Assembly: GCF_000426725.1 (NCBI RefSeq)
Contig: NZ_AUFX01000018.1
Coordinates: 1-64,000 of the forward strand
Length of the DNA: 64,000 nt
Direction: 5' to 3'
Origin: Sporocytophaga myxococcoides DSM 11118
GTDB lineage: Bacteria > Bacteroidota > Bacteroidia > Cytophagales > Cytophagaceae
Positions 1-64,000 of the stretch are shown piece after piece (within the stretch, counting starts at the first letter, position 1; each line of letters starts with the position of its first letter). The notes beneath the pieces are model-generated. The model saw nothing but the letters and a program-made list of their open reading frames with translations. It ran no database searches and was not told the origin of the DNA. Position numbers and translations under genes: made by a program.

Positions 1-114
1 TATAACGAAAAGAGGCCACACCTCAGCTGTGATTTGTTGACCCCAGAAAGGGCTCACGTTGAGGATGGAATATTAAAAAGACATTGGAGAAACAAGGAGG
101 TTATGACGGAATAA
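1..114 (+). pseudogene. IS3-type transposase, C-terminal end (partial at window edge)
   Basis: The window opens inside a reading frame that gives 37 residues and stops with TAA at 112-114. It contains YNEKRPHLSCDLLTPERAH, the typical end of the integrase core of IS3-family (OrfB) transposases, where the pattern is YNxxRPHxxLxxxTPxxAH. Only the tail is visible, so I cannot tell whether the element is intact upstream. The region after it (115-350) looks like the element end. The family assignment rests on this short tail alone. Confidence 0.7.
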
Positions 115-165
115 AGGTTTTTTTAGGCATTTACAGAATGCATAAAAAAGCAAATCCGACAACGG

Positions 166-349
166 TGTAAACCTATTATCGGATTAATTATGCTATCTGA
201 CCGGATTAATCCTGGCAGGTTGCTCCTCAGCAGAGCCTGATTCCGCTTCATCCGATGATCAAATGTAAAGCGATTTTAGGATTAATAAAAAAGTGTAAAT
301 TTATAATCGGATTACCAATCCAAACTGTAAACTTTTTTTAGGACGACAC
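166..349 (+). repeat. Iterated TGTAAA...GGATTA motifs at the presumed IS end
   Basis: Four imperfect direct repeats begin at 166, 264, 294 and 326. Each starts with TGTAAA; the first three continue into a GGATTA-like block, and the fourth reads TGTAAACTTTTTTTAGGACG. Such iterated short motifs are commonly found in the subterminal region of insertion sequences, where they serve as transposase-binding sites. The last copy, ending near 349, probably marks the element boundary. The boundary is inferred, because the left end lies outside the window. Confidence 0.45.
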
Positions 350-552
350 AAGCTTCAGGCTTACTCCCGGAGCTTTCAGGGGAACTTCTTGAGATTCGGG
401 AAGCATATTCGAAAGTTCAGGACTTACATTCAGAAGCTCCTGAAACGAGACGAGATGTTCTGCCTGAGAAAGAGGCAATTCTATTTAAAAAGAAGAAGTA
501 CGCTATCCAGTCCCATAAATTACTCCTTGATCAACCTTTGAGAATAAGTTAA
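331..552 (+). other. Orphan open frame next to the IS end, no start codon
   Basis: Frame 1 is open for 73 codons after the TAA at 328-330 and reads with a gene-like composition (for example ELLEIREAYSKVQDLHSEAP near 382-441). There is no ATG, and its end overlaps the 3' end of the convergent leucine-rich-repeat gene by about 30 bp. It could be the remnant of a gene interrupted by the element, or a chance open frame. I do not recognise the sequence. Confidence 0.2.
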
Positions 553-1608
553 TCCATTCTTGCCCGTTATCCGAATTATATATACACCGGAAGATTGATT
601 TGCTAAATCTACTTGGTGACTGAAACCTGACATTATTAATTTATCATGGACATCAAATACCTCCCAACTTGAGTTTTCTTCCAGATGTACTGTGTTCTTT
701 GTGGGATTAGGAAAAATATTGATAGCTGGCTCTTTTTGATCATGATTAATACCCAACACGCAATCATCAATCCATTCTGCGGTAATATCTTTATGATAAT
801 AAGTGTTTGCAAAATCAACATCTGGAACGCAGATTGATTTTAAACTTGGCATATTTCTACAAAATAAAGAATCAATATTTTCATTATGTGAAAAATCCAG
901 ATACTCAAATTGATTTTCATCACATTTCACATACTGAAGGTCTATATTTCTCGAAACATCAAGATGACTTAGTCCATTTGAAGAACAACCCAATACTATT
1001 AATGACAAATTATTTGAAAGATCAAGATGGGTTAATCCATTTAAAGAACAATCAAAAGCAACTAATTGTGAATTATCAGAGAGATCAATCGTTTCAATCG
1101 AATTTGATGCCATAAATAAATTCTTTAATTTCCTGCAACTGGACAGGTCTAATTCATCAAGATTATTTTTAAAACACCATAGTTCAACTAAAGAATCAGC
1201 CATACTCAAATCTAAACTCGTTAAATAGTTTTCATTACACACCAGCGTACCAAGTTCAAGATTACTTGAAATATCTAAAGCTGACAGCTTATTTATTGCG
1301 CAATTAAGAAATTTCAATTTCCTATTTTTAGATACATCCAGAACAGTTAGATTATTTGTAGCAACTAAAAGAGTATCCAGATTTACAAAAGCCTCTATTC
1401 CTGTCAAATCACTAATATTATTACCTCGTAACTCAAGAAATGTCACTTTCTCAGCTTCCGAAACCTGAATTTTCTGATCATTATTTTTATCAGATACATA
1501 TAACGCTATTTTCCAAAAATTCGGATCAGGAATATATACATCTTGTGCCTTTGCACTCTTAATAAAGAGGGTAGCAAAAAAAAGTAGTAATAGTAATAAT
1601 CTTTTCAT
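520..1608 (-). CDS. Secreted leucine-rich-repeat protein with T9SS type A sorting domain
   Basis: A 362-residue secreted protein. Residues 1-22 (MKRLLLLLLFFATLFIKSAKAQ) form a Sec signal peptide. Residues about 55-265 are leucine-rich repeats of about 21 residues built on an LxxLDLSxNxxLxxLxC pattern, as in other bacterial LRR surface proteins. Residues about 295-362 begin INIFPNPTKN and end in YIIRITGKNGLTYSQRLIKE, a type A C-terminal sorting domain recognised by the type IX secretion system. It is therefore expected on the cell surface or released, probably binding proteins or glycans; the ligand is unknown. It is the last minus-strand gene before the IS remnant. Confidence 0.85.
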   Translation of the reverse strand: MKRLLLLLLFFATLFIKSAKAQDVYIPDPNFWKIALYVSDKNNDQKIQVSEAEKVTFLELRGNNISDLTGIEAFVNLDTLLVATNNLTVLDVSKNRKLKFLNCAINKLSALDISSNLELGTLVCNENYLTSLDLSMADSLVELWCFKNNLDELDLSSCRKLKNLFMASNSIETIDLSDNSQLVAFDCSLNGLTHLDLSNNLSLIVLGCSSNGLSHLDVSRNIDLQYVKCDENQFEYLDFSHNENIDSLFCRNMPSLKSICVPDVDFANTYYHKDITAEWIDDCVLGINHDQKEPAINIFPNPTKNTVHLEENSSWEVFDVHDKLIMSGFSHQVDLANQSSGVYIIRITGKNGLTYSQRLIKE

Positions 1609-1660
1609 ATTAAAAAGTGTAAAGTTTTAATTAGCTCCTTTTCCGCGTGCTTATATAAGT

Positions 1661-2626
1661 TTAAAATCTTCGTGTTAATATCATACTTACTCCAATAATT
1701 ACAAAAGGAATTATAAAAGATAAAATCCAAATTGCTGTAAAAAGTATTTTACCTCCCACTTTAAGATCCTGAATTGGTTCTTTTTGAATGACCGCTTTAA
1801 CCTGCCCTATTAACTTCTGTTCATTTTCTGAAATCTCATATTTCCCGGGAGTCATATACTTACTGAAAGCCTGTATATTTTTTCCTATCTCATCACGGAC
1901 AAGCCAGTATTCTTCATTACTAAGTTCATCAAAGCTTTTATTAATGTTAATTCCTTTATCCAGCACAGCTTTCTTAGTCTTTTTCAACTGGGACTGAGCA
2001 AATAGCTGAAACATTAAAAAACCTGGAACAAGCATCAAAAAATAAGATTGAGAAGTAATGGAATAGTAGAATAGAGCACCAATGGATAAATAGCTGAATA
2101 TACTGCCAATAAGCTCACTTCTTTCGAAAAACAGACATTTGATAAGTCGTCCTCCATCCAAAGGTATTATTGGGAGCAGATTAAAAAGATTTATAAAAAT
2201 CATAGAATTAGCAGTATTCAGCAAAAAGTCATTATTATTTGCCAAGGAAAAGTAATATAATACCGCACCTAGCAATACTCCTGGCAAGGGTCCTGCAAGC
2301 AAAATGACTGCGGATTGCTTTTGAGAGATCTGGTCTTTTGTACCCGAAACAAATGCTCCGAAAAATGGAACAAAGAACATTGACACATCCTTATAATTGT
2401 AAAACTTCATTGCAGCGAAGTGTCCCAATTCATGAAAGAGAAGCACACCTGCTAATACTAAAATGTACGTCAGATCCCAGTCAAATACAAGATAGGAAGC
2501 GCCAATAAACAGAAGTGCGCTTGCAAGTGAAGGCAGTAATGATTTAGCGGCACTTTCCTCTGTTGGTTTGTCTGGATAAACCTTGACATTAGTTTCTGAA
2601 GTTATCAAGCTTTCTTGTTCTTCCAT
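1661..2626 (-). CDS. M50 (site-2) family intramembrane metalloprotease-like protein
   Basis: A 321-residue integral membrane protein. HELGH at residues 65-69 inside a hydrophobic segment and LDG at 156-158 (NLLPIIPLDGGRLI) are the zinc ligands of site-2 proteases. No PDZ domain is evident between them, unlike RseP, so this is the compact M50 type. Hydrophobic segments lie at about 30-64, 105-130, 140-160, 170-205 and 295-315. The gene starts 32 bp after the SMC gene on the same strand and may be cotranscribed, but nothing links it functionally to that operon. The substrate is unknown. Confidence 0.85.
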   Translation of the reverse strand: MEEQESLITSETNVKVYPDKPTEESAAKSLLPSLASALLFIGASYLVFDWDLTYILVLAGVLLFHELGHFAAMKFYNYKDVSMFFVPFFGAFVSGTKDQISQKQSAVILLAGPLPGVLLGAVLYYFSLANNNDFLLNTANSMIFINLFNLLPIIPLDGGRLIKCLFFERSELIGSIFSYLSIGALFYYSITSQSYFLMLVPGFLMFQLFAQSQLKKTKKAVLDKGININKSFDELSNEEYWLVRDEIGKNIQAFSKYMTPGKYEISENEQKLIGQVKAVIQKEPIQDLKVGGKILFTAIWILSFIIPFVIIGVSMILTRRF

Positions 2627-2658
2627 ACAAGATCTATTGTTATATTAAAAAAATTTAA

Positions 2659-5600
2659 TCAAGGCTCAATACTCATCGTCAATAACGGTACCACCTTCAC
2701 ATTTCCATGCTGATCCTTTCTGAATTTATAAGTATAGTTGTAATGAGTTTCCAGCTTGCTTTCATTAGGAAGACCATTGATCAGATAGATGTTTCTTTCT
2801 TCTGCAAAGCTTATCAGCTCTTTCAAATAAGGAGCTGAGATCTGCCCTACCTCATCTATGATACAATGAACCTTAAAATTCTGAGCTGTCTTCTCTGTTG
2901 ACTCCTTAATGAAAACATTTAACAATGTGATATAAATTACTGCCTTGACAAGCATATCTGTTCCTGTAGAACCAACTCTGTCAATCTTCTCAATCCAGCC
3001 TGTATCGTTCTTTCCTTCTTTAATTCTGAACCTCAGCTCAAACAAATCCTGAACTTTTATCTCATCATAATTTTCTTCACTGATGGTCTTTTGAAGATCA
3101 TTTAACAACTCTACAGACTTCTTATCAATCTCTGACTTGGCTTTATTCTCCTGATTAAACAGATTGGATTCTCCATATAGGAAAGGATTCTGCTCTCTGA
3201 ACTCGGCAATCTTCTGAAGCTTTTTCAAGACCTTGTTTTCACTGTCTTCAGACTTCAGCTTTATGTATTCGATCAGCTTAGAACTTTCAAAAGATGCTCT
3301 TCCAAAGTCAGCTTCCATTTTGCTGATCATTCGGTTGATACGGCCTTTATGGTCTGTGAGTGCCTTAACTTTTGTGGCAATAGCGTCAATCAACATCCCA
3401 TGGTTTTTTGCTACTTCTGCAATAGATGTCTGGATCTTATTTTCATTGTAAAACTCTTGCAGGTACTCAGCAAACCTTTCGTATTCAAATTCATTTGCAT
3501 TTGTATTGATACGGAAATTCAAATGGTTTTCCGGACGGAAACGTCCTGTAAACTCGGTAACCTTGTTTCTGAATTTCTCAAACTGTCCATGATACTCTCC
3601 GTCATTGGAGAACAGCTGAGAACAAAGCGCTGTTATACCAAGGTCAGAAGGCATCGCAGTGGCAGGTTCTATCAAATGACGCAGACGTTCAAACAAAGCC
3701 TTTTCTTTAAAATGCTTTTCAAAATAATCCAGACCATCTGAATATTTTTTAAGCTCTTCAAGGAATTTAGAACTTTCCTTTTCAAGTTGAATTTTATCTT
3801 TATCAAACGACTGCTTTTCTACACTGAAATCCTTTTCACATTGTTTTATCTTCTCATCAAGGATTTCTTTTTCTTTATTAAAAGATTCAACTTTATCAAA
3901 CAGTTCTCGCTTATCCTTCTTATAGTCATTGACAAGCTCAGCGTTCTTTTCTATCTCATCAAGACCTTGTTTAATGCTTTTTATTTCATTCTCCAGAGTC
4001 TTAATCTTTGAATCATCAATACCTTTATTCTTTAAGCTCTTGGATTTATCTTTCTGTAATTGCTCTCTCCTTTCGTTGAGTTCTTCTAACTTAGAGTCTT
4101 TTGATTCTTCGAGTACAGCAGCTTCATCATCATAATCTTTCTTCGCTTCGCTTAACTGATCTGCTTCCTTATTTTTCAATAGCTTCAATTCGTCTTTGAG
4201 TGATTCTGCAAGACCTTTCATTGAAGCATTGATTTCAGCTAATTCTTTTTTTAACTCTTCCTGAAGCGTATAAACTTCTGTCAGATCCTGCTCTCTCTGA
4301 GATTCAGCTTTTCTCTCCCAATCATTTAGATCAAGTGTGAATTGCTTCTCCTTTTGTTCATCCTGCTCGGCATCGTAATCCAATTGAGAAAGTTCATTTT
4401 TGAATTGAGCACTCTTCTTTCCAATGGATGCAAGCTTAGATTGCTCTTCTCTTGCCTGTGCTTCCCTGAAGTCAAGGAAGTTCTGATTCAACACAGATTT
4501 TTCTTGCAGTAAAGTTGATTTCTCCTGCTCATATTCTTCAAGAGATTTTGAATGAATCTTAACATTAGCAAGATCAAGCTGAATTCCATAAAGACTATCC
4601 AACTCCTTTTGAATCAATTTAGGATTCAAATCTTTACTGAAGAGTAATTCTTCATTACAAACCTTCCCTATTGTTTTATGCCATTCAGGATAGTTTTCCT
4701 GCAAGAAGCCAAAGAATGCATTCTGATGCACAGAAAGCTTTTCTTCAATTGCTTTGATCTTTTCATCTATTAAAGCTATTTCTTCTTTATTCTTCGAAGT
4801 AAATTGCTCTGCTGTTATCTTGTTCTTTTCTTTTATATGTTCGGCTTCTTTTCTCAGAGACTCTATCTCTCTGTTCTTAATTTTTGATTGAGCCTCTCTG
4901 TCCAGTCGTCTCTTCCCTATCTCGTCAAGGTTTTCTTTTATAAGAGCAATCTCTCTTTCAAAGTACTTCTTCTTCTTGATTTCCTTTTCAGAAAACTCTG
5001 CTTTCTGTTTATCCAGTTCTTTCTTGTGAAGACGTCCTTTGAATTGATCCGTAGCAGAAGCATGCTTTTCTCTTAGACTATTTTCATTCTTTCTGAACTC
5101 TTCAGCCAGCTTGCTTTTCACTTCCTGAAACTTTCTTTCAAGGGACAGTCCCTGACTGGCAATCATATTCAGGAATTCCTTTTTTTCATTTTCAAGACCA
5201 TCGAATAAAGTTTTATATTGTTGTTCTACGTCTTTGAAACCAGCTGTCAGCGTTGAATACTCTGTTTCCCTTGCTTGCAGACTGGCTAAAAGCTGTGCTT
5301 TCTCATCCGCCTTCTTCAGCAAATCTTCAATGCCTTTTCCCTGATACTCCTTTTGCTTTTTATCCGCTTCTTTAAGCCTGGATTTAATAGCTCCGATTTC
5401 CTGATTGATTTCTCCCTTCTTCTCCTGAAAGGCATTTTCTTTCCATTTAAAATCCTTTGTAAGCGCCTCTGCCTTTTGCCTGAAATTTGCAACCTGTAAT
5501 CCTAATAAGTCCTTCTGCTCTGTTGCATATTTAATTGCACCTCCAAGTTCTGCTGCAAGAGCTCGTTGTTTGGTTTTAAGATTTTTTATCTGCGAAAAAT

Positions 5601-6345
5601 TATCTTTAATCAACTCTCCTCTTTGAGCATTCTCTTTTCTGAAGAATGTCTCGATATCCTGGTATTTCTCTGTAAACTGACGCAACTGACGCTCTACAGT
5701 CTTCAGTTCAATATTGGTATGTTTGGTGCTGATTGAGTTTGCAATACATTCTTTCACAAACTCTGCCTTTATAGAAGCTTCAGAACTCAGAAAGATTGAA
5801 GTAATAGCAAGAGGGATGTTGTGATAATTGCTATTCCCTTTAAGTAATGCAAACTTTTTATAACGCTTATCCGGGTCGGCGCCATAGATTATATTTCTAT
5901 ACCTTTCAAAGGTCTCTATCTGATCACTATAGTATAATTTATTTTCATTAAACCTTGTCAGCACTTCTTTGGGAAGGACTGCTTCATTGTTGACGATATA
6001 CAGATCTTTATTAAAAGGGCTTTCAACAAAACGGAACAACAGTTTATTATGCCTGTAAATCATTACATGGAACATACCTTCTTCTGTCAGAATTTCATAT
6101 ATGATATATGAATTCGGATATTGAAAATAATAATCCTCAAATGACTTCTGGGAACCGGAAATACCCAGGCCTCTGGTGTTCGCACTGTAAAAGAACAATA
6201 TAGCCCTTTGCAAGGTAGTCTTCCCCATATTATTGGTTCCGACAAAACATGTATTACCTGCGATCTCAGCGCTTGAGTAATCTGTATTTGCAATGTTGAT
6301 AAAAATGATCCTGTTAAGAATTCTTTTGCTCTCCATCGTCATCAA
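2659..6345 (-). CDS. mksB: MukB/MksB/JetC-like SMC ATPase
   Basis: A 1228-residue SMC-type ATPase, the motor of a MukBEF-like loop-extruding complex. The N-terminal head has a Walker A variant GTNNMGKT at residues 36-43. Residues about 230-900 are long charged coiled coils with a hinge-like break near 560-600. The C-terminal head has the signature GSTGTDMLVKA (1125-1135) and Walker B VHCIIDEVGQ with catalytic D1164-E1165. GSTGTD in place of the SMC signature LSGG, with a short head, fits the MksB/JetC family better than canonical Smc. The start overlaps mksE by 32 bp, so translation is probably coupled; M3 or M5 could also be the start. Confidence 0.85.
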   Translation of the reverse strand: MMTMESKRILNRIIFINIANTDYSSAEIAGNTCFVGTNNMGKTTLQRAILFFYSANTRGLGISGSQKSFEDYYFQYPNSYIIYEILTEEGMFHVMIYRHNKLLFRFVESPFNKDLYIVNNEAVLPKEVLTRFNENKLYYSDQIETFERYRNIIYGADPDKRYKKFALLKGNSNYHNIPLAITSIFLSSEASIKAEFVKECIANSISTKHTNIELKTVERQLRQFTEKYQDIETFFRKENAQRGELIKDNFSQIKNLKTKQRALAAELGGAIKYATEQKDLLGLQVANFRQKAEALTKDFKWKENAFQEKKGEINQEIGAIKSRLKEADKKQKEYQGKGIEDLLKKADEKAQLLASLQARETEYSTLTAGFKDVEQQYKTLFDGLENEKKEFLNMIASQGLSLERKFQEVKSKLAEEFRKNENSLREKHASATDQFKGRLHKKELDKQKAEFSEKEIKKKKYFEREIALIKENLDEIGKRRLDREAQSKIKNREIESLRKEAEHIKEKNKITAEQFTSKNKEEIALIDEKIKAIEEKLSVHQNAFFGFLQENYPEWHKTIGKVCNEELLFSKDLNPKLIQKELDSLYGIQLDLANVKIHSKSLEEYEQEKSTLLQEKSVLNQNFLDFREAQAREEQSKLASIGKKSAQFKNELSQLDYDAEQDEQKEKQFTLDLNDWERKAESQREQDLTEVYTLQEELKKELAEINASMKGLAESLKDELKLLKNKEADQLSEAKKDYDDEAAVLEESKDSKLEELNERREQLQKDKSKSLKNKGIDDSKIKTLENEIKSIKQGLDEIEKNAELVNDYKKDKRELFDKVESFNKEKEILDEKIKQCEKDFSVEKQSFDKDKIQLEKESSKFLEELKKYSDGLDYFEKHFKEKALFERLRHLIEPATAMPSDLGITALCSQLFSNDGEYHGQFEKFRNKVTEFTGRFRPENHLNFRINTNANEFEYERFAEYLQEFYNENKIQTSIAEVAKNHGMLIDAIATKVKALTDHKGRINRMISKMEADFGRASFESSKLIEYIKLKSEDSENKVLKKLQKIAEFREQNPFLYGESNLFNQENKAKSEIDKKSVELLNDLQKTISEENYDEIKVQDLFELRFRIKEGKNDTGWIEKIDRVGSTGTDMLVKAVIYITLLNVFIKESTEKTAQNFKVHCIIDEVGQISAPYLKELISFAEERNIYLINGLPNESKLETHYNYTYKFRKDQHGNVKVVPLLTMSIEP

Positions 6346-6859
6346 TTGTTATAAGGGAAATAATTGTTTCCAGGTAATGTATAGCATCCATTACCTTGTA
6401 TGTATCTTCGTCTTCCTGTTCCAGGAATCCACCATTGGCCAAACTGCCCGCTACATCTATCACTTTATCTGTCAGCTTGTCTTTCCTTGATATGGCGTAT
6501 ATTTTTTGCCTTAGCCTTTCATTTGCAAAGCACTCTTCTGCTATCTGAGTTACTCTGTAACGCGTGCCAGTGACAGGCTTTACATCAAGACAGGAGAAAA
6601 AATCCATCACATCGATAAAGTGAGCAAACTGCTCCAGCTTTTTCTCCATGTTTGCATTCGTTTCATCCTGCTGACTGAAATAATAATAGTTATGGCCACT
6701 TTCCAGGTGATAGCCTATATGGGCAAAATATTCCTTCAGCACCCTGAAGTTTTCGTCATGACTGATACAGTCATACAACCTCGCCTGACTTCCATTTGAA
6801 CTAATGAAGCTACCTTTGCTGAGGATCTGAAATATTTCTGCTGTTTGTTTAGGAACCAT
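6314..6859 (-). CDS. mksE: MukE/MksE/JetB-like subunit
   Basis: A 181-residue protein between the kleisin-like and SMC genes, the place always held by the MukE/MksE/JetB (KITE) subunit. Its size, its winged-helix-like alternation (RYRVTQIAEECFANERLRQK) and its acidic C-terminus fit. Assignment rests mainly on gene order and length, because this family is poorly conserved in sequence. KITE subunits bind the kleisin and DNA and regulate the SMC ATPase. The start ATG is at 6857-6859, and the 3' end overlaps the SMC start. Confidence 0.65.
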   Translation of the reverse strand: MVPKQTAEIFQILSKGSFISSNGSQARLYDCISHDENFRVLKEYFAHIGYHLESGHNYYYFSQQDETNANMEKKLEQFAHFIDVMDFFSCLDVKPVTGTRYRVTQIAEECFANERLRQKIYAISRKDKLTDKVIDVAGSLANGGFLEQEDEDTYKVMDAIHYLETIISLITIDDDGEQKNS

Positions 6860-6866
6860 TTTTTTG

Positions 6867-6899
6867 AGCTTAAAGCTGAAAGCAAAAAGCTTAAAGCTT
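6867..6899. repeat. AGCTTAAAGC-type repeat between mksF and mksE
   Basis: The spacer upstream of mksE contains AGCTTAAAGCTGAAAGC followed closely by AAGCTTAAAGCTT. The same unit, slightly diverged, is iterated in the 3' third of mksF (6979-7368). The unit contains self-complementary cores (AAGCTT, AGCTTAAAGCT) and could form a small hairpin. It looks like a short repeat unit that also seeded the repeated tail of the neighbouring coding region. Confidence 0.6.
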
Positions 6900-6978
6900 T
6901 ATTTGTTTAAAATAATTAATTAGATAAACCTCATCCTAAATCCTTCTCCTGAAGGAGAAGGACTTGAGTGACTGGATA

Positions 6979-8565
6979 TTATTTATTTTTCTTTTTATTG
7001 CTTATGGCTTTAGCCTTAGTTACTTTTTTCTTTCCATCTTTAAGTAAAGCAACACTTTGCAATTCATTTTCAGCCTTAAGATCTAAGTTATCAGTTTTCT
7101 TTTTTTTACTTTCAGCTTTAAGCTTTAGGCTTTCTGCTTTTGGCTTTTTACTTTCAGCCTTAAGCTTTAAGCTTTTTGCTTTTACCTCTACCCTTTCATC
7201 TTTAACCTCTTCAACCTTTTGCTCCATAGATTGAATTTTCAACTCTTCACTTTCGGCTTTAAGCTTTACGCTTTCAGCTTCCGACTTTTTACTTTCTACT
7301 TTTAACTTTTCACTTTCCGCTTTCGGCTTTGCGCTTTCAGTTTTAAGCTTTCCGCCTTCCGCTTTCGGCTTAATCAAAGCATATCCCACTTTCTGCTTCT
7401 GACCTTTATCATTAATCAACTCTATAAAGCCAAATTCATCTGTGATATCAAGTTGAGAGTCATAGTCTATGGAGATACCGACATATAAAGAAATTCTTTT
7501 CTCAAGACTTAGCTCACCAATTTTTTCGGGGAAATTATAAGATTGAACAAATTGAAATAAGTCAACATTTCCTGTTTGAAACTTTTCTACAAGTCCAGCA
7601 ATATTGAGGCTGGCAGACTCTTCTTTGTAGGTCTCATAAAAACCATCAGACATTCTGCCTGCGGGCTTTCTATCTGTATGCCTTAGTAAATGAAGCTTGG
7701 ATGCTACCTTTTGTGTAAGTGCAGTACCTTGATCTGAATAAAGGAAATCAATAGACAACCTTGATTTTAAAGGCACACGTTTACGGAACATTAAAGCATT
7801 TGTTGAAGCAACAACATCAACAAAGTTGGTTTTATACTTTAGTTCTTCGTAGTCTTTTAATTCTTTAAGACGCTGTATCTTCCTGTATATCTCAGCCTGG
7901 TATTGAATCTTGTTAATATAGTCAATGATCTGGGCCTGAATTTCATTCAGATAATCGCGGTTTCTGACTAATGTATATCTTAAATCAAGTATGATAGAGC
8001 TCAGCTCTGCATCAACAATTGTATTAAAGAAGCCCTGTGCATCAGAAATGATCTGCTCTGTTTCTTTGATAAGATTGATGATATCATCCCGCTTTCTCTT
8101 GTATTTATCAAGCTCCTGAAGCTTTATCAGGTAATTACCCTGATTCTTATAAGCTTCATCAATGTTCTTATGAAGCTTTATTACTTCCCTTGATGTTGTG
8201 GAGTTGATCTTCTTGAGTGACCTTTTAATATTCCGAAGAAACCTTGGATTACTATCAATTCTATAATATTTCAGATTTTCATTGAGAGACTGAATATTAT
8301 CATTGATGAAGCTGGTAGTAACTTCCCCTATTTCAAGAACTTCCTCAATAAAAGTGATAATACGGTCATCCAGACTGATGATATTATTGTTTTCGTGAAT
8401 GATTTCGTAAATGGCCAGCTTTTCCAGCTTTTCATCACTCATATCATCCCGGGCGAGGATTTCTGACTTGTTTATGGATTCTTTATTTCCAAAAAGCATT
8501 TCTATAACCTCCCTGTTTTGGTATAGGAGGTTGATGAGGTCTTTAATGCTTAAAGGTTGCTTCAC
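6979..8565 (-). CDS. mksF: MukF/MksF/JetA-like kleisin subunit with repeated Lys/Glu tail
   Basis: A 528-residue first gene of the SMC operon, in the position of the kleisin MksF/JetA. Residues 1-110 look like a winged-helix dimerisation region, 110-245 are helical and coiled-coil, and about 250-395 is a C-terminal domain. From about residue 400 to 528 the protein is a low-complexity tail of KLKAES-type heptamers (KLKAESKKPKAESLKLKAES) rich in Lys, Glu, Ala and Ser, unlike the rest. The start is GTG at 8565, with no better in-frame ATG nearby. No JetD-like Toprim gene follows anywhere in the operon. Confidence 0.7.
   Translation of the reverse strand: MKQPLSIKDLINLLYQNREVIEMLFGNKESINKSEILARDDMSDEKLEKLAIYEIIHENNNIISLDDRIITFIEEVLEIGEVTTSFINDNIQSLNENLKYYRIDSNPRFLRNIKRSLKKINSTTSREVIKLHKNIDEAYKNQGNYLIKLQELDKYKRKRDDIINLIKETEQIISDAQGFFNTIVDAELSSIILDLRYTLVRNRDYLNEIQAQIIDYINKIQYQAEIYRKIQRLKELKDYEELKYKTNFVDVVASTNALMFRKRVPLKSRLSIDFLYSDQGTALTQKVASKLHLLRHTDRKPAGRMSDGFYETYKEESASLNIAGLVEKFQTGNVDLFQFVQSYNFPEKIGELSLEKRISLYVGISIDYDSQLDITDEFGFIELINDKGQKQKVGYALIKPKAEGGKLKTESAKPKAESEKLKVESKKSEAESVKLKAESEELKIQSMEQKVEEVKDERVEVKAKSLKLKAESKKPKAESLKLKAESKKKKTDNLDLKAENELQSVALLKDGKKKVTKAKAISNKKKNK
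6985..7368 (-). repeat. Coding repeats (KLKAES heptamers) in the mksF 3' end
   Basis: On the minus strand this part of mksF consists of diverged copies of a roughly 21-bp unit of the form AAGCTTAAAGCTGAAAGC, translated as KLKAES, KPKAES or KLKVES. The unit length is mostly a multiple of three, so the frame stays open. The same DNA word occurs in the noncoding spacer at 6867-6899, which suggests expansion of a local repeat rather than selection for this peptide. Confidence 0.7.
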
Positions 8566-8906
8566 TTAAAATACCTGATTATGTTTCACTTGGAGGCAAA
8601 AATCGAAGTTTTAATTTTTGCCCAACTATAAAAATACACTTTTATCCCGGACCATTGAAGGAGAATCAAGGGAATTCTTACATTTAATTTATTTAATTTG
8701 AAAGACAAAATCATCTCACTGATTATCAATAGAAAAATAATTTAAAACCGAATAAAATTTCTCTTGGTAATACTTTTGTCTATTTTATGCCCGCTTGATA
8801 AAAATTAAACCTGAATAGCTTATTCATGGGTCTGTCAGGATTCACTTCTATTCCCCACTTAAAACAATTCATGATAAAAAAACTTTATTTATTGTAAATA
8901 CTTTCC
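8566..8906. other. Intergenic region between divergent mksF and a small membrane gene
   Basis: A 341-bp AT-rich spacer with no open frame of note. It must hold the promoter of the SMC operon. A TACTTTTG word at 8771-8778 matches the Bacteroidota -7 element TAnnTTTG on the plus strand, but I see no TTTG at the right distance upstream, so it is weak support for a promoter of the gene at 8907. Confidence 0.3.
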
Positions 8907-9095
8907 ATGAATTTGAAAAAAATCTTTGGGGCTATTTTAACTTTATTAGGAGCCTTTACCCTATTATACGCCGCATATACCTTTATCAATAATAAAAACC
9001 CTGAATGGAGAACACTAATTGTATGTTCAATAATTGGCCTATTATTTTTCTCTTCAGGAATAGGTCTGATTAAAGGACTTAAGGATGATAATTAA
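8907..9095 (+). CDS. Small two-segment membrane protein
   Basis: A 62-residue protein with two hydrophobic segments (about 7-27 and 37-55) separated by a short polar loop (NNKNPEW) and ending in a charged tail. The inner-membrane location is predicted from sequence; the function is not recognisable. It is preceded by an AT-rich region and followed by a hairpin terminator at 9172-9198, so it is probably a monocistronic gene. Confidence 0.6.
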   Translation: MNLKKIFGAILTLLGAFTLLYAAYTFINNKNPEWRTLIVCSIIGLLFFSSGIGLIKGLKDDN

Positions 9096-9171
9096 GTAAA
9101 TATTTTTCATTCACTTGATTAAGTCTGATTCAGTAAAATCTATAATTTCAGAAGAATCACCGCGTACAAAA

Positions 9172-9198
9172 CATTTTTAATTTAAAAATGCTTTTTTT
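9172..9198 (+). terminator. Rho-independent terminator
   Basis: A 7-bp stem CATTTTT/AAAAATG with a 5-nt loop is followed by C and seven T. It lies between the small membrane gene and the T9SS cargo gene, only 29 bp before the latter's ATG, and would end the transcript of the former. Confidence 0.5.
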
Positions 9199-9227
9199 CA
9201 AAACAACCACATTTATATCATAAGATT

Positions 9228-10826
9228 ATGACAAGACAATTACTTCGCAGAAAAGGTATTTACCTTTCTTGCATTATATTTTTCCTGTTCAATTTAACCA
9301 GGCTATATGGACAACAAGTAAAGCTACCGACAGATACCACATTCAGTGAAAATTTGAGTAAGAATCCTGATAGGGATCTGTACCCTGGAGAGGAGTTTGA
9401 TATTTTCTTTGAAATGACAGGTTTTCCTCCTGGTACTATATATATCGCTCTGATGCATAAAAGCGATGAAGAGATCACCATAGGTGGAACTACAACTGGA
9501 AGTCCGATACACGCTAAGATCCCTTGGGATGCTGTTCCTGGAAACTATGGAGTAAAGGTAGTCGCAGCGACCAGCCTTCCTGGAAGATCTAAAACTATTA
9601 TTATCAGAGATTCTCTGAACTATGACATAAATAAATGGACATCTGTTTCAGGAAACGAAGCAGGCAAATTGCAATTTACAGGAGCAGGCGAAAGAGTAGC
9701 TGTTTCCAAGCCTGTAAACTTCTCTACCGGAGGATTTATTCAGGTAGATTTCAAATGGCTTCAAACGAATACTACTGCGAATTCAGATGTCTATATCGAA
9801 TACTCTACCGACTATGGTGCAACATGGCAGCAAGGAACAAAACTTTCACCTGCTGTGAATTACGATAAATTCATGTTATATGATTTTCCGGCCTCTGCAA
9901 ATTCAGACCATACACTTGTTCGTTTTAAACAACCAAATTATGCAGCAGGGACAGATGGTTGGAAAATAGATCTCATATTATTGGATGAGCAAGGCAACAC
10001 TATAATGCCTAACTACTATGAAAATATTCACTTTGCAGTACTAGGTCCTGGTATCATTCTTAATAATCCTGATTCAAGGACAATTTGTGATGGACAGGCT
10101 ACAACTTATAGCTTCACAACAAGAGGAACATTTCCGGAAGGCAATGTTTTTACTGCTCAGGTATCCGATAAATTAGGAAATTTTGATAATCCGATAGATA
10201 TAGGAACATTATCTTCAACAACCGGTGGAACGATCAATGCAACATTCCCTGACAACCTGCAAGCAGGGAACCTTTATAAAGTCAGAATTATTGCAGTTGC
10301 AGGCGGAAAAAATATCAGTGCTTCCGATGCATCTCCTCACCTTGAGCTAGGGGAATATTGGAATTCCACAATTACCAAAGATCAAAATATACTTATAGCG
10401 CCCGAAGGTACAAATTACCAGTGGTACAAGGATAACCAATTAGTTGATGGAGCAACAGGAAAAACTTTTGAAACTAGCTCTTCAGGATATTACTCTTGCA
10501 AGGTAACCGGAACTGACGGGTGTTCTTATATTACCTCTGCATTTGGAGTGGGGATATTAGGAAACTATAAAAAATTGGCAGCAGAAAACTTTACTTTGTT
10601 TCCAAACCCTTCAAACGACAAAATTACGCTTACTTCATTAAATACACTTCAAGGAGAAATAGAAGTAAGCCTGCATACCTCGACTGGTGAAAAAGTATAT
10701 TTTCAAAAAATTTATCTTAACCAATCAACTTTAGATATAGATCTTAATGGATTTAAAAGAGGAGTTTATTATCTGATGATCATTCATGATGATGAACGGG
10801 TCTATAAACCAGTCTTGAAGCTTTAA
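9228..10826 (+). CDS. Large secreted T9SS cargo protein with Ig-like regions
   Basis: A 532-residue secreted protein. A signal peptide occupies residues 1-29 (ending RLYGQ). The middle contains beta-rich segments, including a jelly-roll-like stretch (about 125-245) and an Ig-like segment near 385-440 (APEGTNYQWYKDNQLVDGA, with a Cys pair in SGYYSCKVTGTDGC). Residues about 455-532 (FTLFPNPSNDKITLTS to YKPVLKL) are a type A T9SS sorting domain. It is exported across the outer membrane by T9SS, but I recognise no catalytic domain. The gene has its own terminator at 10839-10875. Confidence 0.8.
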   Translation: MTRQLLRRKGIYLSCIIFFLFNLTRLYGQQVKLPTDTTFSENLSKNPDRDLYPGEEFDIFFEMTGFPPGTIYIALMHKSDEEITIGGTTTGSPIHAKIPWDAVPGNYGVKVVAATSLPGRSKTIIIRDSLNYDINKWTSVSGNEAGKLQFTGAGERVAVSKPVNFSTGGFIQVDFKWLQTNTTANSDVYIEYSTDYGATWQQGTKLSPAVNYDKFMLYDFPASANSDHTLVRFKQPNYAAGTDGWKIDLILLDEQGNTIMPNYYENIHFAVLGPGIILNNPDSRTICDGQATTYSFTTRGTFPEGNVFTAQVSDKLGNFDNPIDIGTLSSTTGGTINATFPDNLQAGNLYKVRIIAVAGGKNISASDASPHLELGEYWNSTITKDQNILIAPEGTNYQWYKDNQLVDGATGKTFETSSSGYYSCKVTGTDGCSYITSAFGVGILGNYKKLAAENFTLFPNPSNDKITLTSLNTLQGEIEVSLHTSTGEKVYFQKIYLNQSTLDIDLNGFKRGVYYLMIIHDDERVYKPVLKL

Positions 10827-10838
10827 TTAATACAGTTA

Positions 10839-10875
10839 ATACGGAAAGCCTTGATTATATGGCTTTCCGTATTTT
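10839..10875 (+). terminator. Strong rho-independent terminator
   Basis: A perfect 12-bp stem, ATACGGAAAGCC with GGCTTTCCGTAT, has a 10-nt loop and is followed by TTT. It sits 13 bp after the stop of the T9SS cargo gene. Confidence 0.8.
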
Positions 10876-11003
10876 AAAAGAACGGACTTCATTAGAAACA
10901 TAGAATCACTTACCTTTTGAACTCTTTTGGTCATTTCATAAGATGACTTCCGATTTCCCTGAAAACTGGCTAAATTGTATCCAGATTTAAGGTTTTCAGT
11001 AGG

Positions 11004-11750
11004 ATGAAAGTATCAGGTAACGGAAAAGAAAAAAAGAAGAAAAAAATCAAGCTCACTCTTTTTGCACGTGTACTTATTTTTATCATTCTGTTCTGTGCTG
11101 CATTTCTAATCTGGAATAAATTCAGATTCCTTTTGAATAACCAACCTTTCCTGGACAATAAGAATTATCCGCTTGAACTGGATTCCATCAATACAATTAA
11201 GAAAAAATTGTATAAAAAAAGAGCTGGAAAAGCTGAGCTGGAAAAGAATTTCCTTAGTCTGATCAATAAAAAGGTTTTCCCTTATTGGTATGGCACCAAA
11301 TGGGACTTCAATGGCACAACTGAAACACCTAATGAAGGAAGCATAGCCTGTGGATACTTTGTAACAACTGTACTAAGGGATATGGGAGTACCAATCAAAA
11401 GAAGCAGAATGGCCCAATGTCCCTCGGAAGAGATGATTAGAAGTCTCGTCTCAAAAAAGAATGTTCATCATTTGTCTGGCCTTGATATTAATGAATTTGA
11501 AACGAAGTTGAAGCTGTTTGGCAATGGATTATATGTGGTTGGATTGGACAAACATACCGGATTTATACTTCTATCAAGCAATGGGAATTACTTTATTCAT
11601 TCCAGTGGCATGTATCCATTTCAAGTTGTAAAAGAACCATTATTAAAATCAGGTGTACTCAGTAAATCAAACTACAGAGTCGTTGGTAAACTAAGCTCTG
11701 ATGATATTTTTCTGAGAAAGTGGGTAAAGACCAACCGGCCTCGAAGCTGA
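11004..11750 (+). CDS. Membrane-anchored papain-like (NlpC/P60-CHAP type) candidate
   Basis: A 248-residue protein. A lysine-rich cytoplasmic start (KEKKKKKIK) is followed by one membrane segment (about 19-37), with the rest predicted periplasmic. The core has SIACGYFVTTVLRDMG with Cys116 at a helix start, and LDKHTGFIL with His184 followed by a second His199. A Cys at a helix N-terminus then His in a beta-strand is the arrangement of NlpC/P60 and CHAP amidohydrolases. The fold and activity are inference from this pattern. It lies next to, but convergent with, the DUF4157 gene. Confidence 0.55.
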   Translation: MKVSGNGKEKKKKKIKLTLFARVLIFIILFCAAFLIWNKFRFLLNNQPFLDNKNYPLELDSINTIKKKLYKKRAGKAELEKNFLSLINKKVFPYWYGTKWDFNGTTETPNEGSIACGYFVTTVLRDMGVPIKRSRMAQCPSEEMIRSLVSKKNVHHLSGLDINEFETKLKLFGNGLYVVGLDKHTGFILLSSNGNYFIHSSGMYPFQVVKEPLLKSGVLSKSNYRVVGKLSSDDIFLRKWVKTNRPRS

Positions 11751-11763
11751 AATTAATCGGCTA

Positions 11764-13848
11764 TCAATTAACTATCTCCTTTTTTTCGGTTGAGGCTGCA
11801 TTATCGTTTTCCACAGGAACTTCTTTAGACTTTGTTTCTTCCTTTTTCCCATCTTTCTTTATCTCATCTATCGTAGGAGGAAACTTTTGCTTTTCTTCAT
11901 ACTCCCATGCTGACTGATGTCTGTTACCTACAGGGCTAGGTGTTATAATTGGTAATTTTTCATTCTTTGAATTTTCTTTCCACATTGGATCATATTCTTT
12001 AGATAAAATATTTTCAACATATCCTCTTAATATGGTCAGATCTGATGGCGAATATAATACACTTGCTATTTTGAAAGAGACATTATACTTGATCAATTGA
12101 AGACAATGATCTCCGGTAATAAAACGTACCCATCCATAAGGGCTGATACATGCAACTGTCAAAGAAGAATGTTTTCCTTGATCATAATCATCATTTACAA
12201 TTTTTAAGAGACTGGTTATCTGCCTTGAATCATTTTCCTCAAACGGTTGATCATCAAGTTTTGCTTTACCGACGAGGTTGTTCATTTTACTTTCTAATGT
12301 GCTTACGCGGTCCTTTACTTCAATATACTGGGCTATGCCTTTTTCATCTTCATATTGCAAATCGATATCTTGTTTAGGATGTGCTCCTGCAAATGGTAAG
12401 GTGCGGGGCCTCATTTCTCCCATAACCACCGGTTTTCCTTCTATGATGCGTTTCTCATCGAGAAGAATAGACAGTGCCTGAAGCTCTGCAAGTATGCCCG
12501 AATACGCTCCTTTTTCAGAATTATCTTTAAGCTTAAGTAAATGTAGGATAAAACTTTTTTTATCAACAAGATCGCGTAGGTAGCCTAAAAAATAACATTC
12601 TTCTGTCGTAAGAAATAAAGCTTTAAGGAATTGTGGCGAAATATCATTTCCTCCTGTATCTGCTAGTAGAACGTTAAAATTATGCAGTATTTCTGCACTT
12701 TCAATCCCCAGCTCTCCCAATATTTTATTAAATTTATCCCAACCCGCATTCTTAATTTCTTCTTCAAAATTCCTTCCCGATTTATCAATCTTTTCAACTT
12801 TCTTTTCTTTCTTAACTTCATTATCTTTAATTAAAGTTGCTATGTCAATTTGTTTGATCACCTCTATAATTAAAGTCTCGATTGCGCCAAACACTTCAGA
12901 TGAAACACCTTTTCCAGTAATCAGATTCTTTTTTATAGTAAGAATGTTTTTTTTGCTGAGCTTTGTCTTAAGGCCATTAAGTTTTATTCTTGCGCCCCTG
13001 CATGTCGGACTTCCGATAATACCACAATCTTTATTAGTAATATAATCTTTAATCTCCTGCAATGCGTCAGTAAGATATCGGGTTAAAGCATCTGCATCAT
13101 CGGTTTTAAAGTCATCTTCAAATCTTTGTATTACCAATGGAGAACTAGTTAATGTGTTAACATGTCTCTGCACAGTAGACTTCGGCCCTGCTCCTGTCTG
13201 TTGCTGTACATGAGTAAGTTCATGAGCCACCAGTTCCTGTCCCTCCTTACTCTCTGGTTTAAACTCTCCTGATTTAAAAAATATATCACTTCCGGTTGTA
13301 AATGCTTTGGCCTGTATTGTTTTATTCAATTTGTCGGAATTATTATCTGTATGAATTTTAACCTTGCTGAAGTCCGCACCAAATGCATTTTCCATTGGAG
13401 TCTTAACTGAATCAGGCAATGCACTTCCTCTTCCTCTTGAACTTTCAATTTTACCTTCAACATCTGATTCAGGTTCGCTTATTTCATCGGGTCCAGCCAT
13501 TTTCATTATCCTCTGAGAAACCTGGGTATTCCCACTAATCGCATTTATATTTTCTGAAGTAGTCCAATCATTTGATGGATTGGTGATTTTATTTACCACA
13601 CTTTTAGCTACATTATCTGCTTCCTGCTCATATTTATCATTTGGCTGCCCTACTGTAAGTTTCGGCTGAATCATAGGATAAGTCATTCCCATAGAACTTG
13701 CCACCTGCATACCATAGCCGTTATTTTGTAAATGATCACTTCCATGCCTAGACAACTTTCCATAGTCTTGACTGACCAATGAAGATTTGGTCTGTATAGA
13801 TACATTTCTTTGTAAAGAGATATCCTTTTGAACTTTTTCAGAAGACAT
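11764..13848 (-). CDS. DUF4157 protein with probable PD-(D/E)XK nuclease region
   Basis: A 694-residue protein. Residues about 143-222 form a DUF4157 domain (LPDSVKTPMENAFGADFSKV, zinc-protease-like HELTH at 209-213), a domain abundant in cargo of extracellular contractile injection systems and large polymorphic toxins. Residues about 445-560 show E455, D494/D496 and E510-V-K512 (IDLQYEDEKGIAQYIEVKDR), the spacing of a PD-(D/E)XK nuclease core. No signal peptide is present. The tail 640-694 is charged and disordered. No injection-system structural genes or obvious immunity gene lie nearby. DUF4157 is a firm call; the nuclease is an inference. Confidence 0.75.
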   Translation of the reverse strand: MSSEKVQKDISLQRNVSIQTKSSLVSQDYGKLSRHGSDHLQNNGYGMQVASSMGMTYPMIQPKLTVGQPNDKYEQEADNVAKSVVNKITNPSNDWTTSENINAISGNTQVSQRIMKMAGPDEISEPESDVEGKIESSRGRGSALPDSVKTPMENAFGADFSKVKIHTDNNSDKLNKTIQAKAFTTGSDIFFKSGEFKPESKEGQELVAHELTHVQQQTGAGPKSTVQRHVNTLTSSPLVIQRFEDDFKTDDADALTRYLTDALQEIKDYITNKDCGIIGSPTCRGARIKLNGLKTKLSKKNILTIKKNLITGKGVSSEVFGAIETLIIEVIKQIDIATLIKDNEVKKEKKVEKIDKSGRNFEEEIKNAGWDKFNKILGELGIESAEILHNFNVLLADTGGNDISPQFLKALFLTTEECYFLGYLRDLVDKKSFILHLLKLKDNSEKGAYSGILAELQALSILLDEKRIIEGKPVVMGEMRPRTLPFAGAHPKQDIDLQYEDEKGIAQYIEVKDRVSTLESKMNNLVGKAKLDDQPFEENDSRQITSLLKIVNDDYDQGKHSSLTVACISPYGWVRFITGDHCLQLIKYNVSFKIASVLYSPSDLTILRGYVENILSKEYDPMWKENSKNEKLPIITPSPVGNRHQSAWEYEEKQKFPPTIDEIKKDGKKEETKSKEVPVENDNAASTEKKEIVN

Positions 13849-14041
13849 AGCACGTATTGAGGAATTAAAAATTCCGTTAAGATGATAATAAAATTTACTG
13901 GAAAGCCATGAGAATAATACACCTTAGGGACACCTGTATTATTCTGTTTATTAATTGAGAATGAAATATATAAAATAGATTTCCTAAAACAAAACAATAC
14001 TATTTCATCCTAAAGATTGGCGCTTATTTTGACTTAAAAGA

Positions 14042-14081
14042 AAAAGGGACTGTTTTAATAATAATCAAAACAGTCCCTTTT
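14042..14081. terminator. Terminator hairpin downstream of fadD
   Basis: A perfect 15-bp inverted repeat AAAAGGGACTGTTTT/AAAACAGTCCCTTTT has a 10-nt loop and A/T runs on both sides. It lies 25 bp past the fadD stop on the minus strand, and its symmetry would let it act in both directions. Confidence 0.85.
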
Positions 14082-14105
14082 AAAGAATAATTTCAAAATC
14101 CTTTT

Positions 14106-15761
14106 TTATTCCATCAACCTTCTCAATATTTTACCAACATTGCTTTTCGGTAGTTCTGTTCTGAACACGATATGCTTAGGTACTTTATAAGACGTCAGAT
14201 ATTTTCTGCAATGCTCTATAATTTCTTCTTCTGTAAGAGATGGATCTTTCTTCACGATAAATGCTTTTACCGCTTCATTGGTTTTATCATCCGGAATGCC
14301 TTTCACTCCTGCTTCCAGTATTTTAGGATGCATACATAGCACCTCTTCCACTTCATTTGGATATACATTAAATCCGCTCACCAGCACCATTTCTTTCTTT
14401 CTGTCAACTATTCGGAAGAAACCGTCTTTATCAATAGCAGCCATATCGCCTGACTTAAACCATTCACCCACCATAACATTAGCAGTTTCATCCGGCCTTT
14501 GCCAGTAGCCAGCCATTACCTGCGGACCTTTGATCCAAAGCTCTCCCGGCTCATCTATGCCTACTTCCTGACCGTCATCATTCATCACCTTCATCTCAGT
14601 ACTTGGAATAGGCAAACCGATCGAACCGAGTCTCATTCTTCCATCAACAGGATTTACGCAAGCAACAGGAGAAGTTTCGGTTAGACCGTATCCCTCAGCA
14701 AGCTTAGTCTTTGTTACCTCTTCCCACTTCAGAGCAACTGGTTTCTGAACCGCCATCCCACCGCCGACAGTCATTTTAAGACGCGAGAAGTCTACAGTCT
14801 TAAAAGCTTCCTGATTTAAAAGACCATTAAACAAGGTATTTACTCCAGTCATCAATGTGAACGGATACGTTTTAAGCTCTTTGATGAAGGCTTTCATATC
14901 TTTTGGATTGGTGATCAGGATATTTTTAGCGCCATATTTCATCATTACCAAAAGGTTTGCAGTTAATGCAAATATGTGGTATAGCGGAAGCGGCGTGATC
15001 ACAACTTCTTCTCCGTCTTTCAATACCGGCTTAAACCATTCATAACTTTGAAGCATATTAGCTACAATGTTTCTGTGAGTAAGCATGGCACCTTTAGATA
15101 CTCCGGTTGTTCCCCCTGTATATTGTAAAAAGCAAACGTCAGAACCTTTAAGCTCTGGCCTTGTCCATGAAGAACTTTTACCCAGTTTCAATGCATCATT
15201 GAACTTAACCGCTTCATGAATATTAAAGGCTGGCACCATCTTTTTAACATACTTAAGCACGAAATTCACGATAGCTCCTTTAAAAGCTCCCTGCATATCT
15301 CCTACTTGCGTTATGATTATGTTCTTGATGTCCGTATTTTTCCTGATAGCCTCCAGTTTATCGGCAAAATTGGCAAGGATCACAATCGCTTTGGCACCTG
15401 AATCTTTAAACTGGTGCTCCATTTCGCGCTCAGTATAAAGAGGGTTGGTGTTTACAATCGTTAGGCCAGCTTTGATAGCTCCGAAGATTACCACTGGATT
15501 CTGTAAAAGATTCGGCATCTGAATCCCAATTCTATCCCCCTTTTTCAGTTTTGCATGGTTCTGCAGATAAGATGCAAACTGAGTTGAATATTCATCGAGT
15601 TGCTTAAAAGTCATGGTCTTACCCATGTTCACAAAACCAACAAGATCCCCGTATTTTTTAACACAATCCTCAAAAAAATGCAGTACCGAAGCATAAGCAT
15701 CAGGATTTATTTCCGGATTGACCTCCTTCGGGTATTGGTTTAACCAGGGTTTACTTGCCAT
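14106..15761 (-). CDS. fadD: Long-chain fatty acid-CoA ligase (FadD type)
   Basis: A 551-residue AMP-forming acyl-CoA synthetase, close in length and layout to E. coli FadD (561). It activates long-chain fatty acids with ATP and CoA for beta-oxidation or phospholipid synthesis. Visible motifs are the P-loop YTGGTTGVSKG (214-224), the adenylate motif EGYGLTETSP (near 355), GEWFKSGD (near 435) and the C-terminal KSNVGKILRR with the catalytic lysine. The N-terminal PWLNQYPKEV is typical of this subfamily. The gene is monocistronic with a strong terminator downstream. Confidence 0.93.
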   Translation of the reverse strand: MASKPWLNQYPKEVNPEINPDAYASVLHFFEDCVKKYGDLVGFVNMGKTMTFKQLDEYSTQFASYLQNHAKLKKGDRIGIQMPNLLQNPVVIFGAIKAGLTIVNTNPLYTEREMEHQFKDSGAKAIVILANFADKLEAIRKNTDIKNIIITQVGDMQGAFKGAIVNFVLKYVKKMVPAFNIHEAVKFNDALKLGKSSSWTRPELKGSDVCFLQYTGGTTGVSKGAMLTHRNIVANMLQSYEWFKPVLKDGEEVVITPLPLYHIFALTANLLVMMKYGAKNILITNPKDMKAFIKELKTYPFTLMTGVNTLFNGLLNQEAFKTVDFSRLKMTVGGGMAVQKPVALKWEEVTKTKLAEGYGLTETSPVACVNPVDGRMRLGSIGLPIPSTEMKVMNDDGQEVGIDEPGELWIKGPQVMAGYWQRPDETANVMVGEWFKSGDMAAIDKDGFFRIVDRKKEMVLVSGFNVYPNEVEEVLCMHPKILEAGVKGIPDDKTNEAVKAFIVKKDPSLTEEEIIEHCRKYLTSYKVPKHIVFRTELPKSNVGKILRRLME

Positions 15762-15923
15762 GACAATATCTGTTTAGTAGTTATTTGTAAAAACGAAATC
15801 GGAATATAACAGGTTTATACGGTTTGAAAAAATATTCCGTAACAATGATAAATTATAAAGTTTTCAACAAGAAAAATTCTAAAGCTTCTGAAAATTAAAG
15901 GGTACTAATTCCCTGCTTAAAAA

Positions 15924-17372
15924 TCATTTTTCTGTAGTTCCAGCTGCAATGGATCTGGCCATTTTATTGAAAATAAAATGATGAAAAGGCAGCATCAGAT
16001 ACCAATATAACCTTCCCGGTAGACCTTTCGGTCTAAAGGTTGCTATCTGTTGCAGGAAATTCTTCTCATTGCGCCGAACAAACTTCCACTCAAGCCAGGC
16101 TTCGCCAGGCACTTTCATTTCGGCAAATAAGAGAAGCCTTCCTGCTTTTCTATCCGAAAGAATAACTCTCCAAAAGTCAAGCGCATCACCATTGTTCAGA
16201 CGATTAGGGTCCCGTCTCCCCCTTCTTAAACCGACACCACCAACGAGTTTATCCATCATGCCTCTGATTTTCCAGAGCCTGTCTGAAGCATACCAGCCAT
16301 TTCGTCCTCCGATGGACCAAAGTTTATCTTTAGCATCTTCAATATCGGTTTTCAATTCTGTCTCCTGTTTGTCTCTAGAACATCCGAACATAGGAACCTG
16401 AATCAGGTCCATCATTGAATATTGAGCCTCACTGCTGACAAAAGAATCTTTCCAGCTTGATACAACCATATTTTCCTCAATCTTTCTGAAGGCCGTCTTC
16501 ACTGATTCTTTGTAAGTGATTGGCTGAATGTTTAATATTTTTTCCAGCTCCTTATCCTTTGCCACTACATCTATTTTCATGCTTTCTACAAGGTTTACAG
16601 CAAGATTATAGGAAGTAGACGTGATGAAATACAGCCAATATGAAGACAAGCGCGGAGTCATAAAAGGAACATTGATCATGTACCGTTTTAAATGCCTTAC
16701 TTCCGCATACTGTAGCATCAGCTGTTTATAGGTCAACACTTCAGGTCCGCTGATATCAAATGTTTTATTGAGACAATGTTCATTCAACATTACACCAGTA
16801 AGAAACTTTATAACATCTCCCACCCCTATAGGCTGGATTTTATTATTTACCCATTTAGGAGTGATCATTATCGGAAGCTTCTCTACCAGATCTCTTATGA
16901 TTTCGAAGGAAGCACTTCCTGAGCCCACAATAATACCGGCGCGCAGAACGGTCAAGGGTATTTTAGATTCCCCTAATACACTTTCCACCATCTTTCTTGA
17001 TCTAAGATGAGGAGAAAGAACTTCTTCATTTACGATACCGGTAAGAAAAATAATTTGACGGGCAGAGCTGGCATCCATATAGTTGACAAAATTATGAGCA
17101 GAGGAACGTTCTTTGTCTTCAAACTTTCCAATAGAACCGGATAAAGAATGGATAAGATAAAATGCTACATCAAAATCCAAAGGGGCACTATTAATATCTA
17201 CAGACTTTAAAAAATCCACTTCGAATACGGACACTTTATCCTTATATTTATCATAGGTGTCAAGCCTTCTCCGGTCACGGACACAGCAAATCACTTCATG
17301 TCCTTGCTCCAGCAATACAGGTAAAAGTCGTTTTCCTATATATCCGTTGGCTCCTGTTAATAATATTTTCAT
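15924..17372 (-). CDS. SDR-family NAD(P)-binding protein with DUF2867 domain
   Basis: A 482-residue two-domain protein. Residues 1-290 are an atypical short-chain dehydrogenase/NmrA-like Rossmann fold with GANGYIG (7-13) and CVRDRRRL as the cofactor-binding end of beta-2. Residues about 330-475 match DUF2867, a START-like domain (DALDFWRVILSDRKAGRLLL, PGEAWLEWKF, LPGRLYWYLMLPFHHFIF). The same fusion is common in Bacteroidota and Proteobacteria and is usually annotated only as SDR oxidoreductase. The substrate is unknown. Confidence 0.85.
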   Translation of the reverse strand: MKILLTGANGYIGKRLLPVLLEQGHEVICCVRDRRRLDTYDKYKDKVSVFEVDFLKSVDINSAPLDFDVAFYLIHSLSGSIGKFEDKERSSAHNFVNYMDASSARQIIFLTGIVNEEVLSPHLRSRKMVESVLGESKIPLTVLRAGIIVGSGSASFEIIRDLVEKLPIMITPKWVNNKIQPIGVGDVIKFLTGVMLNEHCLNKTFDISGPEVLTYKQLMLQYAEVRHLKRYMINVPFMTPRLSSYWLYFITSTSYNLAVNLVESMKIDVVAKDKELEKILNIQPITYKESVKTAFRKIEENMVVSSWKDSFVSSEAQYSMMDLIQVPMFGCSRDKQETELKTDIEDAKDKLWSIGGRNGWYASDRLWKIRGMMDKLVGGVGLRRGRRDPNRLNNGDALDFWRVILSDRKAGRLLLFAEMKVPGEAWLEWKFVRRNEKNFLQQIATFRPKGLPGRLYWYLMLPFHHFIFNKMARSIAAGTTEK

Positions 17373-17463
17373 ATTCCCTGCAGTTCTTATATGAAGAACA
17401 ATGATGATTCCGATTAAGTTAAAATTTGCCTTTTCAGATAAAGTTTTTCATAAAATTGAAGCT

Positions 17464-17589
17464 TTCAATTCAAATCTCCGAGATTTGTAACCCAAAATTC
17501 CAAGTTTATAATTCGAATTTGCATGCTTGTAATTCGAATTTACATGGTTGTAATTTGGATTTCCTGGCTAGAAATTTAAATCTCCTGGC
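17464..17589. repeat. Six degenerate 21-bp tandem repeats
   Basis: Six head-to-tail units of 21 bp start at 17464, 17485, 17506, 17527, 17548 and 17569. The best pair is TTATAATTCGAATTTGCATG and TTGTAATTCGAATTTACATG (first 20 of 21 bases); the outer units are more diverged. A seventh truncated unit may follow at 17590. The array lies in the spacer between the divergent SDR gene and the gene at 17660 and has no spacers, so it is not a CRISPR. Confidence 0.75.
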
Positions 17590-17659
17590 TTTTGGCTAAA
17601 AAGGTAAGATTATATATGAAAAAAATGGTAAGTAACAACCTAGATTCCTTAAAGATCAG

Positions 17660-18274
17660 ATGAAAGATCGAAACACCATACATTCCTTTGAAAAGTTCCT
17701 TGGCAAATCCATTTCCGATATTAAGTATATCGAAACTAAATTTCATTATGACATATCCGGAAACTGGACAAATGTTAATACGGATGATTTCGTTCTTCAT
17801 TCACCAGAATGGGAAATTACTTTTTCAAATGGAGAGAAATGGTTTGTAACAAATCCATTTGATAACTCTGATAGATTAGCTATTCCTAATATGCTCAAAC
17901 TTGAAAGCTTTTCTATAGCTAAGCCGGATGATAAAATACACAAGGTTCCTTATGAATTTGGATGGAAAGATATTCTTGGCCAAGAGATTAGAGGAATCAG
18001 GTTTTATAACGTTACTATCAAAACCAAAAAGCTATTTGGATTTTCATCGAGTAAAAAATACAAGCATATTCAAATTATTGAATTCTTTTATACTAATCAC
18101 TCATTCTGCATCACTGCAATGAATGGAGACATTGGCCATTCCAACTTCTATCCTACAGGCGTTTTGTCTGGAAAGGTTGGATTTTTCTTTAACAAAACTA
18201 TAGTTGATAATATCACTGTTTTGGGAATTACAAAAATTGCGAATCTAATTCACCAAACTTCTGTGAAAAAATAA
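17660..18274 (+). CDS. Hypothetical protein
   Basis: A 204-residue soluble protein without signal peptide or membrane segment. It is rich in aromatic residues and beta-strand patterns (SPEWEITFSNGEKWFVTNPF, FNKTIVDNITVLGITKIANL). I do not recognise a family. It starts about 70 bp after the 21-bp repeat array and is followed 39 bp later by the TPR gene on the same strand. The body has normal codon use, so it is probably real. Confidence 0.55.
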   Translation: MKDRNTIHSFEKFLGKSISDIKYIETKFHYDISGNWTNVNTDDFVLHSPEWEITFSNGEKWFVTNPFDNSDRLAIPNMLKLESFSIAKPDDKIHKVPYEFGWKDILGQEIRGIRFYNVTIKTKKLFGFSSSKKYKHIQIIEFFYTNHSFCITAMNGDIGHSNFYPTGVLSGKVGFFFNKTIVDNITVLGITKIANLIHQTSVKK

Positions 18275-18313
18275 TTATATCTGTTAGCTTTAAATAGTCA
18301 GTGTAGCTTACTA

Positions 18314-19291
18314 ATGAAAAAAACATTATCAATATTATTTACATTGTTTTCTGTTACCGTCTTTGCTCAAACGGCTGAAGAATATCTTCAAAGCGGTCTT
18401 GAGAAGCACAACAAAGAAGACTATTCAGGAGCTATCAAGGATTATACATTAGCGATCAAAGCTGACAAAAAATCAAAAACGGCTTATTTCAATCGTGGAG
18501 CTTGTGAACTAGCATTAAAGAACCTGGAAGCAGCCATGGAGGACTTCAACAATGCTATTGAAATTGATCCTAATTACCCTGATCCTCATTATGGCAGAGC
18601 AACTGTGTTTGCTACTCTGGAAAGATACAAAGAAGCACTGGCTCCCCTTGATAAGGCAATTGAGCTCGATCCCAAATTCCCAAATGCCTTAAACTTTCGT
18701 GGACAGCTACGTGCTCAGACTGGTAATAAAAAAGGAGCTTGTGAAGACTTTATAAAGGCAGATAAGCAAGGAGATCTGAAAGCCGGTATTTACCTTGATA
18801 AATATTGCAATACAACTCCCAGACCTAAGGAATCTTTTATATTAAACTGGCCTGAAGATGAGCATTGGGTCACAGGTAACAGCCAGGAAGATGATCAGGT
18901 AAAAATAACTGAACTTATTCACGCTAATGAATCTATGGACAAGTGGACAGAGATGGGCTATATGAGTTCAATAAAAAGCGCACGAGTACTGTCTGTAGAA
19001 AAAGCGATGAGCATCTTTTACGATCAGGCCAAAACAGAAGCACCTAAAGCAAAATTGACACTAATAGAGCAAAGTGACTCCACAGCCCAATACCCATGGA
19101 TTATTTTTACTATTGAAGCTCCGGAATTCATTAACGATCATAATCCTGAATCCCAATTGTGGTACGTTGTGCTGGGCAATCAATCATTGTATGCGAATTT
19201 TATAGCGGTGAAAGAAGCTTCTTTTCCCAAAGACAAAAGACAAAAATGGATAAACTTTTTTAAAACTGGGAAAGTGGTTAGTAAACCATAA
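18314..19291 (+). CDS. Exported TPR-repeat protein
   Basis: A 325-residue protein with a signal peptide (MKKTLSILFTLFSVTVFAQ, 1-19). Residues 20-160 contain about four tetratricopeptide repeats with the usual A/G-x-Y/F and P spacing (AYFNRGACELALKNLEAAME, PHYGRATVFATLERYKEALA). The C-terminal 160 residues are a separate domain without recognisable motifs. TPRs mediate protein-protein contacts; the partner is unknown. Likely periplasmic. Confidence 0.8.
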   Translation: MKKTLSILFTLFSVTVFAQTAEEYLQSGLEKHNKEDYSGAIKDYTLAIKADKKSKTAYFNRGACELALKNLEAAMEDFNNAIEIDPNYPDPHYGRATVFATLERYKEALAPLDKAIELDPKFPNALNFRGQLRAQTGNKKGACEDFIKADKQGDLKAGIYLDKYCNTTPRPKESFILNWPEDEHWVTGNSQEDDQVKITELIHANESMDKWTEMGYMSSIKSARVLSVEKAMSIFYDQAKTEAPKAKLTLIEQSDSTAQYPWIIFTIEAPEFINDHNPESQLWYVVLGNQSLYANFIAVKEASFPKDKRQKWINFFKTGKVVSKP

Positions 19292-19337
19292 GTTACCCAG
19301 TTTTACTTTAATCATGTTCGAGATCTTACTACCCTGC

Positions 19338-19871
19338 TTATAGCTTTCTTATTTTAACTGTTGATATCATCAGACATCCATGTATGAGAAACAGCAAGAT
19401 CCACAATATCATCGGCAGTGAAAGCAGAAGTAATGGAAAATACGAAACGATAAGCACTATGCTGAATGGAACAGGCATGCCTTCAAAATACTTTCCATTA
19501 CTTAAGGTACCTGTAACATTGAATCTAGCTAATCTTAGAAGTCCTGCAGCTATATAAAAAACAAGAATAGCTACTTCCCAGACTGAAAGTTCCTGTAAAT
19601 AAATAAAAGCAAAAACAACAGGAGCAACAATAAAAGTAACAATGTCACATAGTGAATCAAGATTTTTACCAAAATCAGATGCCAGGCCATATTTCCTTGC
19701 CACTCTCCCATCAAAGAAATCCAATATGCCACCAGCAACTATTAATCCTGCTGGAAATAAAGCATTATGGTTTTTGATACTTAATATAATTGCAAGCCCT
19801 CCACAAATTCCATTTCCCAAAGAAATCCAATCAGGTGTGCGTATAAAATTGAATATATTGTTGTTTTGCAT
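19338..19871 (-). CDS. pssA: CDP-alcohol phosphatidyltransferase, PssA-like
   Basis: A 177-residue membrane enzyme. The CDP-alcohol phosphotransferase signature is complete: D51-x2-D54-G55-x2-A58-R59-x8-G68-x3-D72-x3-D76. About five hydrophobic segments follow. The N-terminus (DWISLGNGICGGLAI) and short length resemble CDP-diacylglycerol-serine O-phosphatidyltransferase, which makes phosphatidylserine, the precursor of phosphatidylethanolamine. A related phosphatidyltransferase of the same fold cannot be excluded. Confidence 0.8.
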   Translation of the reverse strand: MQNNNIFNFIRTPDWISLGNGICGGLAIILSIKNHNALFPAGLIVAGGILDFFDGRVARKYGLASDFGKNLDSLCDIVTFIVAPVVFAFIYLQELSVWEVAILVFYIAAGLLRLARFNVTGTLSNGKYFEGMPVPFSIVLIVSYFPLLLLSLPMILWILLFLIHGCLMISTVKIRKL

Positions 19872-19889
19872 TAGTAAGCTTTTTATGTT

Positions 19890-20306
19890 TTATTTCACTT
19901 CAGTAATTAAATCAAAATTACCATTATTATAATCTAATCTGCAAGTTAAATATTTAGGATCTATCTCACCGCTCAGCACCGAATAACGGTAAGTCTGGGA
20001 TAAATTATAACTTGAGCCGTTCTGCGTTAGCATTACATCATCAGCAACTATGTCATCAGTTGAGTTATAAAAATCTACATATATTTTAACATGATTGTCA
20101 TTGATTCTTGTGATGATCACTTTATCATTTACATTTAGGCCGTAGGTCCCCAGCTGGTTTTCATAACTACCTAATGCATAAGCACCTGACACCTTCTTTG
20201 CATAGTTGACATCAATATCTTCAACAGTGCACCCTGAAAGGGTAAAAATAACAATAATGGGATTGACAAGAGTATTCTCATTTTCAAAAAGTTTAATATT
20301 GCCCAA
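19890..20306 (-). CDS. Hypothetical lipoprotein, possible frameshift in the signal peptide
   Basis: The open frame gives 138 residues from a TTG at 20306 with an unconvincing N-terminus, but it contains a lipobox-like FTLSGC. An ATG at 20281-20279 in another frame encodes MRILLSIPLLLFLPFQ, a good signal-peptide start that would join the lipobox if one base were lost or gained around the TTTTTACCCTTT run. I therefore think the intended product is a lipoprotein of about 130 residues with a frameshift or sequencing error. The mature part is beta-rich (LGSYENQLGTYGLNVNDKVI); no family is recognised. Confidence 0.5.
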   Translation of the reverse strand: MGNIKLFENENTLVNPIIVIFTLSGCTVEDIDVNYAKKVSGAYALGSYENQLGTYGLNVNDKVIITRINDNHVKIYVDFYNSTDDIVADDVMLTQNGSSYNLSQTYRYSVLSGEIDPKYLTCRLDYNNGNFDLITEVK

Positions 20307-20403
20307 TATTAATTAATTTGAAACTCATGACAAAAACGGAAAATCTTTGATAATCACAAATGATTATTTTCCATTTTTAAACAAAAAAAATATCTTTAAG
20401 CTT

Positions 20404-21102
20404 ATGATAAACTTTTATTCCAAAATCAGCAATTTCTGCTTTGTCTGGTGTTTAATGGTTTTAATTTCATGCAATGAACAAAAGAATCAGGCACCAACAG
20501 AAACTAAAAACATTACGACTTTAAACATGATCACTTCAGATAGTATTAAGAATTTCAAATGGTTTCACGAGCCTAAACTATGGAAGGTAACTTCAGAAGG
20601 ATTATTGATTGAGCCAGATTCCGGATCTGATTTCTGGCAAAGAACACATTACGGATTCAGAAATGATAATGCTCATTTTTTATACAAAGAAGTTGAAGGT
20701 GATTTTGAGATGATTACAACTGTATCTTTTTCTCCCAAACACAGATTCGACCAGGCTGGCCTGTGCATACGTCTTGATGAAGATAACTGGCTGAAGACTT
20801 CAACAGAATATGAAACAAGTGAATTTTCACACCTCGGGGCAGTAGTAACGAATCTTGGCTATTCAGACTGGTCAACGCAGGAAATCCCGGCAGATATAAG
20901 AAAAGTTGAATATAAAATTATCAGAAAAGGCCAAGACTTTGAAATTTATGCAAAGTATGGTAAGAAAAATTTTCAGCAGATAAGAATTGCTCATTTGCAC
21001 AAGGAAGCTCCAAAGATCAATATAGGTTTGTATGCTTGCAGCCCTACGGATAGAGGTTTTTCAGCTTTGTTTGAAACATTTGAGATCAAACGGAATAAAT
21101 AA
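20404..21102 (+). CDS. DUF1349 lipoprotein
   Basis: A 232-residue lipoprotein if started at ATG 20404 (MINFYSKISNF), which places a hydrophobic signal ending in VLISC just after it; an earlier in-frame start at 20347 adds 19 unlikely residues. The rest matches DUF1349 (concanavalin-like fold): FKWFHEPKLWKVTSEGLLIE, DFWQRTHYG, DFEMITTVSF, DQAGLCIRLDEDNWLKTSTE. The family is often described as regulation-of-enolase-1-like, but its biochemical role is unclear. Probably membrane-attached and periplasmic. Confidence 0.82.
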   Translation: MINFYSKISNFCFVWCLMVLISCNEQKNQAPTETKNITTLNMITSDSIKNFKWFHEPKLWKVTSEGLLIEPDSGSDFWQRTHYGFRNDNAHFLYKEVEGDFEMITTVSFSPKHRFDQAGLCIRLDEDNWLKTSTEYETSEFSHLGAVVTNLGYSDWSTQEIPADIRKVEYKIIRKGQDFEIYAKYGKKNFQQIRIAHLHKEAPKINIGLYACSPTDRGFSALFETFEIKRNK

Positions 21103-21124
21103 GCAACAGCAGTAAAACTAACTT

Positions 21125-22177
21125 CTAGGAAGTTTCATTCTTGAAAAACAACTGATAGTAGTGCATCTGGCGTCCCTCATCATATCCCCTTTCTATGAAT
21201 TCTTTGTTGCCATGAATGTAGACATGAAAGTTCTTGTCCAGCTTTAAGATGCTTTTAAATATCTTCTTATTGCTTTTAAAAGCACCATTGGAAATATTAA
21301 ACTCATCGTATGTATTTACCTGATTCTTTTCCTGAAACTCTTCTTTGTATGTATTAAAAGCATTCACCATAGACTCTTCACTTCCCATAACTTCTGCCTG
21401 AAACTCATTAAGGTTAAAGACTTCCTTTTTGGCAAAATACTGCACGGACCTGTTCATCAGCTCAATCTGATCAGCTTTGCTTACCTCATACTCTTTAGCC
21501 AATACATCATTACAAAACTCTTTGGTAAGTTTCATTAAATTCTGAGTATGGAAGTAATTATCTTCATGTTGTTTAATCTTAAGAAAATCATTCTTCCAGT
21601 ACTGTGCTTCCTGACCTTTATTGGTATTATCGACCACACATATTTTATATCCTTGTTCCCTATTGGTATTAAAGATTAGACAACCCTTATCAAGCTTGTT
21701 AATGTTTATGCCCTGCTCGTGTTCAATTTCAAAATTATCAGTTTCCTGAAATATGCGGAGATAGGTATCTTTATTTTCAGATTTAAACAAACCGATTGCA
21801 TCCATTGAGTCTCCGTTCACCACGCAGTCTGCAAAGTAGACAAGATAAAACTCTCCACCCTTTATATTATGATGATTTGATTTATCATAAAGATGTTTGG
21901 ATATGTTGATGGTCTGAAGATAGAAGCAATCAGGATCATCAAAAATCTTAGAGGCGTAGTTATAAATTTCATTAAGTGCAAGTTCTGTATCATGGAAAAA
22001 ATTGTAGAAGAGTTCACCTTTAAAGGGTGATAAAAAATACTTCATCAGGAGTTCTTTCACTATTGATTCTCTGAAAACCAGAGGACCTTTTGACAATTTC
22101 ATCCCTTCTTCCTGAAGACTGTTTCCGATATTATGGACAACGATATTATGTAACTTAACTTCTGTAAAATCAATCAT
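21125..22177 (-). CDS. Nucleoid-associated protein, NdpA/YejK family
   Basis: A 350-residue soluble protein. The start VKLHNIVVHNIGNSLQEEG and the middle (SKHLYDKSNHHNIKGGEFYL, DAIGLFKSENKDTYLRI) match the NdpA/YejK 37-kDa nucleoid-associated family in its Bacteroidota form. Such proteins associate with the nucleoid and double-stranded DNA; their role is not well defined. It stands alone, with the inverted palindromic element at 22255-22420 upstream. Confidence 0.78.
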   Translation of the reverse strand: MIDFTEVKLHNIVVHNIGNSLQEEGMKLSKGPLVFRESIVKELLMKYFLSPFKGELFYNFFHDTELALNEIYNYASKIFDDPDCFYLQTINISKHLYDKSNHHNIKGGEFYLVYFADCVVNGDSMDAIGLFKSENKDTYLRIFQETDNFEIEHEQGININKLDKGCLIFNTNREQGYKICVVDNTNKGQEAQYWKNDFLKIKQHEDNYFHTQNLMKLTKEFCNDVLAKEYEVSKADQIELMNRSVQYFAKKEVFNLNEFQAEVMGSEESMVNAFNTYKEEFQEKNQVNTYDEFNISNGAFKSNKKIFKSILKLDKNFHVYIHGNKEFIERGYDEGRQMHYYQLFFKNETS

Positions 22178-22254
22178 TTGATCATCCTTGGCTTCGATTT
22201 AAAATTAAGCCAATAACGAATTTAACGATTTCTGATGAAAGGGAAAAGGGAAAT

Positions 22255-22420
22255 TTCGTAGAGACGCCATGCATGGCGTCTCAGGCTTTGTGATAATCAG
22301 CAGATTCATATATTAATGAAGATATTATCCTACTTGATCGGTAATTATTATTTTTGAAGTCGTTGATAATGATTTATTTTTACTCTTTTACTGAGACGCC
22401 CTGCATGGCGTCTCTACGAA
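22255..22420. repeat. MITE-like element: two palindromic 30-bp arms in inverted orientation
   Basis: Arm 1 (22255-22284) contains a perfect 22-bp palindrome (22261-22282, core GACGCCATGCATGGCGTC). Arm 2 (22391-22420) is its reverse complement apart from one base. The 106-bp centre is AT-rich and noncoding. Short GAGACGC...GCGTCTC palindromes are known as dispersed repeats in many bacterial genomes. The whole 166 bp fills nearly all of the spacer between the NdpA-like and serine dehydratase genes and ends 3 bp after the latter's stop. Confidence 0.8.
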
Positions 22421-22423
22421 TAA

Positions 22424-23839
22424 TTAACATTCCGAAAATTTAACCGAAACATTAACGGCCAGACCACCGAGCGAGGTCTCTTTAAACTTTTCATTCATTT
22501 CTTCAGCGGTCTCCTTCATTGTGCTGATGACATTTTCCAGGCTAACCTTAGCATAATCAGGGTTTCCTGCAAGTGCCATCATACTGGCTGTTATCGCTTT
22601 AATTGCCCCCATGGAATTTCTTTCAATACAAGGAATCTGGACAAGACCTCCAACGGGATCACATGTCAGTCCAAGATGATGCTCTGCTGCTATTTCTGCC
22701 GCCATCAGAACCTGAGCTGGAGAACCTCCTAAACATTCTGTTAATGCAGCTGCAGCCATCGAGGATGAAACTCCGATTTCAGCCTGGCAACCACCTGCGG
22801 CAGCGCTTATGGTAGCTCCTAACTTAAAATACTTCCCAATTTCTCCTGCCGTCAGAAGAAATCTGCAGATGTCATCATCCTTTACTTCCTGACCTGAAAA
22901 GCAGATATAGTAAAACAAAACAGCTGGCACAACTCCTGCAGAACCATTAGTGGGTGCAGTCACAATTCGGCCCATAGATGCATTGACTTCGTTGATAGCA
23001 AGTGCGAGACAGCTGATCCTTGTAATAACTTTTTTAAAATCACGCCCTACTTTCATTGCCTCCATCCATTCATCCGCGTTGTTGTAGTCATGAACTCTCA
23101 GCAGCTGCTTATTCAGTGCTGCTGCACGTCTTTTCACTTCCAAGCCCCCCGGCAAAATACCCTCTTGATGACATCCAGCATAAGCTGCTTTTTTCATAAC
23201 AGACCATATATTCATCAACCTGGCTTTTATTTCCACTTCAGGTCTGAGCATCTTTTCATTTTCTAGAACAAGGTCAGATATAGACAGATGATGTTTAAAG
23301 GCTGTAGTAACAAGATCTTTAGGACTGGGACAAGGGTATGGAAGCTCTTTATTTTCTGTTAATGCTGACTCTGTTTCTCCTTCCTTTACTATAAAGCCAC
23401 CACCTATTGAATAAAAGATATCTTCCGCAACAAGCGCTTCATTTAAATATGCTTTGAACTTCATTCCATTGGAATGGTAAGGAAGCACTGTATTCTTAAG
23501 AAATTGAATGTCACTAATCAGGTCAAACCTAATTCTGAGCAAATCATGAACAATCAGTTTATTTTCACGAGCACTGTTAAAATAAAAATCCAGCAAATTT
23601 TCATCAACCTCTTCGGGATCAAAGTTCATCAATCCGAATAAAATGGCTTTATCTGTGCAATGCCCTTTGCCCGTGAGCGCCAGGGAACCATACAATTCTA
23701 CTTTTATTTCATTAAAAAGAGCGCCTGATAAAATCAATTCGTGGATCCATTTTCTGGCTGCAGTCCATGGCCCGAATGTATGGGAACTCGATGGACCAAT
23801 CCCAATTTTAAGCATGTCGAATACACTTAAATATCCCAT
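22424..23839 (-). CDS. sdaA: L-serine ammonia-lyase (iron-sulfur, single chain)
   Basis: A 471-residue L-serine dehydratase that converts L-serine to pyruvate and ammonia using a [4Fe-4S] cluster. The N-terminal beta domain begins SVFDMLKIGIGPSSSHTFGP, and the C-terminal alpha domain has APTNGSAGVVPAVLFYY, GGCQAEIGVSSSMAAAAL, GLTCDPVGGLVQIPCIERN and the conserved cluster cysteines. Length and fusion of both domains match the E. coli SdaA/SdaB type. I prefer the ATG at 23839 over an upstream in-frame TTG at 23848. The 3' end abuts the MITE-like repeat. Confidence 0.93.
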   Translation of the reverse strand: MGYLSVFDMLKIGIGPSSSHTFGPWTAARKWIHELILSGALFNEIKVELYGSLALTGKGHCTDKAILFGLMNFDPEEVDENLLDFYFNSARENKLIVHDLLRIRFDLISDIQFLKNTVLPYHSNGMKFKAYLNEALVAEDIFYSIGGGFIVKEGETESALTENKELPYPCPSPKDLVTTAFKHHLSISDLVLENEKMLRPEVEIKARLMNIWSVMKKAAYAGCHQEGILPGGLEVKRRAAALNKQLLRVHDYNNADEWMEAMKVGRDFKKVITRISCLALAINEVNASMGRIVTAPTNGSAGVVPAVLFYYICFSGQEVKDDDICRFLLTAGEIGKYFKLGATISAAAGGCQAEIGVSSSMAAAALTECLGGSPAQVLMAAEIAAEHHLGLTCDPVGGLVQIPCIERNSMGAIKAITASMMALAGNPDYAKVSLENVISTMKETAEEMNEKFKETSLGGLAVNVSVKFSEC

Positions 23840-23858
23840 ACGAATCAATCAGTGATTG

Positions 23859-24257
23859 TTAATCTTCAATTGGAAATTCCTTGCCACAGGACTCACACTT
23901 ATATACCTTTTTGAGGAATATCGGATAAGTGACGGTTGCCAAAGAAAGTATAAATGAGAAAAGGTTTTTCAGGCTTCTACTGGAACTTACAAAATGAACT
24001 CTATCGGAGCCACATGCAGGACATACGAGACTTTGTTCGTAAGATTGTTCTGTAAGGCCCAGAATTTCAAGTGCAAGAAATCTGAATTTTTCATTTATCT
24101 GTAATTTGATTCCCCCGGTAGCATTGGCATATAAAGGATTGATCGCCACGATATTCTCATCTTTTAAAAAACAGGGAATACCGGAATCTTCCAATTTGGC
24201 CTTAACAATATTGGCTTCTACAGGATTATCAAATGACTTAATAGTGATAAATTTCAT
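23859..24257 (-). CDS. DUF2007 domain protein with C-terminal zinc ribbon
   Basis: A 132-residue protein. Residues 1-70 are the DUF2007 (PII-like putative signal transducer) fold, with the signature FDNPVEANIVKAKLEDSGIP. Residues 79-124 carry CPAC and CESC pairs (C79, C82, C121, C124), a zinc ribbon split by a hydrophobic stretch (about 99-115) that may be membrane-associated. The gene is 10-20 bp upstream of sdaA on the same strand and probably cotranscribed. Confidence 0.8.
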   Translation of the reverse strand: MKFITIKSFDNPVEANIVKAKLEDSGIPCFLKDENIVAINPLYANATGGIKLQINEKFRFLALEILGLTEQSYEQSLVCPACGSDRVHFVSSSRSLKNLFSFILSLATVTYPIFLKKVYKCESCGKEFPIED

Positions 24258-24496
24258 GCTACCTTTTTAACGAAAAAGTAAGAGTAATTAGATTCATATT
24301 TCTGTTAAAATTATTAATCCAGAGCTAAGAAACAGATTTAAAACAAGTTAATTTAACCGAGATTATGCATTAAAATAATAACCCTGATAATCAAAATATT
24401 ATAAGTTCCAATCCGGTGGATGATTTAAGAGGATTTTTCAATGGCTAATGATTAAATTGGGTTTAATATTAAATTGCGATCTAAAATAAATTAATT

Positions 24497-24952
24497 ATGG
24501 GTTGCCCCTTTTGTGATAAAAGAGTTCAGGAAGGTTTTCTAAGCTCTGAAAATTTCGTAGCAATATACAATATAGCGCCTGTCCTTCCCGGACATTCGCT
24601 TATAATTCCTAAAAAACATGTGGAAAGTCTGTTTGATTTCACTGATGATGAAGTAGCTGAATTTATGGTGTTAGGAAGAAAAGTAGCTTTTTTACTTACC
24701 AAAGCGCTTAATACAGATGCCTTTGACTGGGCCGTGCAGGAAAAAGAAGCGGCAGGACAATCGGTGCCTCATGTTCATATGCACGTGGTACCCAGAAAAG
24801 TCGGAGACTTGCCAAACCCCGGAGACTGGTACCAGGAACTGGAAAAAAGCGAAGTCCATATAGACAGCGCTAACCGCAAAAGACTCAGCCCTGAAGAGAT
24901 GAGCGGCATTATATCAATGCTCAGGAAAAAAGCAGCTGAGTTAAACTTGTAA
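24497..24952 (+). CDS. HIT-family nucleotide hydrolase/transferase
   Basis: A 151-residue histidine-triad protein. The triad is PHVHMHVVPR (His92, His94, His96), with the upstream HSLIIPKKHV motif of the family. HIT proteins hydrolyse or transfer nucleotide phosphates such as AMP-lysine or diadenosine polyphosphates; the substrate is not determined by sequence. Cys3 and Cys6 (MGCPFC) at the N-terminus are as in zinc-binding HIT members. It is transcribed alone. Confidence 0.88.
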   Translation: MGCPFCDKRVQEGFLSSENFVAIYNIAPVLPGHSLIIPKKHVESLFDFTDDEVAEFMVLGRKVAFLLTKALNTDAFDWAVQEKEAAGQSVPHVHMHVVPRKVGDLPNPGDWYQELEKSEVHIDSANRKRLSPEEMSGIISMLRKKAAELNL

Positions 24953-24966
24953 TAATTGTCAACAAG

Positions 24967-25557
24967 CTACTTAAATTGTAAGTTGAGCCCAACCGATAAG
25001 CTAAGGATTTTGAAAAAACTTAGTTTTTCTGATATGCAATAGTACAGATATGTATCAACTGTTCCGCATTCTATATAAGGTTCAACTCCCTTAAGCTTTC
25101 TGTCTTGTAAAGCAAAAAATGATTTCACTCCGGTAAATACTGTAAGATGAAAGGCATTGGTTTTATAATATCCTTTAGGGTATTTATCAGGAAGCTTAAG
25201 GAATGAATTATTTCCTGTCTCCATATTTAAGGTAGTTCCAATATACAATTTGTCCTGACCAGCCCTTGATCTAAACAGATTCAATGTACCTTTTAATGCT
25301 ATGGTGTGTATCGCTTTGGTAGAAAAAATTTTTGGCACATACCCATAAAAAAGCCCCAGCCGGACCTTATCTTTAACAAGGCTGTATCCCAATCCTCCTG
25401 AAAGAAATCCAAGATTACCTGCATATTGCAATGTATACACTCGTGGCAGTAATTTATACTTTCTTGCCATGGTAATGGTAGAATCCGCGCCAAATGCGGA
25501 CCTGCTGATAGCATATACAAATACCAGCGAAAATGCCTTCTTTAAAAATTCACTCAT
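24967..25557 (-). CDS. Hypothetical outer-membrane-like protein
   Basis: A 196-residue protein with a signal peptide (about 1-23, ending AFGA). The remainder consists of amphipathic strands with alternating polar and hydrophobic residues (LGYSLVKDKVRLGLFYGYVP, KGTLNLFRSRAGQDKLYIGT) and ends in LSVGLNLQFK, an aromatic C-terminus typical of outer membrane barrels. Its start overlaps the end of the phosphoesterase gene by 4 bp, so the two are translationally coupled. No named family is recognised. Confidence 0.6.
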   Translation of the reverse strand: MSEFLKKAFSLVFVYAISRSAFGADSTITMARKYKLLPRVYTLQYAGNLGFLSGGLGYSLVKDKVRLGLFYGYVPKIFSTKAIHTIALKGTLNLFRSRAGQDKLYIGTTLNMETGNNSFLKLPDKYPKGYYKTNAFHLTVFTGVKSFFALQDRKLKGVEPYIECGTVDTYLYYCISEKLSFFKILSLSVGLNLQFK

Positions 25558-26357
25558 TGCAATTTCGATTCTTTAACATTTATATTATCAGTTAAAGTGA
25601 ACTCATAAAATGTTCCCTTCAACATACTTGGCACTACTACATAGCTTGTCTCATCATTATAATAATTGCCATGATAAGATGTATGCACATGTCCATGAAC
25701 AGATAGCTGTACCTTATACTTCCTCATCAGATTTACATAAATTGATTCATCCTCTTTGGAAAACTGATCACCGAAAGGCGGAATATGTGTAATAACTATC
25801 GGCTTTTTTAATCCGGTAGACTTAAGTTCATTTTCCAGCCATAAAAAATTCGGTCTTTTATTACTCTCCCAAAATACATCATCAAAGAAGATAATCTTTT
25901 TTCCTCCAGCTTCAATAGAATAGTTATATGCCCCAAACATTTGTCTGTATACCTCCCCACCTCCTGCCAGATAATCATGATTGCCTATAACAGTAAAATA
26001 AGGCTTATTGAGCCCTTTCATTACCTCTTCAAAAAACTCAAATTCTTTCAGTAATCCTTTATCAGCAATATCACCACCTACCACTACAAAAGTTATGTCT
26101 TTTCTGCTGTTTATATGATCTATAAATTTTTTAAGCTCTATATAATCATAGTGAGTATCTGAGATCATTGCAATTTTTATATCACCTTCTGCATCAGAAA
26201 GAATCTTGTGAAGCCAATCTGAATTCTTCGTAATAATATGCTTAAGACCACCTTTAACCTGAGTAACATATGGACTGTATTCAAATACACCATTACAGGC
26301 AGACATTACAAGCAAAAGCAAGACAGCAACACCTGTATTTTTCAAATAGATTTTCAT
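25554..26357 (-). CDS. Calcineurin-like metallophosphoesterase lipoprotein
   Basis: A 267-residue metallophosphoesterase anchored by a lipobox (VMSAC, Cys21). All motifs of the two-metal site are present: SDTHYD (66-71), GGDIAD (94-99), GNHDY (125-129), THIPPF and HGHVHTSYH. The substrate is unknown; the family hydrolyses phosphomonoesters and phosphodiesters. It precedes the outer-membrane-like gene with ATGA overlap, which suggests joint function at the envelope. Confidence 0.88.
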   Translation of the reverse strand: MKIYLKNTGVAVLLLLVMSACNGVFEYSPYVTQVKGGLKHIITKNSDWLHKILSDAEGDIKIAMISDTHYDYIELKKFIDHINSRKDITFVVVGGDIADKGLLKEFEFFEEVMKGLNKPYFTVIGNHDYLAGGGEVYRQMFGAYNYSIEAGGKKIIFFDDVFWESNKRPNFLWLENELKSTGLKKPIVITHIPPFGDQFSKEDESIYVNLMRKYKVQLSVHGHVHTSYHGNYYNDETSYVVVPSMLKGTFYEFTLTDNINVKESKLQ

Positions 26358-26569
26358 AAATCACTTTTAAAAATCCAATTAGTTCAGAACTTTATGAACC
26401 AAAATATTTTTAAAGCTTTATCAAGAAGTTTTTTTCTTTTCAGAAATCTCAATAAGCTTTAATCATTCAAATAAGGGAGGAAATCAAAGTTGAAAACTAG
26501 GAGAGATCAACTTTGAATTAATTTTAAGTATTCTGCATCCACAGATCATTGACATACAATCAGAGGTAA

Positions 26570-27043
26570 TTACTTACTCTTGACAATTTTTTCCAGATCT
26601 GCCGGAGAATAAAATACAGATTTTAACGTCTTATTATCAGATTTGCGGTAAACAAGATATTTCCCTGCACTTTCGGTATAATAAGCTTCGGTATTATCCC
26701 GGTTTTTATAGTGAGCAATAGTTTTTTCCGCTTCCTCAACAGAATGACAAACCTTACTCATATTGGAACGCTGCACCTCATTAAACAACTCCGGAAACTT
26801 CTTTCCCAAACCAAATTCAAGCACAGCTCCAGACAACACATATTGTAAGTCGCACAAAGCATCTGCCACAGCAACTATATCTTTATTTTCAATGGCCTCT
26901 TCCAATTCTTTCAATTCTTCTGCAAGCAGAGAAACTCTCAACTTGCATCTTTTTTCACTAGGAATCAGAGGTTCTGGCTCTATAGGATGTTTAAAGGTCT
27001 TATGAAATTCTGCTACGTGGCTCAGTGAATTTATTGGTTCCAT
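26570..27043 (-). CDS. MazG-like all-alpha nucleoside triphosphate pyrophosphohydrolase
   Basis: A 157-residue protein. The N-terminal 105 residues carry the all-alpha NTP-PPase pattern: LLAEELKELEEAIENKDIVA (ExxE), then VADALCDLQYVLSGA (ExxD-equivalent), then RSNMSKV. The C-terminal 45 residues (YYTESAGKYLVYRKSDNKTL) are an extension. Such enzymes hydrolyse NTPs, often non-canonical ones, to NMP and pyrophosphate. A TAnnTTTG-like word (TAGATTTG, minus strand, 27103-27110) lies 60 bp upstream of the start. Confidence 0.8.
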   Translation of the reverse strand: MEPINSLSHVAEFHKTFKHPIEPEPLIPSEKRCKLRVSLLAEELKELEEAIENKDIVAVADALCDLQYVLSGAVLEFGLGKKFPELFNEVQRSNMSKVCHSVEEAEKTIAHYKNRDNTEAYYTESAGKYLVYRKSDNKTLKSVFYSPADLEKIVKSK

Positions 27044-27223
27044 GATATTTATTTAAGGATTTGAATGTTAATTAGAATTATTGCCCCTGATAAAATTGGA
27101 GACAAATCTAAATTTAACCCTTTATTTTCACAGATCCCTTTATTCGTAATAAAGAAAATAATTTCTTCCTTCTTCCTTATTGATTCTAAAGCATTTTAAA
27201 ATTTCAATAACCTCAAAATCCAA

Positions 27224-27667
27224 TCAGCTTTTTTCAGGCCCGAATTCAAAATCTTCCGTTTTGGGCATACTTTCAATCATACCAAGGATTTCCGGTGGAG
27301 GTATGGTAAGCTTTCTTGTATTCAAATCCATCCAGGCCCCTTCGACAGTTATGACAGCAGACAATACACCATCCGACCTGAATATTTGGTGAACAATCTT
27401 CCATCGGGATGCATCCTTTCGCATTGAGGCGACTCTTATGTCAACAGTGATCGAGTCATTCATTCCAACTTCTCTCAGAAACTTAGTATTCTCACTAAAA
27501 AGGATTGGGCCTATCATTAGGCGAGCCAGCTTTTCAACTGAAAAACCAAAGTCTTTAAAAAAACTTACCCTCACTTGTGCTGCATAATCATTGTAGGCAG
27601 AATGTCTTAGATGTCTGTTTGCGTCTATGTTTGCCCAGATTATTTCATAAGTCTTGGAATACCCCAT
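27224..27667 (-). CDS. Acyl-CoA thioesterase, 4HBT/YbgC hot-dog family
   Basis: A 147-residue hot-dog-fold thioesterase. ANIDANRHLRHSAYNDYAAQ contains the catalytic Asp15 and the HxxxxxY pattern of the 4-hydroxybenzoyl-CoA thioesterase/YbgC family. It hydrolyses acyl-CoA or related thioesters; chain length preference cannot be read from sequence. It stands alone between two AT-rich spacers. Confidence 0.85.
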   Translation of the reverse strand: MGYSKTYEIIWANIDANRHLRHSAYNDYAAQVRVSFFKDFGFSVEKLARLMIGPILFSENTKFLREVGMNDSITVDIRVASMRKDASRWKIVHQIFRSDGVLSAVITVEGAWMDLNTRKLTIPPPEILGMIESMPKTEDFEFGPEKS

Positions 27668-27794
27668 AAAATCTTTTTCAATTTTAAAAATTTATCCTGG
27701 TTTTACACTTTATTCTGACTTTCAAATAGCCTCACTTCTAAGAGGGAGGCTATTGAAAACAGAGCATTAACCTTACTAAAATTTTATTTAAAAT

Positions 27795-27873
27795 ATCAAT
27801 GACCATTATCCCATCTGCCGATACAAAGTTCAATCATAAAATAATCAACCAGCACATCCCAATGGTCATTGAT
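27795..27873. repeat. 13-bp perfect inverted repeat
   Basis: ATCAATGACCATT (27795-27807) and AATGGTCATTGAT (27861-27873) are perfect reverse complements separated by 53 bp. The element lies just downstream of the ECF sigma operon on its strand. The long loop and lack of a T tract argue against a plain terminator; it may be a recombinase site, a small mobile-element remnant or an mRNA 3' structure. Confidence 0.5.
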
Positions 27874-27882
27874 TAATAATCA

Positions 27883-28140
27883 TTAATTTCCCGGAATGTT
27901 AATATAATTGCTCATTCCTTTTATTCCGGGATTATCAATAAGATTGACAACAGACACTATTTCTATTCCTGTAATACTATCATTTCTATGCGTGTCCAAC
28001 AGATCTGTGAAAATTTCACTGAGATTATTGGTCACAGAGACAACCATCCGTTTTTCTTTTGTCCTATCATCTGAAAATTCGTCGTGTCCATCAACCGTTC
28101 TGGTAAGGTTGTATTCGATCAAAAAGTTGCTTATTCTCAT
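27883..28140 (-). CDS. Hypothetical protein in the ECF sigma operon
   Basis: An 85-residue soluble protein without a recognised family. It starts within the end of the preceding gene (4-bp ATGA overlap at 28137-28140), so it is translated together with it. It contains a charged middle (DGHDEFSDDRTKEKRM). It is the third gene of an operon headed by the sigma factor and is a candidate accessory regulator only by position. Confidence 0.6.
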   Translation of the reverse strand: MRISNFLIEYNLTRTVDGHDEFSDDRTKEKRMVVSVTNNLSEIFTDLLDTHRNDSITGIEIVSVVNLIDNPGIKGMSNYINIPGN

Positions 28141-28505
28141 GCATTGTCGCCTTTTTCACTTTCTCCCTGACACTGATTTTCAAAAGGATTTCCACCCCAA
28201 CAATGAGAAAACTTTTTCATGTATTTTTCCCTTTCCTCCGGACTAAGTTTAGCCATTTTACGCTCAAATCTTTTTCTCCAGAAAAAATTATGCTGAGGGC
28301 CTCCGCAACCTCTTCTTCCAAATCCGGAAAAGAGAATCTTAGAAAGAACAAATAAACCTAAAGCCTGATATATATTAATGGAAGGGCCGTGGAACAAATC
28401 CGGAACCAGCCAGTTCCAAAGTTGCATTGTAATGAATCCAAACAGCACTACTGCAAGGAATCCTAGAATGACAAACTTGATCGCTTTTTTAAAACAAAAA
28501 CCCAT
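28137..28505 (-). CDS. Small two-segment membrane protein in the ECF sigma operon
   Basis: A 122-residue protein with hydrophobic segments at about 8-31 and 44-62, then a basic, Gly/Cys-containing cytoplasmic or periplasmic tail (FGRRGCGGPQHNFFWRKRFE, KLSPEEREKYMKKFSHCWGG). It starts 6 bp after the sigma factor stop. A membrane protein directly after an ECF sigma gene is the position of an anti-sigma factor, but no zinc anti-sigma (HxxxCxxC) motif is present, so that role is only a guess. Confidence 0.65.
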   Translation of the reverse strand: MGFCFKKAIKFVILGFLAVVLFGFITMQLWNWLVPDLFHGPSINIYQALGLFVLSKILFSGFGRRGCGGPQHNFFWRKRFERKMAKLSPEEREKYMKKFSHCWGGNPFENQCQGESEKGDNA

Positions 28506-28511
28506 AACTCC

Positions 28512-29087
28512 TTATTTTTTAATTTCCTTATAAAACTCCTGCAAACGCTTTCTTAAATGAAGCACTGCATATCTTTTTCTACTGATCAATGTATTTACCG
28601 GCTCTCCGGTGATCTCTGACATATCTTTAAAACTCTGGTCTTCAAACTCGTGCATCATAAAGACTTCTTTCTGCTCTGCAGGCAGCTCGTCTAAAGCCTC
28701 TTGCACGGCTTCCCATAATAAGTTTTTAAAGTATTCGTCGTCAGGAGTGTTTCCCAGATCGGGTAAGATTTCTTCAAGAAATAAGCCTTCGTTATCTTTC
28801 ACAGTTTCATTATAATCTGTAAATGTTTCCGGTTTCTTCTTTCTGTAAAGGTCAGTAATTTTGTTTCTCGCCACCCTAAACAACCAGGAGGTGATCTGAT
28901 CAATGGTATCTATACTTCCTGAAGCCTGAGTAAGCTGAAAAAAGACATCCTGCAGAATATCCTCAGCATCTTCTTTTGCTTTGACCCTTTTCCTGATAAA
29001 ATTAAACAGCTTATTCCTCTCCTTGCGGACAGTCTGCTCTATTTTATCCTTTTGATTCTGGGTCATGTATATTGGTAGAGATTCCAT
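28512..29087 (-). CDS. ECF-type RNA polymerase sigma factor
   Basis: A 191-residue sigma-70 family factor of the extracytoplasmic-function type. Region 2 is at about 20-90 (KAKEDAEDILQDVFFQL, SWLFRVARNKITDLYRKKK) and region 4 at about 130-185 (LDELPAEQKEVFMMHEFEDQ, then VNTLISRKRYAVLHLRKRL). It directs RNA polymerase to a dedicated set of promoters. It heads a three-gene operon with two small genes. Its upstream region is shared with the divergent leader and EamA transporter and includes an FNR-like box at 29251-29264. Confidence 0.9.
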   Translation of the reverse strand: MESLPIYMTQNQKDKIEQTVRKERNKLFNFIRKRVKAKEDAEDILQDVFFQLTQASGSIDTIDQITSWLFRVARNKITDLYRKKKPETFTDYNETVKDNEGLFLEEILPDLGNTPDDEYFKNLLWEAVQEALDELPAEQKEVFMMHEFEDQSFKDMSEITGEPVNTLISRKRYAVLHLRKRLQEFYKEIKK

Positions 29088-29250
29088 TTAATGGTGTTGA
29101 CGGATAAGTTCAGAAAATATTTTAAGGAAAATTGTTTTTTTTTATTTTCCTTAAAATTTCTGATCAAAGTCATTCACACAATAGTTTTAACCACTTAATT
29201 ATCTGAACTATAATTTTCTTTGCTAATTAAAAAATCTTCAAAAAAATTTA

Positions 29251-29264
29251 TTGACACATGTCAA
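29251..29264. promoter_or_regulatory. Crp/Fnr-type palindrome TTGACACATGTCAA
   Basis: A perfect 6-bp inverted repeat TTGACA/TGTCAA with 2-bp spacing, matching the general TTGAN6TCAA form of FNR/FixK-type boxes. It lies in the divergent region between the ECF sigma gene and the EamA leader, about 35 bp upstream of the predicted -33 element of the latter. A Crp/Fnr-family gene exists in this window at 59586-60164, but no link is shown. Confidence 0.4.
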
Positions 29265-29298
29265 ATAACAATGTTGAACAAAAAATAAAACCTATTCT

Positions 29299-29330
29299 TT
29301 TGTCTTATCTGTGAAATCTTCATATGTTTG
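29299..29330 (+). promoter_or_regulatory. Bacteroidota sigma-A type promoter for the leader RNA
   Basis: TTTG at 29299-29302 and TATGTTTG at 29323-29330, separated by 20 bp, match the Bacteroidota primary promoter (TTTG at -33 and TAnnTTTG at -7). The start of transcription would be near 29337, directly before the folded leader. Confidence 0.65.
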
Positions 29331-29336
29331 TTATAT

Positions 29337-29492
29337 ATAAAAAAATAAAAAGTGCTAATACTTAAGTCACATATCACGGCAATTATTGCGGTCCCTTGCA
29401 GAGACCGGTCCGGGATATGTATTGGCTAAAAGAAAAGGTTTATTCCATACAGATATAGAAAATCCCGGACTATTGTCCGGGATTTTTTTTTT
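29337..29492 (+). ncRNA. Structured leader or small RNA with competing terminator (attenuator candidate)
   Basis: The predicted transcript begins near 29337. ACATATC (29369-29375) pairs with GATATGT (29414-29420), enclosing a hairpin GCAA/TTGC (29379-29389) and a hairpin GGTC/GACC (29390-29406), a three-way-junction layout. The terminator at 29461-29492 has a 5' arm ATCCCGGAC (29462-29470) that can alternatively pair with GTCCGGGAT at 29408-29416, an exact copy of the terminator's own 3' arm. The two pairings exclude each other, as in a transcription attenuator or riboswitch. It does not match any riboswitch class I can name. A free-standing small RNA is the alternative. Confidence 0.55.
29461..29492 (+). 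terminator. Rho-independent terminator within the EamA leader
   Basis: A 10-bp stem AATCCCGGAC/GTCCGGGATT with a TATT loop is followed by a run of T up to 29492. It lies 77 bp before the EamA ATG and far from any upstream plus-strand gene end, so its job must be to stop the leader transcript. Confidence 0.88.
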
Positions 29493-29569
29493 GTATATAC
29501 ACAAAACTAAATGGGAACTAATTGAACTGAAAATTTGGTAGTTATTAAGCCTTCTAAATAAATAACAAT

Positions 29570-30496
29570 ATGTTAAAAGAAGAGAGAAAAGCAACTGACT
29601 GGCTTCTGATAGGAGCTTTTGCCGCTGTATATATTATATGGGGATCAACATATTTGGGAATTCGCTATGCAATTGAAAGTTTTCCACCTTTTTTCATGGC
29701 TGGAACCCGTTTCCTTGCGGCAGGATTAATATTATATTTCACAGGAAGACTAAAGGGAGCTCCTGTTCCTGAAATTAAAGAAATCAAAACATCTACCATT
29801 GCCGGATTTCTATTACTGGTATTAGGTAATGGAGGCCTTGTATGGGCAGAGCAAAGAATACCATCTTCTGTAGCAGCTCTGCTGATTACAATTGAACCTG
29901 TATGGATTGTCCTTTTATTATGGATGTTTAAAACAGATAATAAACCAAACCTGCTAACATGGATAGGAATTCTAATTGGCATGGCAGGTATGGTATTTAT
30001 GACTGGTACCGGAGCTGGTAAAGATTTAGTTAAAGCTGATTCATTAAGTATTTTTGCCATTCTGATTTCTACCCTTGCATGGGCATTAGGATCTGTCTAT
30101 GGTACCAGGGCAAAATTTCCATCCTCTCCTTTAGTAGCAACAGGATTGCAAATGCTTTCAGGAGGTATAATACTGCTGATCATTTCATATTTCAGCGGAG
30201 AATTTACAAACATCAACCTTGATTCAGTAAGCTCTAAGTCATTATGGGCATTTGTCTATCTGATAATATTCGGGTCACTGATAGGCTTTACTGCCTATGC
30301 ATATTTACTCAAAGAGGCACATCCATCTCAGGTATCAACTTATGCCTATGTTAATCCTGTCATAGCTGTAATCTTAGGTGTTTTTGTAGGAAACGAAAAA
30401 CTTACCAATCAGACCATGCTCGCCGGCGGCCTTATCATTGTTGCAGTAATGGTTATCTGGCTCAGCGGAAGGCCTAAAAAAGTTTTAAAACAGTGA
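29570..30496 (+). CDS. EamA/DMT-superfamily transporter
   Basis: A 308-residue inner membrane protein with about ten hydrophobic segments in two homologous halves, each an EamA domain (first half WGSTYLGIRYAIESFPPFFM, second half AWALGSVYGTRAKF). The motif PVIAVILGVFVGNEKL in the last third is typical. These proteins export amino acids or other metabolites; the substrate is unknown. It is preceded by a promoter, a folded leader and a terminator (29299-29492), so expression may be controlled by termination read-through. Confidence 0.9.
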   Translation: MLKEERKATDWLLIGAFAAVYIIWGSTYLGIRYAIESFPPFFMAGTRFLAAGLILYFTGRLKGAPVPEIKEIKTSTIAGFLLLVLGNGGLVWAEQRIPSSVAALLITIEPVWIVLLLWMFKTDNKPNLLTWIGILIGMAGMVFMTGTGAGKDLVKADSLSIFAILISTLAWALGSVYGTRAKFPSSPLVATGLQMLSGGIILLIISYFSGEFTNINLDSVSSKSLWAFVYLIIFGSLIGFTAYAYLLKEAHPSQVSTYAYVNPVIAVILGVFVGNEKLTNQTMLAGGLIIVAVMVIWLSGRPKKVLKQ

Positions 30497-30502
30497 TTTC
30501 TT

Positions 30503-30531
30503 TAAAGGTTCCCGATGAGGGACCTTTTTTT
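30503..30531 (+). terminator. Rho-independent terminator after the EamA gene
   Basis: AAAGGTTCCC and GGGACCTTT form a stem with one bulged T and a GATGA loop, followed by a run of T. It starts 7 bp after the transporter stop. Confidence 0.75.
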
Positions 30532-30643
30532 ATCCCTAAGAATCACACTCTTGATATGAATATCAATTCGTCAGAACAAACATTTGTATTTATATCGCAC
30601 GATTTTAAAGCTGCCACTGTTTTAAAATAAAACCCCGAGGCTT

Positions 30644-30943
30644 ATGGATATCCTACATGATAACATAGAGAGGAAATTCTATACTTTTATAGATGATAAA
30701 GAATATTTCCTTGAATACAATGTGGTGAATGATGATCTATGGGAATTCACATGTAATTACATTTCAAGAATCATCACTAACCTTAAAGAAATCAATGTGC
30801 GTGAATCTATCATTGAACATGCACTTGATTATATGAAGAATAACAATATAAAACTTTTTGAGAGCGGATCGTGCTTTGATGTCAGGGATTTTATCGATAG
30901 GAAAAAGGAAATTGATTACCTCTTAAACTATGTCATAAAATAG
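30644..30943 (+). CDS. Degenerate GNAT-like (YidJ/CG-type) small protein
   Basis: A 99-residue protein whose order of elements (IERKFYTFIDDKEYFLEYNV, then IIEHALDYMKNNNIKLFESG, then IDRKKEIDYLL) resembles the small N-acetyltransferase family Acetyltransf_CG, where the last block is CPFVxxYxxRHPEYxDL. The acetyl-CoA-binding RGxGIG loop expected in the middle is missing, so if the relationship is right it is probably not an acetyltransferase. This is a weak similarity seen by eye. Confidence 0.45.
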   Translation: MDILHDNIERKFYTFIDDKEYFLEYNVVNDDLWEFTCNYISRIITNLKEINVRESIIEHALDYMKNNNIKLFESGSCFDVRDFIDRKKEIDYLLNYVIK

Positions 30944-30989
30944 TCCGGAAGACTTAATCGTACTCTGATTTCATTCGTATAAATTGCAG

Positions 30990-31016
30990 AAACAAAGTTT
31001 TAAGCTTTGTTTTTTC
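30990..31016 (+). terminator. Terminator abutting the next start codon
   Basis: AACAAAG and CTTTGTT form a 7-bp stem with a 7-nt loop followed by a T run. It lies 47 bp after the stop of the gene at 30644 and ends 5 bp before the ATG at 31021, taking the place of that gene's ribosome-binding region. Confidence 0.55.
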
Positions 31017-31020
31017 TATT

Positions 31021-31521
31021 ATGGATATCAGGAAAGAATTGTTAAAGGAACATTCAAAAGCTCAGATCAATAAAATCTGCAAATACATTAGCAATGACCA
31101 GGAACGTTTCGAAGAACTCATGAATATTTTTCTTAACGGAGAAACCCGATTAGTTCAAAGAGCTTCGTGGGCTGTAAGCACAATTGCAGAAGAACATCCT
31201 TATCTGATAAAACCATACTTAAAAAGGATGGTCAGAAACTTAAAGAAAAATGCGCATGATGCCGTTAAACGGAATACCTTGCGCATTTTTCAATTTATGG
31301 AAATACCTGCTTCCGTTCAGGGTGAATTGTTGGATTTATGTTTTGATTATTTGATTACCACAAAAGTTCCAGTAGCAATTAAAGCTTTTGCGATGACAGT
31401 AGCCTATAATTTATCTGCTAAAGAAGAGGATTTGCTTAAAGAATTAAAAATAATTTTGCAAGACCAGTTGCCCTTTTCAAGCCCTGCATTTAAATCCAGA
31501 GCTCATAAAATATTAAAATAA
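31021..31521 (+). CDS. HEAT-repeat-like helical protein
   Basis: A 166-residue all-helical protein with paired amphipathic helices resembling HEAT repeats (LVQRASWAVSTIAEEHPYLI, AVKRNTLRIFQFMEIPASVQ, VAIKAFAMTVAYNLSAKEED). It has no signal peptide and no catalytic motif. HEAT proteins are scaffolds; the partner is unknown. The start codon lies directly after a terminator-like hairpin. Confidence 0.7.
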   Translation: MDIRKELLKEHSKAQINKICKYISNDQERFEELMNIFLNGETRLVQRASWAVSTIAEEHPYLIKPYLKRMVRNLKKNAHDAVKRNTLRIFQFMEIPASVQGELLDLCFDYLITTKVPVAIKAFAMTVAYNLSAKEEDLLKELKIILQDQLPFSSPAFKSRAHKILK

Positions 31522-31596
31522 AAGGCTTTACATACCATTTTTAAAATTCTATCAGACGTTTTCAAACAATATGAAATTTTAATATGTTAAATATAT

Positions 31597-31698
31597 AACG
31601 GGGTTCAAGCGGTGAGATAAGGAAAGTGAAGAGAAGGTAATAGACCTCGTTCATGGATTGATAAACTAAAGATAGTCCTGTAAGACTATCTTTTTTTT
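31597..31698 (+). ncRNA. Candidate small structured RNA ending in a terminator
   Basis: AACGGGGTT (31597-31605) can pair with GACCTCGTT (31643-31651, two G-U pairs), enclosing a purine-rich loop (GATAAGGAAAGTGAAGAGAA). It is followed by a strong terminator: stem AAAGATAGTC/GACTATCTTT (31668-31693) and eight T. The segment holds no open frame. It could be an independent sRNA or the 3' UTR of the HEAT-like gene that ends 75 bp earlier; no clear promoter was seen. Confidence 0.35.
31668..31698 (+). terminator. Rho-independent terminator
   Basis: A perfect 10-bp stem AAAGATAGTC/GACTATCTTT has a 6-nt loop and is followed by a run of T. It ends either the HEAT-like gene transcript or the small RNA proposed upstream. 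Confidence 0.85.
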
Positions 31699-31789
31699 GT
31701 GGTATTAATTAAAAATTAACAAGTTATACTCAAACCAAAAATTTCCATTTCCGTTTTCAGCATTAAATCAGTTATAAAAATTAATAGCC

Positions 31790-31990
31790 ATGTTAGAATA
31801 CAGTATTCATATATTAGAAAAAGTCAGTTTTGACAAAAGCCTCTTTGAAAAGGAATTAAATAAGTCTATCAATCTTTTAAGTCCACAAGAAACACTGCAA
31901 CTTGAGAAATGGGTGGAATTCAATTATGGGGAAAAATTTCCTGATATAATAAAGAATTTTAAGAACCTGTACTATATCTCTTATAACTAA
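31790..31990 (+). CDS. Small hypothetical protein (66 aa)
   Basis: A 66-residue acidic helical protein (FDKSLFEKELNKSINLLSPQ, ETLQLEKWVEFNYGEKFPDI). No family is recognised. It stands between two clear terminators (31668-31698 and 32013-32038), has a good ATG and lies on the same strand as its neighbours, which supports it as a real short gene. Confidence 0.55.
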   Translation: MLEYSIHILEKVSFDKSLFEKELNKSINLLSPQETLQLEKWVEFNYGEKFPDIIKNFKNLYYISYN

Positions 31991-32012
31991 TTAAAGAGCT
32001 CATAAAATATTC

Positions 32013-32038
32013 AAGGCACAGAAAAACTTCTGTGCCTT
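32013..32038 (+). terminator. Rho-independent terminator
   Basis: A perfect 11-bp stem AAGGCACAGAA/TTCTGTGCCTT with an AAAC loop is followed by TTTTC. It lies 22 bp after the stop of the 66-residue gene. Confidence 0.85.
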
Positions 32039-32133
32039 TTCTTTTAATGTACAATTAAAATTTATGGAGAATAAATCATAAAAAAGACGAAATTGCAAAT
32101 TCAGTAATAGGAGCCTACTGAGAATGTAATGAT

Positions 32134-33051
32134 ATGAAAGTCTTTAATTTAATTTTTATCTGCCTCACCTTACCTTATCTATCCTTTGCACAGGATGATC
32201 TCAGCAAAATGCTTGATGAAGACTCTCCGAAGACTGAAAATCCATTGGTACATTATTCGTTTAAAGGAACACGGCTAATCAACCTTCAAACAGTGGAGAC
32301 TCTTCGTAAAGGTTCTCTGGATTTTCGTATCTCTCACAGATTCGGAAATTTCAGTTCTGGAAGTTCTAATTTCTGGGGGCTTGATGGTCCTGCCAATATA
32401 AGACTCGGATTGGATTACAGTATTACTGATCATTTTACAATCGGTATTGGAAGAAGTTCTTTTGGAAAACTTGCAGACGGATTTCTTAAATACAAGTTGT
32501 TAAGTCAAAGACTTGCTGGTGGCACTCCCGTAACAATTACTATTATATCTAGTCTCAATATCATCACAACAAAAAATGGAGAAAACACTATTACTGGTGT
32601 TAACCAGTTTAACAATTTCCCTAATAGGTTCTCTTATCTTTTTCAAGCACTGGTTGCCAGAAAGTTTAATGAAAGATTAACATTACAGGTTACCCCTACC
32701 TTTATTCACTATAACCTGAAAAAAGAAGGCAACCGTAATGATATATTTGCCATTGCAGGATCAGGTAGATTTAAAATAAGTAAAAGAATTGCCATAACAG
32801 GAGAATATATCTTAAGATTAAATAATTATGCATCACCGGATATTTACTATAACAGCGCTGGCATTGGCATAGATATTGAAACTGGTGGACACGTGTTTCA
32901 ATTGTTTGTAACGAACTCTATGGGTATCAATGAAGTTCAATTCATACCTTATACAGAAGCTTCATGGAAGAAGGGACAGATTAGGCTTGGCTTCAATGTT
33001 TCAAGAATCTTCACTCTAAACAGGAAAAACAAATCAGAATGGACAAAGTAA
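32134..33051 (+). CDS. DUF5777 outer membrane beta-barrel protein (copy 1)
   Basis: A 305-residue protein with a signal peptide (1-19, ending SFA). The family motifs are clear: FKGTRLINLQTVETLRKGSL, FRISHRFGNFSSGSSNFWGL, IRLGLDYSITDHFTIGIGRS, then FLKYKLL. The rest is amphipathic beta-strands, and the family is expected in the outer membrane. Its paralogue at 61672-62622 shares the same motifs. It is followed 18 bp later by a YceI-family gene, as in the second copy, which suggests a functional pair. Confidence 0.88.
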   Translation: MKVFNLIFICLTLPYLSFAQDDLSKMLDEDSPKTENPLVHYSFKGTRLINLQTVETLRKGSLDFRISHRFGNFSSGSSNFWGLDGPANIRLGLDYSITDHFTIGIGRSSFGKLADGFLKYKLLSQRLAGGTPVTITIISSLNIITTKNGENTITGVNQFNNFPNRFSYLFQALVARKFNERLTLQVTPTFIHYNLKKEGNRNDIFAIAGSGRFKISKRIAITGEYILRLNNYASPDIYYNSAGIGIDIETGGHVFQLFVTNSMGINEVQFIPYTEASWKKGQIRLGFNVSRIFTLNRKNKSEWTK

Positions 33052-33069
33052 GATTTTAATTATACCCAA

Positions 33070-33627
33070 ATGAAATTTTATCGAGGAGTTCTTATTATAA
33101 CGTTTATAATTGCTTTTTCAATAGAGGGATTTTCCCAGATTTACAAAAGCAAAGAAAAGAATTTAAACGTTTCATTTTTCTCAGAAACACCTCTCGAAAA
33201 TATTGACGCATCAAGTAATGCTGGAAAAGGATTAATCAATCTGGTGAATGATTCACTTGTTTTTAAGATACCTGTTAACAGTTTTCATTTTAAGAACTCA
33301 TTAATGCAAGACCATTTTAATGAGAACTACATGGAAACTGAAACCTATCCTGATGCCTGGTTTAAAGGTAAACTAAATGTCCCAGTCAATAAAGCAACTC
33401 CAGGTAAAACTGATGTATTGGTCACTGGCTTTTTAGATATTCATGGGGTTAAACGATACAGGGAAATAAAGGGCATTCTCAATATTAATGAAGATGGTAC
33501 GATTCTTCTCTCTTCAGACTTCACAGTAAAATTGAAAGATCACAACATTAAAGTTCCCAGCATTGTATGGGAGAAAATAGCTGAAGAAGTGCTTGTAAAA
33601 GTAAGAGGTAATTTTATACCAAAATAA
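33070..33627 (+). CDS. YceI-family periplasmic protein (copy 1)
   Basis: A 185-residue exported protein with a signal peptide (1-22). YceI-like lipocalin features include FFSETPLENIDASS, FKNSLMQDHFNENYMETETY and VTGFLDIHGVKRYREIKG. YceI proteins bind polyisoprenoid or amide-type lipids in a beta-barrel. It forms an operon with the DUF5777 gene before it and has a paralogue at 62616-63182 in the same arrangement. Confidence 0.88.
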   Translation: MKFYRGVLIITFIIAFSIEGFSQIYKSKEKNLNVSFFSETPLENIDASSNAGKGLINLVNDSLVFKIPVNSFHFKNSLMQDHFNENYMETETYPDAWFKGKLNVPVNKATPGKTDVLVTGFLDIHGVKRYREIKGILNINEDGTILLSSDFTVKLKDHNIKVPSIVWEKIAEEVLVKVRGNFIPK

Positions 33628-33662
33628 AATTACCTCATATCATTATTCATTGTTGAATAAAT

Positions 33663-35582
33663 CTATTCAACAATTTCAATTTCTGTTCTTCTGTTTAGCT
33701 GTTTATTATCAGCAGAATCGTTGGGTGCAACCGGCTTTGATTCACCATATCCTTTATAGGAAAGCCTTTCTGCTGATATACCTTTGTTAATCAAATAGTC
33801 TTTTACAGCATGGGCTCGATTTTCTGATAACTTAAGATTATAGTCATCATTACCATCACTGTCTGTATGACCTGAGATTAGCATCTTAATAGAAGGATTA
33901 GATGTCAGAATCTCTTGAACCCTCTCCAACTCTGTCTCTGACTCTTTTCTCAATATAGCTTTGTCCACGTCAAAAAACACGTTACGAAGTATAAATACAG
34001 TACCTTTCTTCAGTCCTTCCATGCAGATTTCATCATCAATTTCTTTATAATGATCGAGGAAGGGAATATCTATGTTCTTAGAATAAAAAACATATCCTGG
34101 TGCTTCTACTGTAATACCATAGTTTTTACCCGCTGGTAAAATGACAATGTATTTACCTGTACTACTGTTGGATGAATATTTCCCAATATCCTTTCCTGTA
34201 GAAATATCAGTTACAATAATACTTGCAGCAACAGGCTTTTTACTATCACACCCAATAATTGTACCTTTTAACATTACAAGAGAAGCTTCTGCCTTAGGTC
34301 TCTCAAGTACATATAAATCTTTTTCGCCTACTCCTCCCGTCCTTTCAGAAGCAAAGTATGCTCTTCTATTATCAGCAGACCAAGCAAAGTAAACCTCATC
34401 ATCAGCAGTATTTATAGGATACCCAAGGTTTACAGGCTTAGAGATGACTTGTCCGGTTTCAGTATTTATAGTACAGGAAAAAATATCATAACCTCCCATA
34501 CTGTTGTGTCCTTTGGAACTGAAATAAAGAGTCTTTCCATCAGGGTGAATAAAAGGAGAAAACTCATCTTTGGAGGTATTAATTTCTGTACTTAAAATTG
34601 TAGCAGGACCAAACTCTCCATTTGGTTGGCGCTTACTCATATATATATCCGTTCCCCCGATTCCTCCCTTTTTATTACTAATAAAAAAAAGTACCTTTTG
34701 ATCTGCGGTAATTGTAGCACATGGTTCCCATGAAGGTGTATTGATATTAGGTCCCAGACTCTTAGGTTTAGACCAGGTTTTACCTGTTAAATTACTTACA
34801 TATAAATCCCCATAATATTTACCTTCTTCAACTTTATAAATAAAAATCTGCTGTCCATCAGGTGAAATTCCAACACATGCATCATGAGAAGGAGTATTAA
34901 TTTCATTGCCCAGCTTTTCAGGATTAGTCCACTTATTGTCTTTCTTAGTGGAAATGTAAATATCCTCAAAATATTGATTATCAATTTTAACTCCTCCAGT
35001 GCTGTTATCCCTTCTTGATGTAAAAATCAGTAAGGATTCGTCTGCAGACAATGCTGGCACATAGTCTGGAAATGCACTATTGATAATATTGCCAAGATTT
35101 TTAATTTTAACCTCCACTGGAGCTTTAACCAGTTCAATACCATTTTTGCAATTTTGGATCAGGTCCTCGACTTCCCTGATTTTTTCCTTTTCAGATGAAC
35201 GAAGCATAGATCTATATAAAGTAAGACTTTCAATTGCCTTATCAAACTTATGTGACAAATGATAAGCTTCGCCAAGGTAAAGATCCAATTCAGGTTCTTT
35301 AATACCTCCTGCTTTAGCTTTTAACAAAAAAGGTAATGCTTTTAACTTTTGATCAGATCTGAAAAAAGAAAGACTGATTAAATAGGAAACATCCTGATCA
35401 TTTCCATCCAGGCTATCGGATTTTAGAAAATAAGTCAAGGCTGTTTCATAATCCTCTACTTTGAAATACTCCAAGGCTTTGTCAGTATATTTTCTGGCAG
35501 CTTTTGAATTATTCTGTGAATATGCACCCAGTGCGGACGTCATTAAAATCAGAATAAGGACTCCTCTAAAGAAAAAAAACAT
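33663..35582 (-). CDS. PorE-like OmpA protein (TPR, PD40 propeller, OmpA C-terminal)
   Basis: A 639-residue envelope protein with a signal peptide (1-22, GAYSQ). Residues 28-150 are TPRs (KYTDKALEYFKVEDYETALT). About 170-420 has six PD40/WD40-like blades (DESLLIFTSRRDN, DGKTLYFSSKGHNSMGGYDI). About 435-515 is a carboxypeptidase-regulatory-like domain. About 525-639 is an OmpA peptidoglycan-binding domain (ISGHTDSDG, GYGESKPV, LNRRTEIEI). This order is that of the T9SS component PorE and of OmpA proteins found with PorP/SprF and giant adhesins. It belongs with the convergent cluster that follows. Confidence 0.85.
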   Translation of the reverse strand: MFFFFRGVLILILMTSALGAYSQNNSKAARKYTDKALEYFKVEDYETALTYFLKSDSLDGNDQDVSYLISLSFFRSDQKLKALPFLLKAKAGGIKEPELDLYLGEAYHLSHKFDKAIESLTLYRSMLRSSEKEKIREVEDLIQNCKNGIELVKAPVEVKIKNLGNIINSAFPDYVPALSADESLLIFTSRRDNSTGGVKIDNQYFEDIYISTKKDNKWTNPEKLGNEINTPSHDACVGISPDGQQIFIYKVEEGKYYGDLYVSNLTGKTWSKPKSLGPNINTPSWEPCATITADQKVLFFISNKKGGIGGTDIYMSKRQPNGEFGPATILSTEINTSKDEFSPFIHPDGKTLYFSSKGHNSMGGYDIFSCTINTETGQVISKPVNLGYPINTADDEVYFAWSADNRRAYFASERTGGVGEKDLYVLERPKAEASLVMLKGTIIGCDSKKPVAASIIVTDISTGKDIGKYSSNSSTGKYIVILPAGKNYGITVEAPGYVFYSKNIDIPFLDHYKEIDDEICMEGLKKGTVFILRNVFFDVDKAILRKESETELERVQEILTSNPSIKMLISGHTDSDGNDDYNLKLSENRAHAVKDYLINKGISAERLSYKGYGESKPVAPNDSADNKQLNRRTEIEIVE

Positions 35583-35876
35583 ATTATAAATAAAATTAAA
35601 CTTTTAACGACGAATTGATAGAATTTCAATATTTTAATAGATATTCTGGTTACTTTTTAATCTTTGCTGTAATTCAAAATATCAGGATTTTACGGCTGGC
35701 ATCTGAAAAAGTGACGTTTTTATTGTATTGAAATAAAAATAGATGCCAATTTCAAAAAATAGATTATTTTTGGAGAATTCATTTTCCAGGATATAAATTT
35801 CTGAACAAGACTTTGAATGTTTGAACGTTGAAATTTTGGCATGGCTTTATTAATTACCTAAAAACAATTACCTATA

Positions 35877-36185
35877 GTGACAGCCTTAAATCATATATTC
35901 CCAAAGAAGTTCTTACCTATACTCATTTGTATTACTCTAAGTTCCTGCCTAACAGGAAAGATGTATAATATGAATGATGCTGAGAAAGAGCAACTCAAAG
36001 GCTATCATCAGAGAACAGCTCAAGAGGTAATTGAAAAAAACAAAAAGAACAGAAAGGCTAATCAAAAAACAGCAGAGAAAAATCGTCAAAAACAGAACGA
36101 ACAACTGGCAGACCTAAATGCCAATTCCAGTAAAGTAAAAAAGAAACACAAACCTTCTGGTCAGTTTAAATTTTATATTTACTAA
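35877..36185 (+). CDS. Small basic lipoprotein
   Basis: A 102-residue protein starting at GTG 35877. Residues 10-24 are hydrophobic and end in the lipobox ITLSSC (Cys24). The mature part is strongly charged and helical (EVIEKNKKNRKANQKTAEKN), with a basic end (KVKKKHKP). Similar short lipoproteins occur near T9SS genes in Bacteroidota, but I recognise no named family. Its stop codon directly abuts the stop codon of the convergent PorP/SprF gene (36185/36186). Confidence 0.6.
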   Translation: MTALNHIFPKKFLPILICITLSSCLTGKMYNMNDAEKEQLKGYHQRTAQEVIEKNKKNRKANQKTAEKNRQKQNEQLADLNANSSKVKKKHKPSGQFKFYIY

Positions 36186-37214
36186 TTAAAAACTTTTATA
36201 GAAATGAGGACAAGGCATTCTCCTCATAGGTTTGATTTTTTTCCTTTTGTTAAAAATATAAGTCAGGTTGATCTCATGAGCTCCTCCGCTTCTGGCAGGG
36301 GCCAATCTTGAAACGATAAAATCATAACTGTAGGTAATTGCAAGGTTATTGTACTTCCATCCTACCAATCCGACAATTGACTCATTGTTCTGAACTCCCT
36401 TTTTATAACGCTTTAACCCCGGAATACCTCTATACCATAAGCCTGCGATCAATTGATCATACACACCATATACACCAAGGTCTGTCTGATCTGATTTTCC
36501 CTGAAACTTATAATGTGCAGTAGGGATCAGACTTATTTGCTTTTCTTCCTGCAACGTTGATTGGTCAAGTCTTCTACTGAAGTTTATCTGATACCCGGCA
36601 GTAAATGAATACTTTGTAGGAAGAGGAGCCTCACCATTTATAAATGATTGATTAGGAGTATTTAAATGATTTGCAGCAAAGCCTAACCAAAGATTTTCAG
36701 TATATATAACTGCTCCGGTTGAAAGATCCATAAATTGTTTTTTAACCTTTCCGTTATCAAAGCCAGGAGCGATATTACCGTTATTATCATATTGATAACT
36801 AAAAGCCAGATCAGAATAATCAAGCGTCCTGGAAATATATCCCAGTTGTAATCCCGGTCTGACTACAATTTTTGAGGTTAAGAAAATTTCATATGAATAA
36901 GACAAAGAAACATCTGTAGAATTGATGGTATTACTTCCCTGCCAGTCTTTATAAACCTGTAGTCCAAGACCGCTTCTGTATTTGGAGAAATAGGTATCTG
37001 CAGAAAATAACGAGGTAATATATTTTCCATCTAGTTTAGGCCATTGAATTCTTTGGTGGAGAACAAGCCTTGTTTTATGAGTACTTCCGGCAAAAGCAGG
37101 ATTAACATACAGTGGAGCTCCATAAAATTGAGAGAACTGAATATCCTGACATGCTGCTCCATTCCATGAAATCGCAAATAAGATAAAAAATACAATTTTT
37201 AACCTGATTATCAC
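36186..37214 (-). CDS. PorP/SprF-family T9SS membrane protein
   Basis: A 342-residue outer membrane barrel with a signal peptide (1-22, GAACQ). The family start QDIQFSQFYGAPLYVNPAFA is diagnostic, followed by FAGSTHKTRLVLHQRIQWP. The end (SGGAHEINLTYIFNKRKKIK) is typical. PorP/SprF proteins act with T9SS to deliver or retain surface adhesins such as SprB, and such genes are usually next to their adhesin. It starts from GTG and is divergent to the giant adhesin 260 bp away, which fits a dedicated partner. Confidence 0.92.
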   Translation of the reverse strand: MIIRLKIVFFILFAISWNGAACQDIQFSQFYGAPLYVNPAFAGSTHKTRLVLHQRIQWPKLDGKYITSLFSADTYFSKYRSGLGLQVYKDWQGSNTINSTDVSLSYSYEIFLTSKIVVRPGLQLGYISRTLDYSDLAFSYQYDNNGNIAPGFDNGKVKKQFMDLSTGAVIYTENLWLGFAANHLNTPNQSFINGEAPLPTKYSFTAGYQINFSRRLDQSTLQEEKQISLIPTAHYKFQGKSDQTDLGVYGVYDQLIAGLWYRGIPGLKRYKKGVQNNESIVGLVGWKYNNLAITYSYDFIVSRLAPARSGGAHEINLTYIFNKRKKIKPMRRMPCPHFYKSF

Positions 37215-37474
37215 TTCAATACCAGTTTTAAAGAATATTCGACGAATTTAACAAATTTTTAAACATTCAACACAAATCAACTAACAAGATATTGAAATTC
37301 TAATATTTAGAGTTAATTTTATCTCCTTGTAAAACTGAGTTCGCATTGAAAAATTACAATGGTAACCATTTAATTCTGAATACGTTCATTTTACAAATAT
37401 TTAAAATTAATATAAAAATAAATCAATTTTTTTTAATCATTTTGATTTCTAACGCTAGTTTAAATATTTAAGTT

Positions 37475-40400
37475 ATGGGGTTAACTTATACAAAGACTAA
37501 AATTTTTATCTTGTCTATGTGCCTTTCAATATGTTTTAAGACATATTCAGAAGGAACAAGACAATTGATGCCAACGTCATCATCCAATGGCTATGTTCAG
37601 ATCTTTGACTTGAATACCTTATCCAGGCCATTTGCAACTTTTAATGCTCCGGAAGACTACCGACTGAATATTCAGGTATGTAATCCAGGCGAAAAGATTT
37701 ACATGGGTTTTAAGCAAACTAATGATGACGTCTATTTTCGTCTTATGGATGAATCCAATACGGCCGTACCCATCCCCGGTCTTACTCCTGTCGCAGGTAC
37801 AACAAATACATACAGACTACCTAAATCCGGAGCCGGTTATATCGATACCTATGACAAAGCATACAATGGACCCAGTCAAATAGTAGGGGCTGGTGGGTAT
37901 AATGCTTTAGAATTCACTCCTCCGGGGCCAGGAAATTATCATATTGAATTTAACCCCATATCATCCACTACCCCAAGACCGGAAAAAAGGATCTTTACCT
38001 ATTTTGATATTACAGTAGCCAACCCCACTACAAATAAAATTCAAACGGGAAGACTTTGGTCCAAAGCATGGGATTTTACAACGAATGCTGGTAACAATCC
38101 ATTTGTAACAACCATGTATGTCTATGCCAAAGACAGCATTATTACCTCGCTAAACTTCAATGGTATTCAGCCTTTCGGATTTTCAATCTCCGCAAACTCC
38201 ACTGGAACTACTAAAACAGGAAATGCTGAATATGACAGACAATCAAAAATCGGAAATTATACATATCCTGAATATAAACTATTCCTTACGGAACCTGACA
38301 CCAATTGCTTCCCAGTAGGAAAATTCGGTAGCCTTACACAAGACCCTAAAATTACAGGTTGTGACCCCAACAACAGATGTATTGAAGTCTATACTGATAA
38401 AACAGGAACAGTTGAAATACTTTTTGAATTTAACGGTCAGGCCGGATATCAAAAAAACACATCAGATATTCTATTCAATACTACGGTAAAAGCTGGATAC
38501 AACTGTCTTCCCTGGAATACAAAAGATGGTTTAGGTAATGTTGTACCAGCAAATAAAACATTTGACATTACTGTTAACTATTTTAATGGATTGACGCACC
38601 TTCCGTTATATGATGTTGAAAATCATCGTAACGGTTATATTGTTGAATTATATGCACCCAAAAAACCGGGAGCAGGAAAACCCAAGCTATATTGGGATGA
38701 TTCAAAGATTATTGCCGGAGCAACTCTTGACGGAACAGTAAACCTGACAGGATGTACAGGAGGATGTCATAAATGGAGAGACAGAGGATACAACGAATGC
38801 GTACCTACTTGTCCCGAATCTATAAATACCTGGTGGTATGCCAACGTAATTGAGAAAAAACTTAACTATACAGTGCAGAATGTGACTGTTGATGCGGAAA
38901 GTCGAAACGCCCCTCTTGCACCTAATGACACTACAGTTTGTGCTGATATTACGACATTTATCCTGAGCGGTAAAATCACTGGGGCAACCGGAGGTAAATG
39001 GTCTGGAGGAAATGGATCTTTCTCTAATGTAAACGATTTAAATGCCGGCTACACTCCTACTGCTGCAGAAAAAACCGGAGGCATGGTTAAACTTTTACTT
39101 ACTTCCAATCCTACGTCTGGTTGTCCATCTGTAACAGATACAATGAGAATATTTTTCACTCCTCTGCCTACAGCAAATGCAGGACCTACTTCCAACATCT
39201 GCTCAAATACAACGACTGTACAACTTAACGGAGTGGTGACTAATGCTTCAAAGGTTACATGGACAGGAGGAAATGGTAATTTTATTCCTAACAGAAATAA
39301 AATAAATCCTGTTTATACACCAACAAAGGCAGAACTGGAGAGTGGTTCCATAGAACTTACATTGACAGCAACAAGTACCGGCTCATGCGCACCTGTGAGT
39401 AGTAAAACAAAAATTGTAGTAGCTCCTACCTCAGTGGCAGATGCAGGAAAAGATACCACTGTATGTTCTAACAATGCTGTTATTCTTTTAAAAGGAAGCA
39501 TTAAAGGTGGTACTACAGGAAAGTGGACTGGAGGAAGTGGAACATTTCTTCCGGATGCCAATACTTTAAATGCGACTTATATTCCTGGTAAAGGAGAATT
39601 AGGTTCAGCCAATATTGTTTTAAACCTTACTCCTGATAATAATCCTTGTGGTATTGTATCTGACCAAATGATCATCTACCTCACCAAACCTCCTAGAGTA
39701 GAAGCTGGTCCAGACAAAGAATTGTGTAAAAAAGATATTATTCAGCTGAATGGTTTTGTTGAAGGACCTACCGGCATAATATGGTCATCTGAAGGTACCG
39801 GAATTTTCAAACCTTCTGCGACCTCATTAAATGCAACCTATGAACCTTCTTCTGCTGATACAGCCAAGGCTTCTATAAAACTCTACCTTTCTTCGACTGG
39901 TAATGGAATATGTAATCCGGTGAAAGATTCACTAACAGTTAAGTTTAGACCATCACCAAAAATTCACGTCAATAATAGTTTGATTGCTTGTGAAAACAAT
40001 CCGAATGTGGCTTTAAGTGCTACTATTTCCGGAGCATCTGGAATCCTTTGGAGCTCTGTAAATAATGGAACCTTCACACCTTCTGCCAGTCACCTGAATG
40101 TAACCTATATACCATCCTCCAAAGATCTGGCGGATCACCTGGCTATTATTAATGTAACAAGTGTTGGTAATGATTTCAACTGCAGTTCCTCTACAGAAAA
40201 AATTCTGGTATTGATAGATCCTGTCCAGACTGTGGATGCAGGACCAGCCCAAACGGTTTGTGCAAATAATGCAAACATCACCTTAAAAGGAACTGCTACT
40301 CTTGGAACATCTGTGACTTGGTCTGGCGGAAATGGAATATTCACTCCAAGTAAAGACAGCCTAAATACAGTTTACACTCCTACCCCATCTGAAATTGCAT

Positions 40401-43400
40401 CAGGAAAACTGAAGCTAACTCTTACTGCTCAGAAAACTTCATGCCTTCCGGTAAGTGATGATGTAGAAATCACATTCACTCCTGGCCCGGTTGTAGAGGC
40501 AGGCCCTTCACAAAGTGTGTGTGAAAATAATGCTAATGTAACTTTAAACGGTACTGTGAGTTTTGGTGCTGGTATATGGACAGGAGGAAATGGAACATAT
40601 TCTCCAAATAACACCTCTCTTTTAACAACCTATACTCCTTCTGCAACAGAAATTGCCGCTGGTTTTGCCAAACTTTACCTTACTTCTTCAAATAATGGAA
40701 ACTGTAAAAGCGAAACCGATAGTTTGGAGATAACAATTATTAAAGCTCCGGTAGTAACTACAAGTAATTCAATAAACATCTGCAAAAATAATCCAACTAT
40801 AGATCTGGACGGAAAAGTTACCCTCCCTGCCAAAGGAGGTGTATGGTCTGGTGGTAAAGGAGTGTTTTCTCCAAATGCCAATACAATAAAATCAATATAT
40901 ACACCAACAGCAGACGAGGTTAATTCCGGTTCTCTGAAACTGACTTTAAGTTCTACGGATAACGGATTATGTAATTCCTCCTTTGCATATCTTGATATTA
41001 CATTCACCCCATCTCCAACAGTAGATGCCGGGCCAGGGCAAGACATATGCTCCAATACCGCAGGGATCCAGCTTAGCGGAAGCAAGACAGTTGCCGGAGG
41101 AATTGTATGGTCTGGTGGCAATGGGAAATTCACACCTGATGCTACAGCCATCAATGCGGTTTACTCCCCTTCAGTGGCAGAGGTTATCGCAGGGTCAGTT
41201 ACTTTAACTATTGTAACAACCAATAACGGAAACTGTAACCCCGTATCCGATAATGTAACGTTTAACTTACTTCCAGCTCCTGAAGTAAATGCAGGACCGG
41301 ACCAGTTTGTCTGCGGTACTGAAACTGCTATAGTATTCAATTTCGGAACATTTAAAAATGCAACAGGAACAGTCTGGTCAACTAACGGTAATGGTTCCTT
41401 CGTGCCAAGCAATTCAATCATAAATGCAACTTATAATATCACAGCAAGTGATAAATCAAAAGGTAGTGTTACGTTTACACTTGCTACAACAGGCACAGGA
41501 GTCTGCCCTCCGGTTTCTGATGACATGGTTGTTACATTTACAACTGTACCTGTAATCGATGCTGGTCCGGATCAATTTATTTGTACTAATGACTTGCCGA
41601 TCAGGCTTAATGCTATAGGTTCCAGATCAACCTGGACAGGTGGCTCGGGTACATTTACCCCGGATAATAAAACGCTGAATGCCATATACACTCCTTCTCC
41701 TTCTGAATTGTTAGCTGGAGTTGTAAACCTAACTGTAACAACAGATGCAGTAGGATCATGTCCTCCGGTTTCTGATGCAGTCACTTTCAGAATCCCTAAA
41801 GGTCCGGAAATAGAAGCTGGACCAGATCAAACGGTTTGCGGCAATTCTCCGAATGTCTCATTAAACGGAAAAGTTGGAAACGCTAAAGGGGCTCTTTGGT
41901 CAACGAATGGAACAGGTTCTTTCCTGCCTGACAGGAGCAATTTAACAGCGACTTATGTCCCTTCATCTGCAGATACATCAGCCGGAAGTGTAATACTAAC
42001 TCTAACCAGTTTAGGTAATGATACTTGTTCACTTGTTTCTGATCGCTTGACTGTTACATTTAAAGATGCAGTAGTGATAGATGCAGGTCCAGAACAAACC
42101 TTGTGCGCAAATGTCAGCGGAATTCAATTACATGGTGTTGTACTTAATGCTTCAGGAGCTACATGGTCTGGTGGTTCAGGAACATATACTCCTAATGCTA
42201 CAACTTTAAACGCGACATATGTACCATCCGTAGCAGAAGTTAACGCCAAAAAGATAGTATTAACTCTGACATCTGTAAGTGATGGCATTTGTCCTCCACT
42301 TTCAGATAAAGTAACATTTATCCTCCAAGATGCTCCTCAGGTTGAAGCCGGACCTGACCAGACGATATGTGCAAATACAAGTTTTATTAAACTCGACGGG
42401 ACTTTTTCAAATGCGGGTGGAATTATATGGAAAAGTTCAGGATCTGGAACATTTGCTCCTGATGCATCACAAAAAGATGGAAACTATTATGTATCCTCAC
42501 AAGACACAGTTATAAAGAAAATTACCCTGACCATTACCACAACTGGTAATGGAGTGTGTAATCCTGCTGAGGACAAGATGACATTGACCATTACTCCTAT
42601 TCCAACAGTAGATGCTGGTACAGATCAAGAACTTTGTGAAAATGTAACCTCCGTGATACTTTCAGGTAAAATAAATGTCGCAACAGGCGGATCATGGACA
42701 AGCACAGGAAGTGGTACATTTAGCTCTAATGGAATTAATGCTGTATATAAACCAAGTGCAGCAGACCTTAAAAAAGGTATATTGACATTCACACTTACAT
42801 CTACTGGAAATGGTGCATGCGCTCCAGGAAAAGATGCGATGACAGTTAATTTTACCCCAATGCCAAAGGCAAATGCAGGAAGCGACTTTACAATTTGTGA
42901 AAACAGTTCCTCAATTACACTTAACGGAACTATCGAATCTGCTACAGGTGGAACTTGGTCGACATCAGGAGATGGTACCTTTGGGGATCGCAATAATGTC
43001 AATACGACTTACAATCTAGGAGGAGGGGATATTTCTAAAGGTAATGTTTCACTAACTTTAAAAAGTATAGGGAACGGAGCGTGTCCAGAAGCTGTAAGTT
43101 CAATAAATGTTACCATTTTATCACTTCCTAAAGTAAATGCAGGTCCAGACCAGACAGTTTGTGCAGACGTTTCAGAGGTTAGTTTATCAGGAACAATCTC
43201 TAATTATTCTTCTGCGCTTTGGATTTCACAAGGAACAGGTATTTTTCTGCCAAACAGCTCTGATCTGAATGCGAAATATAAACCATCAGCTGAAGACATT
43301 GCCGCTAAGCAAATCAAAATTACATTACAAGGTGTAGGTAATGCTCCTTGCGCAACTCTTACAGATGAAATGTTGATTAACATTACACCACTAGTAACCG

Positions 43401-46400
43401 CTAATGCCGGACCAGATCAAAAAGTCTGTTCCGATGTAACTGGAGTTCAACTTGCTGGAAACGTAACAACAGCGGCAGGACAGCAATGGAGTACAACAGG
43501 AACAGGGACATTCAGTCCTGATGCAAACGCATTAAATCCAGTTTATACTCCATCCAAAACAGATAAAGAAGCAGGTAAAGTAACATTTAAAATTCTTACC
43601 ACAGGGAATGGTACATGTAACGCCGTTACGGATTTTGCAGATGTATCTTTTACCCCTGCTCCAACCGTAAAAGCGGGGCCAGATTTGGAAATATGCGAAG
43701 ACGTAACCTCTGTTAATCTGAACGGAGTTGTGACTATTGCAACCGGAGGAACCTGGAGTACTTCAGGAGATGGTGGATTTAGTCCAACAGCTAACCAGCT
43801 TAGCAACTCTTACCTGATAGGTAATGCCGACAAAACACCGGGATCTGTAATTAAACTTATTCTGACAACCTCAGGTAATGGACTTTGTCAGCCTGCCAGA
43901 GATACTCTTAACCTTACAGTAAAACCTCTGTCGATTGTTAATGCAGGAGATGATCAGATTGCATGTGAAGATGTAGCTGGCATAAATCTTTCCGGAACAG
44001 TTCTTAATGCTTCCGGAGGACTATGGAAAAGCTCTGGAGCAGGTACATTCTCTCCTAATGCATCAACGCTAAATGCCACTTATATTCCTTCAGCTGCGGA
44101 AAGAGCTTCAGGAAAAGTTCAATTAACTCTTACAGCGACTGGCACTGGAGTTTGTAATCCATTATCCGATGTCATGGAAGTTAAATTTGAAAAAACACCG
44201 GTTGTAAATGCTGGACCGGACATAAATGTTTGTGCAGACATTGGAGCGGTTCAGTTATCAGCTTCATTTACTAATGCTACAGGAGTAAAATGGAACACTT
44301 CAGGAGACGGTAATTTTTCACCTGACAATATTACCCATAACCCAATGTACCTTATAGGGACCAATGACAGCATCAACAAAAAAGTATTCATCACTGTTAC
44401 AAGTACAGGAAATGGAAATTGCTCAGCCGTTTCAGATCAGATGATTCTCACTATCAGTCCGATTCCTTCTATAGATGCTGGACCAGATATAGTTGCGTGT
44501 TCAGATGTCACTTCAATACAACTTAATGGAAAAGTTAAAGTAGCATCAAGCGGATATTGGATCTCAACAGGAAGTGGAACCTTCTCTCCAAGCCCTGACA
44601 GCCCAACGGCACTATATTTGCCATCTGCAGCAGATAAATTAACGACTACATACCTTATATTAAATACTGCAGGAAATGGTTCCTGTAACTTCTATTCTGA
44701 TACCTTAATCCTGAAGTTTGATCCAAATCCAAAGGTATTTGCAGGTCCTGATCGCACTGTTTGTAGCACAGACCTACCTATTCAGCTTGAAGGTTCAGGA
44801 AACAATGCCACCTGGACTTCGCCAGGAGGAGGAGTTTTTCTTCCTGATGCCACAGTATCTAATGGTACTTATATGCCAACTACTTCAGAAATTGCAGCTA
44901 AAACAGTTACTCTGACATTATCAAGTCCGGCATCAGGTATGTGCCCTGCCACCGCTGATCAGGTTACATTTGCTATAATACCAGGTCCGATTGTTGATGC
45001 TGGTTCAATAACAAGTATCTGTAATACAATGACCTCAATAGCTTTAGCCGGAAATGTTACAAATGGTAATGTAATATGGTCAACTACTGGTAAAGGTACA
45101 TTCCAAAACTCAAATGCTGCATCTACCACATACAACATCGATGCGGATGACAAACTTGCCGGAGTTGTAACTTTGATTCTGAGCTCAGATGGAAATGGGA
45201 TTTGTAATTCAATCGGAGATACTTTGAATCTGACATTTGATCCGGAAGCAATAGCAGATGCAGGTTTTAACCAGTCACTTTGTGCAGATGTTGCTGCATT
45301 TCAATTATCAGGAACCGCTAAAAATTATTCTTCTATTCAATGGTCAACAGCAGGTACTGGAAGCTTAAACAATGTAACTACCCTAACACCTGATTATACG
45401 CCATCTGTAGCGGAAAGGAATAATCATAGCACTGTTAAAGTTACCATGAAGGTGAACGGATTAGGCAATTGCCCTCCTGTAACCAAAGATGTCTTACTAT
45501 CTCTAACTCCTGCTCCTACAGCGAATCCTGGACTTGATACTATAGTTTGTTCGAACTCTCAGACTATTCCGCTAAAAGCAACAATCACCATTGCCGGAGG
45601 AGCCATCTGGTCAACTTCAGGTACAGGTACATTTGCGCCGGGAGCACAAAGTCTGACTGCATCTTATATTCCGTCTGAAAATGACAAGTCATCCACTGTC
45701 ACTTTAACATTAAAAACAACAGACAATGGAACGTGTGGACAGGTTAGTAAGGATAAAAAGATAGATTTTGTTAAAATGCCAGAAGCTGATGCAGGCCTGG
45801 ACGATACCATTTGTGTTAATTCAGCTACCGGAATTGCACTGAATGGAATTGTAAAATCGGTAACAGGTTCAGGAGTTTGGTCAGCAATGGGAACCGGGTC
45901 ATTTAGTGCTCCGACGACTACTCTTATAAACACCTATTCTCCATCCAATGAAGAAAAACAAGCAGGTAGTTTTATACTAGCACTTAAAACCACCGGTAAT
46001 TCAGTATGTCCGGAGGTAGCAGATTATAAATCCGTAACCATTCAATATCTACCAGAAGCAAATGCAGGACTTGACCAAAATGTCTGTGCTGATATTCCAG
46101 GTATTAAACTTAATGGAAAATTGACAAGAGCACTTTCTGGAGAATGGACAACAAATGGAGACGGGACATTTTCTCCAGATAAATTCTCCCTAAATGCTTC
46201 TTATATACCAGGAGCTATTGACAGGACGAAAACCGGAATCATCTTATCATTAACTACAAAGGATAATGGAAAATGCGCACCATCTACCGATCCGCTTGAC
46301 ATCACGTTTATCCCATTACCCGACGGAAATGCAGGTAATGACACAACTGTGTGCGAAGATAGTCCTGCTGTTTCCCTAAACGGTACAGTTACTAATTCGT

Positions 46401-48832
46401 CTGGAATCATCTGGACAACTGATGGATCCGGAAAGTTCAGTCCATCAGCTTCTTCACTGATAGCCACATATATCCCAGGATTAAGTGATATCAAAGCTGG
46501 AGGGGTAACATTAAGGTTGAAAGTAAACGGAATGTCTAAGTGCGGAGGTGTTACAAGACTTAAACATATATCTATCAATCCAAAACCTACATTATATGCA
46601 GGTCCTGACATAAGAATTTGTGAGAAAACAGAGGAAATAAAGTTAGCAGGTTCAGCAACTAATTATACCAGTATAAACTGGACAAGCAGTGGTATAGGTA
46701 GCTTCGTAAATGGGAATCAACTTTCAACTGTTTACAAGACGGACCCTACTGATTTTGATGCCCAGGCAATAAATCTTATAATGGAAGTACAAGGAAAACC
46801 TGGTTGTAGACCAGTTCAGGATCAACTTACTGTCAGATTCAATCCCCAACCAACGGTTATTGCAGGACCATCTCAAAACTTCTGTTTTGATGCCCCGGAA
46901 ATAACACTTAACGGGCAAGTTAAAAATGGAGGAAAAATAGAATGGTCCAGCACAGGGTCCGGTATATTTCTTCCAGGAAAATATCACCTGAACACAAAGT
47001 ACATACCTTCATTGGAAGATCGCATTTCAGGTTCTGTTAAACTTTCAATAAAAAACATAGAAGTGACATTGTGTAAAGCTGATGAAGATACCCTTGAAAT
47101 TACATTTATGCCAAAACCAGTTGCTGACCCTGGTCCGGCTATTATTTGTGATATAACTAACGGTGCAAAACTAAATGGTAAATTCCAGAATGCTACTGGT
47201 GTATTCTGGACATCAGAAGGAAGTGGAACATTCTCTCCAGATCCTAAAGATCCTGCAGCAACTTATTATCCTTCATTGCAGGATAAACAGAAAGGTTCGA
47301 TTCATCTGAACTTGACAACTACTGGAAATGGCGTATGTAATGAAACTGTTGCTATGACAACGCTCATTATTGAGCCAAAACCCACAGCAGATGCAGGAAA
47401 AGATCTTGATGTCTGTATGTCAAGCACCCCAACAATTACCGCAAACCTGACAGGTGATGTATCTTATGAATGGTACAATCTCAATGGAGTATTAATGGGA
47501 TCAGGTGCAAACATAATGCTTCCAAACCTTGATCGTGATACAACACTTGTATTAAGAGTATTCGACAGCAGACCATGTGATCAGTTCGATACAGTTACGG
47601 TAAGAGTATTTACCCCTCCTACTATTGGAATGCCGGCTGATACATGTTTTGATCAACCTCTGTATGTTGCCGCAAAATTAAGAGATATCCCTCTCGTTAC
47701 CGGTCAATACATCTGGTCTCAGGATGGAAAACTTATGCCGAATCAGGTATTACCGATCCTTAGTGTACCAAGACCTGGAGAATACACTGTTACCTATGCT
47801 TTTGGCAATTGCTCTGTTTCTAAGAAAATTAAAATTAATCCATTACCAGTGTTAATGGGTTCAGATAAGATTGCCTGTGAAAATCGTAGTACTGTTCTAA
47901 GCATCACTTCTACCCTGCCATCATCCAATTACCAATGGTCAGGACCGGGGGTTAATGCAACAACCACCGGAGGCAACCTTGGAATAATCGTACCATTAGA
48001 TACCAATTTCTATCAGGTAAGTGTTACTACCAACGATGGATGTAAAGCAAGTCACGACATAAGAGTTATTGGAGTCCCATCACCAATATTCAGCATAAAA
48101 GACTCTGCTTTCTGTTCAAATAAAACAGCAATGTTTGTTGCGAGACCTACCAATATCAGTAATATTGATTCTCTGCCAGTAACTTATGAGTGGATGAAAA
48201 ACGGAGTATCAATGAACAACAGTAATGATTCACTTCTAATTAATTCTGAAGGCGCTTATGCTGTTAAAGTTACAATTGGAGAGTGTGATACTTTGCTGAC
48301 AACAAAAATCAAATTGAATGAAGTACCAAATCCAAGGTTACCGAAAGAACTTGATTTGTGTATGGATAACAAAGAAGTCATCAAACTGGATGCTGGACCT
48401 GGACTCATATATAAATGGACCGGCGATGCGCAGGTTGATAATGATACAACAAGAATACTGTTTGCTACAGATTCAGGATTCTATAAAGTACGTGTGATCA
48501 ACCAATATCAATGTGAAAAAGAGGATTCTACATCTATCAAAGATATTTGTCCTCCAAGATTATATGTTCCAACTGGACTTGATCCAAGTACTGAAGGTAA
48601 ATCAACTCTAGATATATTTGGTAAGTATTACACCAACTTCCAGATTACAATATTTAATCGCTGGGGAGAAGTAATCTTTATGTCAAATGATCCGAAAGCA
48701 GTATGGGACGGTACATACAGAGGTGAAGTGATGCCGATAGGAGTTTATAACTACATTGTAACATATGAAGGCCTGAATGAAAAATATAAAGGTCCATACA
48801 AAGTAAAAGGTGCAGTTACTGTAGTAAGATAA
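37475..48832 (+). CDS. Giant SprB-like repeat adhesin with CHU_C domain
   Basis: A 3785-residue surface protein. Residues 1-26 are a signal sequence and about 27-470 a unique N-terminal region. About 472-3300 consists of 32 repeats of roughly 88 residues, each with VxAGPDQxVC, then LxGxVxxAxGxxWSxxGxGxF, then LNAxYxPSxxE and TLTxxGNGxC. The two Cys of each unit probably form a disulfide. After four Ig-like segments comes a T9SS type B/CHU_C domain (about 3700-3785: FQITIFNRWGEVIF, WDGTYRGEVMPIGVYNY). It is expected to be T9SS-exported and to serve in adhesion or gliding. The PorP/SprF and PorE-like genes sit next to it. Confidence 0.9.
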   Translation: MGLTYTKTKIFILSMCLSICFKTYSEGTRQLMPTSSSNGYVQIFDLNTLSRPFATFNAPEDYRLNIQVCNPGEKIYMGFKQTNDDVYFRLMDESNTAVPIPGLTPVAGTTNTYRLPKSGAGYIDTYDKAYNGPSQIVGAGGYNALEFTPPGPGNYHIEFNPISSTTPRPEKRIFTYFDITVANPTTNKIQTGRLWSKAWDFTTNAGNNPFVTTMYVYAKDSIITSLNFNGIQPFGFSISANSTGTTKTGNAEYDRQSKIGNYTYPEYKLFLTEPDTNCFPVGKFGSLTQDPKITGCDPNNRCIEVYTDKTGTVEILFEFNGQAGYQKNTSDILFNTTVKAGYNCLPWNTKDGLGNVVPANKTFDITVNYFNGLTHLPLYDVENHRNGYIVELYAPKKPGAGKPKLYWDDSKIIAGATLDGTVNLTGCTGGCHKWRDRGYNECVPTCPESINTWWYANVIEKKLNYTVQNVTVDAESRNAPLAPNDTTVCADITTFILSGKITGATGGKWSGGNGSFSNVNDLNAGYTPTAAEKTGGMVKLLLTSNPTSGCPSVTDTMRIFFTPLPTANAGPTSNICSNTTTVQLNGVVTNASKVTWTGGNGNFIPNRNKINPVYTPTKAELESGSIELTLTATSTGSCAPVSSKTKIVVAPTSVADAGKDTTVCSNNAVILLKGSIKGGTTGKWTGGSGTFLPDANTLNATYIPGKGELGSANIVLNLTPDNNPCGIVSDQMIIYLTKPPRVEAGPDKELCKKDIIQLNGFVEGPTGIIWSSEGTGIFKPSATSLNATYEPSSADTAKASIKLYLSSTGNGICNPVKDSLTVKFRPSPKIHVNNSLIACENNPNVALSATISGASGILWSSVNNGTFTPSASHLNVTYIPSSKDLADHLAIINVTSVGNDFNCSSSTEKILVLIDPVQTVDAGPAQTVCANNANITLKGTATLGTSVTWSGGNGIFTPSKDSLNTVYTPTPSEIASGKLKLTLTAQKTSCLPVSDDVEITFTPGPVVEAGPSQSVCENNANVTLNGTVSFGAGIWTGGNGTYSPNNTSLLTTYTPSATEIAAGFAKLYLTSSNNGNCKSETDSLEITIIKAPVVTTSNSINICKNNPTIDLDGKVTLPAKGGVWSGGKGVFSPNANTIKSIYTPTADEVNSGSLKLTLSSTDNGLCNSSFAYLDITFTPSPTVDAGPGQDICSNTAGIQLSGSKTVAGGIVWSGGNGKFTPDATAINAVYSPSVAEVIAGSVTLTIVTTNNGNCNPVSDNVTFNLLPAPEVNAGPDQFVCGTETAIVFNFGTFKNATGTVWSTNGNGSFVPSNSIINATYNITASDKSKGSVTFTLATTGTGVCPPVSDDMVVTFTTVPVIDAGPDQFICTNDLPIRLNAIGSRSTWTGGSGTFTPDNKTLNAIYTPSPSELLAGVVNLTVTTDAVGSCPPVSDAVTFRIPKGPEIEAGPDQTVCGNSPNVSLNGKVGNAKGALWSTNGTGSFLPDRSNLTATYVPSSADTSAGSVILTLTSLGNDTCSLVSDRLTVTFKDAVVIDAGPEQTLCANVSGIQLHGVVLNASGATWSGGSGTYTPNATTLNATYVPSVAEVNAKKIVLTLTSVSDGICPPLSDKVTFILQDAPQVEAGPDQTICANTSFIKLDGTFSNAGGIIWKSSGSGTFAPDASQKDGNYYVSSQDTVIKKITLTITTTGNGVCNPAEDKMTLTITPIPTVDAGTDQELCENVTSVILSGKINVATGGSWTSTGSGTFSSNGINAVYKPSAADLKKGILTFTLTSTGNGACAPGKDAMTVNFTPMPKANAGSDFTICENSSSITLNGTIESATGGTWSTSGDGTFGDRNNVNTTYNLGGGDISKGNVSLTLKSIGNGACPEAVSSINVTILSLPKVNAGPDQTVCADVSEVSLSGTISNYSSALWISQGTGIFLPNSSDLNAKYKPSAEDIAAKQIKITLQGVGNAPCATLTDEMLINITPLVTANAGPDQKVCSDVTGVQLAGNVTTAAGQQWSTTGTGTFSPDANALNPVYTPSKTDKEAGKVTFKILTTGNGTCNAVTDFADVSFTPAPTVKAGPDLEICEDVTSVNLNGVVTIATGGTWSTSGDGGFSPTANQLSNSYLIGNADKTPGSVIKLILTTSGNGLCQPARDTLNLTVKPLSIVNAGDDQIACEDVAGINLSGTVLNASGGLWKSSGAGTFSPNASTLNATYIPSAAERASGKVQLTLTATGTGVCNPLSDVMEVKFEKTPVVNAGPDINVCADIGAVQLSASFTNATGVKWNTSGDGNFSPDNITHNPMYLIGTNDSINKKVFITVTSTGNGNCSAVSDQMILTISPIPSIDAGPDIVACSDVTSIQLNGKVKVASSGYWISTGSGTFSPSPDSPTALYLPSAADKLTTTYLILNTAGNGSCNFYSDTLILKFDPNPKVFAGPDRTVCSTDLPIQLEGSGNNATWTSPGGGVFLPDATVSNGTYMPTTSEIAAKTVTLTLSSPASGMCPATADQVTFAIIPGPIVDAGSITSICNTMTSIALAGNVTNGNVIWSTTGKGTFQNSNAASTTYNIDADDKLAGVVTLILSSDGNGICNSIGDTLNLTFDPEAIADAGFNQSLCADVAAFQLSGTAKNYSSIQWSTAGTGSLNNVTTLTPDYTPSVAERNNHSTVKVTMKVNGLGNCPPVTKDVLLSLTPAPTANPGLDTIVCSNSQTIPLKATITIAGGAIWSTSGTGTFAPGAQSLTASYIPSENDKSSTVTLTLKTTDNGTCGQVSKDKKIDFVKMPEADAGLDDTICVNSATGIALNGIVKSVTGSGVWSAMGTGSFSAPTTTLINTYSPSNEEKQAGSFILALKTTGNSVCPEVADYKSVTIQYLPEANAGLDQNVCADIPGIKLNGKLTRALSGEWTTNGDGTFSPDKFSLNASYIPGAIDRTKTGIILSLTTKDNGKCAPSTDPLDITFIPLPDGNAGNDTTVCEDSPAVSLNGTVTNSSGIIWTTDGSGKFSPSASSLIATYIPGLSDIKAGGVTLRLKVNGMSKCGGVTRLKHISINPKPTLYAGPDIRICEKTEEIKLAGSATNYTSINWTSSGIGSFVNGNQLSTVYKTDPTDFDAQAINLIMEVQGKPGCRPVQDQLTVRFNPQPTVIAGPSQNFCFDAPEITLNGQVKNGGKIEWSSTGSGIFLPGKYHLNTKYIPSLEDRISGSVKLSIKNIEVTLCKADEDTLEITFMPKPVADPGPAIICDITNGAKLNGKFQNATGVFWTSEGSGTFSPDPKDPAATYYPSLQDKQKGSIHLNLTTTGNGVCNETVAMTTLIIEPKPTADAGKDLDVCMSSTPTITANLTGDVSYEWYNLNGVLMGSGANIMLPNLDRDTTLVLRVFDSRPCDQFDTVTVRVFTPPTIGMPADTCFDQPLYVAAKLRDIPLVTGQYIWSQDGKLMPNQVLPILSVPRPGEYTVTYAFGNCSVSKKIKINPLPVLMGSDKIACENRSTVLSITSTLPSSNYQWSGPGVNATTTGGNLGIIVPLDTNFYQVSVTTNDGCKASHDIRVIGVPSPIFSIKDSAFCSNKTAMFVARPTNISNIDSLPVTYEWMKNGVSMNNSNDSLLINSEGAYAVKVTIGECDTLLTTKIKLNEVPNPRLPKELDLCMDNKEVIKLDAGPGLIYKWTGDAQVDNDTTRILFATDSGFYKVRVINQYQCEKEDSTSIKDICPPRLYVPTGLDPSTEGKSTLDIFGKYYTNFQITIFNRWGEVIFMSNDPKAVWDGTYRGEVMPIGVYNYIVTYEGLNEKYKGPYKVKGAVTVVR
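38888..47380 (+). repeat. 32 coding repeats of about 265 bp in the giant adhesin
   Basis: I count 32 units from the VDAE unit at 38888 to the ADPG unit ending near 47380; the mean length is about 265 bp. The protein pattern is well kept, but the DNA of neighbouring units differs at many codons, so the array is old rather than recently expanded. Units 11 and 23 are a few residues shorter in the WTGGSGTF region. Confidence 0.85.
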
Positions 48833-48854
48833 CCGAAACATACTGACCGATAAT

Positions 48855-48887
48855 AAAAAAGACTGCATACTTCATGCAGTCTTTTTT
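48855..48887 (+). terminator. Terminator after the giant adhesin, abutting the next ATG
   Basis: A perfect 14-bp stem AAAAAAGACTGCAT/ATGCAGTCTTTTTT with an ACTTC loop. Its T run ends at 48887 and the ATG of the next open frame is at 48888, so the hairpin replaces that gene's ribosome-binding site. Confidence 0.88.
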
Positions 48888-49670
48888 ATGCGTAAAAAAC
48901 ATTTTAACTTCTTAAAAATTTTTAATAGGTTTAGCAGTTATAAAGAGATAAAACAGTCTCAGGCTTTGAAATTAGTTCATTTATTAATTTTTATCCTTTT
49001 CTTTTCAGGACTTCGGGAAGGTTTTGGTCAAACCCAGGGAGACTATCTCATCAATGGTCGCTTGGTAGACAGCGTTGATTCAAAGGGCATTTCAGACGCC
49101 CTTATTATTAATAAAAGTACAAACAAAGTTGAAATTTCTGATAAAAGTGGGTACTTCTACTTCAATGCATCTCTCAACGATACGATCGTTATTTACATTC
49201 TGGGGTATCGTACCAAAATATTTCCATTGCATAAGGAAATGACCACCAGGCAAATGAATGCCATCAGACTTGTCCCCGACATTGAACAATTAAAAAGTGT
49301 GGAAGTAATAGGGAAAAGTGAGCCTAGACAGAAATACAGATACCCTAATAATCAGGAGCCTGCCACCATTATGAATCCTATTACCTTTTTATATGAACGA
49401 TATAGCAAAAAGTATCATCAGTATGAAAAGGTAGCAGAGCTTCAAAAAGCCAAATATTACGAACAACTCAAAGAATATCGTCTTAACCGGTTATTTATTA
49501 TGGATGTTACCGGAGTTAAAGAAGAAGATGTTGACGATTTTATAAGTAAATGTAATTTTGGAAGAGAGTTTATCGAAACAGCTTCTGATTATGAACTGAT
49601 TGTGATGATCAGGAAAAATTATGAATGGTATAAAAAATCCAAATCAGGAAATAAGAGGAGTATATATTAG
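48888..49670 (+). CDS. CarboxypepD_reg-like exported protein
   Basis: A 260-residue protein. An unusually long N-terminal region precedes a hydrophobic segment (about 30-45, LVHLLIFILFFSG), followed by GYFYFNASLNDTIVIYILGY within a carboxypeptidase-regulatory-like beta domain (50-130). The C-terminal half (YRLNRLFIMDVTGVKEEDVD, FIETASDYELIVMIRKNYEW) is helical and conserved in Bacteroidota hypothetical proteins. The predicted ATG follows the adhesin terminator without space for a normal leader; no other Met lies before residue 80, so the true start is uncertain. Confidence 0.7.
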   Translation: MRKKHFNFLKIFNRFSSYKEIKQSQALKLVHLLIFILFFSGLREGFGQTQGDYLINGRLVDSVDSKGISDALIINKSTNKVEISDKSGYFYFNASLNDTIVIYILGYRTKIFPLHKEMTTRQMNAIRLVPDIEQLKSVEVIGKSEPRQKYRYPNNQEPATIMNPITFLYERYSKKYHQYEKVAELQKAKYYEQLKEYRLNRLFIMDVTGVKEEDVDDFISKCNFGREFIETASDYELIVMIRKNYEWYKKSKSGNKRSIY

Positions 49671-49694
49671 GCAGAAGTTTGCATATATCGAAAC

Positions 49695-49706
49695 ATTTAA
49701 ATATAT
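49695..49706. promoter_or_regulatory. Candidate ArsR operator upstream of the arsR-like gene
   Basis: ATTTAAATATAT lies 20 bp before the ATG of the ArsR gene. A near-identical word (ATTCAAATATAT) recurs in the palindrome before the thioredoxin gene. ArsR proteins typically bind AT-rich palindromes overlapping their own promoter, so autoregulation is plausible. Confidence 0.4.
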
Positions 49707-49726
49707 TTATATAACAATTAGTCAGG

Positions 49727-50020
49727 ATGGCAATTAAACCGGATGATCGCATAAAACAGATTGAAAAAATGGCCAAAGCCCTGGGTGACAAAAACAGACT
49801 TGTTATCCTACAGACAATTGCAGAAAAAGGATGTGTAAATTGTACCGAATTCACTGAAGTCATAAACCTGGCTCAGCCTTCAGTCTCTCATCACATCAAA
49901 ATTTTAGTGGATTCCGGTCTGATAAACTCTGATAAAGAAGGTCGATTTGTTAAATTATGTATCAACAGAGAAAACATCGAAGAATTCAATGCATTTTTAA
50001 ACGACATTAACAAATTCTGA
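49727..50020 (+). CDS. ArsR-family transcriptional repressor with CxxC
   Basis: A 97-residue winged-helix regulator of the ArsR/SmtB type. The recognition region is INLAQPSVSHHIKILVDSGL, followed by the wing DKEGRFVKLCI. In the helix where ArsR carries the CVC metal-binding pair this protein has EKGCVNCTEF, a CxxC. That suggests sensing of a thiophilic metal or a thiol/disulfide change. The neighbouring thioredoxin gene, 66 bp downstream, is a likely target. Confidence 0.85.
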   Translation: MAIKPDDRIKQIEKMAKALGDKNRLVILQTIAEKGCVNCTEFTEVINLAQPSVSHHIKILVDSGLINSDKEGRFVKLCINRENIEEFNAFLNDINKF

Positions 50021-50042
50021 CTTTTTTTGATTTGTCATATTG

Positions 50043-50058
50043 ATATATTCAAATATAT
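50043..50058. promoter_or_regulatory. Candidate ArsR operator upstream of trxA
   Basis: ATATATTCAAATATAT contains inverted 7-bp arms ATATATT/AATATAT with a 2-bp centre. It lies 28 bp before the trxA ATG and shares its right half with the site before the ArsR gene, consistent with one repressor controlling both. Confidence 0.45.
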
Positions 50059-50086
50059 AAAACATTCAATTTAAACAGTTAAACTT

Positions 50087-50422
50087 ATGGAAAACGGAAC
50101 TAAATACCTCGAATTGACAGATGGAACTTTCGATACCGAAGTGATAAAAACATCTACCCCAGTGCTTGTTGATTTTAGTGCAGAATGGTGTGGACCTTGT
50201 AAAATGATGGGACCGGTTATTGAGGACCTGGCAAATGAATATGCGGGAAAGGCAAAGATTACCAAAATTGATGTGGATGTTAATCCTCTAACAACATCCA
50301 AGTACGGAGTGCGCAGTCTTCCTACCCTGTTAATTTTTAAAGATGGAAATGTCGTAGATAAGATTATTGGAGCTGTTCCCAAAAAAGTCATTACTGAAAA
50401 ATTAAGTGCATATCTTAATTAA
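50087..50422 (+). CDS. trxA: Thioredoxin
   Basis: A 111-residue thioredoxin. The active site is FSAEWCGPCKMMGPVIEDLA, with the classic WCGPCK, the buried Asp before it (LVDFSAEW), and the cis-proline loop RSLPTLLIFKDG. It reduces disulfides of cytoplasmic proteins using thioredoxin reductase. The gene follows an ArsR regulator and has an operator-like palindrome and its own terminator, so it is probably the inducible thioredoxin of the pair. Confidence 0.95.
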   Translation: MENGTKYLELTDGTFDTEVIKTSTPVLVDFSAEWCGPCKMMGPVIEDLANEYAGKAKITKIDVDVNPLTTSKYGVRSLPTLLIFKDGNVVDKIIGAVPKKVITEKLSAYLN

Positions 50423-50431
50423 GTTCAGAAG

Positions 50432-50458
50432 AAAGGCCGGTCAGTCCCCGGCCTTTTT
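50432..50458 (+). terminator. Rho-independent terminator after trxA
   Basis: A 9-bp stem AAAGGCCGG/CCGGCCTTT with a 7-nt loop is followed by TT. It starts 10 bp past the thioredoxin stop. Confidence 0.85.
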
Positions 50459-50645
50459 ACTTCAGCAACATTTTTGAGCAAGTGCAACAAGATTATACTC
50501 TTGCTCAAACTGTTGCTTTTTTATACCTGGTAAGTGAATCTCCATTCCTTTTCAAAATTTAATTTCTACTCTTTCCCTTAAAACCCCATCAGAAACCAAC
50601 CTTATTTACTGCTTGTTTTTATTTTAGGAAGCTGGAGTAAGGATT

Positions 50646-52400
50646 ATGTACAGGGTAAATAAGGAGCTTGCCGAGATCTTTGAGTCAATAGGCAGCATAT
50701 ATGAATTTAAAGGGCCTAAAGAACGATTCAGGTCTATAGCCTATCACAATGCAGCCAGAATAATCAATGACCTTCCCGAAGATATCAGAGATCATATTCA
50801 GGACGGAAAATTTATTAAGACCTATGGTATTGGTAAAAGCATTGAAGAGAAAATCTTTGAGTTTCTTAAAACTAATCAAGTCAGCTTATTTAATGATCTG
50901 CAAAAGGAAGTTCCTAAAGACTTTCTGACACTAATGAAAGTTCAGGGATTGGGTCCCGAGACATTAAAAAGGTTTTATTATGATCTTAACTTAAGTACCA
51001 AAGAGCAAATCATAGAAGCCCTTCAGGATGGCAGAATCTTGCAGCTTAAAGGTTTTCAAAAAAAGAAGGTAAATAATATTTTATCTTCTTTACTTAAGAA
51101 AACTGAAGCAGAGCAGCGACTCTCACTTTGGGATGCTCAGGAAATCAGTACAAGCATTATAAAAATGCTCAATACCATTCCACAGATTCAATTGATCGAT
51201 ATCGCAGGAAGCCTTCGCAGGCAAAAGGAAACTGTTGGTGACATTGACCTTTTGATTGCGGCAAAAGCCAAAGACCGCAAAGCTATCATCAGGCATTTTG
51301 TATCTCTTGATGAAGTTGAAAACCTTTATGCGGAAGGCGATACCAAAGCCAGTGTATATTTCAAATCTTTTAAACGTCAGGTAGACATAAGAATAGTAAC
51401 GGAAGACCAATGGGGTGCAGCGCTGCAATATTTTACTGGTTCAAAGGCTCATAACATTCACCTCCGAAAACTTGCCATTGAAAAAGGATATAAGATAAAT
51501 GAATATGGACTTTTTACTGTAGAGGAAAATAAAAAGATTGCCGGAGAAAATGAAGAAGATATTTATCATGCCTTGGGTCTTGAATGGATGCCTCCTGAGA
51601 TGCGCGAGGATACTGGTGAAATTGAACTTGCTTCTGAAGGGTTGATACCTCAGCTCATCACAATGGAGGATATAAAAGGCGATATGCATACACATTCGAA
51701 ATGGTCAGATGGACACAGCTCCATTGAAGAAATTGCAGACTATATTTCCTCTAACCAAAAATATGACTACATCGTCATTACGGATCATTCCAAATCCCAA
51801 ATAATTGCGGGAGGAATGGAGGAGGATAAATTTATAGAACAGTTAAAAGAGATTAAAAAGGTAAACAAGAAGATTGGCAAAGACCTTATAAAGTCAGGTA
51901 CTGAAGTGGATATACTGCCTGATGGTTCTTTGGATTTATCTGATTCACTATTACAGACGCTTGATTGGGTTGTAGCTTCAATTCATTCCCATTTTAACCA
52001 GGACAATACAGAAAGAATTATTAAAGCCTGTCATAATCCATACGTATGCGCAATAGGCCATCCGACAGGAAGAGTACTTGGAGCCAGAGAAGGCTATATA
52101 GTTGATATGGAAAGAATCCTGGATGTTGCGGCTTATACAGGGACTGCACTAGAAATAAATGCCCACAGCCATCGCATGGATATTAATGATCGTTGGGCTA
52201 AAAGAGCTATTGAGAAAGGCGTAAAGCTTGTTATAGGCACCGACAGCCATAATACAGGAAATTACAGCTTTATGAAACTGGGAGTTGCTATAGCGAGAAG
52301 AGCATGGTGTACGAAAGACAACATCTTAAATACATCAGATTGGGCAAAGATAGAAGTGTTTAAGAAGAGGAAACTAGAGAAGATTTATGTGCTGCATTAA
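50646..52400 (+). CDS. polX: DNA polymerase X with PHP exonuclease domain
   Basis: A 584-residue PolX, the usual length for the bacterial family. It begins with a helix-hairpin-helix region (about 1-150: GPKERFRSIAYHNAARIIND, MKVQGLGPETLKRFYYDL). It continues with the polymerase X palm (about 180-300: AGSLRRQKETVGDIDLLIAA, two catalytic Asp; RQVDIRI, the third) and a PHP nuclease (about 340-575: KGDMHTHSKWSDG, VITDHSKS, GTEVDILPDG, GHPTGRVLG, GTDSHN). It fills short gaps and removes 3' ends in base excision repair. Confidence 0.93.
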   Translation: MYRVNKELAEIFESIGSIYEFKGPKERFRSIAYHNAARIINDLPEDIRDHIQDGKFIKTYGIGKSIEEKIFEFLKTNQVSLFNDLQKEVPKDFLTLMKVQGLGPETLKRFYYDLNLSTKEQIIEALQDGRILQLKGFQKKKVNNILSSLLKKTEAEQRLSLWDAQEISTSIIKMLNTIPQIQLIDIAGSLRRQKETVGDIDLLIAAKAKDRKAIIRHFVSLDEVENLYAEGDTKASVYFKSFKRQVDIRIVTEDQWGAALQYFTGSKAHNIHLRKLAIEKGYKINEYGLFTVEENKKIAGENEEDIYHALGLEWMPPEMREDTGEIELASEGLIPQLITMEDIKGDMHTHSKWSDGHSSIEEIADYISSNQKYDYIVITDHSKSQIIAGGMEEDKFIEQLKEIKKVNKKIGKDLIKSGTEVDILPDGSLDLSDSLLQTLDWVVASIHSHFNQDNTERIIKACHNPYVCAIGHPTGRVLGAREGYIVDMERILDVAAYTGTALEINAHSHRMDINDRWAKRAIEKGVKLVIGTDSHNTGNYSFMKLGVAIARRAWCTKDNILNTSDWAKIEVFKKRKLEKIYVLH

Positions 52401-52550
52401 CTACTGTAAATCTCTTTTAGGGAGATATACTTGGCTTTTACCATTTTAAAACATATCCCCACTACAGTATAACTGACAAATATGAATGAACCACCTTTTA
52501 TCCTATTTTATGCGCACTGCTACTTCTATGTAATTCAAATAAGAACTTCT

Positions 52551-53534
52551 TTAATACGTCACCATTTGCTTATTATATTTATTCCTGTAATCTATAGGAG
52601 TCATACCTGTAATCTTTCTGAACACATCCCTGAAGGCCTTGGAATCCGTATATCCTACATCGAACATGATTTCACTGATATTCTTTCGTGTTGATTCGAG
52701 GTTCTTTTTTGCAGCTTCAATCTTTACTCTTTGAATATATTCTGTAATAGTATTGCTGGTTGCTTTCTTAAACCTACGTTCAAAGCTCCTTCTTCCTACC
52801 GCAAACAAATCAGACAACTGATCAACGGAGATCTTCTCCTGAAAATTGGATTCTATAAACTCTTGTGCCTTCTTTACAGGCTCATCTTCATGTTCTTTCT
52901 GCCCTCTGAACATAACAAATGAAGACTGACTATAACGGTCAATCTCTATCTCAAAATATTTGGCAGCAAGTATGGAAAGTTCTCTGTCTGTATATTTTTC
53001 AAGTAAGTATATAAGTAAATTCCAGAATGAATTGGCTCCTCCGCTGCAATAGATACCCTTTTCATCAGTAATGATCTTTTCTGATACTAATATGGCTTCG
53101 GGAAACATCTGTCTGAATGCATGCTCGGCAAGCCAGTGTGTAGCACACTTCTTCCCATCCAGCAATCCTGTTGATGCCAGCAGAAAAGTCCCGACGCATA
53201 AACTTGCTACTTCTCCTCCATTATTATATTGTTTATTGATCCAAGGAAAAAAATCCTTATTGATATTTATAACTTGTGTCCAATCGCCATTAACAGCAGG
53301 AATAATAATCAAATCGGTTTTAAAGGAATCTTCAATAGTCAGATCAGGATGAACTCTGAAAAAAGAATCATAAACCTGAACTTCTTTGTCAATCCCAACC
53401 AACTGAACTTTAAACAACGGCTGTTTTCCTTTATTGATAAGAAACTCATTTGCCATTGTGAATGCCTTGAATGCTCCTTCAATGCAGCCTAGGGAAGCTG
53501 CTCCTTTCGGAACAAGAATTGATATGTGCTTCAT
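52551..53534 (-). CDS. GlxA-family AraC-type regulator with DJ-1/PfpI domain
   Basis: A 327-residue transcription regulator. The N-terminal 190 residues are a DJ-1/PfpI-like fold with the nucleophile-elbow cysteine in ASLCVGTFLLASTGLLDGK (near residue 115). The C-terminal 100 residues carry two AraC helix-turn-helix motifs (ISVDQLSDLFAVGRRSFERR, ISEIMFDVGYTDSKAFRDVF). Such regulators sense small molecules through the DJ-1 part. It is transcribed alone, and the target is unknown. Confidence 0.9.
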   Translation of the reverse strand: MKHISILVPKGAASLGCIEGAFKAFTMANEFLINKGKQPLFKVQLVGIDKEVQVYDSFFRVHPDLTIEDSFKTDLIIIPAVNGDWTQVININKDFFPWINKQYNNGGEVASLCVGTFLLASTGLLDGKKCATHWLAEHAFRQMFPEAILVSEKIITDEKGIYCSGGANSFWNLLIYLLEKYTDRELSILAAKYFEIEIDRYSQSSFVMFRGQKEHEDEPVKKAQEFIESNFQEKISVDQLSDLFAVGRRSFERRFKKATSNTITEYIQRVKIEAAKKNLESTRKNISEIMFDVGYTDSKAFRDVFRKITGMTPIDYRNKYNKQMVTY

Positions 53535-53692
53535 TAGAAAATATACCTGGAAACCTCTTGAAACAATTATTTCCTGATTTTAATTCTGAGAAAATTCGAA
53601 ATCAGGAAAAGAATATATTTCTTCTTTAGTAAACTTATGAAAAAAAAATGTCGCAAACAACCCGAGAACAACTGCTTTTCACTCAAATTGTA

Positions 53693-54586
53693 CTAATCAA
53701 GTTTAAAATTAACAGGAAGGTTAAATACTACATCTACATTCTCTCCATTGTGACTGCCGGCTTCCCAATCCGGCATTTCATTAATCAGACGAAGCACTTC
53801 AGAGTCAAAATTTCGGGCACCTTCTGCTGATTTTAGAATTCTTGGATCCTTAATTTTACCATTTTTATCTACAACAAAAGTCGCATAAACAACACCTTCT
53901 ATTTTATTTTTCCTCTCCCATTTTGGGTACTCAAGATGGCGATGAATATATGCTATCATAAGCTCAAACCCACCTTTAAACTCTGGCATTTTCTCGACAT
54001 GTGTATACGGACCTTCATTTGGTGTAATTGTATCTGGAGGTAGCGCTACAATTCCCGTAATCTCAATCGGTACCTCAATCACCTCGTCCATTTCAATACA
54101 TTTTGGAGTTGTTTTTAACACCCTTTTTTCAACATCACTTTTTATTACGCTTTTATCAGGACCTGATTCAACCTCTTTTATTCCTGAAGTATCATCAAGC
54201 ACTTTAGGCGTTGTTGCTATTGATGAGGTATCAGCAATGATGTTTGTTTTAGCCTCAACATTCGACTTGTTTTCACAACCAGATAAGACTAATGCCCCAA
54301 GTGTTAAAAGATAAAAAGCAAGATTAGAGCTCTGTTGCTGATTGGAAAGCGCCTTAATTGTTACTACAAAATCCTCATATGAAAAGTCAAGTTGGGATGA
54401 ATAAAATCTGCCACAAACCTGTTTATTATAATTTAAAATAAGGTATTCCAGTATTTCTTGTCTTGACTTATCTCTAAAGTCAGTAACATCTTTTTTACAA
54501 CTGATACAAAATCTGGACCGGACACCGATCTTCATTTTCTCCCAGTCTTCGTGACAAGGATTAGAGATACCTATCTGAGGTTTCAT
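53693..54586 (-). CDS. TonB-family energy transducer with cysteine-rich cytoplasmic head
   Basis: A protein of about 297 residues if started at ATG 54586 (MKPQIGISNPCHEDWEKM); an upstream in-frame Met at 54658 adds 24 residues that do not match the family. The N-terminal head contains CHEDWEKM, FCISCKKDVTDF and a further Cys, a pattern frequent in Bacteroidota TonB-like proteins. A membrane segment lies at about 105-120 (LAFYLLTLGALVLSGC). The TonB C-terminal domain occupies the last 90 residues (YPKWERKNKIEGVVYATFVV, RNFDSEVLRLINEMPDWEAG). It couples proton motive force to outer membrane transporters, although there is no partner nearby. Confidence 0.88.
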   Translation of the reverse strand: MKPQIGISNPCHEDWEKMKIGVRSRFCISCKKDVTDFRDKSRQEILEYLILNYNKQVCGRFYSSQLDFSYEDFVVTIKALSNQQQSSNLAFYLLTLGALVLSGCENKSNVEAKTNIIADTSSIATTPKVLDDTSGIKEVESGPDKSVIKSDVEKRVLKTTPKCIEMDEVIEVPIEITGIVALPPDTITPNEGPYTHVEKMPEFKGGFELMIAYIHRHLEYPKWERKNKIEGVVYATFVVDKNGKIKDPRILKSAEGARNFDSEVLRLINEMPDWEAGSHNGENVDVVFNLPVNFKLD

Positions 54587-54749
54587 AAAAAATGGCTTTA
54601 AAGCTAAACGATAAAAGTCTTTACTTATTGATAAATTAAAAATACCAACGATGATCAAAAAAAGAAAGGTCTCATAAACTAATTATGAAACCTTTATTGC
54701 ACAGTACCTATAACTACCTATTATTTCCACATAAAGAGAGAGCTCTTTA

Positions 54750-55181
54750 TTAAACTGTTTCAGTATACTTTTTAAAGTTATTCAGAATCGCCTGCCAGCC
54801 TTGTTTCTGCATCTCTACAGGGTTCTGAGATTCTGCATCAAACGTTTCAACAACCTTAGTTTCATTCCCTTGTGCAGTAAATACGACCTTTGTTTTTCTG
54901 CCATCTTCCATTGTATATTCAATCACTTTGTTGGTTTCAACATTGGTATATTCTCCACCAAAGTCAAAACTAAAACTGCCATCTTTTGCAGCCATTGTTG
55001 TCTTAAACTTTCCACCTTTGCGCAAGTCATTTTCCGCATAAGGTGCATGCCAATCGTCAGATGCCTGACACCATTTGGTAATATCTTCAGGTGAATTCCA
55101 GGTTTTCCAGACTTTCTCTACAGGTGCTTTTACCAAAGCCTCTACGGTTACAGATATTGGGGTTGTTGTTTCTTTGCTCAT
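54750..55181 (-). CDS. SRPBCC (AHSA1-like) domain protein
   Basis: A protein of 143 residues from ATG 55181 (MSKETTTPISVTVEALV); the upstream in-frame start at 55211 adds 10 residues. The fold is the START/SRPBCC type, with motifs APVEKVWKTWNSPEDITKWC and KTKVVFTAQGNETKVVETFD and a C-terminal GWQAILNNFKKY. Such proteins bind hydrophobic ligands; the function is otherwise open. A minus-strand TAATTTTG word at 55211-55218 is a possible -7 element 30 bp upstream. Confidence 0.85.
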   Translation of the reverse strand: MSKETTTPISVTVEALVKAPVEKVWKTWNSPEDITKWCQASDDWHAPYAENDLRKGGKFKTTMAAKDGSFSFDFGGEYTNVETNKVIEYTMEDGRKTKVVFTAQGNETKVVETFDAESQNPVEMQKQGWQAILNNFKKYTETV

Positions 55182-55433
55182 AGTCTTTTGGTTTAGATTT
55201 GTTAATGACACAAAATTACTTTAAAACCTTGCATCAGAATATATTGTAAACGACAATCGTAAGGGGTAATTCCGACAATTTTAGTTTTAAAAACTGTTTA
55301 TACTGATTCAGGACGCCAATTATTTATCAATACAACATTAACTTTACTTAGGTTAAAAACATTGACCTTGAATGAAGAACCGACATATTTTTAATTGCAT
55401 CCTTCCTTTTCTGGCTTTTTATATTTTCTTAAA

Positions 55434-56312
55434 CTATTGATTGACTGGTTGCCCCCTAAGTATATCTCGGTGTATTTGCCCGGGAAGTACTCTATACACA
55501 GGTATCTTAATCGAATATTCTTTACACAGCTTTTTTATTTGTTCATCAATTTGTTCATTCGAATATCTTGAAGAGAAATGCCCCAGAATCAATGTTTCAA
55601 TATTGATTTCAGAGACCATTTTTATAACTTCATCCAAATTACTATGTTTGTTTCCATGCTTATTTATTCTGTCGTCATCTTTTCCTCCAAGAAAAGTCGC
55701 TTCATGAATAAGAATTTTTGAATTGTCCCACTTTGAATAATCATCTACTGGCGTATCTCCCGAATAGGTAAGTATATTCGTTCGGACTATCTCACTGAGC
55801 GCTTCTCTGCCAGCTTCTGATATAAGCTGCTTGATCTTTTCCTGTGGAAGTGAGGCATATTCAGACTTTAATTTTGTTTTAGTCTGATAAACTTTATAAC
55901 TAAAGCTTTTGTGTATTCCCTTATCAGCTTTTACATGTTCATTTCTGATAGCTTTAACAATCAGATGATCCGCAATCTGAATTTCTTCATCTTCAATAAC
56001 AGGTTTCCACACTGTGCCTTTTACATGAGGATCAAATTTCTTTGTAAACTCCTCTATGGCTGGAAATGATCCGCAATGAGCGGGATAATGCAGTATTGGA
56101 TATCCATCCCGCGCGTTCAATTGATTGAACTGCAGAAGCCCTCCCAGATGATCTCTGTCTGCATGTGAAATAAAAACGTGATCTGCTTTTCTTGCTTTCT
56201 GTAACAATGCTGATGCCACTCCATCCCCAGCATCAAATAATATTCCAAGCTCTTCTACAAAATACCACGTGGAGAATAATGCTGTAGAATAGCCGCTAAT
56301 ATTGAATTTCAT
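55434..56312 (-). CDS. MBL-fold metallohydrolase, RNase Z-like
   Basis: A 292-residue metallo-beta-lactamase-fold hydrolase. The metal motif is SHADRDHLGG (49-58), where the canonical HxHxDH has Asp in place of the second His. Further conserved elements are ILTYSGDTP (near 182), KILIHEATF and LILGHFSSRY. The layout resembles RNase Z or arylsulfatase-type MBL proteins. The unusual His-to-Asp position leaves exact activity open. The next gene upstream is a SIMPL protein 16 bp away on the same strand, probably one operon. Confidence 0.83.
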   Translation of the reverse strand: MKFNISGYSTALFSTWYFVEELGILFDAGDGVASALLQKARKADHVFISHADRDHLGGLLQFNQLNARDGYPILHYPAHCGSFPAIEEFTKKFDPHVKGTVWKPVIEDEEIQIADHLIVKAIRNEHVKADKGIHKSFSYKVYQTKTKLKSEYASLPQEKIKQLISEAGREALSEIVRTNILTYSGDTPVDDYSKWDNSKILIHEATFLGGKDDDRINKHGNKHSNLDEVIKMVSEINIETLILGHFSSRYSNEQIDEQIKKLCKEYSIKIPVYRVLPGQIHRDILRGQPVNQ

Positions 56313-56327
56313 CTTTACAATCCCTAT

Positions 56328-57059
56328 TTATTCCGTTTCATAATCCAGCTTCACTGTAATAGTCGCTGTTTTTCTTTTGGAAGAAGTATTATAAGAACCT
56401 CCCCATGAAAAATCTTCTGATGAATTCTGGGCTACTATCTGAAACACTCCCAAATCCGCATTTTTAAGATGCCCTATATCACTTCCTGCATTCTCTGCGA
56501 TTTTCATAGCACGAATGTTTGCATCCTTTGTTGCCTCTGCAATCATTTCTATTTTAAGCTCAGATAGCTTTGTGTAATAGTACTGAGGATTTTTGGAATA
56601 GAACTCCACTCCTGAATTTATAAGCTCACTTACTTCCCTTGAAATCCCTTCTACTTTATCCACCTCAGTTGATTCAATTTGTACATCCTGCTTAAGTCTG
56701 TACCCTATGAATATCGTTTTAGTTTTATTACCATCTTCATCATAGACTTCATCTATTTCCTTATCTATATTTACTGCAGAAAATATAATATTCGATTCCT
56801 TTATTCCTTTTGATATCAAATAGTTTTTAATACTTTCCCGGTCTTTATCTAATGCAGCATAAGCCTCTTTAAGGTTTGAATTAATCTTTGAAAACGAACC
56901 GTTCCAGACTATCAGATCAGATACAAAGTCTTTCTTTCCAAGGCCTGTAACGCTGATAATTTCATTACTTCTGTTTCTGTTCTTAAAAGCATTAGCAAAG
57001 ATCAAAGCAGTAAAAATAATTGAAACACCTATTATCAGTGAGTTTAAATATAATTTCAT
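56328..57059 (-). CDS. SIMPL-domain (DUF541) protein
   Basis: A 243-residue exported or membrane-anchored protein. After an N-terminal hydrophobic segment (about 5-25) comes the SIMPL domain (NEIISVTGLGKKDF, YFIGYRLKQDVQIEST-like strands, VEGISREVSELINSGVEFYS, ATKDANIRAMKIAENAG). The domain is known from the BP26 and SIMPL families, which form envelope-associated oligomers; the role is unclear. It precedes the MBL-fold gene in the same operon. Confidence 0.85.
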   Translation of the reverse strand: MKLYLNSLIIGVSIIFTALIFANAFKNRNRSNEIISVTGLGKKDFVSDLIVWNGSFSKINSNLKEAYAALDKDRESIKNYLISKGIKESNIIFSAVNIDKEIDEVYDEDGNKTKTIFIGYRLKQDVQIESTEVDKVEGISREVSELINSGVEFYSKNPQYYYTKLSELKIEMIAEATKDANIRAMKIAENAGSDIGHLKNADLGVFQIVAQNSSEDFSWGGSYNTSSKRKTATITVKLDYETE

Positions 57060-57127
57060 ATTACAAAAAGTTATTGAGGATGATAAAGAAAATTAGCTCT
57101 TCACTTCTTCTTTTAAAAATTAAAATA

Positions 57128-57150
57128 AAGGGTAATCCTCGATTACCCTT
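57128..57150 (-). terminator. Terminator overlapping the FkbM-like stop codon
   Basis: A perfect 10-bp inverted repeat AAGGGTAATC/GATTACCCTT with a 3-nt loop. On the minus strand it is followed by TTTATTTTAATTTT. The stop codon of the FkbM-like gene lies inside the hairpin. Confidence 0.7.
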
Positions 57151-58036
57151 CCAAATATTTCCAGTCTTTTATTGGTTCAAAATCTTTGTAGCACTCTGCT
57201 ACTGATGGATGTGAAAGTACAGACTCTACTGAAACTTCAGGAATAGACTCATCAGCAATTCCATTCTTCACAAATATAAAATTGAACCCTAATTCATTGG
57301 CCCCTACAAGTCTGTATCCCTTTCTTTTTGCGAGGTTGGTCATAGCTACTGGTGAAGCTCCATGATATACGGGATGTTTTCCCGGGTATGAATAATCAGG
57401 ATCATAAGGAACAACAATGTTATTCAGGCCAAATTCCACATGTGTTTCAATGATCACCACTTTTGGAGACACGACAGAGATAGCATCCCAGATCCAATAG
57501 TCGTTTCCATCAACATCAATTGATAGCAAGCCTATTTCTCCTTTAAATCCTGCATCTTCAATAAGTTTATTTACATTCTCTCTGTTTACCTTCGAACAAA
57601 CAAACTTTGGTTTATAAAACCAAGGATGAGGATATTTATCATAGAACTTTCTACCACGCTTGATACTCTTCGGATTTCCGTCTATAAATAATCCATGCCA
57701 GCCAAAATTGAAGTAAAGATTTGCTGAGTTACTATTGACTCCATCATCAGATCCAATTTCAACGAATACTTTATTATCCATTCCTATAGCAGAAAATAAG
57801 AACAGCAACTTTCCATCTTCTTCAAACTGGGAAAAAACTCTGAAGCCCGTATCAGCGATCTTCACATTTTCCCTTTTGGAAATACGATCCTGATAGTAAT
57901 GAAATAATTGCCTTTGGGAAATTTGTACAGATGGATTAAATCTGTTTCTTATTTTAGTTATTAAGAACTTGTCTTTTAAAAAATTCCTGATCATTGTTAA
58001 TGCTGAAATAGAGTCTTTATGCTTCGGAAATAACAT
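57143..58036 (-). CDS. FkbM-like SAM-dependent methyltransferase
   Basis: A 297-residue protein. The Rossmann-type core has VFVEIGSDDGVNSNSANLYF (motif I, SAM binding), WHGLFIDGNPKSIKRGRKFY and LLSIDVDGNDYWIWDAISVV, which match FkbM-type methyltransferases. These transfer a methyl group to sugars or polyketides. The gene sits alone between the SIMPL and DUF4288 genes, not in a recognisable polysaccharide cluster, so the acceptor is unknown. It ends in a terminator hairpin. Confidence 0.75.
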   Translation of the reverse strand: MLFPKHKDSISALTMIRNFLKDKFLITKIRNRFNPSVQISQRQLFHYYQDRISKRENVKIADTGFRVFSQFEEDGKLLFLFSAIGMDNKVFVEIGSDDGVNSNSANLYFNFGWHGLFIDGNPKSIKRGRKFYDKYPHPWFYKPKFVCSKVNRENVNKLIEDAGFKGEIGLLSIDVDGNDYWIWDAISVVSPKVVIIETHVEFGLNNIVVPYDPDYSYPGKHPVYHGASPVAMTNLAKRKGYRLVGANELGFNFIFVKNGIADESIPEVSVESVLSHPSVAECYKDFEPIKDWKYLEG

Positions 58037-58210
58037 CTTAAATCCGTGCTAAGTAAGCAATATATGTATTTTTCCGAAATTCTGGTAAAATGTCTAACGC
58101 TTCTGAACAGTGGCAATCAAGACAAACAGCTAATTATCAGCAGCATAAAACACCACAATAATCAACCTATTTTTCAATAAAGAAAACAGAATCGCCTGCT
58201 CTTGAAAAAA

Positions 58211-58897
58211 TCAGACCTTACCATTCCAGACTCTTTCTTCGGTTAAGCGCCTTCCTTTTAGTTTTGAGTATACCTCCACTCCTTCAGGATTATTCAGATC
58301 TTCGGGGGTATTTATATCCGTCACAAAGCAATCATCAAGACTTTCAATACGCCAACGCACAAGTTCACCATGAATATTTAAGTATGGCTCTGCTTTTTTA
58401 TTCTTTACTTTTTCCATCTTTTTATAAGCATCATCAAAAGATTTTGCTTTAATCAGTACCATTCTGTCTTCTATAGTTTGTTTTCCTTTCTTCTGCTTTT
58501 CAACTTCAACTACCACTGTCATCTTAACACAATAGTATTCATGAGAAGATTTTATTTTTCTTCTTTTCGCTTTATCAACTTTGTTAATTGAAAAATAGGC
58601 TATTGATTGAATCTTATTTAATTTAGACAATAACAAAAATGGAATTTTCGCTTTTAATCCACTAGGTTTACCAGGAGAACCTGATACTTCGTAGGAAGTG
58701 AATAAATTCAATTTTATAATCTTTTCAATCTTTTGCTTTCTATCCTCAGCAACCTTCGCTTTTCTTTCCTTTGGAGATATATTATAAATAGTTTTAATAT
58801 CTATATACTTTGGATGGATTGAAACTTCAACGTTCCTCTTTTCGTCAGGAAATCCTTTATCGAGAATCCAATCCTCCAGGCCTTTTATTGAACTCAT
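58211..58897 (-). CDS. DUF4288-like hypothetical protein
   Basis: A 228-residue soluble, basic protein. The C-terminal half (YYCVKMTVVVEVEKQKKGKQ, AKSFDDAYKKMEKVKNK, GELVRWRIESLDDCFVTDIN) resembles DUF4288, a small alpha/beta domain of unknown role. The N-terminal 100 residues are charged and beta-rich (VEVSIHPKYIDIKTIYNISP). The assignment is by pattern only. It is transcribed alone. Confidence 0.55.
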   Translation of the reverse strand: MSSIKGLEDWILDKGFPDEKRNVEVSIHPKYIDIKTIYNISPKERKAKVAEDRKQKIEKIIKLNLFTSYEVSGSPGKPSGLKAKIPFLLLSKLNKIQSIAYFSINKVDKAKRRKIKSSHEYYCVKMTVVVEVEKQKKGKQTIEDRMVLIKAKSFDDAYKKMEKVKNKKAEPYLNIHGELVRWRIESLDDCFVTDINTPEDLNNPEGVEVYSKLKGRRLTEERVWNGKV

Positions 58898-58987
58898 TAT
58901 TGATCAGAAATTTATTTTCAGATCAAATTTATGTTTTTATCTCTAAAAATTGAATTGCCAATTCAATCATAAAGGGAATATACTTTT

Positions 58988-59512
58988 TCACCCATTTCTT
59001 TTTAAACCAAAATCAAAGCGTTCATGAACGATTCTTTTCAATATTCCCAATTGCCCGCAGTGCCACATGGCATGTTTTATATTCCAGTCTAATGCCTCGA
59101 ATTTGTTTGATGCTATTGGATGGGTAACTGGAGACGAATGCAATGTCATATTCAAATCATGATCAGATAAAGATTTTATAACTTCCAATGACTTTAACTC
59201 AACAAGCATTAGTTGTTTCATTAACTGATCGGGCTTGTATTTGCCCACTGTATTTTCTGGTTTTCCTGTGGTAAAAATTTCATCATAATCTTTTAAGGGT
59301 ATTTGGCGGATAATATCCATCTGGTGTCCTGAAATAACCATCACAGAATGGAAATAAAAGCTCATCAGAAGATGCCCCGCCTGCCAGGTGACATTTGATT
59401 CAATTACCTCGGGAGTAATATCCCATTGTTCATATGGTATGGAACTCAAAAGTCTGTTAACCCAACTGTAAGTTTCCTCTGTTTGCTTCAGCAAAATTTC
59501 TACTTGCTTCAT
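58988..59512 (-). CDS. DinB-family protein
   Basis: A protein of 174 residues from ATG 59512 (MKQVEILLKQTEETYSWVNR). The four-helix DinB fold is indicated by ETYSWVNRLLSSIPYEQWDI, a first metal-type His in NVTWQAGHLLMSFYFHS, and a C-terminal WNIKHAMWHCGQLGILKRIV. DinB-like proteins are metal-dependent enzymes or thiol transferases; the substrate is unknown. It starts 70 bp downstream of the Crp/Fnr gene on the same strand, and the pair may form a regulated operon. Confidence 0.85.
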   Translation of the reverse strand: MKQVEILLKQTEETYSWVNRLLSSIPYEQWDITPEVIESNVTWQAGHLLMSFYFHSVMVISGHQMDIIRQIPLKDYDEIFTTGKPENTVGKYKPDQLMKQLMLVELKSLEVIKSLSDHDLNMTLHSSPVTHPIASNKFEALDWNIKHAMWHCGQLGILKRIVHERFDFGLKRNG

Positions 59513-59585
59513 TTTAATTTTGGTAAGTTCTAAACTAACTGGGAACAAATCTAACTGAAGCCGGCTGATCATTTCTTGATCAAAA

Positions 59586-60164
59586 TCAATATTGCCCTGT
59601 ACTTATTTTATTTCTTATTCTGCTGATGGTTTCAGGCGTTACACCAAGGTAGGATGCAATTAAATATTGAGGGATCCTTTGTGCAAGATCCTTTCTTTGA
59701 GAAACGAGTTGAAGATATCTTTCCGGAGGAGAATCCAGCAAAAGAGATTTAACTCTATCATGGTTTCTTAAAAACAATTTTTCATTCATTTGCCTCGCCA
59801 TATCTCTGATAAACTGATACTCATTGCCTAGCTTATCCAGTGCCTGTCGGGTAATCACATGGACTATTGTATCCTCAATACATCTTATTTCCTTCTCCGA
59901 TGGTTTACAGGTTAGATAACTGTAGTAGTTCGTTATAAAGCTATTTTCAAAAGCAAATTCTTCAATGATTTCAGTACCATTTTTATTATACACACACATC
60001 ATAAGACCATTCTCTATAAGCCCTACTTTGTTACAGATCTCGCCTTCTGCAATAAAAATTTCGTTTTTCTTTATTTCCTTTTTGGTAAATTCTGATAGAA
60101 AAATATTTACCTCTTCTTCTGAAAGATTAAAAAGTCTGCGAATAGAATCTTTGATATTATTCAT
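59586..60164 (-). CDS. Crp/Fnr-family transcriptional regulator
   Basis: A 192-residue regulator. Residues about 25-115 form a cyclic-nucleotide-binding-like beta-roll (EIFIAEGEICNKVGLIENGL). Residues about 145-190 carry the helix-turn-helix (RIPQYLIASYLGVTPETISR), as in Crp. There is no Fnr-type iron-sulfur cysteine cluster; only one Cys pair is spread over the sensor. An inverted repeat CCTAA...TTAGG lies at 60166-60180, just upstream of the start. It heads a unit with the DinB gene. Confidence 0.9.
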   Translation of the reverse strand: MNNIKDSIRRLFNLSEEEVNIFLSEFTKKEIKKNEIFIAEGEICNKVGLIENGLMMCVYNKNGTEIIEEFAFENSFITNYYSYLTCKPSEKEIRCIEDTIVHVITRQALDKLGNEYQFIRDMARQMNEKLFLRNHDRVKSLLLDSPPERYLQLVSQRKDLAQRIPQYLIASYLGVTPETISRIRNKISTGQY

Positions 60165-60623
60165 GCCTAAACCTATTAGGTGATATTTTAACAGTAAATA
60201 AAATTGAAAATAAAAAATGAAGGATTCAAGAATTATAATCCTTTCTTTGGATTATAAAATCCTTTCGTCCCATAAAGATTTAGCTTCCATATCTATGGCT
60301 TTTACTGCATCAGTTAAAACCTAATGCTTATTCAAGCAAGTGCAAGGAACAAACAAAGATTAGTAAAATAATCTCGTTACCCATATATAAGTACTAAAAA
60401 AAATATTGCTTAAAAGTTGAAAATTAAATAATTAAGAATTTACTTTAGGCATTAATTGTTTAAACATACAATTAATAGAACACGCTTTTATCCTACGGTA
60501 TAAATTTCCGCATATCGGAAATATTTTTAAAATTAGAGAGGGTTTCGTGAGGATTTAAGCTGCTCTGCATCCGATATCAACTTTTAGTACCCAAAAATAA
60601 TATTAATCTAAACCAGAAAACTC
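60165..60623. other. Divergent intergenic region
   Basis: A 459-bp AT-rich spacer between the Crp/Fnr-type regulator and the cytochrome lipoprotein. It has no open frame of note. It holds a perfect 9-bp inverted repeat at 60451-60476 described separately and no other repeated structure I can support. Confidence 0.4.
60451..60476. promoter_or_regulatory. 26-bp palindromic site upstream of the cytochrome gene
   Basis: ATTAATTGT (60451-60459) and ACAATTAAT (60468-60476) are perfect reverse complements with an 8-bp spacer. The site lies 148 bp upstream of the cytochrome ATG at 60624 and 287 bp from the start of the divergent regulator. Size and symmetry suit a dimeric regulator, but which one is unknown. 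Confidence 0.4.
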
Positions 60624-60974
60624 ATGAAAAAACTAGCACTATTATTTTTATTATCAATTTCTTTTTACTCATGCAAAGATGAGAAGAAAGACAATCCTAC
60701 TCCGGATAATATTTGTATTACAAGTGATGTTACATATACCAACACTGTCAAGCCGATCATAACAAAGAACTGCGTAGCTTGCCATGGTGCTGCGACTCCT
60801 ATGAATTTAAACGATGTTAGCACACTGCAAGGAATAGCTCAAAATGGTAAACTGTATAAGGTAATAACCCATGCAGATGGAGTATCTCCTATGCCCAAAA
60901 ATCAAGCAAAGCTATCAGACTGTGATATAGAAAAGATCAAAGTCTGGATCGATGCTGGTGCTCAGAATAATTAA
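60624..60974 (+). CDS. Single-heme c-type cytochrome lipoprotein (copy 1)
   Basis: A 116-residue lipoprotein: signal MKKLALLFLLSISFYSC, with Cys17 as lipid site. The heme motif is CVACH (50-54), with a candidate axial Met90 in VSPMPKN. The rest is a small cytochrome c fold ending VWIDAGAQNN, a form widely seen in Bacteroidota and planctomycete-type cytochromes. It transfers electrons in the periplasm. It stands 306 bp before a second cytochrome, then DUF5777 and YceI genes. Confidence 0.88.
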   Translation: MKKLALLFLLSISFYSCKDEKKDNPTPDNICITSDVTYTNTVKPIITKNCVACHGAATPMNLNDVSTLQGIAQNGKLYKVITHADGVSPMPKNQAKLSDCDIEKIKVWIDAGAQNN

Positions 60975-60997
60975 TTTTTTCAACTAAAATAGTATCG

Positions 60998-61033
60998 TAA
61001 GAGCGAAATGTATAAAATCTTTGCTCTTAGCTT
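60998..61033 (+). terminator. Weak terminator after cytochrome copy 1
   Basis: TAAGAGC-GAAA and TTTGCTCTTA form a stem of about 10 bp with one mismatch, then GCTTTT. The spacer from 60975 to 61280 (306 bp) otherwise shows no gene or repeat. Confidence 0.45.
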
Positions 61034-61280
61034 TTAATTAAGAGTAGTCTTTTATAGAGGAAGAAAATAAGAATAGATCTTGATTAATGTTCCAGGATTC
61101 AATCAGAATAAACTCCTTACTTTTAATAGTAATGATTTTAAATCTATGAATACTGGATCAACTCAGTGAAATTACAATAGTTGTGAAACTTTGATACATC
61201 TGCCTTATCTATAGTCAGAGTATCAGCTTATACTTATTTATTTTAGAATCTTTCAAGACGCTAAAATCAACTTTGTTATT

Positions 61281-61658
61281 ATGAAACATATTTGCCATAT
61301 CCTATTTATCCTCCTATTCACATTAATTGTGAATGGGTGTAATTACGACAAGTTTGAAGAGCTATATCCACAGGCTCTTACTAAAGATCCTTGCGACAGT
61401 TCAGTTGCAAGCACATACAACCTGTCTGTTAAATATATTTTATCAAGTAATTGTATCTCATGTCATAGTGGCGATGTCGCTTCCGGAGGCATAGTGCTTG
61501 ATAACTACAAATCAGTTCTTGAACAAGCTCAGAACGGAGCTTTGATGGGAGCAGTCCTTCATAAAGGAGGATATCAGCCAATGCCTCCCGGCTCTTCAAT
61601 CCCTCAATGTCAGATTGAAAAATTGCAACAATGGATTGATGCAAAAGAGCCACAATAA
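61281..61658 (+). CDS. Single-heme c-type cytochrome lipoprotein (copy 2)
   Basis: A 125-residue lipoprotein: signal with lipobox LIVNGC (Cys20). The heme motif is CISCH (58-62), with a candidate axial Met101 in GGYQPMPPG. The C-terminus QQWIDAKEPQ parallels that of copy 1. It precedes the second DUF5777 gene by 13 bp on the same strand, so it heads the cytochrome-DUF5777-YceI operon. Its product is expected to deliver electrons at the membrane. Confidence 0.88.
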   Translation: MKHICHILFILLFTLIVNGCNYDKFEELYPQALTKDPCDSSVASTYNLSVKYILSSNCISCHSGDVASGGIVLDNYKSVLEQAQNGALMGAVLHKGGYQPMPPGSSIPQCQIEKLQQWIDAKEPQ

Positions 61659-61671
61659 TTAATTAATAAAA

Positions 61672-62622
61672 GTGATTATGAAAAAACTTGTATTTGTAAT
61701 ATTCATATTGAATATCTCATTTAAGCTTTGGGCTCAGGAAGATCTATTGAATAGTCTTGAAAACGAACAGCCTCAAACCAAACAGTTAGTCTTTGCATCT
61801 TTCAAAGGAACAAGATTAATTAATCTTCATACAATTGAGACATTAGGAAAAGGGTCCCTGGATTTTAGAATATCACATAGGTTCTCTGATTTCAGTACCG
61901 GAGCATCTAATTTCTGGGGACTGGATGGCCCTGCAACTATTAGACTAGGATTAGATTATTCAGTCACAGATAGATTCACAGTAGGTATAGGAAGATCTTC
62001 TTATGGAAAACTTGTAGATGGTTTTCTAAAGTACCGGATACTTAGACAAACAATGGATAATAGTATGCCTATCAGCTTAACCGGATTGGTAACAATGAAT
62101 GTATCAGCAGATAGAGACCCCAACAAAATCATTACCGGGGTAGATAAGTATGAAAAATTTAGCTCTCGAATTTCTTATATGTATCAACTTATGGTTGCAA
62201 GGAAATTCAATGAGAAGCTCACTTTACAATTATCACCGACGTTCATTCATTACAATATGGTAATAAAAAGCAGCGATAAGAATGATATGATGGCGTTGGG
62301 GGTATTAGGAAGATACAAAATCACAAGAAGTATTTCCCTGACCGGTGAATATATTTTCAGACTCACCAATTATACCCAAAATCAATCCGATATTTATCAT
62401 AACAGTGGAAGTGTAGGAATGGACCTTGAAACCGGAGGACACGTTTTCCAGATATTTGTCACCAACTCCTTTGCAATTAATGAAGTCCAATTGATACCAT
62501 ATACTGCCAGCAGATGGGATAAAGGGCAAATAAGATTGGGATTCAATGTTTCAAGAGTCTTTGGTTTAAGCAAAAGTGCAAAAAAACAAAAAGACAAAAT
62601 TAAAGCTGAGAAAAAATGGTAA
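61672..62622 (+). CDS. DUF5777 outer membrane beta-barrel protein (copy 2)
   Basis: A 316-residue barrel-type protein with a signal peptide (1-20, LWAQ). It keeps the family blocks FKGTRLINLHTIETLGKGSL, FRISHRFSDFSTGASNFWGL and IRLGLDYSVTDRFTVGIGRS and ends in RLGFNVSRVFGL plus a basic tail. It is a clear paralogue of the gene at 32134. The next gene starts 7 bp inside its end, and the gene before it is a c-type cytochrome. Confidence 0.88.
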   Translation: MIMKKLVFVIFILNISFKLWAQEDLLNSLENEQPQTKQLVFASFKGTRLINLHTIETLGKGSLDFRISHRFSDFSTGASNFWGLDGPATIRLGLDYSVTDRFTVGIGRSSYGKLVDGFLKYRILRQTMDNSMPISLTGLVTMNVSADRDPNKIITGVDKYEKFSSRISYMYQLMVARKFNEKLTLQLSPTFIHYNMVIKSSDKNDMMALGVLGRYKITRSISLTGEYIFRLTNYTQNQSDIYHNSGSVGMDLETGGHVFQIFVTNSFAINEVQLIPYTASRWDKGQIRLGFNVSRVFGLSKSAKKQKDKIKAEKKW

Positions 62623-63182
62623 AACAACTAATATTCCTCTTTCTGGCATCTTGTTTAATGCTGGTTAGGATAGAACTACAGGCACAAACCCAAAGTAAGG
62701 TTTATAAAACTTCCACTGGAAATATCAGTTTTTATTCGGAAACTCCGATTGAAAATATTGATGCACATTCAACTGCCATGTCCTCGGCCATAAATCCCGT
62801 AAACAGGAATGCAGCAGCACTTGTAATGATCAATACCTTTAAATTTAAGAATGCTCTAATGCAAGAGCATTTCAATGAAAAGTACATGGAAAGCGACAAA
62901 TATCCTAAAGCAACATTTTCAGGAATAATTAATGAAAATGTGGACTTGATGAAACCTGGAAATTACAATGTCACTGTAACTGGAAAACTTACCATTCATG
63001 GAGTAGAACAGAATAGAACTATAAATGCTACAATCACAGTAAGCGAATCACTTCAGCTTCATTTGAAAGCAGATTTTAATGTTAAGCTTGTAGATCATAA
63101 AATTGAAATTCCTGAAATAGTTTTTCATAAAATAGCAGAAGTGATAGCTGTGAAAATTGATGCCGATTATTCTCTGAAGTAA
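62616..63182 (+). CDS. YceI-family periplasmic protein (copy 2)
   Basis: A 188-residue exported protein with a signal peptide (1-24, LQAQ). The YceI pattern is visible in FYSETPIENIDAHS, FKNALMQEHFNEKYMESDKY and VTGKLTIHGVEQNRTINATI. It is paralogous to the protein at 33070. Its start overlaps the DUF5777 end by 7 bp, so the two are cotranslated. A terminator follows at 63270. Confidence 0.88.
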   Translation: MVKQLIFLFLASCLMLVRIELQAQTQSKVYKTSTGNISFYSETPIENIDAHSTAMSSAINPVNRNAAALVMINTFKFKNALMQEHFNEKYMESDKYPKATFSGIINENVDLMKPGNYNVTVTGKLTIHGVEQNRTINATITVSESLQLHLKADFNVKLVDHKIEIPEIVFHKIAEVIAVKIDADYSLK

Positions 63183-63269
63183 GTCTTTATTCTCTTAACG
63201 AAAACTACAAAATTTTCTTCCTGCATATACCTTTAGTTATAATCAAAAATACATACATAGCACATAAGA

Positions 63270-63299
63270 AAAAGGCAGCCTTTTGAGAGGCTGCCTTTT
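63270..63299. terminator. Terminator after the YceI gene
   Basis: A perfect 11-bp stem AAAAGGCAGCC/GGCTGCCTTTT with an 8-nt loop and T run, 88 bp after the YceI stop. It would end the cytochrome-DUF5777-YceI transcript. Between 63300 and 63637 I see no gene or repeat. Confidence 0.88.
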
Positions 63300-63637
63300 T
63301 AGTTTTAGGAAGATCCAATAATATAAATTGAATATCTCCTGGCCGCAAGAGTAATTGATCTATGTTTGCAACATCACTTCCTTGCCTGAAATAGAGTAAT
63401 TGCTCTTTTGTAACCTGTAGGTTATCTTGATTCCTATCAAATGTTTCAACACTGATTAATAATAACTTATACTGAAAAAATATTCTATATAAGAAACTAA
63501 ACTTTATAAATTTATTATAAATTAACACAAAAATTAAACACGAAGCTTTGATGACATTTCACTTCGCAATTCATTTGTGATTTGATTTAAAAATGTCTAA
63601 TTCAATAAAATGAGTTTAGTTCTAACCAAAAAGTAAA

Positions 63638-64000
63638 ATGCAAATGTCAATAAACATCTTAACCAAAGCTATTACTATTTCAACAATGGGCATATTCCTT
63701 CTCATGCTTACAAGTTTGGTGAATCCTACAGATGATATAACAGGTACTTGGATTGAAGCAAAGGATGATAATAAAATGGAAATTTTTAAATCAGGAAATG
63801 AATATCAGGCCAAATTGCTATTTAGCAAAGCCGCACTTGAAGCTGATGGCAAAACATTTAAAAAAGATACTAAAAACAATGATCCGAAACTACGCAGCAG
63901 AAGCTTAGAAGGAATAGTATACATCACAAAACTGAGATTCAATAAAGGCGCTTATGTAGATGGAAAAATGTATGATTTTACCAGCGGGAATTTTTATGAT
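63638..64000 (+). CDS. DUF2147-like exported protein, 5' part (truncated by window end)
   Basis: The frame opens at ATG 63638 and stays open to the last base (121 codons shown). A signal peptide is followed by DDITGTWIEAKDDNKMEIF and later LEGIVYITKLRFNKGAYVDG, the start of DUF2147 (GxW...G), a family of periplasmic proteins of unknown role. The end of the gene lies outside the window. Confidence 0.75.
   Translation, partial: MQMSINILTKAITISTMGIFLLMLTSLVNPTDDITGTWIEAKDDNKMEIFKSGNEYQAKLLFSKAALEADGKTFKKDTKNNDPKLRSRSLEGIVYITKLRFNKGAYVDGKMYDFTSGNFYD

Follow-up and report, generated by a model that had tools for sequence, protein, structure and literature searches.

A probable ribosome-sensed leader-peptide attenuator upstream of an EamA-family transporter gene in Sporocytophaga

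Attenuators of the trp, ilv, leu and his type combine a short open reading frame (ORF) with three mutually exclusive helices, and the position of the ribosome sets whether transcription terminates. Candidate leader peptides before actinobacterial cys operons are rich in cysteine. These candidates are described, in excerpts of the source, as lacking obvious terminators (PMC1262725). In the vmlR leader of Bacillus subtilis, an upstream ORF (uORF) is combined with an anti-antiterminator, an antiterminator and a terminator in that order, the uORF lying inside the first hairpin behind a Shine-Dalgarno sequence, according to passages of PMC9226507. Among Bacteroidota, passages on Flavobacterium psychrophilum give strong clues for leader-peptide attenuation before amino-acid operons (PMC9723704), and passages on Bacteroides thetaiotaomicron describe small ORFs reminiscent of leader-peptide attenuators, as yet unproven (PMC7366714). 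Literature searches combining EamA, leader peptide and terminator, or leader peptide, drug metabolite transporter and transcription attenuation, gave no match, and the main text of a survey of premature terminators mentions neither Cytophaga, Bacteroidetes, EamA nor DUF6.

We analysed the leader of an EamA-family transporter gene of Sporocytophaga myxococcoides DSM 11118, within a stretch of 64,000 nucleotides (the window). From its sequence and from folding models, we consider it probable that this leader is a ribosome-sensed leader-peptide (uORF) transcription attenuator before eamA, most likely a new leader-peptide family of a known kind of regulation. Its features are as follows.

29299-29302, + strand: TTTG, a −33-like promoter element, by sequence and the Bacteroidota consensus
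29323-29330, + strand: TATGTTTG, a −7-like promoter element, found as TAnnTTTG in all four Sporocytophaga genomes
29352-29429, + strand: putative leader ORF with GTG start, 25 codons and TAA stop (29427-29429), encoding (M)LILKSHITAIIAVPCRDRSGICIG; open in four of four congeners and, in five lineages, positioned alike with respect to the antiterminator
29369-29375, + strand: 5' strand of P1 (the anti-antiterminator), ACATATC, within leader codons 6-8, from predicted folds
29389-29407, + strand: inner hairpin CGGTC...GACCG, common to the P1 and antiterminator folds
29408-29425, + strand: antiterminator 5' strand, made up of GTCCGGGAT (29408-29416) and a GTATTGG segment (29419-29425), predicted to pair with 29445-29470 when the RNA stops at the 5' arm of the terminator
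29414-29420, + strand: 3' strand of P1, GATATGT, overlapping the antiterminator strand, from predicted folds
29445-29470, + strand: antiterminator 3' strand, made up of CCATAC (29445-29450) and ATCCCGGAC (29462-29470, which doubles as the 5' arm of the terminator), from predicted folds
29457-29488, + strand: intrinsic terminator hairpin of 14 pairs followed by a T run, from sequence and fold
29570-30496, + strand: YedA-like EamA-family transporter of 308 residues, the presumed regulated gene (Pfam EamA, 138 bits; NCBIfam NF008432 YedA, 273.9 bits)

Like the amino-acid attenuators, the locus has a short ORF, three exclusive helices and a ribosome whose position would decide termination. It differs from them in that a transporter gene lies downstream, no single regulatory codon forms a run and the ORF runs past the antiterminator strand before its stop codon; in our models, moreover, RNA without a ribosome does not clearly terminate. 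The uORF overlaps the anti-antiterminator hairpin as in vmlR, but here the ORF (29352-29429) spans the whole hairpin (29369-29420) and has no Shine-Dalgarno sequence, and the gene downstream encodes a transporter. In contrast to actinobacterial cys leaders, Cys codons are few and inconstant. The 600 nt upstream of ilvD contained no such leader in seven of seven genomes, in several of which ilvD lies closely behind another gene.

The transporter gene narrowly clears the cut-off of the YedA exporter model NF008432 (270 bits), and many EamA/YedA-type transporters have no known substrate. In two other genomes of the genus the EamA protein is 97 and 94% identical to that of the window. A sigma-70-family factor at 28512-29087 is transcribed in the opposite direction. 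The initial annotation had read TTTG and TATGTTTG, 20 nt apart, as a promoter. Both elements are present at that spacing and agree with the TTTG / TAnnTTTG consensus of Bacteroidota promoters given in passages of PMC7366714. Among the four Sporocytophaga genomes, TTTG is kept in three and TAnnTTTG sits 19-22 nt 5' of the leader ORF start in all. Transcription would thus start near 29337, and the leader ORF begins 15 nt past this position, which places this short ORF close to the transcript's 5' end.

The predicted folds bear out the attenuator-like layout initially proposed, in which P1, antiterminator and terminator exclude one another upstream of the EamA gene (two of the lineages considered below, G004 and G521, are exceptions). 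The ACATATC/GATATGT pairing of P1 is present in the minimum-energy fold of the window, and the strong terminator was found where expected. GTCCGGGAT is indeed identical to the terminator 3' arm (29475-29483) and able to pair with the 5' arm (29462-29470), and a pairing as good arose in 0.1% of 1000 shuffles. The antiterminator itself had been drawn too short, however, since 29419-29425 and 29445-29450 pair as well. Both 3' segments are kept in four of four congeners, save for one A to G change in genome G001 that gives a G-T pair. Little supports the three-way-junction-like shape, whose second arm (GCAA/TTGC) appears in the predicted folds of just two of four species (G001 and G003). RNA cut at the terminator 5' arm adopts the antiterminator fold (−26.7 kcal/mol), whereas full RNA adopts P1 plus terminator. 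The 156-nt leader folds with z = −4.05, and none of 200 shuffles was equally stable; the terminator contributes much of this value, the ORF hairpin alone having z = −1.85. A similar terminator core, AATCCCGG...CCGGGATT, also recurs after other genes of the genus (L007, L009, L010), one of them, by eye, a signal-peptidase-like ORF; it looks like a stock terminator, one arm of which is repeated in the leader ORF.

The leader ORF, absent from the initial annotation, covers P1 and the antiterminator strand. No Shine-Dalgarno sequence precedes the GTG at 29352, as is common in Bacteroidota. Between the four Sporocytophaga genomes 73-78 of its 78 nt are identical, with four of the five variable sites at third positions; for eamA the overall identity is 85-91%, and at fourfold sites it is 52-70%. 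Length changes in the genus fall 5' of the GTG and 3' of the TAA, none within the ORF, and 29378-29432 is invariant in all four congeners, an invariance for which overlapping pairings and codons can account within one genus. In G001 and G003, two changes that are synonymous in the ORF (29366 G to A, 29369 A to C) remove P1 pairs; in their best fold ATCCC paired with GGGAT replaces P1 and still covers the antiterminator strand. Two of the four congeners thus have the exact P1 first annotated as their best fold. Among 59 genomes, a DNA search found the leader in all four of Sporocytophaga and in none of the 55 others. Outside the genus, a single-peptide search of 98 genomes returned just peptide matches of E 0.11 or worse, and no leader was seen at those inspected (about 11). 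A second ORF from ATG 29418 was rejected, its frame differing between species.

The same layout was found before EamA genes of four further lineages, with the leader peptides MKPMTSHIVLWKAAAVCLSEVRCV (G009), MLNNSLHKASRIAVALCEMPVRTLCKK (G004), MRNLLKHICAAVVVIFKIDWARVLFMF (G079) and MNNIQKHKAIIQLVAPVCVPVGAFCLR (G521) and with transporters that are 32, 31, 39 and 41% identical to that of the window, respectively. All five lineages share the order of start codon, His codon 7 (CAT in each), antiterminator strand, stop and terminator. The window and these four have ORFs of 25, 24, 27, 27 and 27 codons, antiterminator strands at +56, +60, +61, +59 and +60 from the start codon, and distances from stop to terminator arm of 27, 26, 20, 26 and 25 nt. 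Shuffles produced such an ORF in 2-5% of cases per lineage, and in 0.025-0.25% with His7, within limits set after the data had been seen. The antiterminator letters vary among lineages yet pair inside each one, with P between 0.000 and 0.084 by lineage (8.4% of shuffles matched G004); the ORF hairpin alone reaches z of just −1.1 to −2.3 in four of the five. In the best folds, G004 RNA cut at the 5' arm retains the hairpin and full-length G521 RNA retains the antiterminator. The first reading had been staked on conservation of the P1 and antiterminator pairs; in the other lineages, with other sequences, the antiterminator is again present, as is a hairpin covering the antiterminator strand.

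We scored 165 EamA upstream regions, EamA matches having been found in at least 173 of 390 genomes, among the matches listed, and in 63 of 395. A few of these regions were poor, L082 and L204 being shortened by a contig end and L142 beginning inside the gene. Nine regions had the layout and 156 did not; eight of the nine belong to the five lineages, and the ninth (L201), admitted by a loose rule without His7, is probably a chance match. Scanning 63 further regions gave no new member. In G005, the closest relative outside the genus (51%), a terminator is present and no antiterminator was found. In a background of 159.5 kb, read on both strands, there were 27 terminator-like sites and the layout occurred at six loci, the five plus one. 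This one, on the minus strand of L163 (12781-12849; G000:C2), has a 22-codon ORF before an ACCGG terminator, lacks His7 and is probably also due to chance.

A profile of six leader peptides, run against 29 genomes, recovered their eight source loci and one new leader (E 8e-7), the next match having E 0.056. The new leader (G521:C148:503-583) precedes a second G521 EamA gene, which is cut by the contig end. Its transporter is a near-copy of the first, with identity at 135 of 140 residues, and the genome carries 6% contamination; the leader is therefore only a partial confirmation. Six of its eight changed codons alter the residue, and its antiterminator has seven pairs against 11; in G521 the leader peptide diverges faster than the transporter it precedes. 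On a tree of 75 transporters, those bearing leaders cluster, with two changes of the leader label (none of 500 shuffles gave so few). A single change was obtained in 16% of 200 bootstrap trees, and several leader rows sit on long branches; a single old origin of the leader, with losses, is possible.

Other leader-like arrangements were seen nearby or before other EamA genes. G009 and G004 (L024 and L025, minus strand) have a second ORF, of 54 and 51 codons, downstream of the leader terminator and ahead of the eamA start. These ORFs end in PESPENSGLFTFERP and RSPEKFGLLNFRQT and run through a second terminator directly 5' of eamA, whose arm, by eye, is repeated upstream as TCCGGG or CCGGG; they possibly form a tandem second attenuator. 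About 212 to 57 nt before the EamA gene of L216 (G466) lies a 34-codon ORF with four Cys codons that ends in KCCHTSKCIVCRNR and stops about 20 nt before a terminator. Its spacing is unlike that of the leader family, and it is perhaps another, Cys-rich leader.

In the mechanism that we propose, RNA polymerase would start near 29337 and a ribosome would load on GTG 29352 after a short A-rich stretch. Prompt translation past about codon 16 would place the ribosome over the antiterminator strand (from 29408 on), so that the terminator forms and the transporter is off. A stall at or before about codon 16 would hold P1 open and leave 29408-29425 free to pair with 29445-29470 once this is made, which would pre-empt the terminator and let RNA polymerase enter eamA. 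We infer the translation of the leader ORF, termination, the switch and its timing.

The ribosome was modelled as 30 unpaired bases, and mean antiterminator pairing was scored in RNA up to the 5' arm and in full-length RNA. With the A-site at codon 14, predicted pairing in the shorter RNA was 0.92-1.00 in eight leaders. The limit fell at codon 16 in the window and congeners, 17 in G009, G004 and G079, and 18 in G521, with modelled pairing of 0.48-0.81 at that codon and 0-0.09 one codon later. Scoring the best single antiterminator pair, a measure that flatters the model, left the limits unchanged; codon 18 of G009 scored 0.31. Completed translation is the modelled off signal: with the A-site at the stop codon pairing fell to 0-0.03, but was 0.77 in G079. 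The antiterminator is also predicted to form in ribosome-free unfinished RNA (0.92-0.98), and the off state would hence depend on translation or an early P1; being made earlier, P1 may oppose the antiterminator in time when no ribosome is present. In full-length RNA at equilibrium, the modelled terminator stood at 0.98-1.00 whatever the ribosome did in the window, congeners, G009 and G004, and in G521 at 0.94-1.00 with a stall and 0.73 ribosome-free. G079 was the sole lineage in which a modelled stall, at codon 14 or 16, abolished it. Since the terminator wins at equilibrium in most finished RNAs, antitermination must rest on timing, the on state being set while the RNA is still being made, as is usual for attenuators.

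As the most likely stall signal we tentatively take a scarcity of charged tRNA for Val, with its rare GTC codon, and for the Ala codons of the hydrophobic stretch. No leader has a run of one codon, and runs of one residue are short (AAA in G009, VVV in G079). The 125 leader residues include 15 Val, 14 Ala, 14 Ile, 13 Leu and 9 Cys; against shuffled letters, Ala is in excess of 6.1 (P 0.001), Val of 8.9 (P 0.03) and Ile of 8.4 (P 0.03). Ahead of the limit codon, seven of nine Val codons are GTC (P 2.9e-4 when measured against third-base use in the leaders themselves), whereas local genes use GTC for 5.5-12% of their Val. The window, G004, G079 and G521 all have GTC as codon 14, and G009 has it at 9 and 16; RNA pairing may also hold GTC in place. 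When the two G521 copies are compared, the four Val and the three Ala residues are unchanged and Ile4, Ile11 and Cys18 are replaced, a weak comparison given six changed residues in all.

Two other signals would act through the same attenuator mechanism as Val/Ala scarcity. It is conceivable, though unlikely, that a ribosome-targeting antibiotic halts translation partway through the leader ORF and turns on a YedA-like drug exporter, by analogy with vmlR. The succession of an ORF overlapping the anti-antiterminator hairpin, antiterminator and terminator follows the vmlR plan, as far as passages of PMC9226507 describe it, and the gene clears a model named drug/metabolite exporter. IAVV-type macrolide arrest peptides are known elsewhere, and four of the five leaders carry a reminiscent IAV or AAV triplet ahead of codon 17. 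However, the hydrophobic stretch differs between lineages, the nascent chain, at 13-16 residues, exceeds that of those macrolide leaders, the excess of rare GTC better suits tRNA sensing, and we know of no drug link for these transporters.

A quite unlikely variant has the attenuator sense cysteine, with a stall at a Cys codon (16, 17, 17, 18) deciding and EamA moving cysteine or a relative, much as EamA/YdeD of Escherichia coli exports cysteine. Cys accounts for 9 of 125 leader residues against about 1% in local genes, and a Cys codon is the last modelled antiterminator-permitting position in four of five lineages. Against shuffled letters, however, the expectation is 4.5 and P just 0.03; G079 has Cys at codon 9 only, the second G521 copy has Arg at 18, and an exporter turned on by shortage would be odd.

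A metabolite riboswitch, in which a ligand bound to the 29363-29428 fold would stabilise P1 and cause termination, we regard as very unlikely. The z of the fold and the invariance of 29378-29432 in four congeners, beyond the needs of the ORF alone, would suit it, but the exact P1 is replaced in two of these congeners. The initial annotation, which could name no matching class, was right in that Rfam gave no match at gathering score for the window and eight leader loci; a lax scan for known riboswitch or leader classes gave 40 matches, every one rejected as below its gathering score. MAFFT alignments of the lineages misplaced starts or the 3' half, so the lineages were folded singly. In one imperfect alignment hardly anything lines up beyond CATA and a few letters close to the antiterminator, and a conserved aptamer core across the five lineages was not found, only scattered shared letters. 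What the lineages have in common is a frame and an alternative pairing rather than an aptamer core. Where the first reading had offered riboswitch or attenuator, the attenuator half is supported and the riboswitch half is not: no ligand-pocket letters are common to the five lineages, while start codon and its position, open frame, His codon 7 and the spacing of ORF and antiterminator are shared. It is highly improbable that the element has no regulatory role, eamA being preceded by a passive terminator, or a small RNA gene, in which the pairing arose by chance: five lineages have the layout, each of them upstream of an EamA gene. In favour of such a reading, similar CCGGGATT terminators follow other genes in the genus and the terminator wins at equilibrium in most models.

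With the ribosome-sensed leader that we favour, Bacteroidota would gain a leader-peptide family that precedes a transporter gene, the literature passages having dealt with amino-acid operons and unproven small ORFs. It is conceivable, though unlikely, that the leader peptide serves Cytophagales as a built-in drug sensor, through which ribosome-targeting antibiotics of soil competitors would stall the ribosome and turn on the YedA-like exporter. If true, this would give a poorly understood transporter family a function, and would be an antibiotic-sensing uORF attenuator in Bacteroidota, of which there is none among the literature matches listed. A ribosome-sensed leader before a transporter would point to its substrate or inducer, and offer a reporter with which to find either.
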